From the NCBI GenBank assembly GCA_028874995.1, contig JAPPGM010000055.1:1-39338 (forward strand): a stretch of 39,338 nucleotides of DNA, given 5' to 3'. The position numbers and the translations under genes are program-made. The notes beneath the pieces were generated by a model. It was given only the letters and a program-made list of their open reading frames with translations, made no database searches and had not been told where the DNA came from. Numbering within the stretch: position 1 is the first letter of the stretch; every line of letters begins with the position of its first letter. Of this stretch, positions 1 to 39,338 are shown piece by piece. The DNA is from Gemmatimonadota bacterium. GTDB taxonomy: Bacteria; Gemmatimonadota; Gemmatimonadetes; Longimicrobiales; Gaopeijiaceae.

Positions 1-147
1 GTGGCGAAGGCGGTCGTACTCGTCGGCCGCCACGACCACAACGGCGGGCTTCCCGTGCCGGGTCACCCGCTGGGGGTAACCGGCGATGGCCTCCCGGACC
101 ACAGCGCTGAAGCGGTTCTTCGCGTCCTGCAGCTTCCATTCGGTCAT
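1..147 (-). CDS. Phd/YefM-family antitoxin, cut by the left window edge
   Basis: Translating the minus strand from the ATG at 147-145 gives 49 codons open to the window edge, beginning MTEWKLQDAKNRFS and continuing with VTRHGKPAVVVVAADEYDRL. The pattern is typical of Phd/YefM antitoxins: an N-terminal W-x-L-Q-x-A-K-x-x-F stretch, then R-x-G-x-P-A-V-V-V-x-x-x-E-Y. These proteins form a dimer that binds operator DNA and neutralises a toxin through a C-terminal tail, which is missing here. The toxin gene is presumably beyond the left edge. A palindromic sequence 50-90 bp upstream (199-238) could be the autoregulatory operator. The family call is firm; the partner is unknown. Confidence 0.85.
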   Translation of the reverse strand, partial: MTEWKLQDAKNRFSAVVREAIAGYPQRVTRHGKPAVVVVAADEYDRLRH

Positions 148-198
148 GTCGAGCGTCTCTGATCGCGTTGCGTTCCTTGCAATGATTTCGCCTGTCAA

Positions 199-238
199 TC
201 TGGCTAGAAAATCTGTCTAGCCTAATTTACTAGCCAGA
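199..238. promoter_or_regulatory. Palindromic operator candidate upstream of the Phd antitoxin
   Basis: The 9-bp arms TCTGGCTAG (199-207) and CTAGCCAGA (230-238) are perfect reverse complements. A further CTAGCC half-copy lies at 217-222 between them. The segment is AT-rich against a GC-rich background and sits upstream of the antitoxin start at 147. Phd/YefM antitoxins commonly repress their own operon from such palindromes, so an operator role is a reasonable inference. A TTGACA-like hexamer reads on the minus strand around 192-197, but I could not place a convincing -10 box. Confidence 0.5.
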
Positions 239-301
239 ATTTGCTCGTCAACCTTCGCGTGGCGATGGCGGCGGCCAGTTCGGCAAAGAGGGCCTGTCCG
301 T

Positions 302-1486
302 TCAGCCGTCATCGGCCGCCTCCCGGATCCTGAGGACGAGGACATGCTCCACATCCAGCGAATCGCGGCCGACGCCGAGCACTTCCCTGCTCCGAAGAGA
401 GTGGAGCTCCGTGGCGCGGCCGAGGTTGAAGGTGCCGAGGGTCTCCCCGTCCCCGCCGAGGAGGGACCACTCGACAAGGTCGCTCGAGCTGGGCGCGAAA
501 TGCTTCATGAGGGTCTCGGACCCGTCGGTGATCACCGCCTCGTAGAAGGGGCGCGGGACTGACTCACCCCAAACGTCGACCGCTTGCCGCGCGAAGGTCA
601 TGTAATCCATGTCGGGCCGCCGCCGGGCGACGGTCTCTGCACGTTGCCAGAACCGGTCCATCTCAGCCTGCGGCACGGGAGCTGGCGGAGAAGCGGCTCG
701 CAGGGCCCGAGCGACCTGTCCACCCCAGGGAAACGACACCACGCGACCGTCCCTGCCATCCGCCACGATGACTCCGGTCCGCGTCAGGTCGTAGGTGGAC
801 CACACGTTGAACGCAGGCATGCCCATGAACGTCGCCCCGCCCTCGCCCCGGCCGTAGAAGAACTCGTCCCCCGGGATTTCGACCGATGTCTCGAGCGCCG
901 TCCCCGGATCGTCCACCCGATAGAGTTCCACCGTCTCCCTCAAGACCCGCATGACATTTCCCTGGCCAGCGTCCGGCCGGGTCCCAAAGGCCACCACCGG
1001 GCCTCCCCCGGAACTGAACGCAACTTGTTCAGGGGTCCCGGTGATGCCGCGGAGCGGCCACATGGTGACGAACGAGTCCCGATGGAAGAGTTGGACCCGG
1101 CGCATGAGTCCGTCGAGAACGACAATCGAGTCGCCCTCGATGTCCATGTCCAACATCCCCTGGAACTCGCCGGGGCCCTGCCCAAGCCGGCCGATCGTCT
1201 CCTTCAGGTCCCCCAGCGAGTCCAGCAGCAGCAGGTTCAGCGACCCTGCGTTCATCACTGCAAGATCGCCGCCGCGCAGCCTTCGGACGCCTTCGACTCG
1301 ATGAAACAGGTCGCTGTGGACGACGTTGACCGTGTCGAGAACGAGTTGGACGGCGGTCTCGGGCGGGGTCTCGACTTCCGGGCTCTCCCGCTCGCATCCG
1401 GCCACGGCGATCAGCAGGCATGGGCCGACAAGCACGCTCCGTCGTCTGCCCGCCGGACACCGGTACTTCAATCCAGGTACATACAT
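302..1486 (-). CDS. Six-bladed beta-propeller lipoprotein (paralogue 1)
   Basis: This 394-residue exported protein starts at the ATG at 1486-1484, preceded by a GAGGTG Shine-Dalgarno about 5 nt away. The frame stays open upstream, but that part does not look coding. The N-terminus has a basic stretch, a hydrophobic core and the lipobox VAGC near residue 28, so it should be lipid-anchored. The body has repeated strand-rich blades, for example GGDLAVMNAGSLNLLLLDSL, and the signature GRLGQGPGEF that recurs in six other proteins of this window. That signature is characteristic of the secreted six-bladed propeller family common in Bacteroidota and Gemmatimonadota. Ligand and function are unknown. 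It is divergent from the D-aminoacylase pair starting at 1572, with which it shares a short intergenic region. Confidence 0.8.
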   Translation of the reverse strand: MYVPGLKYRCPAGRRRSVLVGPCLLIAVAGCERESPEVETPPETAVQLVLDTVNVVHSDLFHRVEGVRRLRGGDLAVMNAGSLNLLLLDSLGDLKETIGRLGQGPGEFQGMLDMDIEGDSIVVLDGLMRRVQLFHRDSFVTMWPLRGITGTPEQVAFSSGGGPVVAFGTRPDAGQGNVMRVLRETVELYRVDDPGTALETSVEIPGDEFFYGRGEGGATFMGMPAFNVWSTYDLTRTGVIVADGRDGRVVSFPWGGQVARALRAASPPAPVPQAEMDRFWQRAETVARRRPDMDYMTFARQAVDVWGESVPRPFYEAVITDGSETLMKHFAPSSSDLVEWSLLGGDGETLGTFNLGRATELHSLRSREVLGVGRDSLDVEHVLVLRIREAADDG

Positions 1487-1571
1487 CCGAGCACCTCGCT
1501 GTTTGCTACCGGGCCCGCTCCCGTGTACCTCTACTGATTCACCGACACTACCAATGTAGAGGCGCCATCTG

Positions 1572-3107
1572 TTGAACGCACCCGAACAGAGACGCGGGAC
1601 TTCCCGCTTGAAATCTCTCACACCGTACCTCGCGGCCGTGGCCCTCCTCGCGGCCGCCACCCTCCTCACCACCCCCCTCACCGCCCAGCCCCCCCACGAC
1701 ATCGTCCTGGCCGGCGGGCGCGTCATGGACCCCGAAACCGGCCTTGATGCGGTTCGCAATGTCGGCATCCGGGACGGGGCGATCGCCACGATCTCCGAGG
1801 ACCCCCTTTCCGGTGCGGTGGTCCTCGATGTCTCCGGCCTCGTCGTCGCCCCCGGCTTCATCGACCTGCACGCGCACGGGCAGACCAACCGTGCGAACGA
1901 GTTCCAGGCCCGGGACGGGGTCACCACGGCGCTGGAACTGGAGAGCGGGGTGCCGCTCCCGGCCGTGTATCTGGCCCGGCGCGGCGAAGTGGCGATCCTC
2001 AACTTCGGCGCCACCGTCTCGCACATGAACGTGCGTCCACGCGCGATGCCGGGACGGCTGGCGGAACTCGAGCAGGCTCTCGCGAATGTCGAAGAAAACC
2101 CCGCCGGTGCTTTTCGCACGTTCAGTTTCGTGGGCTCCGCCGCCCGCTACGACCCGGTCCACCCCGAGGACTATCCGGCGCTTCGCGACGCCCTGGCCAG
2201 CGGCCTCGCCGACGGCGCCCTCGGGATCGGCATGGCCCACCAGTATTACCCGGGCGCCAACCACGAGGAGATCCTCGAAGTCTTCAAGTTCGCGGCCGAC
2301 GAAGGCGTCACGATCCACACGCATGTGCGCAACATGGGGATCGACGCCATGCAGGAGGTCCTCGCCAACGCCGTAGCGACGGGTGCGTCGCTACACATTG
2401 TGCATGTGAACAGCTCGAGCCTGTGGCGCATCGCCCCGATCCTGGACCTCATCGGCGGCGTGCGCAGCCGCGGCTTCGACGTCACTGTGGAGGCGTATCC
2501 GTACACTGCGGCCTCGACCGGCCTCCAGTCCACGATCTTCGACCCCGGCTGGCAGGAGAGCCTCCGGATCAGCTACGGCGACCTGCAGTGGCAGGACACC
2601 GGCGAGCGGCTGACGGCGGAGACCTTCCAGAGCTACCGGGCCGAGGGCGGCACGGTCATCATCCACATGATGAAGGACGAGTGGATCCGCGAGGCGCTCT
2701 CGCGCGACTTCGTGATGGTCGCATCGGACGGGATGCCGTACGCGCCGGGGGCGCATCCGCGCAGCGCGGGGACCTTCTCGCGTTTCCTGGGGCGGTACGT
2801 GAGGGACGAAGGGCTGATGCCGCTGATGGAGGGGCTGGAAAGGATCACGATCATGCCGGCGCGGCGCCTGGAGCGCATGACGGACCAGGCGCGGCGGAAG
2901 GGGCGGGTGCAGGTGGGGATGGACGCGGATATCACCGTGTTCGACCCGGACAGCATCATCGACACCGCGACGTTCGAGGACGACCTGTCGTTTTCGGTGG
3001 GGGTGATGCATGTGCTGGTGAACGGTGAGTTCGTGGTGCGGGATGGGGAGAATGTCGACGGGGCGATGCCGGGACGGGCGCTGGTGGGGAGGAAGGCCAG
3101 CCGATGA
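1572..3107 (+). CDS. Exported D-aminoacylase-like amidohydrolase
   Basis: This 511-residue member of the amidohydrolase superfamily resembles N-acyl-D-amino-acid deacylases, which hydrolyse N-acyl amino acids with bound zinc. Visible features are a signal peptide ending near LTAQ (about residue 39), the strand VVAPGFIDLHAH with the HxH metal pair at residues 100/102, further His candidates at IHTH (249/251) and IVHV (278), and the conserved Asp in ASDG (about 386). The C-terminal GRVQVGMDADITVFDP segment closes the beta-sandwich domain. The TTG at 1572 has AGAGG 9 nt upstream; the TTG at 1608 would give a shorter signal peptide and is an alternative. It overlaps the next gene by 4 nt, so the two are probably one operon. 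Substrate cannot be read from sequence. Confidence 0.82.
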   Translation: MNAPEQRRGTSRLKSLTPYLAAVALLAAATLLTTPLTAQPPHDIVLAGGRVMDPETGLDAVRNVGIRDGAIATISEDPLSGAVVLDVSGLVVAPGFIDLHAHGQTNRANEFQARDGVTTALELESGVPLPAVYLARRGEVAILNFGATVSHMNVRPRAMPGRLAELEQALANVEENPAGAFRTFSFVGSAARYDPVHPEDYPALRDALASGLADGALGIGMAHQYYPGANHEEILEVFKFAADEGVTIHTHVRNMGIDAMQEVLANAVATGASLHIVHVNSSSLWRIAPILDLIGGVRSRGFDVTVEAYPYTAASTGLQSTIFDPGWQESLRISYGDLQWQDTGERLTAETFQSYRAEGGTVIIHMMKDEWIREALSRDFVMVASDGMPYAPGAHPRSAGTFSRFLGRYVRDEGLMPLMEGLERITIMPARRLERMTDQARRKGRVQVGMDADITVFDPDSIIDTATFEDDLSFSVGVMHVLVNGEFVVRDGENVDGAMPGRALVGRKASR

Positions 3108-4846
3108 GAAAGCTGCTTGCGGGGCCGGCCCTTCTCGCCACTCTCGCCCTGGCGGCCGGCGCCGCCCCCGGCGCCACCGCCCAGACCTACGACATCCTCA
3201 TCCGCAACGCCCGCGTCCTCGACGGCACGGGCAACGACTGGTTCCGGGCCGACATCGCGATCATCGGCGACCGCATCGAGCGCGTCGGCAGCCTTCCCGA
3301 CGCCACGGCCCACCGCACCATTGACGCGACCGGCCTGTATGTTGCGCCCGGCTTCATCGACCTGCACTCGCACGCCGACCGTGCCATGACCTCGGAGCAC
3401 CTCGAGGCGCGCCGCGCGAAGAGCCTGAACAGCCAGGGCCTCACGACGATCATCGGGGCCGCGGACGGGCGCAACGGGAGGTGGCCGATCACCGAGGAGA
3501 TCGCTGCGCTGCGCGACCAGGGCCACGCGATGAACTTCGTCCCCATGGTGGGCCACAGCACCGTGCGCTTTCAGGTCATGGGGAACGATTACGAGCGGGC
3601 GGCAACCCCGGAGGAGATCGCGCAAATGCAGGAGCTGGTGCGAAGCGGCATGGAGGCGGGGGCGTGGGGGTTGGGCGCGGGCGTCGAATACCGGCCGGCG
3701 CGGTTCAGCGATCCGGAAGAGCTGGTCGCGCTTGGGAAGGCGGTGGCGCCGTACGACGGCTTCTATATCGCGCACCAGCGGAGCGAGGCGTCGATGCCGC
3801 TCTGGCAGCTCCCGAGCAACGTGGACGACTGGCCGGTCGACGGGCTGCAGGCGCTCGAGGAGACGATCAACATCGCGCGGGAGGCGGGGATCCGCGTGGT
3901 CGCCAGCCATCACAAGGCGCGGGGGCGCTCCAGCTTCGGCCGCTCCGCGCACGACACGCTGGTGGTGAACGCGGCCCGGGCCAAGGGGCTTGAGGTCTAC
4001 CTGGACGTGTACCCGTACGAGACCTTCGGCGGCGGAGCGCGTCCGATGATCCCCAAGTGGAGCCTGGTGCACGACACGGTGGACACCAGCGGGGGTCGGG
4101 ACAGCCCGGTCTACAACCGGCCCGGCGTCTACGACAGCGCCCGCGTGCACCTGGAGCGGCGCTGGAACGACCCCGCCACACGTGAGCTGATCGCGCGCGA
4201 CATCGCGTGGATCGTCGACCACAACGGGGGGGCGGAGCGGGTGGTGGTGCTGAGCTACCCGGATGAGGCGTTCGTGGGGAAGACGCTGGCGGAGCTTGCG
4301 ACGGAGATGGGGGGCACGTTCCAGGATGTGGTGGTGCACATGGCGCTGAACGGGTTTCCTGGGATGATCGGCGGAGCGAGGACGCGGGGGTACGGCATCC
4401 ACGATGTTGATGTGGTCAACTACTACAGGCAGGAGTACACGGCGACCGCGTCGGATGCGGGGGTCAGCGGGGTGGAGGGGACGCCGTTCGCGTCGGTGGC
4501 GGGCGCGCATCCCCGCCACTTCGGCGCCTTCACCCGCAAGATCGCGCACTACGTGAAGGACCTGAAGACGATCTCGCTGCCGTTTGCAGTGCGTTCGATG
4601 ACGTCGCTGCCGGCGCGGATCATCGGGCTGGAGGACCGGGGGTTGGTGCGCAAGGGGTACAAGGCTGATCTGGTGATCTTTGACTTGGGGCGGCTGCGGG
4701 ATCGGGCGACGGTGCTGGAGCCGGATCTGTTCAGCGAGGGGGTGGATTATGTGATGGTGAATGGGGTGCTGACGGTGGATGGGGGGGAGTTTACGGATGA
4801 GCTGCCGGGGGTGGTGGTGGGGCGGGGAGGGCGGGGGGTGAGTTGA
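3104..4846 (+). CDS. Exported N-acyl-D-amino-acid deacylase family amidohydrolase
   Basis: This 580-residue paralogue of the preceding enzyme has its ATG overlapping the upstream stop in ATGA, which implies translational coupling. A signal peptide ends near GATAQ (residue 27). The metal-binding HSH motif lies at residues 88/90 after APGFID, with further candidate ligands in YIAHQR (224), VVASHH (269/270) and the Asp of TASDAG (451). The layout and length match the D-aminoacylase/dihydroorotase-like branch of the superfamily. The C-terminus carries the usual LVRKGYKADLVIFD strand pair. The tandem pair may act on different N-acylated or D-amino-acid compounds outside the cytoplasm; that division of labour is inference. 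Confidence 0.88.
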   Translation: MRKLLAGPALLATLALAAGAAPGATAQTYDILIRNARVLDGTGNDWFRADIAIIGDRIERVGSLPDATAHRTIDATGLYVAPGFIDLHSHADRAMTSEHLEARRAKSLNSQGLTTIIGAADGRNGRWPITEEIAALRDQGHAMNFVPMVGHSTVRFQVMGNDYERAATPEEIAQMQELVRSGMEAGAWGLGAGVEYRPARFSDPEELVALGKAVAPYDGFYIAHQRSEASMPLWQLPSNVDDWPVDGLQALEETINIAREAGIRVVASHHKARGRSSFGRSAHDTLVVNAARAKGLEVYLDVYPYETFGGGARPMIPKWSLVHDTVDTSGGRDSPVYNRPGVYDSARVHLERRWNDPATRELIARDIAWIVDHNGGAERVVVLSYPDEAFVGKTLAELATEMGGTFQDVVVHMALNGFPGMIGGARTRGYGIHDVDVVNYYRQEYTATASDAGVSGVEGTPFASVAGAHPRHFGAFTRKIAHYVKDLKTISLPFAVRSMTSLPARIIGLEDRGLVRKGYKADLVIFDLGRLRDRATVLEPDLFSEGVDYVMVNGVLTVDGGEFTDELPGVVVGRGGRGVS

Positions 4847-4889
4847 GGGGGGACGAGAGCAGGGTCTCCACCAGAAAAAAGTACACTAT

Positions 4890-4908
4890 ACATTACATAA
4901 TGTAATGT
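4890..4908. promoter_or_regulatory. AT-rich palindrome in the gap before the propeller gene
   Basis: The 114-bp gap between the amidohydrolase stop (4846) and the GTG at 4961 switches abruptly to AT-rich sequence. It contains ACATTAC and GTAATGT, a perfect 7-bp inverted repeat around ATAAT (4890-4908). The position, 50-70 bp before the start, suits a promoter or operator. No matched -35/-10 pair could be assigned with confidence. Confidence 0.45.
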
Positions 4909-4960
4909 TTAAACTTTACAGAACAGAAGGCTGAGCAAAGCGGGACATTGGGAGGCTATC

Positions 4961-6106
4961 GTGTTTGGTTCATGGGGAAGTGAGCGCAGGCGGCTCCGCT
5001 CGCTCGGCGCGTTCCAATGCCTGGTGCTCGCAGCGCTCGCCGCACCACTCGACGCCCAGGACTCGGTCGTGGTCGTCCCCGATGCCCCGGCCTGCGCCAC
5101 CTGCTCACTCGACATTTCGGTCCTCGTCGAGCTCGGTGACCGCGAGGGGCCGGGCATTGTCGGCGAACAGGCCTGGATAAGCCGGGCCGACGACGGGGAC
5201 TACTACCTTCGCTCGAGCCTGGCGGGGGAAGAAGGCCTGCTGCGATTCTCTCCAGACGGCGTCTTTCAGGAAGTCATCGGGCGGGATGGTGAGGGACCGG
5301 GAGAGTACGTCCGGCCGGAACTGATGGGAGGCAGTGCCGATGACCTGACGATTCTGGATGTTGCCAGCCGCCGCTTCACGACCATTCGCAATGGTGAGGT
5401 GTCGGCGATCAGCATGTCGTTCATGCCCAAAAGGAGTGCCCTGTTGCCCGACGGCCAGCACCTCTACAACGCCATCGTGTTCGAGCCCGATCGAATTGGT
5501 CACCCGTTCCACGTGTATGACCCGGAGAGTCGGCGAATCACGCGCTCTTTTGGTGACGAGGGGGTTCGCGTAGACCGAAGCTCCCGAAGCCAAAACGCCA
5601 TGAATCGTCCTATTGCGGTTGCGGCGGATGGACACATCTGGGCGGCGCGTGTAAACCGTTATCAGATCGACAAATGGGGTCTGGGCGGAGATCGTATTGC
5701 GCGAATCGAACGCGACGCGCCCTGGTTTCGCCCCTGGTTGGATTTCCCCGACGGGGCACCCATAGAAGACAGGCCATTGCCGGAGCTTGTTGGTGTACGG
5801 GACTGGGGCGACGATCTCCTGATGGTTGTCGTGAGAGTGGCGGACAGCGAGTGGAAGCCGGTGCGCCCGGCGCGTATTGAGCGTGGCCACGAGGTGATTT
5901 CCGGCGCGCAGATGGAGGAGCTGTACGACACCGTGATCGAGGTCCTGGATACCCGTTTGGGAACGGTCGTGGCACGCACCCAGGTCGATGCCCACGCTTG
6001 GCGCGTGATCGGGAACGACGGATTCTATTCGTACGCGGAACACAGCGACCTGGGCGAGCCCAAGCACGTCGTGCGGTCGGTCGCTCTGTCCGGGTATTCC
6101 AGGTAG
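4961..6106 (+). CDS. Secreted six-bladed beta-propeller protein with N-terminal CxxC (paralogue 2)
   Basis: This 381-residue protein starts at GTG with GGGAGG 5 nt upstream. A signal peptide ends near PLDAQ (residue 33) with no lipobox, so release to the periplasm or a non-lipid anchor is expected. Soon after the cleavage site is CATC (around residues 46-49), a CxxC pair matched by CAEC in the propeller gene at 17612-18703. The propeller signature reads GRDGEGPGEY. Later blades include PIAVAADGHIWAARVNRYQI. It has its own AT-rich upstream region and is convergent with the paralogue at 6180. The CxxC could form a disulfide or bind a cofactor; nothing here decides. Function is unknown. Confidence 0.78.
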   Translation: MFGSWGSERRRLRSLGAFQCLVLAALAAPLDAQDSVVVVPDAPACATCSLDISVLVELGDREGPGIVGEQAWISRADDGDYYLRSSLAGEEGLLRFSPDGVFQEVIGRDGEGPGEYVRPELMGGSADDLTILDVASRRFTTIRNGEVSAISMSFMPKRSALLPDGQHLYNAIVFEPDRIGHPFHVYDPESRRITRSFGDEGVRVDRSSRSQNAMNRPIAVAADGHIWAARVNRYQIDKWGLGGDRIARIERDAPWFRPWLDFPDGAPIEDRPLPELVGVRDWGDDLLMVVVRVADSEWKPVRPARIERGHEVISGAQMEELYDTVIEVLDTRLGTVVARTQVDAHAWRVIGNDGFYSYAEHSDLGEPKHVVRSVALSGYSR

Positions 6107-6179
6107 GGCGCCATTTGCAGTCCACCAGGCCACATCCACGGCTGCGCCGTCTTGGTTTGGCAGGGTAGGAAAACGACGC

Positions 6180-7604
6180 CTATCCGTCGCGGCGGATCCG
6201 ATAGACCTCCACTCTCTGGGCGCCCCATTCATCGCGTCTCACGGTCACGTAGGAATCCGTTCCGATCCAGCACAGATGGCAATGACTCAGATCCGGCAAG
6301 CCGGTTGGGGGCGGTTCTTCCAAGACGCCCAGCCACCGTCCTTCCGGGTTGAAGACGCTCCACCGATCCGGTAGTCCGGTCTCGGAATCTGACCACTCCC
6401 GAACCCAGAGGTGACCCTCGGCGTCAACAAGCATAGCGTCGACAGGCGGGTACGTGTCCCACTTCGGCGTTGCCTCGATCAGTGGCCATCGCCATTCGGC
6501 CTCGGGGAAGATACTCAAGAAGCGTATCCCGTTCTGCGCCCACGCCCGATGGGCTTGTTCGGTTACGGGCACCGGACTTGTCGTGCGACGAATGATGCGA
6601 ACAAGCGCTCCATCGAGCGAAAACTGACGAATCTCGTTCCTGTCCCCGGAACTGATGTAGACCGATACCGGATTCCCGCCTACTGCAATGTGAGACGTGA
6701 GAAGAGTATTGAAGAAGTAGTCGTCAGCACTTAGTTGATAATCGGAAATGGGCGATGCCCTCCCGAATTCTTCCGGGACGGCCCAATGCTCTCGGCCACC
6801 CCAGGTTCCAAACGAAATCGCGTTGTATTCCCGGTCAATCCTGACGTATTCCTCTGGATGATGTCTGACCAATTCGTAGTCCTGCGGGCGCGCCCGCGCC
6901 GCGTCACGCACTTGGACTCGTACAATGAAAGACCCATCGGGCACGGGAAGTGTCGGGGATTCTACGGCTGCCTGACCGGGCAACTCGGCCAGCGCCCTGC
7001 CGAGATCGATGGTCCTGCGCTCCAGCACCCTTCCGGCGGTGTCGAAACGCGTGACGGCGCCCATCCATTGATCCCACACGACCAGCGTGTCCGGCGGCAA
7101 ATACCACAGGTGTTGCGGGCGAGAGAACTCGCCGGGACCCCTCCCTCTTCGTCCTATCGTCCTGGAGGGCGTCCCCGATGGTTCGAACAGATAGAGTTGA
7201 CGGTTTTCGGACGAGAGCACCGCCACCCTTCCATCCACTAAACGGGCCACGCCACCAACTCTCCAGATGGCGGCGGAGATACTGTCCCGGGCAGGGGAGC
7301 TGGCGGCGGCTGCGGCAATGCCCGAACCGCCTCCCAGGATGAACAGGGGATTCGGGTCAAGGGTCCAGGATTGCCCGCGAGGTCGCTCGGGTGCGTGGTT
7401 CACCACGATTTCGACACCTGCAGAATCGCGCACCGTGAATGCCGCTTCCTGGACAGGTGAGCCCGGATCGGGCGGATTCTCGCCGCGCGGCGTACGATCA
7501 CACACAACCGCCATCGTGGGGACGGCAAGAGTCAGCAGCACCCGATGGTACGATCTCGCAGGACTTCGTGCCGGTGAATCACCGAAGGTCTTCATCTGAT
7601 CCAA
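6180..7604 (-). CDS. Six-bladed beta-propeller protein (paralogue 3)
   Basis: This is a 474-residue protein with an N-terminal hydrophobic segment (VLLTLAVPTMAVVC). The Cys could be lipidated, but Val at -1 is a poor lipobox, so the anchor is uncertain. After it comes RDSAGVEIVVNHAP and then blades with DGRVAVLSSENRQLYLFEPS and the signature GRRGRGPGEF. The same DSAG/D-x-EIV-x-x-HAP entry block occurs in the gene directly upstream (7638-8900), so the two look like a tandem duplication with a 33-bp gap, co-transcribed on the minus strand. The start is the ATG at 7604; a second Met at 7592 (MKTFGD) is possible. Function is unknown. Confidence 0.78.
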   Translation of the reverse strand: MDQMKTFGDSPARSPARSYHRVLLTLAVPTMAVVCDRTPRGENPPDPGSPVQEAAFTVRDSAGVEIVVNHAPERPRGQSWTLDPNPLFILGGGSGIAAAAASSPARDSISAAIWRVGGVARLVDGRVAVLSSENRQLYLFEPSGTPSRTIGRRGRGPGEFSRPQHLWYLPPDTLVVWDQWMGAVTRFDTAGRVLERRTIDLGRALAELPGQAAVESPTLPVPDGSFIVRVQVRDAARARPQDYELVRHHPEEYVRIDREYNAISFGTWGGREHWAVPEEFGRASPISDYQLSADDYFFNTLLTSHIAVGGNPVSVYISSGDRNEIRQFSLDGALVRIIRRTTSPVPVTEQAHRAWAQNGIRFLSIFPEAEWRWPLIEATPKWDTYPPVDAMLVDAEGHLWVREWSDSETGLPDRWSVFNPEGRWLGVLEEPPPTGLPDLSHCHLCWIGTDSYVTVRRDEWGAQRVEVYRIRRDG

Positions 7605-7637
7605 ACTAATGTAGAGCGGCCGCAGTCTTCGGCAGAC

Positions 7638-8900
7638 TTACGACGAGCCCACATGCCGATTCAGCCGATACCCCTCCACCACCTGCACCCCGGTTTCCGG
7701 ATCCTGAGCAACTCCGAGAATCACGTCCTTCCCAACCCACTCCACGCGCACCAAGGGCAGTTCCAAGGTGCCGAGCCAATGCCCCGTCGGATCGAAGACG
7801 CTCCATTCACTTTCCGAAAGGCCCGCGCTGTACCTGTCCAAGACCCACAGGCAGCCTGCGGAATCCACCAGAAGCCCGGCGATCGGCGGCCGCACCCGGG
7901 GCAGGAATCCGGCCATTGCCCGGTCCCAGGATCGCCAGTCCGGGGATCTCGCGTGCGCAGCCTTCCACTGCTGAATCTCGCCGGCCGTGACGGGGATCGG
8001 ATCCACCGAACGCCTGAGGATCCTGCGAAGCACCCCGGTACCGGAATACTGGTGAACCTCGTATCGGTCGGTGTTCGTGATGTACACGGAGAGCGGGGTT
8101 CCTCCTGCTGCCAGCTGCACCCCGAAGGGGAAGGGCAGGCCTGGGGGACCCGAAGGCTGCAGGTAGATGTGCTCCTTCTCCTCCCACCGTCCCAACGAAT
8201 GAACGCCGTACTCGGAGTCGACCCTGAGGAACTCCACCGGCGCACGGTAGGGCTCCCGGAGGGGCGGGATGAAATCACCGGGTATGAGAAAGGTCTCGAC
8301 AATGAACGACCCGTCCGCCAGCGGCAGGTGCACCCGCTCGGGAGCCGTCCGATTCGGTCCTTGCGTTGCCCCGAACAATGCGCTGACATCAATGCGCCAG
8401 TCCATGAGGAACTCGCCGGAGGGGTCGAAATGGGCCACGCGGCCCAACATGAAATCCCATACCACCAGCGTATCGCCCGGGAGGACCTGAAGGTGGTCCG
8501 GATTGCGGAACTCGCCCGGGCCTTGCCCCACGCGCCCGATCGACCGCGAGAACGCCCCGGAGGGCTCGAACACGAGTACCTTTTTCTCGCCGCGGGAAAG
8601 GAGAGCGATCCGGCCGTCCGAGAGGGCCACCACATCGCCGATGCTCCAAACCAGGTGAGCGGAGTCGGCGTCGATCACGTCGTCGAACCCGCCAAGGACG
8701 ATTTCGGGTGTGCCCGCCACCGTCCAGGCGCTGCCCGCGTCCCATGCGGGGGCGTGGCTTTCGACGATTTCGATGTCGGCGGAGTCGTGGACGATGGCGG
8801 CGGGAGTCTGCTCGGGCTGCACGGGCGGCTCGCACCCCGCTGTCGCGAGGGCATGCACGAGGCCGGAGAGCGCCAACGCCGTCCACTTGGGATTCGTCAT
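7638..8900 (-). CDS. Six-bladed beta-propeller lipoprotein (paralogue 4)
   Basis: This is a 420-residue lipoprotein. The ATG at 8900-8898 is chosen over an in-frame start at 8924 because GAAAGGT lies 7 nt upstream and the signal peptide then has a normal length, ending in the lipobox ATAGC near residue 23. It continues with HDSADIEIVESHAP and the signature GRVGQGPGEF, followed by blade segments such as LLVDSAGCLWVLDRYS. It is the closest relative in the window of the downstream gene at 6180-7604. It is divergent from ypdA with about 106 bp between the starts. Role unknown; the family is usually exported and often sits beside hydrolases or small peptides. Confidence 0.82.
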   Translation of the reverse strand: MTNPKWTALALSGLVHALATAGCEPPVQPEQTPAAIVHDSADIEIVESHAPAWDAGSAWTVAGTPEIVLGGFDDVIDADSAHLVWSIGDVVALSDGRIALLSRGEKKVLVFEPSGAFSRSIGRVGQGPGEFRNPDHLQVLPGDTLVVWDFMLGRVAHFDPSGEFLMDWRIDVSALFGATQGPNRTAPERVHLPLADGSFIVETFLIPGDFIPPLREPYRAPVEFLRVDSEYGVHSLGRWEEKEHIYLQPSGPPGLPFPFGVQLAAGGTPLSVYITNTDRYEVHQYSGTGVLRRILRRSVDPIPVTAGEIQQWKAAHARSPDWRSWDRAMAGFLPRVRPPIAGLLVDSAGCLWVLDRYSAGLSESEWSVFDPTGHWLGTLELPLVRVEWVGKDVILGVAQDPETGVQVVEGYRLNRHVGSS

Positions 8901-9006
8901 GATACTTACCTTTCGTTGGAGCAATCCGTCCGCGCCACAGCGACCCGATACCGCAAAACTAAGTTCCTAGTACATATATTCGCCACCGTCGCGCCCAAGA
9001 AACCGC
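8901..9006. promoter_or_regulatory. Divergent intergenic region between the propeller and ypdA
   Basis: This 106-bp gap separates two divergent starts. Its centre (about 8955-8985) is AT-rich with TAGTACATATATT, the most likely place for back-to-back promoters. No palindrome or matched hexamer pair was found, so this is only a positional call. Confidence 0.3.
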
Positions 9007-10101
9007 ATGACCCACCACTCCCATCCACGAGACACGGCGACCGGGAGAACCGCAGTCGCCCGGGCTCACGACCTCGCCATCGTCGGCGCCGGGCCCTGCG
9101 GCCTCGCCGTCGCGGTGGCGGCGAAGGAACAGGGACTTCGCTTCGCCATCCTCGATCGCGGCGCCATCACCGAATCGCTCACCCACTACCCCTACTACAT
9201 GACCTTCTTCTCGACGGCCGAACGGCTCGAGATCGGGGACGTGCCGTTCACGATCCCGGAGCCGAAGCCGACACGGCGCGAGGCGCTGGCGTATTACCGG
9301 CACGTGGTGGCGCGTCATGGGCTGGCGGTGCGCCAATACGAGGATGTGACGCGCGTTGTCCGCCACTTTGGGCCCGAAGTGGCCGACAAACAGGCGTTAG
9401 AGGGTGAAAAGGGCGAGAGTCACGACGGTTTTGTCCTCCACACACGCTCCCGCGACGGCCGCGAGGACCGCGTGCCCGCCCGCGCCGTCGTCATTGCCAC
9501 CGGCGGTTTCGGCGAGCCCAACCGGCTGGACCTGCCCGACGGGGACCCCGACGGCCGCATCATCCACTACTACAAGGAACCCTTCCCGTTTTTCGACCAG
9601 GACGTGGCCGTGGTGGGGGGCGGCAACTCGGCCGTCGAGGCCGCGTTGGAACTTCACCGCAACGGGGTCCGCGTCCGGATGGTGCACTTCGCCGATGTCG
9701 TCGACCGGGGCGTCAAGCCATGGGTTCGCCCGGACATCGACAACCGCATCGAGCACGGCGAGATCGTCATGCACTGGAGGTCGAGGATCGCCGCGCTGGG
9801 ACCCCGCACGGCCACCATCGTGCGCGACGACACCGGCGCTTCCACCGAGGTCGCGAACGACTGGGTGCTGGCCATGACCGGGTGGCGTCCCGACCACGCG
9901 CTTCTGCACGGCCTCGGCGTGCGGACCGATCCCCGCACGGGAATCCCCGACCACGACCCCGCGACGATGGAGACGAACGTAGCGGGCGTGTTCATCGCGG
10001 GGGTGATCGCGGCGGGATACGACGCGAACAAGATCTTCATCGAGAATGGGCGCGAGCACGGGGCGTCGATCGCGGCGGCGGTGGCGGGGGTGGCATCGTG
10101 A
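9007..10101 (+). CDS. ypdA: YpdA-family FAD/NAD(P)-dependent disulfide reductase
   Basis: This 364-residue flavoprotein resembles YpdA, the putative bacillithiol-disulfide reductase that regenerates the thiol using NADPH. The first Rossmann motif VGAGPCG is at about residues 26-32, YPYYMTFFSTAERLEIG is a typical YpdA block, and a second nucleotide site VVGGGNSA follows near residue 201. The end carries GVFIAGVIAAGYDANKIFIENG. It is about 35 residues longer than usual. Part of the excess is an N-terminal extension, and part is a segment after YEDVTRVV encoded by a palindromic repeat (9356-9389). The stop overlaps the next gene as GTGA. Whether this organism makes bacillithiol cannot be told from the window. 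Confidence 0.88.
   Translation: MTHHSHPRDTATGRTAVARAHDLAIVGAGPCGLAVAVAAKEQGLRFAILDRGAITESLTHYPYYMTFFSTAERLEIGDVPFTIPEPKPTRREALAYYRHVVARHGLAVRQYEDVTRVVRHFGPEVADKQALEGEKGESHDGFVLHTRSRDGREDRVPARAVVIATGGFGEPNRLDLPDGDPDGRIIHYYKEPFPFFDQDVAVVGGGNSAVEAALELHRNGVRVRMVHFADVVDRGVKPWVRPDIDNRIEHGEIVMHWRSRIAALGPRTATIVRDDTGASTEVANDWVLAMTGWRPDHALLHGLGVRTDPRTGIPDHDPATMETNVAGVFIAGVIAAGYDANKIFIENGREHGASIAAAVAGVAS
9356..9389. repeat. Palindromic repeat embedded in ypdA (copy 1)
   Basis: The arms TTGTCCGCCACTT (9356-9368) and AAGTGGCCGACAA (9377-9389) form a 13-bp inverted repeat with one mismatch around an 8-nt loop. The same unit occurs at 38911-38946 with perfect 14-bp arms. In ypdA it is in frame and encodes VRHFGPEVADK, inside a stretch that interrupts an otherwise standard YpdA sequence. 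This looks like a short palindromic element inserted in a coding region. Confidence 0.8.
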
Positions 10102-10745
10102 GGCGCCGCCAGCGTATTGGCCGCACGGCTTCGCCATGCCTTTCCCTGCTCCTGGTGTTCGCGGCCGCTTGCGGCGAGCCCCCGGTCCCCCTCCCCGAGT
10201 CCGCGTCGTTCCCGACATGGGGAGTTCACTTCAACATGACCTACGACGACCTCATCAGCGCCCGCCCCGGCGCCGTGCTGATCCCGGACACGGGCGTCGT
10301 GGAGCCGCTCTTTCGGGGCTTCTATCGCTACGGCTTCACCGCGAACCCGCCCCGTCGGGGATCCCGCCTGGTCTACATCGACCACGTGGTGGACGAGATG
10401 GAGGGCGATTGGGCGCGCCGCGAGTGGGACACGCTGGTGGTGGCACTGAGCAGGGAGCTGGAGATGCAGCCCCGCTGTGCGGAGATCAACTATGCGCGAC
10501 TCAGGTGGCGACGGGCGCTGTTGGAGGGAGAGGGCAGTCCGGTGTCGGCGGCGGTGGAGGTGGTGGCCGTCACGACGGGTGACCCCGGGCCGGGCGAGGC
10601 GGACCTGATCACGCGGGCGTGGCTGTCGGAGTACGCGGCGCCGGTGTCAAGGTTCCTGGAGGGGCCGGAGGGGACAGGCGTGGATCAGCTTCAGTGGGAG
10701 GATTGCGGGGAGGACGGATCACCGGGAAACGCCGCAAGGCAGTAG
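10098..10745 (+). CDS. Lipoprotein of unknown function, coupled to ypdA
   Basis: The GTG at 10098 overlaps the ypdA stop (GTGA), giving 215 residues. The N-terminus RRRQRIGRTASPCLSLLLVF followed by AAAC is a clear lipoprotein signal with the modified Cys near residue 25. The mature part contains no domain I recognise; it has FPTWGVHFNMTYDDLISARP and LVYIDHVVDEMEGDWARREW, and ends acidic. The frame is open far upstream inside ypdA, but the coupling and signal peptide settle the start. An operon with ypdA is very likely. A link to thiol redox is only suggested by position. Confidence 0.72.
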   Translation: MRRRQRIGRTASPCLSLLLVFAAACGEPPVPLPESASFPTWGVHFNMTYDDLISARPGAVLIPDTGVVEPLFRGFYRYGFTANPPRRGSRLVYIDHVVDEMEGDWARREWDTLVVALSRELEMQPRCAEINYARLRWRRALLEGEGSPVSAAVEVVAVTTGDPGPGEADLITRAWLSEYAAPVSRFLEGPEGTGVDQLQWEDCGEDGSPGNAARQ

Positions 10746-10770
10746 ACTCGCGCGTACGGGGGTGGCGGGG

Positions 10771-10986
10771 CTAAGCGATCCGGTAGGAGCGAAGGGGCAG
10801 TGCCTGGGCCTCAAGGGACGAGAGGTCCACGATGTGGGAGGCTCGGTCGATGTCGAATCCAACGAGGTTTCCGCGCGCATCGAGATCCACGTTCACGCCT
10901 TCGGATACCTCTCTGGTCTCCGAACCGGGTTCATCGCTCAGCTCGATGTAGAGACTGTCCGTGTCGGGATAGTAGTGGAGTTTCAT
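10771..10986 (-). CDS. DUF2283 family small protein
   Basis: This 71-residue protein begins MKLHYYPDTDSLYIELS, the hallmark of DUF2283, followed by EVSEGVNVDLDARGNLVGFDI. Such proteins are frequently paired with a small DUF4258-like protein in toxin-antitoxin-like cassettes. Here the ATG overlaps the stop of the upstream 83-residue gene as ATGA, so the two are co-translated. By position it would be the antitoxin-like partner, but this is inference from context. Confidence 0.8.
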   Translation of the reverse strand: MKLHYYPDTDSLYIELSDEPGSETREVSEGVNVDLDARGNLVGFDIDRASHIVDLSSLEAQALPLRSYRIA

Positions 10987-11234
10987 TCTGATCTTCTGCT
11001 GAATCCGCGATCGAAGAACGCGTTGTGGATGGTCTCCCGATCCTCCAGAGTAACCACTCGGAGTACCCTTGGGGAGGCCTCCCCCGTACGACGGACGTCA
11101 CCCCAGAAGCGGTACCGTCCGTCTGGTTGCCGCTCCCATCGAAGCGGCGACCGGATCACATCAATACACCATTCCGGGTCGATGTATGGGCGCTTCCGCA
11201 GCACCTGTTCGTCGAAGTAGCGAGTCGTCTTCAT
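10983..11234 (-). CDS. Small basic protein paired with DUF2283 (DUF4258-like, possible toxin)
   Basis: This 83-residue protein has R-F-W-G-D-V-R-R and RVLRVVTLEDRETIHNAFFD. The end resembles the last strand and helix of small RelE-like or DUF4258 proteins (V-x-T-x-x-D-R-x-T-I-H-N-A-F). It is first in a two-gene minus-strand unit with DUF2283 and overlaps it by 4 nt. Size, basic charge and pairing suggest a toxin-antitoxin-like cassette. I did not identify catalytic residues, so the function is tentative. Confidence 0.6.
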   Translation of the reverse strand: MKTTRYFDEQVLRKRPYIDPEWCIDVIRSPLRWERQPDGRYRFWGDVRRTGEASPRVLRVVTLEDRETIHNAFFDRGFSRRSE

Positions 11235-11308
11235 GGGGCTTCCCTGCGTGACAAGATAAGCCTGGATCGTCGATCAGGTCGGTGATTCTTCCGCTGGAGG
11301 TGACGCCC

Positions 11309-12528
11309 TCACGGCGACCGCACAATCTCCAGCCGAACGACGTAATCCACGCCCATCTCATCCGAGTCGATCACGTACATCCGGTTCCCGGTGATCAACT
11401 GCACCGACATGCTGGCAAACCCGTCAGGTACCTCCGACTGCCCGAGGTAGCGGCCTTCGCTGTCGAAGACTTCAACTCCCACCACTCCGTCCCCGAGGTT
11501 GCGGCGGACCCATAGCGAACCGTCCCTGGACAGGTGGAAATCCTCGAACGGCGGATAGACCCGGGGCACCACATCCATCGCTTCCGGCGGAGGCCGCGGC
11601 GCGCCAGTTGGGTTGTGACCGCCCCGCACGGGGTCCAACTCCGCCTCCACGGCGGCCACTCGTGCGGCTTCCGAAATCGCAACGGGCTCGTATCGTCGTA
11701 GTACGGTGTGCAGCGTCCTGCCACTTTCGAGGTCGATCCGACGAAGCTCATAGCGGCCACCCTTGTCCAACCCGTCAGACCACCAGATGTCGAGGTTCGG
11801 CCCCAGGATCCTTGGGAAAGAGGGCTGAACGGCGCCCAAAAGGAAAAGGTGGCGCCACCCCGTGTGAACTCGATCTGGGGCGGGTCCGGCGGCTCCTCCG
11901 GCAACTCGAAGACCCGACCGTCAGGCTCGAGGCTGCCCGTGGCGCCCGGCCTGTAGACCCTGTAGACATATCGATCCGAGTCCTGAATCCAATCATGCCC
12001 GAGAAAGAGTCCCAACCTCCATTCGCCACCGACCTGGGTCACATAGCGTTGCCCCCCGATCCTCGACCCGGCCGTATCGAAGATCTCCCAGCGTTTGAGA
12101 CGACCATCCTCGACCCATATCTCGCCGTTCGGCCCGTGACCCACGCCGCGTGCGCCGATGAACTCGCCGGGTCCCTCGCCGCGACCGCCGATGGTTCGCA
12201 CGAACCGCCCGTTGCGGTCGAAGACCCTCACCTCGTTCGCCTGTGAGTCCACGATCCACAGGCGATCCAGCGCGTCGAGTGCGAGCGAGATGACATTTCC
12301 GAACGCATCGGGGCCATCGCCGGTGGCGGTACCGATACGCAGGTCTTCGACGAGACGCCAACGCGAGCCGGCGTTCGCGCCCCAGAGGCCATGCGCCGGA
12401 TTGGTCACGCGAATGGACCCGTCGGCGAGCGTGTCGACGGTGAGTTCGGTGACGGGGGGATCGGCGCGGTCACCGCAGGCGCAGAAGGCCAGGATCGCAA
12501 GAAGGAGCGTGGGTGTTCTATCGGGCAT
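11309..12528 (-). pseudogene. Frameshifted six-bladed beta-propeller lipoprotein (paralogue 5)
   Basis: The first part (from ATG 12528) has the lipobox-like end FCAC near residue 18, then RLWIVDSQANEVRVFDRNG and the signature GGRGEGPGEF. Around 11840 the family sequence leaves this frame after FTRGGATFSF and resumes in another frame as GAVQPSFPRILGPNLDIWWS, running to the TGA at 11309 with proper C-terminal blades (FEDFHLSRDGSLWVRRNLGD). The original frame meanwhile becomes Trp/Arg/Ser-rich noise to 11395. The break falls in a CCTTTTCCTTTT run on the coding strand, so a one-base indel (mutation or sequencing error) is the simplest explanation. Joined, it would be about 405 residues, normal for the family. 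Confidence 0.78.
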
Positions 12529-12648
12529 GGTTGGCTCCGATGGTGGCGGAGGGCCTGGAAGAGGTAACCGTGGCGGTCCTGCCAGGCAACGACGAGTTGT
12601 GAAGCCAGGTGGATCTCTCGGGAGGTCTCCGCCGCACGAACGCCGGAC

Positions 12649-12683
12649 TTGACGCGATCCAAGATGACATTATGATATGACAT
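12649..12683 (+). promoter_or_regulatory. Sigma70-like promoter and repeat operator of the RHH/VapC operon
   Basis: TTGACG (12649-12654), a 16-bp spacer and TATGAT (12671-12676) make the best promoter in the window. It sits 35 bp before the antitoxin ATG at 12712. ATGACAT occurs at 12664-12670 and again at 12677-12683, flanking the -10 box, and could be the binding site by which the ribbon-helix-helix antitoxin represses its own operon. The operator role is inferred from typical VapBC regulation. Confidence 0.6.
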
Positions 12684-12711
12684 CACTTGACTGCATCTCT
12701 ATAAAGTCACC

Positions 12712-12957
12712 ATGAGAGCGATCACCCTCCGAAACGTGCCTCCCGATCTGGCCGAAGCCCTCAATCGCGAAAAGCGGCGACGTGGCCAGTCTCTCAACCG
12801 CACCGCCATCGACCTGCTCAAACAGGCCCTGGGGGTCGGGACGCCCCGTTCGAATGGTCTCGCCCATCTGGCGGGGGGATGGAGCGATGAGCGCGTCCGG
12901 GAATTCAAGACGGCTCTCGCTCCATTGGACGAAATCGATCCCGAGATGTGGAAGTGA
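12712..12957 (+). CDS. Ribbon-helix-helix antitoxin (VapB/FitA type)
   Basis: This 81-residue protein starts MRAITLRNVPPDLAEALNRE, a ribbon-helix-helix DNA-binding fold: an N-terminal strand followed by two helices with SLNRTAIDLLKQAL. The C-terminal acidic tail (ALAPLDEIDPEMW) would wrap around the partner PIN toxin. It is the first gene of an operon with vapC, overlapping by a few bases. A strong promoter with flanking direct repeats lies upstream. The FitA-like assignment rests on the IT-L-R-N-V-P opening. Confidence 0.85.
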   Translation: MRAITLRNVPPDLAEALNREKRRRGQSLNRTAIDLLKQALGVGTPRSNGLAHLAGGWSDERVREFKTALAPLDEIDPEMWK

Positions 12958-13382
12958 GCCGTTACTGCCTCGACACGTCGGCCTACATCGAGTTTCTCCG
13001 GGGTGACTCGCGCGCCGTCGCCACGATTGACCGCGCGAGCTGGGTCGGTTTCTCCACGATCGCGCTGGGAGAGCTGTACGCAGGGTTCGCGCTGAGCCTG
13101 CGGCACGAGGAAGATGCGACGCGGCTCAGGGACTTCCTGGCGCATCCGGTGGTCGAGACGATCCAGGTCGACGACGAAGTCGCACACGAATACGGCCAAC
13201 TGGTCGCGGAACTCCGGGCGGCCGGCACGCCATTGCCTGCCAACGACATCTGGATCGCGGCGTGCGCCGCCCGCACGTCAAGCTTGGTGCTGACCTGTGA
13301 TTCGCACTTCACACGAATCGCGCGAGTGGGATGCGTGGTCTTGCGGCGGCCTGGCTCGAGACAGACGCGGGGAGACGAGTAG
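12948..13382 (+). CDS. vapC: PIN-domain ribonuclease toxin (VapC family)
   Basis: This PIN-domain protein of up to 144 residues has the four acidic positions of a metal-dependent RNase: Asp in YCLDTSAYIEF (about residue 9), Glu in ALGELYAGF, Asp in PANDIWIAA and Asp in LTCDSHF. VapC toxins cleave tRNA or rRNA and are held inactive by the cognate antitoxin. The GTG at 12948 lies inside the antitoxin; a GTG at 12954 would overlap the stop as GTGA and is equally plausible. The gene looks intact, unlike the second PIN gene at 18845-19310. Confidence 0.87.
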   Translation: MEVSRYCLDTSAYIEFLRGDSRAVATIDRASWVGFSTIALGELYAGFALSLRHEEDATRLRDFLAHPVVETIQVDDEVAHEYGQLVAELRAAGTPLPANDIWIAACAARTSSLVLTCDSHFTRIARVGCVVLRRPGSRQTRGDE

Positions 13383-13428
13383 CCGCCGACATTTGACGAC
13401 CGATCCCGCCAACGGGTATCGTTGAGGC

Positions 13429-13656
13429 ATGAACCATTTGGATCGAATCACCATTGAGCCGGAAAAGAGGGGCGGAAAGCCGTGCATCCGCGGGCTCAGG
13501 ATCACGGTGTACGATATCCTTGAGTACCTCGCGGCGGGAATGACCGAAGAGCAGATCCTGGCGGATTTTCCAGACCTAGAGAGAGCAGACATCCGGGCTT
13601 CGTTGACGTTCGCCGCCGAGCGTGAACGCAGGCTGGTTTCGAGTCCCCTCGGGTGA
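13429..13656 (+). CDS. DUF433 antitoxin-like protein
   Basis: This 75-residue DUF433 protein has I-x-P-E-K-R-G-G-K-P-C-I-R-G-L-R-I-T-V-Y-D-I-L near the N-terminus and MTEEQILADFPDLERADIRA, a helix-turn-helix-like fold. DUF433 proteins usually precede a DUF5615 PIN-like protein, as here, with a 4-nt GTGA overlap. The pair is regarded as VapBC-like; the DUF433 member would be the DNA-binding antitoxin. Confidence 0.87.
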   Translation: MNHLDRITIEPEKRGGKPCIRGLRITVYDILEYLAAGMTEEQILADFPDLERADIRASLTFAAERERRLVSSPLG

Positions 13657-13973
13657 AGCTCCTTTTCGACGAGAATCTGTCCCCGCGCCTATCAGACGCT
13701 TTTCCGGGGTCCGCGCACGTTCGGGATGTGGGCCTGGCCCGCGCGACCGACACCGCGATTTGGGATTACGCACGGGACCACGGATATGCCATCGTCTCCA
13801 AGGATTCGGATTTCCATCAGGTGAGCTTCGTGCGGGGTCAGCCTCCCAAGGTCATCTGGCGGCGGCGGGGCAATTGCACCACCGCGGACATTGAGACGAT
13901 GCTCCGATCCAATCGGGTTGGGATTCCTGCCTTCGCGAACGAGGACGCGGCAGCGTTTCTGGCACTCTCATAG
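13653..13973 (+). CDS. DUF5615 PIN-like toxin candidate
   Basis: This 106-residue DUF5615 protein opens with MKLLFDENLSPRL, has HVRDVGLARATDTAIWDYAR and contains IVSKDSDF. The acidic residues D6, E7, D-x-A-I-W and K-D-S-D-F match the PIN-like active-site arrangement expected of a nuclease. Its GTG start overlaps the DUF433 stop, giving a tightly coupled pair. It ends 18 bp from the convergent amidohydrolase gene, with no obvious terminator between. Confidence 0.87.
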   Translation: MKLLFDENLSPRLSDAFPGSAHVRDVGLARATDTAIWDYARDHGYAIVSKDSDFHQVSFVRGQPPKVIWRRRGNCTTADIETMLRSNRVGIPAFANEDAAAFLALS

Positions 13974-13991
13974 GTGTAGTGCTAAAGACGC

Positions 13992-16900
13992 CTATCTCCG
14001 TCCGCCATCCCCCCCCGGCTCGTCCACCACAAACCCCCGATACCCCAGCGCCCGCTGCCGCGGCCACACCTCGTCCATGGTCTCCGCCTCGAACAACCGC
14101 CCATTCACCATCACCTGCTCCACCGTCAGCGTATTGCGCAGATCTTCAAGCGGGTCCCCGCTCATCACAACCAGGTCCGCCAGCTTCCCGACCTCGATCG
14201 ACCCCAGCTCCTTCTCCAGCCCGATCCCGTTCGCCCCGAAGATCGTCGCCGAGCGCAGCGCATCGTGGTTCGACATCCCCCCCGACGCCACCATCCACAG
14301 CTCCCAGTGGAAGCCCAGCCCCTGCAGCTGGCCATGGCTGCCGACACCCGCAAAGCCCCCGTCCGCCACCACATCGGCCAGGAACCGCGCGTGGTCCTCG
14401 AAGACGAACTCCTCGTCCACAGCCCATCCCACCGCCCCCGCCGCGCCCGCCCGGCGCCGCGTCAACCGGTCCAGCGTCGCGTGCGGGGTGAAGCGCGCCA
14501 GGCGCGCGTTGTCGTGGACGTTCTCGCGGGTGAACCAGTAGATCTCGCCCATGGGGCCGCCGAAGGAGACGATCAGCGTCGGCGTGTTGAGGACTTTCGT
14601 CTCGGAGAATAGGCGGACGACGTCGTGGTAGAGGGGGTAGATGGGCAGGTTGTGCTCGATCCCGGGGTAGCCGTCCATCGCGTGCGTGAGGTCGGCCTGG
14701 TAGTCGAGGCCGGCTTCGGTGGTCGGCATGAGCTCCAGTTCGCGCGCCGCCATGACCAGCCACTGGCGCTGCTGCCGGTTCCCCGAGAGGTACATCTTGA
14801 AGGTCTTGGTGTCGTAGTAGTCGGAGTAGCGCCTGAGGATGTCGCGGGCGTGGTCCAGGTCGCGGACGCCCTCGAGGGCCTGGTAGTCGCCGAAGACGCC
14901 GGGCCCGGTCGAATAGATGCGGGGGCCGAGGATGTCGCCGGAGCGCACGCGGTCGGCGTAGGTGAGGACGTCGGAGACACCGGTCTGGGGGTCGCGGGTG
15001 GTGGTGACGCCGAAGGCCAGGTTCGCGAGGTAGCCCCATGGCTGCGTGGTGTGGATTCCGGCCGGGGGACGCAGGTGGGCGTGCGTGTCGACGAATCCGG
15101 GTGTGATGGTCATGCCCGAGACGTCGCGGGTGACGGTGCCTTCCGGGACGGTGATGGTGCCGGACGGGCCCACCGCGGCGATGCGGTGGCCGGTGATGAG
15201 GATGTCGCCCCGTTCGAGGACCTCGTCGCCGCGCATGGTGATGACGCGGGCGCCGGTGAGGAGGAGGTGGCCGGTGGGGAGGTTGCGAGGGGCGTCGAGG
15301 GCGACCCGGACTTCGGTGGGGCGGTAGCTGGCGGGTTCGTCGGCTTCCTGGTCCGCTGGGGCATCGGTCGTGGTCGGTTCCTCCGGTTCGCCGGCCTCCT
15401 CGGTTGCTTCTGCCTCATCAGCTTCGTCCGCTTCCGCCGCCTCCAGGCTGTCCGCAAAGGCGCGCGCTGCGTCCAGGTCGTACCGGAAGTACGCGTTCCC
15501 CAGCGCCCACACCACCGTTCCGCCGTCGGCGCTCCACGACGGGAACTCGCCGCCCATGTCGGTGAGGCGGGTGACCGGGACTGCGGCGCCGGAGGGATTG
15601 CGGACCGAGACGGTGGGGGCTTCGGCCCCGACGCGGGGCACGGTTACCACGTACAGGTCGTTGCCGACCCGGGCCAGCGCCTGGTCGCCCACGGGCGCCA
15701 TCCGGATTGACGACGCGCGCGCAGGGGGGCCACCCCGGTTCGCGGTGAACCCGGTGACCTGGAGGTGCGCCCTCTCGTCGGTCCCGTCCCAGCGGACCGA
15801 CACCAGCCCGCTGCCGAAGGAATGCAGGTAGATCCGGTCCGGATCATCGCTGCGGAAGTGCGGTTGCGAGCGGCCCAGCGCCTCGGCCACCACCGTGGCG
15901 CCGCCGCCCCCGGCCGGATACCAGGCGATGTCGGAGGGGTCTCCCCCCTGCCCCGACAAGCGTCCGCTCACCGGCGCCTGCAACACGACGATGCGGTCGC
16001 CCTCCGGCGACCACGCGGGTGATTGCAGATAGCGCGGCACGTCCGAGACCTGGCGCGCACGCCCGTTGTCTGCCGAAATCGTGTGCAGATGGCCGCCATC
16101 GGGCTCCACCCAGCTCACCGCCGCGATTGTCTCGCCGTCCGGTGACCACGCCGGGTAGAAGAGCGCGGCCTCCACCTCCGCGCCGATCTCCCTCGGCGTC
16201 CCGCCCTCGGCCGCCATCATGTACAACCGCCCCAGCGCCGTGAACGCGACCTCGCTGCCGTCCGGTGACAGCACCACGTCGCGGATCTGGCGCACCCTGA
16301 AGGTCGGTGAGTCCTCGACCGGATAGTCGAAGTCCAGGCGCGGCCCGGCGTGGATCGTCACGTCCACTTCGAAGGGGATCTCGACCGGGTCGCTTCCGTC
16401 GAGGGGCAGCCGCCACAGCCGCCCGCCGTACGAGATGACCAGCGCCGCCCCATCCGGGGTGAACGCGTAGCCGGGCAGCAGGTCCAGCGTCGCCCGGCTC
16501 TCCATGTCGTCGCGCTGGACGGGATAGGCGAGCCACCGTTCCTCTCCGCTCGCCAGGTCGCGCGCACGCAGCCCCGTGGCGTCCTCATGACGAGTCCCGT
16601 AGACCAGCGTCGCACCGTCGGGAGAGACCGCCGGGCGGAAGCCGGAGCCGTAGCGGCCGGTGATCGTGGGGCGCCGGCCCGTCTCACGGTCGTAGCGCAC
16701 CAGCTGGTACTTCGGGAACAAGGCGTCGTAGGTCCAGTCGCCGGTCCCCTGCGCCAGGTAGATGTAGCGGCCCGTGGGATCGAAGGCGGCCCCGATGGCC
16801 TTGAGGTTGTCGGGTGCGTCAATGAGCGCCATCCCGCTCCCGCCCCGGCGGTGGTAGAGCCGCGGCTTGGCCGCCCCACCCAGCGGGCTGAAGGTGCGGG

Positions 16901-17405
16901 AGGCGACCAGGTACTCACCGTCAGGCGCCCACTCGGGCGAGGTGTAGAGGTTGCCGTTTCCGCGCGTGATCTGCGTCGTGTCCGACCCGTCGGCCGCCAG
17001 CACCCAGAGGTTCTGTCCCCCGCTCCGGTCCGAGACGAAGACGATCTCCGAGCCGTCCGGACTGTAGCGCGGCTGGCTCTCGAAGGCGGGACCGGTCATG
17101 AGGGGGGTGGCGGTGCCGCCCTCGACGGGAAGCGTGTAGAGGTCGCCGAGGAGGTCGAAGACGAGGGTGGTGCCGTCGGGGCTGATGTCAACGGAGACCC
17201 AGGAGCCCTCGTTCGTGGTGAAGCGGATCTCGCGGGTGGGCTCGAGGGGGAGGGACTCGGTGGCGAGGGAGTCGGTCCGCGTGGGGGGGTCCTGGGGTTG
17301 GGCGGGGGTGGGGGTGAGGAAGTGGACGCAGGCCCAGAATGCGAGGACGGACGGGTATGCAGACCGGGCGCATCGGTCGGCCACGGTTGATGGGCGGCTG
17401 GACAT
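13992..17405 (-). CDS. PD40 beta-propeller/amidohydrolase fusion, exported
   Basis: This is a 1137-residue protein. The ATG at 17405-17403 follows CAGGAG at 8 nt, and a hydrophobic segment ends near PTPAQ. Residues roughly 40-660 hold TolB/PD40 repeats, seen as recurring SPDG motifs (ISPDGTTLVFD, YSPDGSEIVFV, LSPDGSEVAF, WSPDGETIAAV). A short acidic Ala/Glu-rich linker (EADEADEAEATEEAGEPEE) follows. The C-terminal amidohydrolase has THAHLRPP near residue 776, IEHNLP and GSHGQLQGLG as further metal-ligand candidates, and GSIEVGKLADLVV near the end. This two-domain architecture is common in Gemmatimonadota; members are usually annotated only as amidohydrolases. A periplasmic peptide or cyclic-amide substrate is plausible but not shown. 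Confidence 0.85.
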   Translation of the reverse strand: MSSRPSTVADRCARSAYPSVLAFWACVHFLTPTPAQPQDPPTRTDSLATESLPLEPTREIRFTTNEGSWVSVDISPDGTTLVFDLLGDLYTLPVEGGTATPLMTGPAFESQPRYSPDGSEIVFVSDRSGGQNLWVLAADGSDTTQITRGNGNLYTSPEWAPDGEYLVASRTFSPLGGAAKPRLYHRRGGSGMALIDAPDNLKAIGAAFDPTGRYIYLAQGTGDWTYDALFPKYQLVRYDRETGRRPTITGRYGSGFRPAVSPDGATLVYGTRHEDATGLRARDLASGEERWLAYPVQRDDMESRATLDLLPGYAFTPDGAALVISYGGRLWRLPLDGSDPVEIPFEVDVTIHAGPRLDFDYPVEDSPTFRVRQIRDVVLSPDGSEVAFTALGRLYMMAAEGGTPREIGAEVEAALFYPAWSPDGETIAAVSWVEPDGGHLHTISADNGRARQVSDVPRYLQSPAWSPEGDRIVVLQAPVSGRLSGQGGDPSDIAWYPAGGGGATVVAEALGRSQPHFRSDDPDRIYLHSFGSGLVSVRWDGTDERAHLQVTGFTANRGGPPARASSIRMAPVGDQALARVGNDLYVVTVPRVGAEAPTVSVRNPSGAAVPVTRLTDMGGEFPSWSADGGTVVWALGNAYFRYDLDAARAFADSLEAAEADEADEAEATEEAGEPEEPTTTDAPADQEADEPASYRPTEVRVALDAPRNLPTGHLLLTGARVITMRGDEVLERGDILITGHRIAAVGPSGTITVPEGTVTRDVSGMTITPGFVDTHAHLRPPAGIHTTQPWGYLANLAFGVTTTRDPQTGVSDVLTYADRVRSGDILGPRIYSTGPGVFGDYQALEGVRDLDHARDILRRYSDYYDTKTFKMYLSGNRQQRQWLVMAARELELMPTTEAGLDYQADLTHAMDGYPGIEHNLPIYPLYHDVVRLFSETKVLNTPTLIVSFGGPMGEIYWFTRENVHDNARLARFTPHATLDRLTRRRAGAAGAVGWAVDEEFVFEDHARFLADVVADGGFAGVGSHGQLQGLGFHWELWMVASGGMSNHDALRSATIFGANGIGLEKELGSIEVGKLADLVVMSGDPLEDLRNTLTVEQVMVNGRLFEAETMDEVWPRQRALGYRGFVVDEPGGDGGRR

Positions 17406-17408
17406 TGG

Positions 17409-17525
17409 GCATCTCCTGGAATCAGGCGCGGTGTTTCGCCGGCGTTGCGACACATCGCCTCGAATCCAGGCTGGGACGTTGGGGGTTGGACGTCAACCCG
17501 CCCTCCCGCACGTCCAAGCCGTGCG
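17409..17525. repeat. Dispersed ~110-bp repeat, copy A
   Basis: Starting at CATCTCCTGGAATC and running to about GCCGTGCG, this segment aligns with 20150-20270 at roughly three-quarters identity, with a 2-nt gap. Shared blocks include GTTTCGCC, TTGCGACACA, CCTCGA-TCCAG-CTGGG and GGGGGTTGG-CGTCAAC. On the minus strand it lies immediately before the amidohydrolase ATG and includes its Shine-Dalgarno. It may be a conserved leader or the edge of a mobile segment. Confidence 0.75.
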
Positions 17526-17593
17526 TTGCCCGGTATCCCGCATCCACGAGGCCGCCGACGCGAGGGGACCATCGCGAAGCCGTCGAGCTGGGC
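17524..17593 (+). pseudogene. Remnant of a HEPN-domain gene (C-terminal end only)
   Basis: The plus strand encodes VARYPASTRPPTRGDHREAVELG, clearly related to VARYPAHTRPVSQEDHREAVELA near the end of the HEPN gene at 20703-21096. At DNA level 17526-17590 matches 20992-21060. Nothing of the N-terminal HEPN region is present. It joins directly onto repeat copy A, as if a repeat-MNT-HEPN segment like that at 20150-21096 had lost its middle. Confidence 0.7.
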
Positions 17594-17611
17594 GGTTGGA
17601 AAACCTCTGAA

Positions 17612-18703
17612 CTACCGCCGGGAGAGCTGCGGCTCCAAGAGGTGAATGAATGGGACGCCGGCCTCCGTCTCGTGGTACGCTACCACATATCCGGAACCGC
17701 TGGCAAAGCCCAGGAAGATGCCGTCCTGATGATGCCGGCCAGTCGTCCGCCCGGTATCCGGATCCACCAAATCCAACCAGCCGTCCGAGAGCTTGACGAC
17801 GAGGGACAGGATGTCTCCGGCGCTCACCGACCCCGTCCATTCCGGATCCGGAGTATGCCAGATGATCCAGAGTCCCTGATCGTCCAGCATGGCCCCCCCA
17901 TTGCGCCCGCTCCTGCCTGCACCGGGGAAGTTCTCGACAACATAGGGTGGAGCCGCTCTGTCGAACTCCACGACCTGCCGCTCGATTACCCTGGCGACTC
18001 GGGGTTCGGGGACCAGATCCCAACGCACGAGCCGGTTGTCGACGACACCTACTTCCCACAGGGCGTCGCCCGCGCCCGCAACGAACGATCTCCGGGACGT
18101 GCTACCGGTCAACGGGGATGGGTACGGTTCCCCGTCGTCATCATAGGAGACGATCTCGCCCGAGCCGGAAATCATGTGCAGATTGTGACCGATGGCCGCA
18201 GACGTTGGCTCATCCCCTGCGAACACCACGCTGCCGTCGCCCACGACGAAGGCGGAGCCGATCTGTCCCGGGAACGCGTCGGTTCGCACGACGCGAAAAT
18301 CATGGTCGAGTATCGTTTGCCCGTCACGGGGATCGAATATGTGGATGTATCGGGGGCCCACGGCGATGTGGGAGATCGACCCGTATTCGCCCGGACCTTC
18401 ACCCCGGCGCCCGACGGTCCGCAGGAACCTGCCGCTGGAGTCGAACACCGAGATTTCCGCCTGATCCGCAGCAGCGACGAGAATCCGGCCACGGCGATCC
18501 ACCGCCACATGCGAGAACGGCGACAAAACGTGCATCCCCGGACCGTCGAGACCACCGATGGTCAGGACTGTATCGAAGGTGATGAAGCACTCGGCGCAGG
18601 ATACCTCTCCGGAAACCCGTTCGGGTATCTGGGCTGACAGATGCGCCGTAGCGGCGGCGCCTACTGCGGAGAAGGCCAGAATCAACGGGGTGATCCGTCT
18701 CAT
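17612..18703 (-). CDS. Secreted six-bladed beta-propeller protein with N-terminal CxxC (paralogue 6)
   Basis: This 363-residue protein has a signal peptide ending near AHLSAQ (residue 25) and no lipobox Cys. Ten residues on is CAEC, matching CATC in the gene at 4961-6106; the two share the layout signal peptide, CxxC, F-D-T-V-L-T-I-G. The propeller signature is GRRGEGPGEY, with adjacent blades HVAVDRRGRILVAAADQAEI and SVFDSSGRFLRTV. It ends next to the HEPN remnant and repeat A. Both CxxC paralogues might use the pair for a structural disulfide; function is unknown. Confidence 0.8.
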   Translation of the reverse strand: MRRITPLILAFSAVGAAATAHLSAQIPERVSGEVSCAECFITFDTVLTIGGLDGPGMHVLSPFSHVAVDRRGRILVAAADQAEISVFDSSGRFLRTVGRRGEGPGEYGSISHIAVGPRYIHIFDPRDGQTILDHDFRVVRTDAFPGQIGSAFVVGDGSVVFAGDEPTSAAIGHNLHMISGSGEIVSYDDDGEPYPSPLTGSTSRRSFVAGAGDALWEVGVVDNRLVRWDLVPEPRVARVIERQVVEFDRAAPPYVVENFPGAGRSGRNGGAMLDDQGLWIIWHTPDPEWTGSVSAGDILSLVVKLSDGWLDLVDPDTGRTTGRHHQDGIFLGFASGSGYVVAYHETEAGVPFIHLLEPQLSRR

Positions 18704-18844
18704 TGTCTTTCACGTTGGGGCCCGTCCGTTCGGCGACCGCGACCTCCATTGACTCGTGCTCGATTCCAAGCGTGGAAAAGAACGCTCAAGGAGAACGAGG
18801 AATGGCGCGAGCCGCGAATCACAAATCCCCTGTCGACGGGCGTT

Positions 18845-19310
18845 TCATTCTGTATCCTTTTGGAACCGGCGGCGGCGAGATCCATTCGAATAGCCCGGCA
18901 CGGTCTCGAAACCGGCCCGGGAAAAGTGGTGATCGGTGGTAAGCGCTCTGGTGAGCTCGAGTTCCTTCATCACGACGAAGCTGGTGCAATCGGTAAGGGA
19001 GAAGTCCCTGTCGCGCCATTCGAAGAACCACTCGCGTGCCTTCCGGGCGCGGGGCGCGCCGATTCGTTCCCAGCGAACTCGCGTCGACCTGCGCCCACCA
19101 CTGCTCGGCCGCGCGCAGCCCCAGGCGGGTGCGAATGAGCGTGAGTGTTTCGTCGACAACGTAGTCGGTGGAGACCAGGAAACCGCCGCCGCGCAGGTGT
19201 GCATCGCGCGCCTGGCGGCTGGCCTCATGCCCTGGGTCTGCACCGTCGGCCATGGCCATCCAGCCCGCCGTGTCGACGAAGAGCCCCGGCCTACTCGTCG
19301 GATCTGCCAT
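18845..19310 (-). pseudogene. Frameshifted PIN-domain toxin (VapC-like)
   Basis: The frame from ATG 19310 (MADPTSRPGLFVDTAGWMAM) encodes the N-terminal PIN half with VSTDYVVDETLTLIRTRLG, up to VDASSL. Near 19075 the family sequence moves to another frame and continues as RWERIGAPRARKAREWFFEW, then LTDCTSFVVMKELELTRALT and DHHFSRAGFETVPG, which supply the C-terminal Asp/Cys block and end at 18845. The uncorrected first frame reads noise to 18819. Key residues (D in LFVDTAG, E in VVDETL, D in LTDCTSF) are all present when rejoined, so the break looks recent, or is a sequencing error. It overlaps its antitoxin gene by 20 nt. Confidence 0.78.
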
Positions 19311-19545
19311 GGAGGATGCGGTCATGGTTCGCGGACGTGAGTCCGTCGCTCGACGCGCCCACCGCTTCGGCTCCGAACAGTGAGTCGTCTTCGGGTCTAC
19401 CGACGGCGACCCCTCCGTGCAGCGGTACGATCCGGAATGCGGGACGGCTGCGGTAGAGGACCGTGAAGTCCTCGCCGCGCTTCACCCGCTCGATGATCCG
19501 CCGCATCTCGTATCGAAGCGTCTTGACGTTGATCGTGGTGGACAT
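19291..19545 (-). CDS. Phd/YefM-like antitoxin for the PIN gene
   Basis: This 84-residue protein has MSTTINVKTLRYEMRRIIE, then VKRGEDFTVLYRSRPAFRIV. This is the general pattern of Phd/YefM-type antitoxins: an N-terminal helix, G-x-x-F-x-V-x-x-R-x-x-P-x-x-x-I-V-P. An acidic, flexible C-terminus follows. It precedes and overlaps the PIN gene. The toxin partner is frameshifted, so the antitoxin may now be an orphan. Two short direct repeats one helical turn apart lie upstream. Confidence 0.78.
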   Translation of the reverse strand: MSTTINVKTLRYEMRRIIERVKRGEDFTVLYRSRPAFRIVPLHGGVAVGRPEDDSLFGAEAVGASSDGLTSANHDRILHGRSDE

Positions 19546-19581
19546 CGGTTGGCCTTGGCTTGATTCCCGGGTGACGGCGCG

Positions 19582-19601
19582 AAGATAAACTTAAGATAAC
19601 C
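19582..19601. promoter_or_regulatory. Direct-repeat operator candidate before the antitoxin gene
   Basis: AAGATAAAC (19582-19590) and AAGATAACC (19593-19601) are direct repeats 11 bp apart, in an AT-rich patch 37-56 bp upstream of the antitoxin start at 19545. Spacing of one helical turn suits cooperative binding of a dimeric antitoxin. The patch also overlaps the end of the DUF1801 gene. Confidence 0.4.
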
Positions 19602-19602
19602 T

Positions 19603-20061
19603 TTAGAACAGTTTCTCCCCCGGCAACCCCGCCGCCTGTGCGAGCCAGCTTACCCAGAGCTCCTCGTCAATCTCATCCCCCTCATGAATGTGGAAATACC
19701 GCACCACCTCGTGCTTCGACGCCACCGGCGGAACCGGCCGCAGCGACGCCCCATTCAGAAACGTCACCTTGACGTACTTCGTGAAACAGTGGAACGACAG
19801 GAACCACCCCCGCCCCTCAACCCCGTAGAACGGCGAGTTCCACCTCACCGCCTTGCGCACTCCGGGCACGCTTCGCTCGACAAGCGCATCGAGCGACCGC
19901 CCGACCCCCCACTTCCACCCCGGCATGGCCGCGATATAGTCCCGCACCGGCCCATCCCCGTCCCCCTTCGGAATCTGCGGATTCCCTCCCGAAAGCAGCT
20001 TCGGCTTCGCCCCCTCACCCCTGGCGGCCCCCGCCACAGCCCGCTTCGCCACCGGAATCAC
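19603..20061 (-). CDS. DUF1801 domain protein (YdhG-like)
   Basis: The body KLLSGGNPQIPKGDGDGPVR, MPGWKWGVGRSLDALVERSV and KAVRWNSPFYGVEGRGWFLS is a good DUF1801 match: a small single-domain fold with a conserved R-K-x-V-x-W-x-x-P-F-Y core. The GTG at 20061-20059 is a guess; the frame is open to about 20106, and the family usually starts just before the KPKLLSGG block. The first ~20 codons derive from sequence also found at the end of the S9-peptidase gene (20039-20057 equals 21141-21159), so the native start may have been replaced by a rearrangement. Function is unknown. Confidence 0.75.
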   Translation of the reverse strand: MIPVAKRAVAGAARGEGAKPKLLSGGNPQIPKGDGDGPVRDYIAAMPGWKWGVGRSLDALVERSVPGVRKAVRWNSPFYGVEGRGWFLSFHCFTKYVKVTFLNGASLRPVPPVASKHEVVRYFHIHEGDEIDEELWVSWLAQAAGLPGEKLF

Positions 20062-20160
20062 GTCGCCGAAGTCACCTGCCGCAGCGTCCCGCCCTCGACC
20101 AACCACGGAGATTTGTTGTAGTCGACGGAGATGGAGGGCTGTTCATTTTGCATACTCCTT
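20039..20160 (-). pseudogene. Internally deleted remnant resembling the S9 peptidase gene
   Basis: Two patches match the intact S9 peptidase gene in the same order and strand: 20039-20057 is identical to 21141-21159 (just past its stop codon), and 20071-20100 matches 22581-22610 at 28 of 30 bases, encoding VEGGTLRQVTS against VEGGTPRQVTS. The intervening 1.4 kb is missing. On the minus strand it begins at ATG 20151 with GGAG upstream and is preceded by repeat copy B. This looks like a peptidase-like gene collapsed by internal deletion. Confidence 0.5.
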
Positions 20161-20270
20161 GCATCGGCCGCGGCGTTTCGCCAGATCTTGCGACACACCA
20201 CCTCGATTCCAGCCTGGGGACCGTGGGGGTTGGTCGTCAACTCGCCGTCGCGCATGTCTGAGCCGTACGA
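20150..20270. repeat. Dispersed ~110-bp repeat, copy B
   Basis: This is the second copy of the element at 17409-17525, in the same orientation. It runs from CATACTCCTTGCATC through GTTTCGCC, TTGCGACACA and GGGGGTTGG-CGTCAAC to GAGCCGTACG. Like copy A it ends on its minus-strand side at a Shine-Dalgarno and ATG, here belonging to a degraded gene. On the other side it leads into the MNT/HEPN pair, whereas copy A leads straight into a HEPN tail. Confidence 0.75.
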
Positions 20271-20312
20271 CCGGGCAAGCTGGGGCTGGTCGAGTCGAAG
20301 GACTTGCCCGGT
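20270..20312. promoter_or_regulatory. Long-armed inverted repeat upstream of the MNT gene
   Basis: ACCGGGCAAG (20270-20279) and CTTGCCCGGT (20303-20312) are perfect 10-bp reverse complements around a 23-nt loop, 80 bp before the MNT start at 20393. It could be an operator for the MNT/HEPN module or an RNA hairpin in its leader. No U-tract follows, so it is not a typical terminator. Confidence 0.45.
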
Positions 20313-20392
20313 TCGCCGGTGGGACCATACTTCTCCCCGGAGTGGGTGTCGCATGGCCCAGGACACCATGGGGGTACTGACCGGAGACTGAA

Positions 20393-20716
20393 ATGGATGG
20401 CACGCTGAGTGAAACTGTGCTGGATGAGGTGATCCGGCGCGTGGTCGAGGTAGCGCAGCCGGAGAAGATCATCCTTTTCGGATCGGCGGCGCGGGGGCGT
20501 ATGCGACCTGGCAGTGACCTCGATCTGCTGGTCGTTCGGGGCGGTGTGGACGCACTCGATCTCATGGGCGAAATCTATCTGAACATGCGCGGTGTAGGCA
20601 CGGCAGTCGATGCCATCGTGGCAACCCCGGAGGACCTGGAACGGTACCGTGACAGCTACGGCATGGTGATTCGGGAGGCTCTGCGCTACGGCCGGGTGGT
20701 CTATGAGGCCGCCTGA
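20393..20716 (+). CDS. mntA: MNT-type nucleotidyltransferase antitoxin (MntA-like)
   Basis: This 107-residue minimal nucleotidyltransferase has G30-S31, ten residues, then D42-L-D44 within ILFGSAARG and SDLDLLV. This is the exact GS-X10-DxD motif of enzymes that transfer nucleotides from ATP to protein. In type VII toxin-antitoxin systems MntA modifies a tyrosine of the HEPN partner and so blocks its RNase activity. GGAG lies 9 nt before the ATG. The HEPN gene overlaps by 14 nt, but it is frameshifted, so the module may be inactive. The nucleotidyltransferase itself looks intact. Confidence 0.85.
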   Translation: MDGTLSETVLDEVIRRVVEVAQPEKIILFGSAARGRMRPGSDLDLLVVRGGVDALDLMGEIYLNMRGVGTAVDAIVATPEDLERYRDSYGMVIREALRYGRVVYEAA

Positions 20717-21096
20717 GCGGTTTCCCCACGACGATCCACGGGAGTGGATGAACCGTGCACACAGCAGTTTGGCTCGTTCGAGACTATGGACGGCAGACGT
20801 GTACCTGGAGGACCTCTGCTTCGACGCACAGCAGGCCGCCGAGAAGGCCATCAAGGGGCTCCTGTTGGCACAGTGGGATACAGCATCCGTTCATTCACGA
20901 TCTGGCGGCACTGCTCTCTTTGGTCGAAGAGTCCGGAACAGGTGTTCCAGCTGAGGTCTTCGAGGCCGCAATCCTCACTCGGTACGCCGTCGTTGCCCGG
21001 TATCCCGCACACACGAGGCCGGTTTCACAAGAAGACCATCGCGAAGCAGTCGAACTGGCCGACCGAGTCGTTCGTTGGGTCGAGGGCCTACTTTGA
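20703..21096 (+). pseudogene. Frameshifted HEPN-domain protein (partner of MntA)
   Basis: From ATG 20703 the frame gives WMNRAHSSLARSRL, then YLEDLCFDAQQAAEKAIKGL. Around 20868-20880 family sequence continues in a different frame as HSGIQHPFIHDLAALLSLVE, then TRYAVVARYPAHTRPVSQED and REAVELADRVVRWVEGLL, to the stop at 21096. The unshifted frame stops at 20954. An extra G in CTGTTGGCACAG would explain it. The rejoined protein (about 130 residues) is typical of HEPN proteins encoded beside MNT enzymes. It has RYPAH (R-x3-H) instead of the R-x4-6-H RNase motif, so even the ancestral protein may not have been a canonical HEPN nuclease. Confidence 0.8.
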
Positions 21097-21160
21097 TTGG
21101 CAGTTCAATCGCTGACCCTCACCCCCGGCGCCCCCCCCGCGCCCGCTTCGCCACCGGAAA

Positions 21161-23248
21161 TCAGCTCGCCGCAGGCTTCACCCGGTACTTCTCGAACCAC
21201 GCCACGATGTTCGCCACCTTCGCCATCAGCTGGCTCGGCCGCCGGCTCATGTCGTGCGACGCACCCGGCAGCCGGATCACCGCCGTGTCGATCCCGCGCA
21301 TCTTGAGCGCGTGGAACATCTGGTACGACTCGGACAGCGGCGTCCGCAGGTCCTCCTCGCCGGTTATTAACAGCGTCGGCGTGGTCACGTTCCCGGCCAG
21401 CGAGATCGGCGAGAACCGCCAGTACGGCTCCGGGTCCTCCCACGGAAGCCCCTCGTAGCGGCTGAAGTAGTAGCCGTACCAGTTGTCGGCGGTCAGCGTC
21501 TTGCTGATCCAGTTGACGACGGGCTTCTGCGACACCGCGGCCCGGAAACGGTCGGTCTTGCCGACGATCCACGCGGTCATGATCCCGCCCGCGCTGCCGC
21601 CGGTCACAAAGAGGTTGTTCTCGTCAACGTAACCGCGCTCGATCACCGCGTCGACGCCGGAGATCAGGTCGTCGTAGTCCTCTCCAGGGTAGTTGTGGTA
21701 GAGCAGGTCGCCGAACTCTTCGCCGTAGCTGGTGCTGCCGCGCGGGTTCGCGTAGAGCACCACGTAGCCCGCCGCCGCCATCAGCTGGATCTCGGCGGAG
21801 AAGCGGTCGCCGTAGTTGGAGATCGGACCGCCGTGGATCTCGAGGATGAAGGGGTAGCGGCGGTTCGGGTCGAAGTCCGGCGGCTTGACGATCCATCCGT
21901 GGATGGGGCGGCCGTCGAAGGATGACTCCCACCAGATCTCCTCGACCGCGCCCAGGGTCCTGCCGGCGAGGAGGTCTTCGTTGAGGGCAGTGATCGTCCG
22001 CGCGCCACCGTCGCCGCGCCGGCCCACCGCCACCTCACCCGGCATATCGGGGCGGGTCTGGTTGAGGGCGAAGGTGCCGTCGTTCGCGACGGAGAAGGAG
22101 CCGCCGCCGTAGGGACGCCCGTATGAGGTGCCGCCGAGGTCGCCGGCGAGGACCGTGACATCTCCGTCCAGGGTGGTGAACGCGACCTTCGAGTTGCCCT
22201 CGTCGTCGAACTGGAAGAAGATGCCGCTGCCGTCCGCTGCCCACACCGGGTTGGACACGCTGCGGTCCAGGCCGCCGGTCACCACCCGCGCCCCGCTCCC
22301 GTCGATGTTCAGCACCTGCAGCCGGCTGACCTGGTAGGTGCGGGTGCGGTCCGCGTAGCCGACGAAGGCGATGCGGCGGCCGTCGGGTGACACGGCGGGG
22401 CTGTGGTCGGGACCGGACCGGTCGGTAAGCGCACGGATCTCCCGGGTCAGCACCGAAGCCATGTACAGCTCCGAGTTCCGATGGTCGCGCTCCCAGCCCT
22501 CGCTGCGGTTCGACGAGAAGACCAGGTGGTTGCCGTCGGGCGTCCACACCGCCGCGCTGGAGTGCTGGAAGTCACCCGATGTCACCTGCCGGGGCGTCCC
22601 GCCCTCGACCGGAACGACGAAGATGTGGCTGTACCCGAAGTCGAGATAACCCACCCCGTCCTGACGGCTCTTGAAGCGGTCCTCCATGATCGGCGGGGCC
22701 GCCCACTCGGCGCCTGCGGGGGGCCTGGGCGGCGCGGCCAGGCTCGGCGGCGCATACGGCACAAGCATGTTGAAGGCGATATGGCGTCCATCCGGGGACC
22801 AGCGCAGCCCGCTGGGGGATTCGGTCACCTGCGTGAGTGTCGCCGTCTCGCCCGTGTCCATCCAGCGGAGGTGGATCTGGCCGCTTGCCGTGTAGGCCAG
22901 CCGGGTGCCGTCCGGAGACCAGCGGGGAGAGCTGCCGGTGGCCAGACGGCGGTGGCCGGAACCGTCCGAGCCAACGATCCACAGTTCCGAGCGCTTCCGG
23001 TCCTTCATGATGTCCATCGAGGTCCGCACGTAGACGACCCGGCTGCCGTCGGGCGAGATCTGGGGGTCGGCGGCGTATTCGAGCTGGAAGACGTCCATTG
23101 GCTCGAAGGGGGACTGGGGGTGGGCGGTGGTGGGGGTGGCGAAGTTGAGGAGGATGACGGTGACAGCAAGGGGGAGGACGAGGCCGGCGTTGGATCGTAC
23201 CGGCCGGGTGCGCGGAATCCGCGGGCAGGATTGGATTTGTTCGGACAT
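21161..23248 (-). CDS. S9-family serine peptidase (acylaminoacyl-peptidase/DPP-like), exported
   Basis: This is a 695-residue prolyl-oligopeptidase family member. It has an N-terminal hydrophobic signal (VLPLAVTVILLNF), then a seven-bladed propeller with PD40-like SPDG motifs (ISPDGSRVVYV, WSPDGTRLAYT, VSPDGRRIAFV) to about residue 400. The alpha/beta-hydrolase domain has GGSAGG with the catalytic Ser near 552, Asp in EEDLRTP (about 633) and His in GASHDMS (about 665). HGGPISNYGDRFSAEIQ is the oxyanion-side block. Such enzymes trim oligopeptides, often in the periplasm. The gene is intact, and fragments related to it appear in degraded form at 20039-20160. Confidence 0.9.
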   Translation of the reverse strand: MSEQIQSCPRIPRTRPVRSNAGLVLPLAVTVILLNFATPTTAHPQSPFEPMDVFQLEYAADPQISPDGSRVVYVRTSMDIMKDRKRSELWIVGSDGSGHRRLATGSSPRWSPDGTRLAYTASGQIHLRWMDTGETATLTQVTESPSGLRWSPDGRHIAFNMLVPYAPPSLAAPPRPPAGAEWAAPPIMEDRFKSRQDGVGYLDFGYSHIFVVPVEGGTPRQVTSGDFQHSSAAVWTPDGNHLVFSSNRSEGWERDHRNSELYMASVLTREIRALTDRSGPDHSPAVSPDGRRIAFVGYADRTRTYQVSRLQVLNIDGSGARVVTGGLDRSVSNPVWAADGSGIFFQFDDEGNSKVAFTTLDGDVTVLAGDLGGTSYGRPYGGGSFSVANDGTFALNQTRPDMPGEVAVGRRGDGGARTITALNEDLLAGRTLGAVEEIWWESSFDGRPIHGWIVKPPDFDPNRRYPFILEIHGGPISNYGDRFSAEIQLMAAAGYVVLYANPRGSTSYGEEFGDLLYHNYPGEDYDDLISGVDAVIERGYVDENNLFVTGGSAGGIMTAWIVGKTDRFRAAVSQKPVVNWISKTLTADNWYGYYFSRYEGLPWEDPEPYWRFSPISLAGNVTTPTLLITGEEDLRTPLSESYQMFHALKMRGIDTAVIRLPGASHDMSRRPSQLMAKVANIVAWFEKYRVKPAAS

Positions 23249-23387
23249 CTTGGGCTCGGGTGTCGCGGGGCTCGAATGGGATGGAGACAGGCGCGGCGGG
23301 ATGCTCCAACTTCTCCCATAGGGGGCGTCAGGGGCAACCGGCGGATGCGGGTCGGCGGGTCCGTTTCAACCTGGCCGGCCGCGTTCC

Positions 23388-23597
23388 CTAGTCCGAATCG
23401 AGTAGCTCGGGCCTGATTTCGTCCCAGTCGAGGACCGGATCCGTTGCATCGCGAAGCCGCTCCCGGGCCTCGCACTCCTCCAGGTAGTCCTCCAACGCCA
23501 TGCGCAGAATTCGGGCATCACTCGGATCCAGTTGAGACGCCGCTTCCTCCACCGCCTCGATGAGCGCTTGGGGGACTCCTGCCACGTTCTCGCTCAT
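23388..23597 (-). CDS. Small acidic protein, antitoxin-like
   Basis: This 69-residue protein begins MSENVAGVPQALIEAVEEAA and continues with the helical segment SDARILRMALEDYLEECEAR, ending in the acidic tail DEIRPELLDSD. GGAG lies about 10 nt upstream. Size, an amphipathic helix and an acidic C-terminus recall small antitoxins, but no family motif is clear and no toxin gene follows on the same strand. The frame extends further upstream, but that part is unlikely to be coding. It is divergent from the DUF5674 gene. Confidence 0.5.
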   Translation of the reverse strand: MSENVAGVPQALIEAVEEAASQLDPSDARILRMALEDYLEECEARERLRDATDPVLDWDEIRPELLDSD

Positions 23598-23686
23598 GCT
23601 GCGACGCTCCGCGGATTGGATTGCAGTTTCACCCGAAGTTACCTTCCGGCCCCTCTTCACTTGGCTCACTCCCAGGAGACACCCGC

Positions 23687-24481
23687 TTGACGGCTGGACG
23701 GAAGATCTCGACACCCATCCCCCGCTCGCAACTGACCCGCTTGGCGGAAGAGCAGTTCGGTGACTGGATCAAGGCGGTCGTGGACGTGTCGCGGGGAATC
23801 ATGGCGGTCGGTGGCGACCTCCACGCGGACGACGACGCCGTGCTTCTCGCCGACGGTTCCTCGCAGCGGGATCTCTGGGGGATCAACCTCTATCCCGAAG
23901 AGGAAGGGCGGGACTGGATCGAGTTCGACTCGATGATCAACATTCGCCCCCGGGACGACAACCGCTCCCGCGGTGTCGACGACCCGCGCGTACGGGCACG
24001 CATCCGGATCGTCGTCGATTCCCTGATCATCAACGAACAGCCGACCCGAAATGACCCGGACCCTCCACAAGCGAGCCGCAGCAGGCGCCTGGGCCCGCCT
24101 GGAGCTCGTCGAGCAGCTCGGAAACGTGGGCACCGAGGTGGACCGCACCACCAAGGCCCACGAGGTAGGCCGAAGGAGGCGGTTCGAAAGCGCCCTCGAA
24201 AGAGCGCTGGAGCTCTTCGACCTGACCGCTGCCGACCCCCGTTGGCACGGCCACCGCTGCCAGGAGGTTCTGCGGGCGCGCGAAGAGTTCTGTCGCCTCT
24301 TCTTCGACCCCGACGTGCCGAGCGGCTCGGCGGAGGGGTTGCGCAGGTACTTCTTCGGCTTCGGCCACGCGGCGCGGATGCTGCACTACCGACGGCTGTC
24401 AACTGGCAGGTGACCAGCGCCCCGACGTGTAAACCGAAGCGCGCCGCGGCGTACCCTTCCCCAAACGGGAGGATGTCATGA
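23687..24481 (+). CDS. DUF5674 family protein with overlong reading frame
   Basis: The TTG at 23687 has CAGGAG 8 nt upstream. About the first 115 residues match DUF5674: IKAVVDVSRGIMAVGGDLHA, DDDAVLLADGSSQRDLWGIN and EFDSMINIRPRDDNRSRGV. The family normally ends soon after the V-D-S-L-I block (about 24040). Here the frame runs on to 24481 as an Arg/Pro-rich sequence that overlaps all of a better-looking ORF at 24051-24413. A single-base indel near 24040 would restore a TGA overlapping the next ATG (ATGA at 24051). I therefore believe the real domain ends near 24050 and the tail is spurious. DUF5674 genes often sit beside such a partner, TA-like. Confidence 0.65.
   Translation: MTAGRKISTPIPRSQLTRLAEEQFGDWIKAVVDVSRGIMAVGGDLHADDDAVLLADGSSQRDLWGINLYPEEEGRDWIEFDSMINIRPRDDNRSRGVDDPRVRARIRIVVDSLIINEQPTRNDPDPPQASRSRRLGPPGARRAARKRGHRGGPHHQGPRGRPKEAVRKRPRKSAGALRPDRCRPPLARPPLPGGSAGARRVLSPLLRPRRAERLGGGVAQVLLRLRPRGADAALPTAVNWQVTSAPTCKPKRAAAYPSPNGRMS
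24051..24413 (+). CDS. DUF5674-linked small helical protein
   Basis: This 120-residue protein has WARLELVEQLGNVGTEVDRT, a basic RRRRFESALERALELFDLT helix and LRAREEFCRLFFDP. It resembles the short helical proteins commonly encoded immediately next to DUF5674 genes, with the same N-I/V-G-x-E-V and E-R-A-L-E-L-x-D-L-T pattern. The ATG lies in an ATGA context at the expected end of the DUF5674 domain. The pair may be a toxin-antitoxin-like cassette, but no activity is known to me. Confidence 0.6.
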   Translation: MTRTLHKRAAAGAWARLELVEQLGNVGTEVDRTTKAHEVGRRRRFESALERALELFDLTAADPRWHGHRCQEVLRAREEFCRLFFDPDVPSGSAEGLRRYFFGFGHAARMLHYRRLSTGR

Positions 24482-25053
24482 CCATGACTCGACATTACGC
24501 CACCGTGCCGCTGCTGTGCCTGCTCGCGCTAGCGGGCCCTTCCCTGGTCCTGGCTGGCGGCGCTACCGCCCAGGATCGCACGGGGAAATCGCCATTCTCC
24601 ATGCAAGCCGCGATCGAGCAAGCCCGGCGGAGTCCTTTCCACGCCGCGGCCCTGCCGGGGATCCAGGCAACGGACCCCGGCGAGGTCCCCCAACCGCTGT
24701 CGGACCTGCCAATCCAGGTCACGGACTCTCGTGAGGGCGCCGTGTCGGCCGGCAACATCTTCTTCTTCAGCCTCCCCGTTGCCGCGGTGCTCGATCTCGT
24801 TGCCATGTCCGACATCGGTGAAGCGGGATTGGGCCTCGATCCCCTGATTTCGCTGGGTGCCGTCGCGGGACCGGCGCTGGTCGCCAGGCTGACGGGGGCA
24901 AGAACCGTGTTCGCTGTGGTCGGATCGGCCCTGGGGTTCCTCAACGGAGTGTTTATCACCAAGGCGTTCGACAAGTTCGGGATCTTTGTGGCACCGGCCT
25001 TTCACGCCGGGGTGATGGCGGCCCTGTCGATTCTCGGCGACCGAACGAGGTAG
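24478..25053 (+). CDS. Exported or membrane protein of unknown function
   Basis: This 191-residue protein starts at ATG with GGGAGG 5 nt upstream. The N-terminal signal peptide (VPLLCLLALAGPSLVLAGGA) probably ends at ATAQ near residue 32. The mature part has an amphipathic region, then three hydrophobic segments: IFFFSLPVAAVLDLVAM, ISLGAVAGPALVAR and VFAVVGSALGFLNGVFI. A small inner-membrane or pore-like protein is possible. I recognise no family. It is convergent with the hydrolase at 25069, with only 15 bp between them. Confidence 0.65.
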   Translation: MTMTRHYATVPLLCLLALAGPSLVLAGGATAQDRTGKSPFSMQAAIEQARRSPFHAAALPGIQATDPGEVPQPLSDLPIQVTDSREGAVSAGNIFFFSLPVAAVLDLVAMSDIGEAGLGLDPLISLGAVAGPALVARLTGARTVFAVVGSALGFLNGVFITKAFDKFGIFVAPAFHAGVMAALSILGDRTR

Positions 25054-25068
25054 CGCGGGCGCGCACCC

Positions 25069-25899
25069 CTACACGAGGAACCTCCGCATCTCCGGCACCA
25101 TCACCTCCGCGTCCAGGATCGCCCCTGTTTCCGCCCTGGGAATCTCACGCACCTCCCACCCCATCCCCTCCAGCGCCGGTCGCGCCTCGCGCACCCTCTC
25201 CACCAGCCGCAACGGAATCCCCGCCACCGCGCTCTCCGCCTCCGACCCGATCAGCGCCAAACGCGGACATGTGATCGCGGCCACGGCCTCCACTTCATCC
25301 CAACCCTGCATCCCCAGGTAAAAGGTTTGCCACTGGGCGTACTGGGAGGGATCGCGCAGGATCACCATGGCGTGGGGGGGCGGCTCGGCGAGCTGCATCT
25401 CCACCCCGCGCAGCATGTCGGCGTAGGGTGCGCCGAGCGGTGGCCAGGTGCCGCAGATCAGCGCCGTCACGCGGTCCGAGCGCGACGCCAGTGCGAGGCC
25501 GTTGACCGCGCCCCAGAGGTGACCGCAGTACGCGAACCGGTCGAAGCCCGCCGCGTCGGCCACCGAAAGCAGGTCGGAATACACCCGGTCGGGGGTCATC
25601 TCGGCGGGCGGCGGCGTAAACGTGCGCCCCACGTTGGGATAGTCGGCCAGGAGCACCCGGTACCGATCCGTCAGGCGGCTCAGGAAATCCTCCTTCACGA
25701 CCGCCCGCTCCGCGCCGAAGATGTCGGCGTAGGAGGCGAACAGGGGGAAGCCGAGGAAGAGGGGGACGCCGTCATCGGGGCCGTGAACTTCGAAGTGGAT
25801 GGGTGGGTCACCCGCGACGGCGCGGCATGACGAGAGCGCGGCGCCGACTGCGAAGGCCGTGGAGGTCCGCATGAAGTGCCGCCGGTTCATGGAAAGCAT
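25069..25899 (-). CDS. Alpha/beta-hydrolase-fold protein lacking the usual nucleophile
   Basis: This 276-residue protein has a twin-arginine-like start (NRRHFMRTSTAFAVGAALSS) with Cys just after, so Tat export and lipidation are both possible. The fold is clear: HGPDDGVPLFLGFP, VLLADYPNVG and ITCPRLALIGSEAE. At the nucleophile elbow, where G-x-S-x-G is expected, the sequence is CGHLWGAVNG, with Leu (codon CTC) in place of Ser. Related proteins I can recall read Y-S-W-G-G there. It may be a non-catalytic binding protein. The start is the ATG at 25899 or 25890; neither has a Shine-Dalgarno, and TACAGT lies directly upstream, so a leaderless message is possible. Confidence 0.75.
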   Translation of the reverse strand: MLSMNRRHFMRTSTAFAVGAALSSCRAVAGDPPIHFEVHGPDDGVPLFLGFPLFASYADIFGAERAVVKEDFLSRLTDRYRVLLADYPNVGRTFTPPPAEMTPDRVYSDLLSVADAAGFDRFAYCGHLWGAVNGLALASRSDRVTALICGTWPPLGAPYADMLRGVEMQLAEPPPHAMVILRDPSQYAQWQTFYLGMQGWDEVEAVAAITCPRLALIGSEAESAVAGIPLRLVERVREARPALEGMGWEVREIPRAETGAILDAEVMVPEMRRFLV

Positions 25900-25933
25900 A
25901 CTGTAGTTGACACAATGTTATCTCGACTTTACA

Positions 25934-27115
25934 TCACCCACCCGCCCGCAGCTCCGCCAGCACCCCCCGCACCACCTCCACCACGAACCCAGGCGTTTCG
26001 TACGGGTAGTTGTGACCGGTACCCGGCGGCGTGTGGATGAGCCGCGTGTCGGTGGAGACTTCGAGGTACCGCACCCGCGTCCGCTTGAAGAAGTTTTTCG
26101 CGCGCGCCGCCGCCGCCTCGTCCAGCCCCAGCGGGTCGATGATCGCGGCCGGGTCCTCGTCGGGGATGACCACCAGGACGGGCAGGTCGCCGAGTTCACC
26201 GTCGTAGACCACGATGTCGGGGACTTCGGCGGTGACGGTCCCCGCCCCGAATTCGCGGAAGATCGAGGCGTGGGCGAAGGAGGTGGCCGGGCGGCGCCGG
26301 TTCGCGTCCATCGTCGGCTTCACGTCCGCGAGCAGCTCGTTCTGCAGGCGCAGGATGCGGCCGATTTCGCCCTCCGCTTCCGCCATCGCCGGCTCCGGGT
26401 CGGTCCACCGCGCGAACAACTTGGCCAGGCCTTCCCGCTCGCCGTCCCGCACGAGCTGCTCCAGGGCGCCCGCACCGTACACCGGCGCGTAGATGAAGGC
26501 GTCGGGTGGCGACGCGTCCAGAAGCACAACCGCCGCGGTACGCTCCGGATAGCGGCGCGCGAAGTTGGCCGCCAGCAGTCCCCCGTAGGAATGTCCCGCC
26601 AGCACGAAGGGGCCGCGCTCGCCCGCCCGTTCCAGCAGCCTGGCCAGCTCGTCCGCCTCGGTGGCGGTGCGGCGGGGGAAGGGCCCGGGATCGCTCCACC
26701 CCGTGCCCGGACGGTCGAAGAGAACGGACCGGGACTCGTTGCGGATGGCGACGTGCAGATGGTGCAGCGCCAGTCCCTGCGCGTGCGCACCGGGGATCCA
26801 GACCACCGTCGGACCGTCGCCGCGCTCCCCCTCGGCCAGGATGTGCATCCGGTAGCCGCCGATGTCGACCAGCTCACCCATCGGAGGATGCTGCGCACCA
26901 AGGCGCATGAGCGTGACCATCGACACCACCGCACCCGCCAGCAGCAGCGCCGACGCCGCGCAGACCACCCAGCCGAACAGCTTTGCAAGTCCCCTGTGTG
27001 GCGAGGCCGATCGGCGTCCCCAAGCCAGGAGCGCCCACCCGATCGCCCCCACCGCCAACGCGATGATCACGCCTCCCCACGTGTGGGCGAGCAGCGGATA
27101 GAACTTGCTCAGCAT
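25934..27115 (-). CDS. Membrane-anchored alpha/beta hydrolase
   Basis: This 393-residue protein has two N-terminal membrane helices (GGVIIALAVGAIGWALLAWG and VVCAASALLLAGAVVSMVTL), then a hydrolase domain facing outward. The catalytic Ser is in LAGHSYGGLLA (about residue 180), the oxyanion block is VVWIPGAHAQG, and the His is in GTGHNYPYETPG near the end. RSVLFDRPGTGWSDPG is a standard alpha/beta-hydrolase strand-turn. Esterase or epoxide/haloalkane-type chemistry is possible; substrate unknown. It overlaps the start side of ygfZ by 7 nt and is probably in the same operon. Confidence 0.83.
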   Translation of the reverse strand: MLSKFYPLLAHTWGGVIIALAVGAIGWALLAWGRRSASPHRGLAKLFGWVVCAASALLLAGAVVSMVTLMRLGAQHPPMGELVDIGGYRMHILAEGERGDGPTVVWIPGAHAQGLALHHLHVAIRNESRSVLFDRPGTGWSDPGPFPRRTATEADELARLLERAGERGPFVLAGHSYGGLLAANFARRYPERTAAVVLLDASPPDAFIYAPVYGAGALEQLVRDGEREGLAKLFARWTDPEPAMAEAEGEIGRILRLQNELLADVKPTMDANRRRPATSFAHASIFREFGAGTVTAEVPDIVVYDGELGDLPVLVVIPDEDPAAIIDPLGLDEAAAARAKNFFKRTRVRYLEVSTDTRLIHTPPGTGHNYPYETPGFVVEVVRGVLAELRAGG

Positions 27116-28173
27116 TGCTCGACCCCCACCTCGGGCCCGGAGCCGCTCCCCAACCGCAACACCCCGGGCGGTTCTACCTCACGCCGGACATACCCCAGCC
27201 CGATCGCCTGCCCGAACCGCGGCGACTGCGCCACCGAAGTCACCCGCCCCCTCACCCTCGTGCCCTCAGCCTCGAATAGCTGCTCCCCCGCAGCCGGCGC
27301 CGCGTCTCCAAACCGTAGCGCCCGGAGGTGCCAGTTGACGCGGCCCCTGTGCCGAATCCTCACGATGACCTCCTGTCCCGTGTAACAGCCCTTGTCGTGG
27401 TCGAAGGCCCGGTCCACCAGACCCGCCTCGACCGGAATCGTCGTCTCGTCCATGTCGACGCCGAACGCGGGCAGCCCCGCTTCGATCCGCAGCGTCTCCC
27501 AGACAGCCCACCCGACAGGCGCCGCGCCGCGCGTCTCCAGCCGCCGCCAAACGTCGGCGACGTCGCCCACCGGCGCCCACACATTCCAGGATGGCACCTC
27601 CTCCTGCCCGCGAGCCACCAGCAGCCCGCCGTCGGCCGGCCCGCCGTCCAGCAACCCGTAACCCGCCGCCGGAGCCGTCGCAAAAGCAGCCCGCACCACC
27701 CTTTCCGCCCCTGGTCCCACCAGCGTGAGCAGTCCCGTCCGGCCGCCCAAATCGTCGACACGTGCGAACCGGGGGGGAAGGAAGCGGGTGAAGTGCCCCA
27801 ACACGGCCGCGTGCCCACTAGTGGCGACATCCAGCCCCAGCCCCTCCCTTTCGCCAGCCCCCAACCAGAGGGTTGTCAGGTCGGTGACCATGCGCCCCTT
27901 CGGCGTGAGCATCGCCCCGTAGACGGCTTCGCCCCTGCCCGCCCGCCCCGGCGGCTCCGGAATCCGGTTCGTGAGGATCCCATGCAGCATCTGCCGCGGC
28001 GCCCGCCCGTGGACGCGCAGAAGCCGCCGGTCCGCGCGATGCACCACCCCGCACGACTCCGTCGCGGTGCGATACTCACCCCTGGGATCGCCGAAATGGC
28101 GCGGCGTGCGCCCATCCCCTTGCCCCGCGAAGATTGCGCCCCTCTCCTGGAGAAGCTGGTGCAGGCCGCCCAT
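27109..28173 (-). CDS. ygfZ: YgfZ-type folate-binding protein for Fe-S cluster enzymes
   Basis: This 354-residue GcvT-like protein carries the YgfZ signature K-G-C-Y-T-G-Q-E (Cys at about residue 263), followed by VIVRIRHRGRVNWHLRAL. The N-terminus has DRRLLRVHGRAPRQMLHGIL and LTPKGRMVTDL, the aminomethyltransferase-type folate fold. YgfZ/IscA-associated proteins use tetrahydrofolate and the conserved Cys in assembly or repair of certain Fe-S enzymes. It sits between a hydrolase and a SirB1-like gene on the same strand with 12-bp spacing. The fused LeuD-LeuC enzyme later in the window is an Fe-S protein, though no link is shown. Confidence 0.88.
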   Translation of the reverse strand: MGGLHQLLQERGAIFAGQGDGRTPRHFGDPRGEYRTATESCGVVHRADRRLLRVHGRAPRQMLHGILTNRIPEPPGRAGRGEAVYGAMLTPKGRMVTDLTTLWLGAGEREGLGLDVATSGHAAVLGHFTRFLPPRFARVDDLGGRTGLLTLVGPGAERVVRAAFATAPAAGYGLLDGGPADGGLLVARGQEEVPSWNVWAPVGDVADVWRRLETRGAAPVGWAVWETLRIEAGLPAFGVDMDETTIPVEAGLVDRAFDHDKGCYTGQEVIVRIRHRGRVNWHLRALRFGDAAPAAGEQLFEAEGTRVRGRVTSVAQSPRFGQAIGLGYVRREVEPPGVLRLGSGSGPEVGVEQC

Positions 28174-28185
28174 CCAGTCAGCCGT

Positions 28186-29040
28186 TCAGGACGACCCCGA
28201 CAGCGGCCGACCCCCGGCCCTCAGGTCGCGAAGCAGCGCTTCGACACGCTCCACGTCACCGGCGTTCGGCGCGAAGGCCAGATAGGTCTCGAGCTGGGCC
28301 ACCGCCTCTTCGTCCCGCCCCAGACGGGCGAGGAGGTAGCCCCGGTCGCGAATCTGGCGCCGCGCCGTCGGCGACACGACCAGGATGCGCTCCACGGCGG
28401 CCAGCGCCCGCGCGTCGTCCCCGGCCCGGTGGTAGATGCCCTTCAGATTGAGGAGCAGCCGCACCACCATGTCCCGCTTCGACGCGGTCCTGAGCAGTCG
28501 GTCATCGAGCCGCGCCGGCACTCCCTGCTGCCCGACGAGGATCTTCTCCACCTCCTTGCGCGAGCGGATCATTCCCCCGTGGAAGGGGTCGATCAGGAAC
28601 TGCTTCGCCTCGCCCCGGTAGCGTACCAGGAAGTGACCCGGGAAGTTCACCCCTTCCATCGGCAGACGCAGCCGCCATCCCACTTCCAGCAGCACGATCG
28701 CGAGCGTCAGCGGAATGCCCAGCCCCCGGTCCAGGACGTCGTTGAGGAAGGAGTTGCGGGGGTCGTGGTACTGTTCGCGGTTGCCGCGCAGCTTGCGTAC
28801 GACGAAGAGGTGGCGGATCGCTTCCGACAGGACGACCGGGGGCACGCTTTCGGAGCCCAGGCGGTCCCGTGTTTCCTCCGCCAGGAGGTCGAGGCGCAGC
28901 AGGTAGCGCTCGATGGGCAGCTGGACGTATTCCTCCCGCGCAACCAGGAGGGCCGCCCGGGCGAGGTTCATCTCCTCGTCGGGGCGCTCCACCTCGCGGG
29001 TGAACTCCTGGCGCGATGACCAAGCCGGGGGCGCGCTCAT
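28186..29040 (-). CDS. SirB1-family protein (transglutaminase-like with TPR tail)
   Basis: This 284-residue protein starts at MSAPPAWSSRQEF (ATG at 29040); upstream in-frame codons look non-coding. The core has NSFLNDVLDRGLGIPLTLAI, MEGVNFPGHFLVRYRG and FLIDPFHGG, the SirB1 family, related to transglutaminases but generally without the catalytic Cys (here I-P-L-T-L follows G). The C-terminal part (NLKGIYHRAGDDARALAAVE, then RDRGYLLARLGRDEEAVAQL) forms about two tetratricopeptide repeats. It is probably a cytoplasmic scaffold; the family's role is not well defined. It is the first gene of the minus-strand run that includes ygfZ. Confidence 0.82.
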   Translation of the reverse strand: MSAPPAWSSRQEFTREVERPDEEMNLARAALLVAREEYVQLPIERYLLRLDLLAEETRDRLGSESVPPVVLSEAIRHLFVVRKLRGNREQYHDPRNSFLNDVLDRGLGIPLTLAIVLLEVGWRLRLPMEGVNFPGHFLVRYRGEAKQFLIDPFHGGMIRSRKEVEKILVGQQGVPARLDDRLLRTASKRDMVVRLLLNLKGIYHRAGDDARALAAVERILVVSPTARRQIRDRGYLLARLGRDEEAVAQLETYLAFAPNAGDVERVEALLRDLRAGGRPLSGSS

Positions 29041-29201
29041 GGGGAGAAGGGTGCTGTCACGGTTGATCCCGTCCTTGTTGGTACCGGCGTCATCCCGATA
29101 ACCTACACCCTGAACGCTGAACCGGGCATCTCCCCGGGGTCGGCCGGGCGCAGCCCATGGACGGCATCCGCTGGCATCCGCGCGGTGACTGGAGCAGGCT
29201 G

Positions 29202-31559
29202 ATGGACAGAGCGAGGGGAACGGCAGGCTCGGGGGACGGGCGCAATTCCGGACGCTCCGTGTGGCTTCGGTGCGGATTGTTGGCCAGCCTTCTGGCGCCT
29301 TTGTCAGCTTGCGTGGGTGCATCGCCACCGGGTCCGGGATACGCGGCGCCCCGGCAGGATTCGCTGGCCGCGGTGATCGGCGACCTCCGTGCGGGAGCGG
29401 ACGCTGCGGCAATGTCCGAGGCGGCAGCCGCAGCGGCACGGATCGCGCCGGAGAACCTTGACGGCACCTTGCGGGACGCCATGACGCACGCGCTTGCGCT
29501 GGCGATCAACGCGGAAGACAGCGTCCTCGCAGATATCGGTTCCATCCTCGAGGAAGCGCTCGGTGCCGCCTGGACCCAGGATGAGTTGGCGGCGACGATG
29601 CGGGAGATCCCGTCGGAAATGGGACTGCCCACGGCCCGGCAAACGGTCGCGGCGCGTCTGGTGGGCAGGCTCGACGCGGGCCAGGCCGGCGACGACTTGC
29701 GCGCGGCGATGGCCAAGGCGTTCACCTCGATCGCGTCGGACCACTACCCCATGCACGGCATCCGCGACGAAGTGGCCGCCGCGTGGGCGAAACATCATTC
29801 CGCGGAGGAGTTCGCCGATTTCATCCGCTCCATCGTTGCCGGGACGGAGCGACCCGAGGCGGCCGCAGCGGCGCACGTGCTCGGATATGGGCGTTACTGG
29901 GAGACACCGCCCGCCGGCGTGGATTCGACGGGCGTGATCCACCCGGGGATCCGCGCGGCCCTGGTCGAAGCGCTGCGACATCTGAACGAGATCGAGAATT
30001 CGCGCGAACGGGAGCGCAACCGGCTCGAGGCGATCGGGGACCGGGCCGGCCTGGATGCCATGTGGGCTGCGGGACGCGGACGTTCGTGGGCGAGCCGCAA
30101 CCTTCGACGGACGGTGGCCTGGGTGGTGTGGGAGATGAGAGATCCGGCCACGATCGGCGTGCTGGCCGACGCACGGGGCGCCCGCCACTCGCTTCGTTTC
30201 TTTGGCGAAGCCGCGGTTCCGGCCATCCGGGCCGCCCTCACCGGCTCACATGCCTATCGTGACCAGATCACCGGGCTCCTCTCGGACCTGACGTGGCTCG
30301 CCGGGGAGGACCAAGTCCCGGAAGGGACCGCGGAGGCCCTCGCCGCGGCGGTTCAGGGATTCCTGAGTGGCGAGACGCTGCGCGACATGCAGATCGCCGA
30401 TCTCCAAGGCATTGTGCTCACCGCCGCGATCGACCTTGCGGTCGCGCTCGGCGACCCGGATGCGCTGAGAAGGGTTGACAGGCTGGCGGCCGACCCGGCG
30501 GAGATGGTTCGGGCCGGCGTCGCGGCCCGGGATGCCGACGCTCTCGTGGCCGACGTGCGCCAAAAGATCGGGTGGACGCCGCCCGCGAGGTCGCAGGCCG
30601 AGATCGCGGCCGAACTGAGGACGGTTCCGCTCGGCTCGCGCGAAACACTCGCACAGATCGAGGCCGCGACGCTTGCCTCGAAGATCGACCCCGAACCCGT
30701 GTCGGACACGTTGCGGGCCGCCATGCTGCGGGCGTTCGATCACACCCGTAGGGCCGTGGTAGACCCCAACGACTGGTACCGCGTGCAATCGGCTCTGCGG
30801 GATGGGTTGCTCGCCGGATTCACCCCGGCCGGCGCAATCGCCGCCATCCGTGCGGTTGCCGAGGGTCGAAACGGTGCGGAACAGGTGCTCGCGCTCGAGT
30901 TCGCCCGCCGCCTCGGCGAGGACGCGGGCGACGATCTGCGCCTCGCGGTGATCGCCGCGCTCGAGCACGTGAACGATGTCCCGGTCGATGAAGTGTCCTG
31001 GGGAACCTCGCCCGTCGTCTCGCTCCAGTGGGACCTGGCCAACACCGTCGGCGCGCTGGAAGACCCGAGGGGAATCCCGGCTATCGCGCGCAGCGGCTGG
31101 GGCTTTTCCTGCAACACGCACATGACAGGGGATTACTCGGTCGACATCGCCCGCGCGATTCTCGCCGCCATTGCCGAGCCCGACGCTCCGCCGCGGCGGG
31201 TGAGTGCGGGACTCGGCGACCTGGCCGTTCTCCTCGTGGGCAACGATCGGACCCGGGACATTCCCGACGACCTTGTGGAAGCGATCCTAGCCGGGGAGAG
31301 GGGGTACCTCGACGGCACCTCCATGGAAGGGTTCCGAGCGGCGCCACCCGCTCTGCGCTCCTGGATCGTCAGAAACGCGATCTTCCTCGCGGCCGTCGCC
31401 GACGAATCCGAACTGGTCGCGCTTGCCGAGGGTCTCGCGGCTGATCCGGCTGCTGTCGCCGCGATCGGCGTCACCGACCCCGACCACATCGAGAGCATTC
31501 GGGACTACGCCCGGGCCCGGCTCGCCGAGCGGCCCATCCTGACCGTGGGGGACTGCTGA
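29202..31559 (+). CDS. Large repeat-containing lipoprotein of unknown function
   Basis: The ATG at 29202 (MDRARGTAGSG) is preferred over 29157 because GGAG lies 7 nt upstream and the signal peptide then has normal length. The lipobox LSAC ends at residue 37, giving a 785-residue lipoprotein. The mature protein is Ala-rich and helical, with loosely repeated segments such as E/D-x-L-R-x-A-M-x-x-A-F/L (LDGTLRDAMTHALALAI, AGDDLRAAMAKAFTSIA, VSDTLRAAMLRAFDHTR, AGDDLRLAVIAALEHVN). The pattern recalls HEAT-like solenoids. I do not recognise the family. It may be a periplasmic binding scaffold. It faces selD on the same strand 42 bp later. Confidence 0.72.
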   Translation: MDRARGTAGSGDGRNSGRSVWLRCGLLASLLAPLSACVGASPPGPGYAAPRQDSLAAVIGDLRAGADAAAMSEAAAAAARIAPENLDGTLRDAMTHALALAINAEDSVLADIGSILEEALGAAWTQDELAATMREIPSEMGLPTARQTVAARLVGRLDAGQAGDDLRAAMAKAFTSIASDHYPMHGIRDEVAAAWAKHHSAEEFADFIRSIVAGTERPEAAAAAHVLGYGRYWETPPAGVDSTGVIHPGIRAALVEALRHLNEIENSRERERNRLEAIGDRAGLDAMWAAGRGRSWASRNLRRTVAWVVWEMRDPATIGVLADARGARHSLRFFGEAAVPAIRAALTGSHAYRDQITGLLSDLTWLAGEDQVPEGTAEALAAAVQGFLSGETLRDMQIADLQGIVLTAAIDLAVALGDPDALRRVDRLAADPAEMVRAGVAARDADALVADVRQKIGWTPPARSQAEIAAELRTVPLGSRETLAQIEAATLASKIDPEPVSDTLRAAMLRAFDHTRRAVVDPNDWYRVQSALRDGLLAGFTPAGAIAAIRAVAEGRNGAEQVLALEFARRLGEDAGDDLRLAVIAALEHVNDVPVDEVSWGTSPVVSLQWDLANTVGALEDPRGIPAIARSGWGFSCNTHMTGDYSVDIARAILAAIAEPDAPPRRVSAGLGDLAVLLVGNDRTRDIPDDLVEAILAGERGYLDGTSMEGFRAAPPALRSWIVRNAIFLAAVADESELVALAEGLAADPAAVAAIGVTDPDHIESIRDYARARLAERPILTVGDC

Positions 31560-31601
31560 AACCGACACCGGAGAGCGGCCTGCCCGGTGTTAGCTTGATC
31601 C

Positions 31602-32768
31602 ATGTCCACCGAACCCCTCGATCAGAAGCCCCGGATCAGGCTCAGCACCCTGTCCCACGGCGCCGGGTGAGCGTGTAAACTCGGCCAGGCCGAGCTGGCG
31701 CAGGTCCTGCGCCCACTCCTCCCCACCGCCGATCCCCGCGTGCTCGTCGACGCCAGCACCGGGGACGACGCCGCCGTGTATCGTCTCGCCGACGGACGGG
31801 CCCTGGTCGTCACGCTGGACTTCTTCACCCCGATCGTCGACGACCCGTACGATTTCGGCCGGATCGCGGCCGCCAACGCGCTCTCGGACGTGTACGCCAT
31901 GGGGGGGCGGCCGCTCTTCGCGCTTAACCTGCTCTCGTTCCCGCGCGGGCTGCTGGACGAGGGTCTTGCCGAGGAGATCATTCGCGGCGGGGCCGAGAAG
32001 GCCGCCGAAGCGGGGATTCCCGTGCTGGGCGGCCACTCCATCGACGACGCCGAGCCCAAGTACGGAATGGTCGCGGTGGGTGAGGTGAACCCGGACGCGA
32101 TGCTGGCCAACGATGGGGCGCGCGTTGGGGACGATCTGGTGCTGACCAAGCCGCTTGGGACCGGGATCGTGGCGACGGCGGTGAAGGCGGGGAAGTGTCC
32201 ACCGGGGCTGCTGAGCGATGCGGTCGAGTGGATGGCGAGGCTGAACCGGGGGGCGGCGGAGGCGGCCCGGGCGGTGGGGGCGCATGCGGCCACGGATGTG
32301 ACAGGGTATGGGCTAACGGGGCACCTGGGGATCATGGCTCGTGCGTCCGGGGTGTCGGCACGGATCGAGGCGGCCAGGGTGCCGCTGCTGGAGGGGGTGG
32401 AGGAGCTGGTGGAGGCGGGGTTCGTGCCGGGGGGGACGCGGAGGAATCGGGCGGATGGGGCGGGGAGCGTGACGGTTGAGGGGGAGGTGTCCGAGGCGGT
32501 TCAGGTGCTGCTGGCGGACGCGCAGACTTCGGGTGGGTTGTTGATTTCGTGTCCGCCGGAGCGGACCGAGGAGCTGCTGCGCGAACTCGAACTGGGGGGC
32601 GAGAGCGGGGTGGTGGTGGGGAAGGTGGGCGGGGGGATGACTGGACACGTCGTCATCGCCGGGAAGCGGGGTGTCGAGAACTTGCTCGTGGCACCGGAAG
32701 CCCGGACGGACGAGCTGGCCGCGCCGCGGAAGGGGCATCGTCATCGGGAGCCACCCCCGCTGGGGTAG
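31602..32768 (+). CDS. selD: Selenide, water dikinase, probable selenoprotein (in-frame TGA)
   Basis: SelD makes selenophosphate from selenide and ATP, the selenium donor for Sec-tRNA and selenouridine. From ATG 31602 the frame meets TGA at 31668-31670 (codon 23) and continues without any other stop to 32768, giving 388 residues. The context reads SHGAG-(TGA)-ACKLGQAEL. In E. coli SelD the catalytic Cys17 and Lys20 sit in G-A-G-C-G-C-K, so the TGA falls exactly at the Cys/Sec position and Lys26 takes the Lys role. Downstream family blocks are DASTGDDAAVYRLADG, GGRPLFALNLLSFP, VLGGHSIDD, TDVTGYGLTGHLG and DAQTSGGLL. Automatic callers would probably start at 31740 and lose the active site. Confidence 0.92.
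31680..31694 (+). promoter_or_regulatory. Candidate SECIS hairpin after the selD TGA
   Basis: CTCGGC (31680-31685), loop CAG and GCCGAG (31689-31694) form a perfect 6-bp stem-loop starting 9 nt after the TGA at 31668-31670. Bacterial SECIS elements are hairpins in the coding region directly 3' of the Sec codon, recognised by SelB. The position fits. The loop sequence differs from the E. coli fdhF element, as is common in other phyla. Confidence 0.6.
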
Positions 32769-32814
32769 CCCGGACTCGGTTGTCACCCGCGCGGACCGAC
32801 CGGACAAGCGTCGG

Positions 32815-33470
32815 CCTGCGTCGTCGCTGCCTGTTGCAAACCTGCCCACGACCGGGTGATCAAGCCCTTCCGAGCGGGCAGCCGTAACGACATCCGCAAA
32901 CCGGTCGGGAATCTCCGCGGCCACCGACCGGCAGGTTTCAAGCATCTCTTCCGGTGAAAGTCCCACGTCCGCGGCAAACCTTTCCCGGTGCCTGGTCCGG
33001 ATGTACCCAAGTCGTGCCTCGCCGCCCACCTTCATCGCCAGCTTGAGCCTCGGCGTGTAGTGGCCAGGATAGGGCAACGCGCCGGCCAGGTCGTAGAGGG
33101 GAGCCAGCCTGACGTTGCCCGCGGCGCCGATCAGCAGTGAGAGTTCCTGGCGTGCGCGTCGGTGCCCCCCAGGACCCGGTTCAGGGCGAATCGCCTTGCA
33201 GGACACCGGCACGTTCCGGCCCGGCGAACTGAACTGAACCACCCCCGCGCAGTCCTCACCGGTGGCCCTCAGCAGCGAGACGCGCTACGCGCCGACACCT
33301 GAAACCTCCTCGCCCAACGGGCCAGCACGGTTTTGGTTGTTGGGCAGGAGCCCCCAAAGCGATGGCTCGATCGTGTCGTGACCGTGCCTCGCGGCTGTCA
33401 GCGGCATCGAGATGGACAGCAGGTATGCCCTGTCGTATTCTCCAGCTCGATCTCCACAACCCACTGCCGT
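32815..33470 (-). pseudogene. hipA: Degraded hipA (HipA-type kinase toxin) with internal deletion
   Basis: Minus-strand pieces in several frames add up to a HipA skeleton: SISMPLTAARHGHDTIEPSL and LWGLLPNNQN (about 33350-33430), VLARWARRFQVSAR in another frame, then SLLRATGEDCAGVVQF after a stop, and directly RQELSLLIGAAGNVRLAPLY, KLAMKVGGEARLGYIR and SEGLDHPVVGRF. The kinase core expected between GEDCAG-x-VQF and the C-terminal block is missing. At least two frameshifts and a large internal deletion make it non-functional. HipA phosphorylates glutamyl-tRNA synthetase in the classical system. No hipB was recognised. The reading frame continuing below 32815 is antisense to selD and meaningless. 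Confidence 0.8.
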
Positions 33471-33622
33471 CCGACGGCCGCAGCACGTGCTAGCTGCCGC
33501 TGGGTCCCTCCCCGCGACCGCCTCGCCAGGCAGATCATCAGGCCGAAGGCAATGTAGGCGAACGGCTATAGGCGTACCATGTCCGCGAAAGACGCCTCAC
33601 CCAAACTGCGACAATCGACCGG

Positions 33623-34768
33623 TTACCCCATTTCCAGCCACGTACACCCCGAGGTGTCGATCCGGTACATGCGCACCCAGGACTCCAGTCCGTCTTCTCT
33701 CTCGTTCAACCGACGATCCAAGAGAAAGATGGTGTCCCGCACCACGGTATGGATCGGGCGCAACGCCTTGAAGTGCGGCACCAAAGAGTCGACGCACGCC
33801 GACTTGCGGTCGGGCGCGATCACGGTGAGGTAGATGTCTGCCGTGATGATTCCGTGGGGTGGCTCTCCCTTGAGCGTCGCGTCGTGATGGAACACCACCG
33901 TCGCTCCGTCGGACAGGCGGTAGAGACCCTCCAAGCCCGAGCTTATTTCGTGAGCGTTCCCTCGAAACTCGTAGGAATCAAGCCGTTGCTGGATGTCGTC
34001 CGGAACGCCTCTCCTTCGCACGGCAGGCGGGTCCACGGTATCCACCACCTGCCCGTCCCAAGTCGACAAGAAAATCTCGTTGAGACCGCCCATCGCCGAC
34101 ATGATGGTGTCCGGCCAGGCCACCACACTGCCCCGCGCACGAAACGCCGCAAACCTGCCGACATATCCATCCGGGCGTATCGCGGAACGCACGTATTCGT
34201 CAGGCAAGGGAACAACGTAGTCGATATGGTCGTGCGGATAGCGCCAGATCGCCACCGAAGTCAGACCAGCGATCTCCCGTGAAGGGAATACAACGGCGCC
34301 GTCAACCACCGTGTAAGTGTCAACGCCGAGTCGCCCTTGGTACCTGAGAGCGTGGAGATAGGTCCCGTCAGTGCGGGAGAAGAGCTGCAACAGCTTCCGT
34401 TCATCATCCGAGCCAACCACAATGGTGTCATTCAACGTGAACGCGGCACCCAAATCCAGGAACTCTCCGGGACCGGGACCGGGCCGGCCGTAGGTCTGTA
34501 GGAGGCGTCCATCACGGTCATAGCGGAGAATCCGATCTTCGAAGAAGTCGGAGATCAAGAACGAGCCGTCCGTGGTGTCGGGCACCAGGCTGAAGGGGTT
34601 GCCGATGTAGAACCTGTCGGTTTCGTCGAGGAGGACACTGTCTGTGGGAAGCAATCCGGGCCCTGTCGCACTGCGCCTCGCGCTGCCGCCGGACTCTGTC
34701 GAGCAGCTCACGCACAGCAGAAGTCCGGCGGCAACTGAGGGGCTTCGTCGCATGAGCAGACGTCGCAC
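33623..34768 (-). CDS. Six-bladed beta-propeller lipoprotein, peptide-operon member (paralogue 7)
   Basis: This protein of up to 381 residues starts at the GTG at 34768 (TAGG 8 nt upstream) or the ATG at 34753. The signal peptide ends at the lipobox LCVSC near residue 22. The propeller signature is GRPGPGPGEF, preceded by GSFLISDFFEDRILRYDRDG. Near the C-terminus it has KSACVDSLVPHF and DTSGCTW, two Cys that might pair. It follows the 81-residue Cys-rich peptide gene by 9 nt and is the third gene of an operon beginning at 35655. In Bacteroidota similar propellers sit beside NVEALA peptides, which makes peptide binding or handling an attractive guess. Confidence 0.82.
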   Translation of the reverse strand: MRRLLMRRSPSVAAGLLLCVSCSTESGGSARRSATGPGLLPTDSVLLDETDRFYIGNPFSLVPDTTDGSFLISDFFEDRILRYDRDGRLLQTYGRPGPGPGEFLDLGAAFTLNDTIVVGSDDERKLLQLFSRTDGTYLHALRYQGRLGVDTYTVVDGAVVFPSREIAGLTSVAIWRYPHDHIDYVVPLPDEYVRSAIRPDGYVGRFAAFRARGSVVAWPDTIMSAMGGLNEIFLSTWDGQVVDTVDPPAVRRRGVPDDIQQRLDSYEFRGNAHEISSGLEGLYRLSDGATVVFHHDATLKGEPPHGIITADIYLTVIAPDRKSACVDSLVPHFKALRPIHTVVRDTIFLLDRRLNEREDGLESWVRMYRIDTSGCTWLEMG

Positions 34769-34777
34769 CAGTGTGGC

Positions 34778-35023
34778 CTACTTCTTGTCGACGACGACCA
34801 CGATTGGCTTCATCTTGAAACAGCGGCATGTCGGGTAGTCCAGCGACGGACACGGGTCCACGCACTTCGAGATAGAGTCGAACCAATACGGCCCCGTCGT
34901 CCCGTCATCGTCCTCGCCCTCCTGGGCGGTCATGACCCTTCCGGTCATCGCCAGCGCTCCAAGCGCCAGAAGGACCATGGCCACCAGCGGAATCCGGGTC
35001 CTGAGTCTGCGTACTATGTTCAT
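34778..35023 (-). CDS. Exported small Cys-rich peptide precursor (NVEALA-like arrangement)
   Basis: This is an 81-residue precursor. The basic start MNIVRRLRTRIP leads into VAMVLLALGALAMTGRVMTA with likely cleavage near TAQ-EG (residues 33-34), leaving a mature peptide of about 48 residues. The mature part opens acidic (EGEDDDGTTGPYWFDSISKC) and has four cysteines, C-x3-C-x7-C-x-C in CVDPCPSLDYPTCRCF, then ends basic with VVVVDKK. Its ATG overlaps the stop of the thioredoxin-like gene (ATGA), and the propeller gene follows after 9 nt. The layout (short exported peptide with C-terminal Cys next to a six-bladed propeller) resembles NVEALA loci in Bacteroidota, though the NVEALA motif itself is absent. 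No homologue is known to me. Confidence 0.75.
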   Translation of the reverse strand: MNIVRRLRTRIPLVAMVLLALGALAMTGRVMTAQEGEDDDGTTGPYWFDSISKCVDPCPSLDYPTCRCFKMKPIVVVVDKK

Positions 35024-35655
35024 GAGTAACCCCTTTCAAGGGTTGTGGGAAACGGGGCCGGCCTTTTGCGGGCCCCCGGGAGATTGCGGGAAGAGCTGAA
35101 AGGTGTTGGCGCGCGGGCTTCACCCCAGGACAGCGGCGATATCGTAGTTTGATCGGAAGAGTCGGCCTGCTCGGTCTCGGTTATCTTTCGGAGCGCCTCC
35201 TCAAGCGTGGCGTCCCGAAGTTCCGCGAGAAGCGGGCTGGTAGATACGCCCCGAAGTAGCGGCGAACGGTACACGAGCTCGTTGCCGGAAAAGACGAGCT
35301 CGACGGGCAACTGGTCCGGCTCCGGCTCCGGCGAATCCGATAGAGTGCCCGAGACGGGTAGCGGCGCCAACCGCACTCTTTCCCAATCCATCGGGACTCG
35401 TGACAAGACGAGGCGAAACCTCTCGGGATGGGCAGCCCGCCATTCGAGCCATTGGGCAAGCAGGCTGGTACAGGAGAAGCACTGGCTGGGATCGAGCACG
35501 AGCACCACGCCGTTGTTGTGTTCCCGGTAGATCGAACCGAGTGTACCACCCTCACGAAGCGCCCAATCCACAGGAGAGTTCGCTCCCGGGGCGCAGGCGA
35601 TGAACAGGATCATCCCTATTGCAGATCCCCAAACAGTTCTTCCTGCTCGGACCAT
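35020..35655 (-). CDS. Thioredoxin-like lipoprotein with CFSC motif
   Basis: This 211-residue protein starts at the ATG at 35655, chosen for the AAGGAGAGGG Shine-Dalgarno; the frame is open further upstream but without signals. Signal peptide GMILFIAC gives a lipid anchor near residue 21. Then GVVLVLDPSQCFSCTSLLAQ contains a CxxC motif after a beta-strand, as in the thioredoxin fold, followed by RFRLVLSRVPMDWERVRL. The last ~45 residues are Ser/Pro/Arg-rich and may be disordered. As first gene of the operon with the Cys-rich peptide, it could reduce, oxidise or carry that peptide's cysteines. No classical TlpA/DsbA sequence is present, so the fold is inferred. Confidence 0.7.
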   Translation of the reverse strand: MVRAGRTVWGSAIGMILFIACAPGANSPVDWALREGGTLGSIYREHNNGVVLVLDPSQCFSCTSLLAQWLEWRAAHPERFRLVLSRVPMDWERVRLAPLPVSGTLSDSPEPEPDQLPVELVFSGNELVYRSPLLRGVSTSPLLAELRDATLEEALRKITETEQADSSDQTTISPLSWGEARAPTPFSSSRNLPGARKRPAPFPTTLERGYS

Positions 35656-36131
35656 ACTCCCTCTCCTTCGGACCCAGTGTTTCGACCGAACCTGCGCGAG
35701 GCTGTCGGGAAAGATCATGGGCGCGGAGAGAAGTATCAATGGCATTTCGCGTGGTAGATTTGTCGTTTTGCTGGGTGCCCCCCAACAATGGACTTGCCCT
35801 GTCGCGCGATCTTGACAATCCTGTCATAGTAAGTGTCGGCGCGTATCGGGCGATTGGCGGCGGGTTTGGAATCCCGGCAATCTCGCCAGCTTCAAGCGAC
35901 TCGACGACGTGCCGAGAATCTCACATTGTGAACTAGGCGGGAGCGGATGAGACTGCCGTACGGTGGGACCAACGAGGTGTTGGCGGGTGAATCAGTGTCG
36001 ATTCGTGGAAGCGCCCGGATCGCACCGAAAGAGCGACCCGTGAGGCGCCACAAGGTGTGCCGGCTTCGATAGCATGGAGAGTCGCCACGCAAACCGATCA
36101 CGACAACGACGGACTTCCTGAACCCTTCCAG
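35656..36131. other. Divergent intergenic region between peptide operon and AraC-type gene
   Basis: This 476-bp stretch has no convincing gene. It contains a TTGACA at 35812-35817 and a short inverted repeat TGACA-ATCC-TGTCA (35813-35826). AT content is higher around 35750-35840, so promoters for both directions probably lie here. Short ORFs within it lack start signals and family resemblance. The divergent AraC-type gene suggests the region could also hold its binding sites. Confidence 0.4.
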
Positions 36132-36662
36132 ATGACCAACTACAAGCAACTCCACCGATCCCCTCTGCCCTTCAACGAGGCAATCACACCGTACCTGCGC
36201 GCCTGTCCTGGTCCAGCCATTGCCGAAAAGGGACTCCGCATCATGGCGTACCAGTACGTCCCCGGCATTTCCGGACTCAAGCAGACTGACGGGGCGGCGC
36301 CTTTCCGATCGGTCAAGGACATTGCCGAAGCCGTCTGTTGCAGTCCGGGACACCTTTCGCGAGTGGCTCTCGATCGCGGGTATTCCTTTGGCCTGGCCGT
36401 CCGCTGGATCACGTTGCTGCAGGGCATCGCACTTCGTCAGTCAGGCTGCGCCGGGAAGTCCGTTGCACGGCGTCTCGGCTTCTCTGATGCTGCGGGATGG
36501 ACGCGGTTCACCCGGAGGCTGATCGGAAAAACGCCGAGCCAACTACCTCACATGCCAGTTGAAGACTGGGCGGTCGTCGCGAGAGCGGTGGTGTTTCTTG
36601 CTCCTTACCGGAGTGGGTCCAAGTCCGGGATGTCAATCCTTAGCCTGCCCACTACCGGATGA
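36132..36662 (+). CDS. AraC-type helix-turn-helix regulator
   Basis: The 176-residue frame starts at ATG 36132 (MTNYKQLHRSPLPF); a GTG at 36057 is an upstream alternative. The middle reads SVKDIAEAVCCSPGHLSRVA, then VRWITLLQGIALRQSG, KSVARRLGFSDAAGWTRFTR and LIGKTPSQLP, two helix-turn-helix motifs in the AraC order, the second with the usual G-F-S-D-x-x-x-W-T-R-F. No ligand domain is visible, so it is a DNA-binding domain with a short N-terminal part. The last 30 residues run into sequence related to hipA. Being divergent from the peptide operon, it is a candidate regulator of it. Confidence 0.78.
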   Translation: MTNYKQLHRSPLPFNEAITPYLRACPGPAIAEKGLRIMAYQYVPGISGLKQTDGAAPFRSVKDIAEAVCCSPGHLSRVALDRGYSFGLAVRWITLLQGIALRQSGCAGKSVARRLGFSDAAGWTRFTRRLIGKTPSQLPHMPVEDWAVVARAVVFLAPYRSGSKSGMSILSLPTTG

Positions 36663-36790
36663 TCAAGTCCTGCGGAGCGGGGGGGCCGCAACTACAGCGT
36701 CCTATGCGAAGCTGAGCCGCCCTCCGGCGTCACGTGTGATTTCGTCGAGCAGCCGAACGGCTACATCCGTATCGTGTGAGTCGCAGGGCG
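36640..36790 (-). pseudogene. Second hipA remnant (3' end)
   Basis: The minus strand encodes, with frame changes, RLLDEITRDAGGRLSFA, DAVVAA and GLDHPVVGRL, parallel to the end of the hipA remnant at 32815-33470 (VVTAARSEGLDHPVVGRF). DNA at 36648-36700 aligns with 32839-32890, sharing CCTGCCCAC-ACCGG-TGATCAAG. A run of seven Gs at 36678-36686 may be one of the frameshift sites. Only about 150 bp survives. Confidence 0.65.
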
Positions 36791-36799
36791 ACAGGGTAC

Positions 36800-38899
36800 C
36801 TATCCCCCCACTCCCCACCCCACCACCCTTCCCGCCACCGCCGATGCGGCCACCGAATACGGCGACACCAGGTACAGCTGCCCCGGCCCGCTGCGCCCCG
36901 GAAAGTTCCGGTTCTGCGACGACACCGACACCTGCTCCGCCGACCGCGTGATCCCCGGCCCCGCCGCAATGCAAGCCCCGCACCCCGGCTCGATGAACTC
37001 CGCACCGATCGCGCGGAAGAGATCCAGGTACCCCCGCTCCCGCGCGTACTCCCGCACATCCGTCGACCCGCACTGGATGTAGCACTTCACCCCCGGGTGC
37101 ACCCCCCGCCCCTCCCCCTCCCACGCCTCGCGGAACACCCGCGCGTACATGTCCATGTCCTCCTTCTTGCCCGCCGTGCACGACCCCGCGTACGCGATCT
37201 CGATCTCCACCGGCTCCTCGAGCTCGTCGATGTACAGCCCGTTCCCCGGATCCCCCGGCAGCGCCACCATCGGACGCAGCCGCGACGCGTCGATCTCGAT
37301 CACCTTGACGTACCCGGCGCCGGGGTCGCTGTACACGTCCTCCACCAGCGCCCGCGCCCGCTCCTCGTCCATTCCCCGCTCACTGACCAGGAACTCGACC
37401 GTTCGCTCGTCCGCCGCGACCAGCCCGGTGAAGGCGCCCACCTCGGCCGCCATGTTGGTCATCGTGGCCCGCTCGTCCACGCTCAGCCGCTCCACGACCG
37501 GCCCCGCGTACTCGATGATCTGCCCGATAGCGTGGCCGTCGCGCACGTACGGGTGCCGCAGGATCTCGAGCATGAGGTCCTTCGCCGTGCAGTTCGCTGG
37601 CAGCGTCCCCTCCACGACCACCTTGAACGACGGCGGAATCCGCGCCCGCACGTCCTTCGTGATCCACGAATTGAAGATCGCCGTGGTGCCCACCCCGAAG
37701 GCCAGCGCCCCGACGGCGCCCGCGTGCGGCGTGTGCGAATCGGTCCCGATGATGAGCATCCCGGGTTCGGCGTAGTCCTCCAGGATCTTCGAGTGGCAGA
37801 TCGCCTCGGAGCCCATCACATGGCCCTGCTGCTCGCCGTAGAGCCGGATCCCCTGCTTCTCGGAAAACTCCCGCTGCTTGACCTCCAGCTCGTTGGCAAC
37901 CGCCAGCAGTCCTTGCTCGATCCTCTCCTGGCTCATGACCTTGTGCAGGAACGTCAGGTGGTCGCGGAAGAACAGGATCGAGCCGGGATCCAGAACCCTC
38001 GCGTCCGCACCCAGCTTCTGCTCGAAGAAGATGGCGGCCATCGGGGTCACGTACTCGTGCGAGAAGCGGATGTCAGTGCGGAAGAAGCCCGCCTCGCCGG
38101 GTTCGGTCCAGCCCGTGCCGATGCGTCTCTCGGCCGCGTCCACGACCCACTTCCGTGCGAAGATCTTCTCCCCGAGGGTCATGGGGTGGGGGGAAGAAGC
38201 ATGACGCGTGTCGTGCGGCCGCCCGTTCGGCGCGGCGGCTGGCGGCATCCCCGTGTCGCCTGCGTGATCCCCCCCCTCCGCCCGCGGCGGCGGGAGCGTC
38301 ACCTGGCCCGCCAGCCGCGCCATGTTGAACTCGAACAGCCCCCCATACTCGATGATCTGCCGGGTGATGTCGTCGGTCCCCGCCGTGAATTCGCTCAACG
38401 GGATCGGCTCGCCGGACCGGATCCGTGCGATGAGGCCGAAGTCGGTCGTCGTCAGGATGCCCAGGTTCTGACAGTTCTCGTTGTAGATGCGCTCGATGCT
38501 CTCACTGACCACCACCTTGATCCCGGCCATCAACTCCGCGTACGGGCTCTGTTCGCGGCTCGACCCCTTGCCGCGCCGCTTCCCCGCCACCGAGCAGACG
38601 AATCCGCCCGCCCTAACGGTCCCCCGTTCGATCGGCGCTTCGGCCCGCCCGTTCTCGCCCGCGACCTCAAGACCCAGATAGGGGAATTCGCCCAGCGTCT
38701 CGTCGTAGAAGAAACAGATGTAGGCGGGGGTGATCTCGTCGGTGCTGATTTGATCGCGGAGACGGGCCTTGAGGTCGGGGGTCAGTTCCGGGTCCAGCCC
38801 CTCGTGGAGTTGCCGCCGGATCAGTTCCGCGTCGTCCGCAAGAAAGAGGACTCGCCCGCTGAAGGAGATTTCGGACGGCCTCTTGCGGACTTCCGGCAC
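36800..38899 (-). CDS. Fused LeuD-LeuC-type isomerase (aconitase superfamily)
   Basis: This is a 699-residue single-chain hydro-lyase in which the small-subunit swivel domain comes first: GRVLFLADD, then QSPYAELMAGIKVVVSESIE and RIYNENCQNLGILTTTDF (to about residue 190). After a Pro/Gly-rich linker, the LeuC-like part begins near residue 240 (MTLGEKIFARKWV). It has LIIGTDSHTPHAGAVGALAF and the 4Fe-4S cysteines in AGSCTAGKKED (about 573) and EPGCGACIAAGPG (about 642/645). The GTG at 38899 has only a weak Shine-Dalgarno; a palindromic repeat sits 12 bp upstream. 3-Isopropylmalate dehydratase, homoaconitase or citramalate isomerase are all possible; leucine genes are not nearby. Confidence 0.85.
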   Translation of the reverse strand: MPEVRKRPSEISFSGRVLFLADDAELIRRQLHEGLDPELTPDLKARLRDQISTDEITPAYICFFYDETLGEFPYLGLEVAGENGRAEAPIERGTVRAGGFVCSVAGKRRGKGSSREQSPYAELMAGIKVVVSESIERIYNENCQNLGILTTTDFGLIARIRSGEPIPLSEFTAGTDDITRQIIEYGGLFEFNMARLAGQVTLPPPRAEGGDHAGDTGMPPAAAPNGRPHDTRHASSPHPMTLGEKIFARKWVVDAAERRIGTGWTEPGEAGFFRTDIRFSHEYVTPMAAIFFEQKLGADARVLDPGSILFFRDHLTFLHKVMSQERIEQGLLAVANELEVKQREFSEKQGIRLYGEQQGHVMGSEAICHSKILEDYAEPGMLIIGTDSHTPHAGAVGALAFGVGTTAIFNSWITKDVRARIPPSFKVVVEGTLPANCTAKDLMLEILRHPYVRDGHAIGQIIEYAGPVVERLSVDERATMTNMAAEVGAFTGLVAADERTVEFLVSERGMDEERARALVEDVYSDPGAGYVKVIEIDASRLRPMVALPGDPGNGLYIDELEEPVEIEIAYAGSCTAGKKEDMDMYARVFREAWEGEGRGVHPGVKCYIQCGSTDVREYARERGYLDLFRAIGAEFIEPGCGACIAAGPGITRSAEQVSVSSQNRNFPGRSGPGQLYLVSPYSVAASAVAGRVVGWGVGG

Positions 38900-38910
38900 G
38901 GTTGACCCGG

Positions 38911-38946
38911 TTTGTCCGCCACTTTGGCCCTGAAGTGGCGGACAAA
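38911..38946. repeat. Palindromic repeat (copy 2) upstream of the LeuD-LeuC gene
   Basis: TTTGTCCGCCACTT (38911-38924) and AAGTGGCGGACAAA (38933-38946) are perfect 14-bp reverse complements around TGGCCCTG. The same element lies inside ypdA at 9356-9389. The plus strand again encodes VRHFGPEVADK in an open frame, although no gene is expected there. A second, weaker hairpin follows (CCGGTGA/TCACCGG, about 38950-38977). Confidence 0.85.
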
Positions 38947-39091
38947 CGCCCGGTGACTGGCGGTCGCCGCTCACCGGCGGCCGTCCTTGGCGCCGGGCCT
39001 GAGTACAGATACCTGGGCCCTGCACTGTCCGCTCACCACCGACCACCCGCCGCGGCGCTACCGTGCAACAATCCAGAAGCGCCGGCAACCA

Positions 39092-39338
39092 TCAGCTGAA
39101 GTCCGTTCCTCGGATCACGAAGAAGATGATCGCCGCCACCGCGATCGGCGCCACCCAGCGGATGAAGAAGCGCCAGGCACCGTAGTGGAACCAGCGCGGC
39201 TCGCTGCCATCCACGAGCTCGCTCCGGGTCGACTCGCGGGTCATGAACCAGCCCGCCGCCAGCGTGATGAAGAACCCGCCCGTCGGGAGCATCCAGTTCG
39301 ACACGAAGTGGTCGGCGGTGGCGAACCAGCCCACCTTG
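39092..39338 (-). CDS. C-terminal end of a sodium-dependent (SNF/NSS family) transporter
   Basis: The minus-strand frame is open to the right window edge and ends with the TGA at 39092. The visible 81 residues hold two membrane helices: FVSNWMLPTGGFFITLAAGW and WVAPIAVAAIIFFVIRGTDF. V-S-N-x-x-L-P-x-G-G-F-x-I-x-L-x-x-G-W-F is the last-helices pattern of the neurotransmitter:sodium symporter family, which imports amino acids or related compounds with sodium. Most of the gene, including the substrate site, lies outside the window. Confidence 0.82.
   Translation of the reverse strand, partial: KVGWFATADHFVSNWMLPTGGFFITLAAGWFMTRESTRSELVDGSEPRWFHYGAWRFFIRWVAPIAVAAIIFFVIRGTDFS

Follow-up and report, generated by a model that had tools for sequence, protein, structure and literature searches.

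Do a thioredoxin-like lipoprotein, a small cysteine-rich peptide and a propeller lipoprotein that are encoded side by side in a Gemmatimonadota genome belong together, and what could such a trio do at the cell envelope? The genes lie within the window (the whole 39,338-nucleotide stretch of DNA that was analyzed), and the earlier note proposed that they form an independent system for peptide secretion and thiol modification, with the propeller as a binding or export partner.

The window encodes the trio on the minus strand. The CFSC gene (35020-35655, minus strand) specifies a 211-amino-acid thioredoxin-fold lipoprotein with the motif C59-F-S-C62 and a lipobox cysteine (Cys21), an assignment based on the ORF and its ribosome site. 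The peptide gene (34778-35023, minus strand) specifies an 81-amino-acid exported precursor, MNIVRRLRTRIPLVAMVLLALGALAMTGRVMTAQEGEDDDGTTGPYWFDSISKCVDPCPSLDYPTCRCFKMKPIVVVVDKK, which has a hydrophobic export signal, four cysteines spaced C54-x3-C58-x7-C66-x-C68 and a C-terminal KPIVVVV strand; here the ORF is backed by relatives and by the substitution pattern. The propeller gene (33623-34768, minus strand, GTG start) specifies a 381-amino-acid six-bladed NHL-type lipoprotein with the sequence GPGPGEF and two cysteines, Cys325 and Cys375, as judged from the ORF and a structure model. The TGA stop of the CFSC gene lies within an ATGA shared with the peptide ATG at 35023, a 4-nucleotide overlap, and 9 nucleotides separate the peptide stop at 34778 from the propeller GTG at 34768. 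The ORF listing thus bears out the genes, junctions and precursor architecture read by eye in the earlier note. Purine-rich Shine-Dalgarno-like sequences precede the ATG codons of the CFSC gene (GGAGAGGGAGT) and the peptide gene (AAAGGGGTTACTC). The longest possible CFSC ORF begins at 35745, and the start at 35655 is favored because the ribosome site precedes it. Inspection revealed no obvious Shine-Dalgarno-like sequence upstream of the propeller GTG, so translational coupling would fit.

Related cassettes occur widely in the phylum. Searches with the CFSC protein and with profiles recovered about 41 cassettes, several of them near-identical copies and hence not independent, from some 35 Gemmatimonadota genomes that represent several families of the class. 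For each cassette, the ORFs were listed and matches to profiles recorded. A phylum-wide sample placed the cassette in 31 of 395 genomes, or about one in twelve. When the peptide alone was searched against 98 related genomes, it found relatives that score weakly but are genuine: L002 (G009, E 6e-8) and L003 (G033, E 6e-5). Both are flanked by a gene for a CFSC-type lipoprotein on one side and one for a propeller on the other. The trio is linked in at least four gene orders: CFSC-peptide-propeller (the window, G009, G033 and G094), peptide-propeller-CFSC (G006, G019, G010, G163 and G122), propeller-peptide-CFSC (G012) and peptide-CFSC-propeller (G195, G146 and G230). That linkage persists despite reordering is strong evidence for joint function. 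One exception is G001, where peptide and propeller genes are neighbors without a CFSC gene.

The peptide gene is specifically tied to these loci. By inspection and manual count, it was found at about 35 of the 41 cassettes, so the possibility that it is not conserved beside the propeller in relatives fell away. Under a strict rule that demands an export signal and the pattern C-x2,3-C-xn-C-x0,2-C, with every start codon permitted, the small four-cysteine ORF that the earlier note suggested looking for beside propellers turned up at 21 of the 35 cassette loci, whereas the 28 loci of other propellers from the same genome had none; a looser cysteine rule returned 27/35 and 4/28 (generic propellers), respectively. 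Furthermore, CFSC and propeller distances are correlated over 26 cassettes (r 0.93, and 0.58 for deep pairs), a value that none of 2000 permutations reached. Beyond the CFSC, propeller and peptide genes, no gene family recurs around the cassettes, and no recurring transporter, protease or radical-SAM gene was found near them; the other neighbor clusters are frames antisense to the propeller or are limited to near relatives. Export and maturation would therefore have to rest on the trio and the housekeeping Sec system. Because the trio is met repeatedly in the phylum, and in varying gene order, we regard the three-gene module as real with near certainty.

The peptides vary strongly from cassette to cassette around a conserved core, C-x2,3-C-xn-C-x-C. 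Comparison of close copies gave dN/dS values of 0.18-0.44 for the peptide gene in one clade and 0.47-1.02 in another, alongside 0.20-0.37 for CFSC and 0.14-0.23 for the propeller; most values for the peptide gene lie between 0.2 and 0.9. By these substitution patterns the peptide ORF is a coding gene, which answers the objection that it might not be one, and it is the fastest-evolving of the three while keeping its cysteines. In 24 of 28 cases the mature peptide has an even cysteine count, and most mature peptides are acidic or neutral; both observations rely on cleavage sites set by a crude rule, which probably cuts the window peptide a few residues early. The PIIV tail is absent from many distant peptides. 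The G331 cassette (L088:951-1373) encodes two different cysteine-rich peptides in tandem.

The CFSC protein is predicted to adopt a thioredoxin fold with the matching strand-helix order (pLDDT 80.7), and the lipobox cysteine (Cys21) is present in at least 90% of its relatives. The nearest structures to the model are ResA-, CcmG- and peroxiredoxin-like chains (Z 8-9.5). It resembles the ResA/TlpA/CcmG proteins (ResA Z 8.8, CcmG Z 8.2) in that the CxxC starts the first long helix, but in the CFSC family the first cysteine is dispensable and the second invariant, and peroxiredoxin-like chains match equally well. The window protein matches neither Redoxin nor Thioredoxin in Pfam, and a sequence search of solved structures with the CFSC family yielded chance matches only.

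This pattern bears directly on the proposed thiol chemistry. C62 is present in all 41 cassettes, whereas C59 is missing in 8 of them, where it is replaced by W, Y, T, V, L or A. The first cysteine of a standard thioredoxin CxxC is the nucleophile, so the CFSC protein cannot act as an ordinary disulfide enzyme in every cassette. Despite the CxxC in the window, the catalytic CxxC with a first-cysteine nucleophile that would mark a TlpA/ResA protein is not kept family-wide. Four of the eight cassettes without the first cysteine still have a four- to six-cysteine peptide, which indicates that redox folding is not always needed. A nearby peptide gene was missing from 4 of the 8 cassettes without the first cysteine and from 2 of the 33 with it (Fisher p 0.009, uncorrected for relatedness), and some of these absences fall at contig edges. 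A strict link between CxxC and peptide was discarded, as it was partly an artefact of taking the longest start codon; once all starts were tried, G003, G417 and G084 proved to have a peptide, and the association weakened. A peroxiredoxin reading of the single-cysteine members was likewise set aside, since TxxC occurs in G084 only. The idea of thiol modification is weakened by the losses of the first cysteine.

The propeller is modelled as a six-bladed NHL-type protein (pLDDT 88), whose fold matches NHL and Bacteroides propellers at Z of about 20-23. Among the top-ranking structures are two exported propellers of Bacteroides, BF0058 (4raa; Z 19.7 over 300 residues) and DUF4221 (3s9j; Z 22.7 over 324 residues). 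Identity to these is 9-13%, however, and since eukaryotic NHL domains such as Brat score just as high (Z 23), little about function can be read from the fold. The window propeller is sub-threshold to Phytase-like and to DUF5128 (14.5 bits, cut-off 22.9); 5 of 16 cassette propellers match DUF5128 with E below 0.01, and some show weak Phytase-like matches. None of the three window proteins reaches a curated family cut-off. Cys325 and Cys375 are invariant in cassette propellers and have no counterpart in generic ones. The 4.5-Mb genome that contains the window has some 60 GPGEF-type propeller matches (for example L040-L067), nearly all without this cysteine pair. One other propeller of the cassette subfamily is encoded on contig C175, and neither a CFSC nor a peptide gene was found near it.

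The trio is thus a real and apparently undescribed cell-envelope system. A literature search for the arrangement found no description, in agreement with the earlier note, which knew of none in this lineage. A conserved exported cysteine-rich peptide linked to a propeller and a thioredoxin-like lipoprotein holds up as a unit outside the named families that were searched.

We tentatively propose, at somewhat short of an even chance, that the three genes form a single module whose products assemble into a small complex at the envelope, in which a disulfide-rich peptide is folded with the help of the CFSC protein and bound to the propeller. The peptide would be exported by Sec and lose its signal peptide to give a mature form of about 45 residues, whose four cysteines could close into two disulfides. 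The thioredoxin-like lipoprotein would assist this folding, as a redox catalyst where CxxC is present and perhaps as a thiol-binding holdase where the second cysteine stands alone. The folded peptide may then dock on the propeller through its aromatic face and, in the window's clade, its C-terminal PIIV strand, and would serve as the propeller's small subunit or bound ligand in the periplasm or on the outer side of the envelope. Nothing among the cassette products resembles an export channel.

Several results count for the envelope complex: linkage in at least four gene orders, the enrichment of the peptide at cassette loci (21/35 and 0/28), the correlated distances, the dN/dS values, the even cysteine counts, the invariant cysteine pair of the propeller, the absence of any other recurring gene, the Fisher association and the joint damage in a close relative described below. 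It is weakened by the missing first cysteine in 8 of 41 cassettes, the frequent absence of the PIIV tail and the CFSC-less pair in G001.

The peptide might instead be set free as a signal or an antagonist; the propeller would then be its receptor or confer immunity to it, and the thioredoxin-like lipoprotein would aid its folding. Such a role would suit the fastest-evolving of the three products, its strong variation between cassettes, and a patchy cassette that apparently moves between lineages. However, most mature peptides are acidic or neutral, where a typical antimicrobial peptide would be cationic, dN/dS of the peptide gene is not clearly above 1, and neither a dedicated exporter nor a protease or sensor kinase recurs at the cassettes. 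We therefore consider a free peptide unlikely.

The trio also resembles the parts of a periplasmic enzyme. Methylamine and quinohemoprotein amine dehydrogenase clusters encode a small cysteine-rich subunit with a propeller subunit, and the mau cluster adds a thioredoxin-like factor. By analogy, peptide and propeller could be small and large subunits, and the CFSC protein a MauD-like assembly factor. The same logic of clustered parts and the weak Phytase-like matches of some propellers favor this comparison. It is nevertheless improbable, since the peptide is very short when mature and has no conserved tryptophan column, the propeller is six-bladed rather than seven-bladed, and no cofactor-maturation gene recurs at the cassettes.

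Alternatively, the C-x2,3-C and C-x-C pairs could bind a metal ion, making the peptide a metal carrier or sensor that works with the propeller. The paired spacing would suit metal binding too, but the even cysteine counts beyond four in several members and the neighboring thioredoxin-like protein fit disulfides better, and no metal transporter or regulator recurs at the cassettes, which leaves this reading a slim chance.

NVEALA precursors of Bacteroidota are encoded beside six-bladed propellers, and the trio shares with NVEALA (PF14055) a short exported precursor and such a propeller side by side. A six-bladed propeller adjoins the peptide in nearly all cassettes, a feature that does not by itself define NVEALA. 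The trio differs in its constant third part, the thioredoxin-like lipoprotein, in its conserved C-x2,3-C-xn-C-x-C core, and in the lack of a sequence match: none of 28 peptides matches PF14055 at E up to 1, the relevant NCBIfam precursor models do not match the peptide family, and the trio's own genome has no NVEALA match, whereas a control Bacteroides genome does. NVEALA membership was rejected on these profile searches, and the kinship raised by the earlier note finds no support. That the trio could still be a Gemmatimonadota branch of NVEALA-type precursor systems, as the BF0058 and DUF4221 fold matches, the DUF5128 matches of the propellers and a sub-threshold DUF6520 match of one peptide might hint, is a long shot given that neither NVEALA in Pfam nor any precursor model in NCBIfam matches a peptide.

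The closest relative found, L106 (isolate RHO3_bin_31), offers a view of the module in apparent decay. Its positions 2356-4100 align to 33446-35816 of the window, with 81-91% nucleotide identity over the region. The CFSC gene of L106 stops directly after the CFSC motif, its peptide has lost the first two cysteines through an in-frame deletion, and its propeller is broken into two ORFs. Damage to all three genes together is consistent with a module that the cell can do without altogether; an assembly error is possible.

Two other genes adjoin the operon in the window. An AraC-type HTH gene lies on the opposite strand (36057-36662, plus strand) and is retained in L106. It was rejected as a fourth part of the module, as a homolog occurs in L106 only and G043 has a different HTH gene. 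A HipA C-terminal remnant (32313-33242, minus strand) borders the operon as well; at the corresponding place, L106 (4119-4711) encodes a HipB-like HTH protein followed by an N-terminal piece of HipA.

The distribution of the cassette is patchy, and it appears to move between lineages. One cassette form occurs at 87-99% nucleotide identity in records from different families, among which one bears the title Candidatus Palauibacter denitrificans. In five records of different lineages (L098-L102), the similarity of the shared segment ends at nearly one point, near L100:3128, beside a leucine-rich-repeat coding sequence. The shared form and its common end point suggest that the cassette moved laterally in recent times, or that some records are mis-binned. 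The collection scan used a closer CFSC set, since a profile built from all 14 CFSC proteins had proved too diverse, and it therefore covers close relatives only. Nearly all of its named matches are metagenome-assembled genomes of Gemmatimonadota, and two records titled Gammaproteobacteria carry the shared form. The title of one of these (L098, RHO1_bin_70) looks wrong; the record appears to equal G405, which is placed in the window's own family. Carriage of the cassette by a phage or plasmid was considered and dropped, since there were no matches.

Gemmatimonadota are widespread in soils and marine hosts, with few isolates and few described secreted systems. The trio gives them a compact, phylum-recurrent unit whose peptide matches no named family in the libraries searched. 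Its molecules are short and cheaply testable: two partner proteins and a peptide some 45 residues long. They also provide a clear example of a thioredoxin-like protein in which the first CxxC cysteine can be lost while the second never is, and so a place to ask for the reason. We speculate, as a possible though doubtful extension, that this is a laterally moving, phylum-wide envelope system in which a fast-evolving, disulfide-rich peptide has its own thioredoxin-like lipoprotein to fold it and a dedicated propeller lipoprotein to display it. The two parts would then act together as a surface ligand, sensor or enzyme of a new class.
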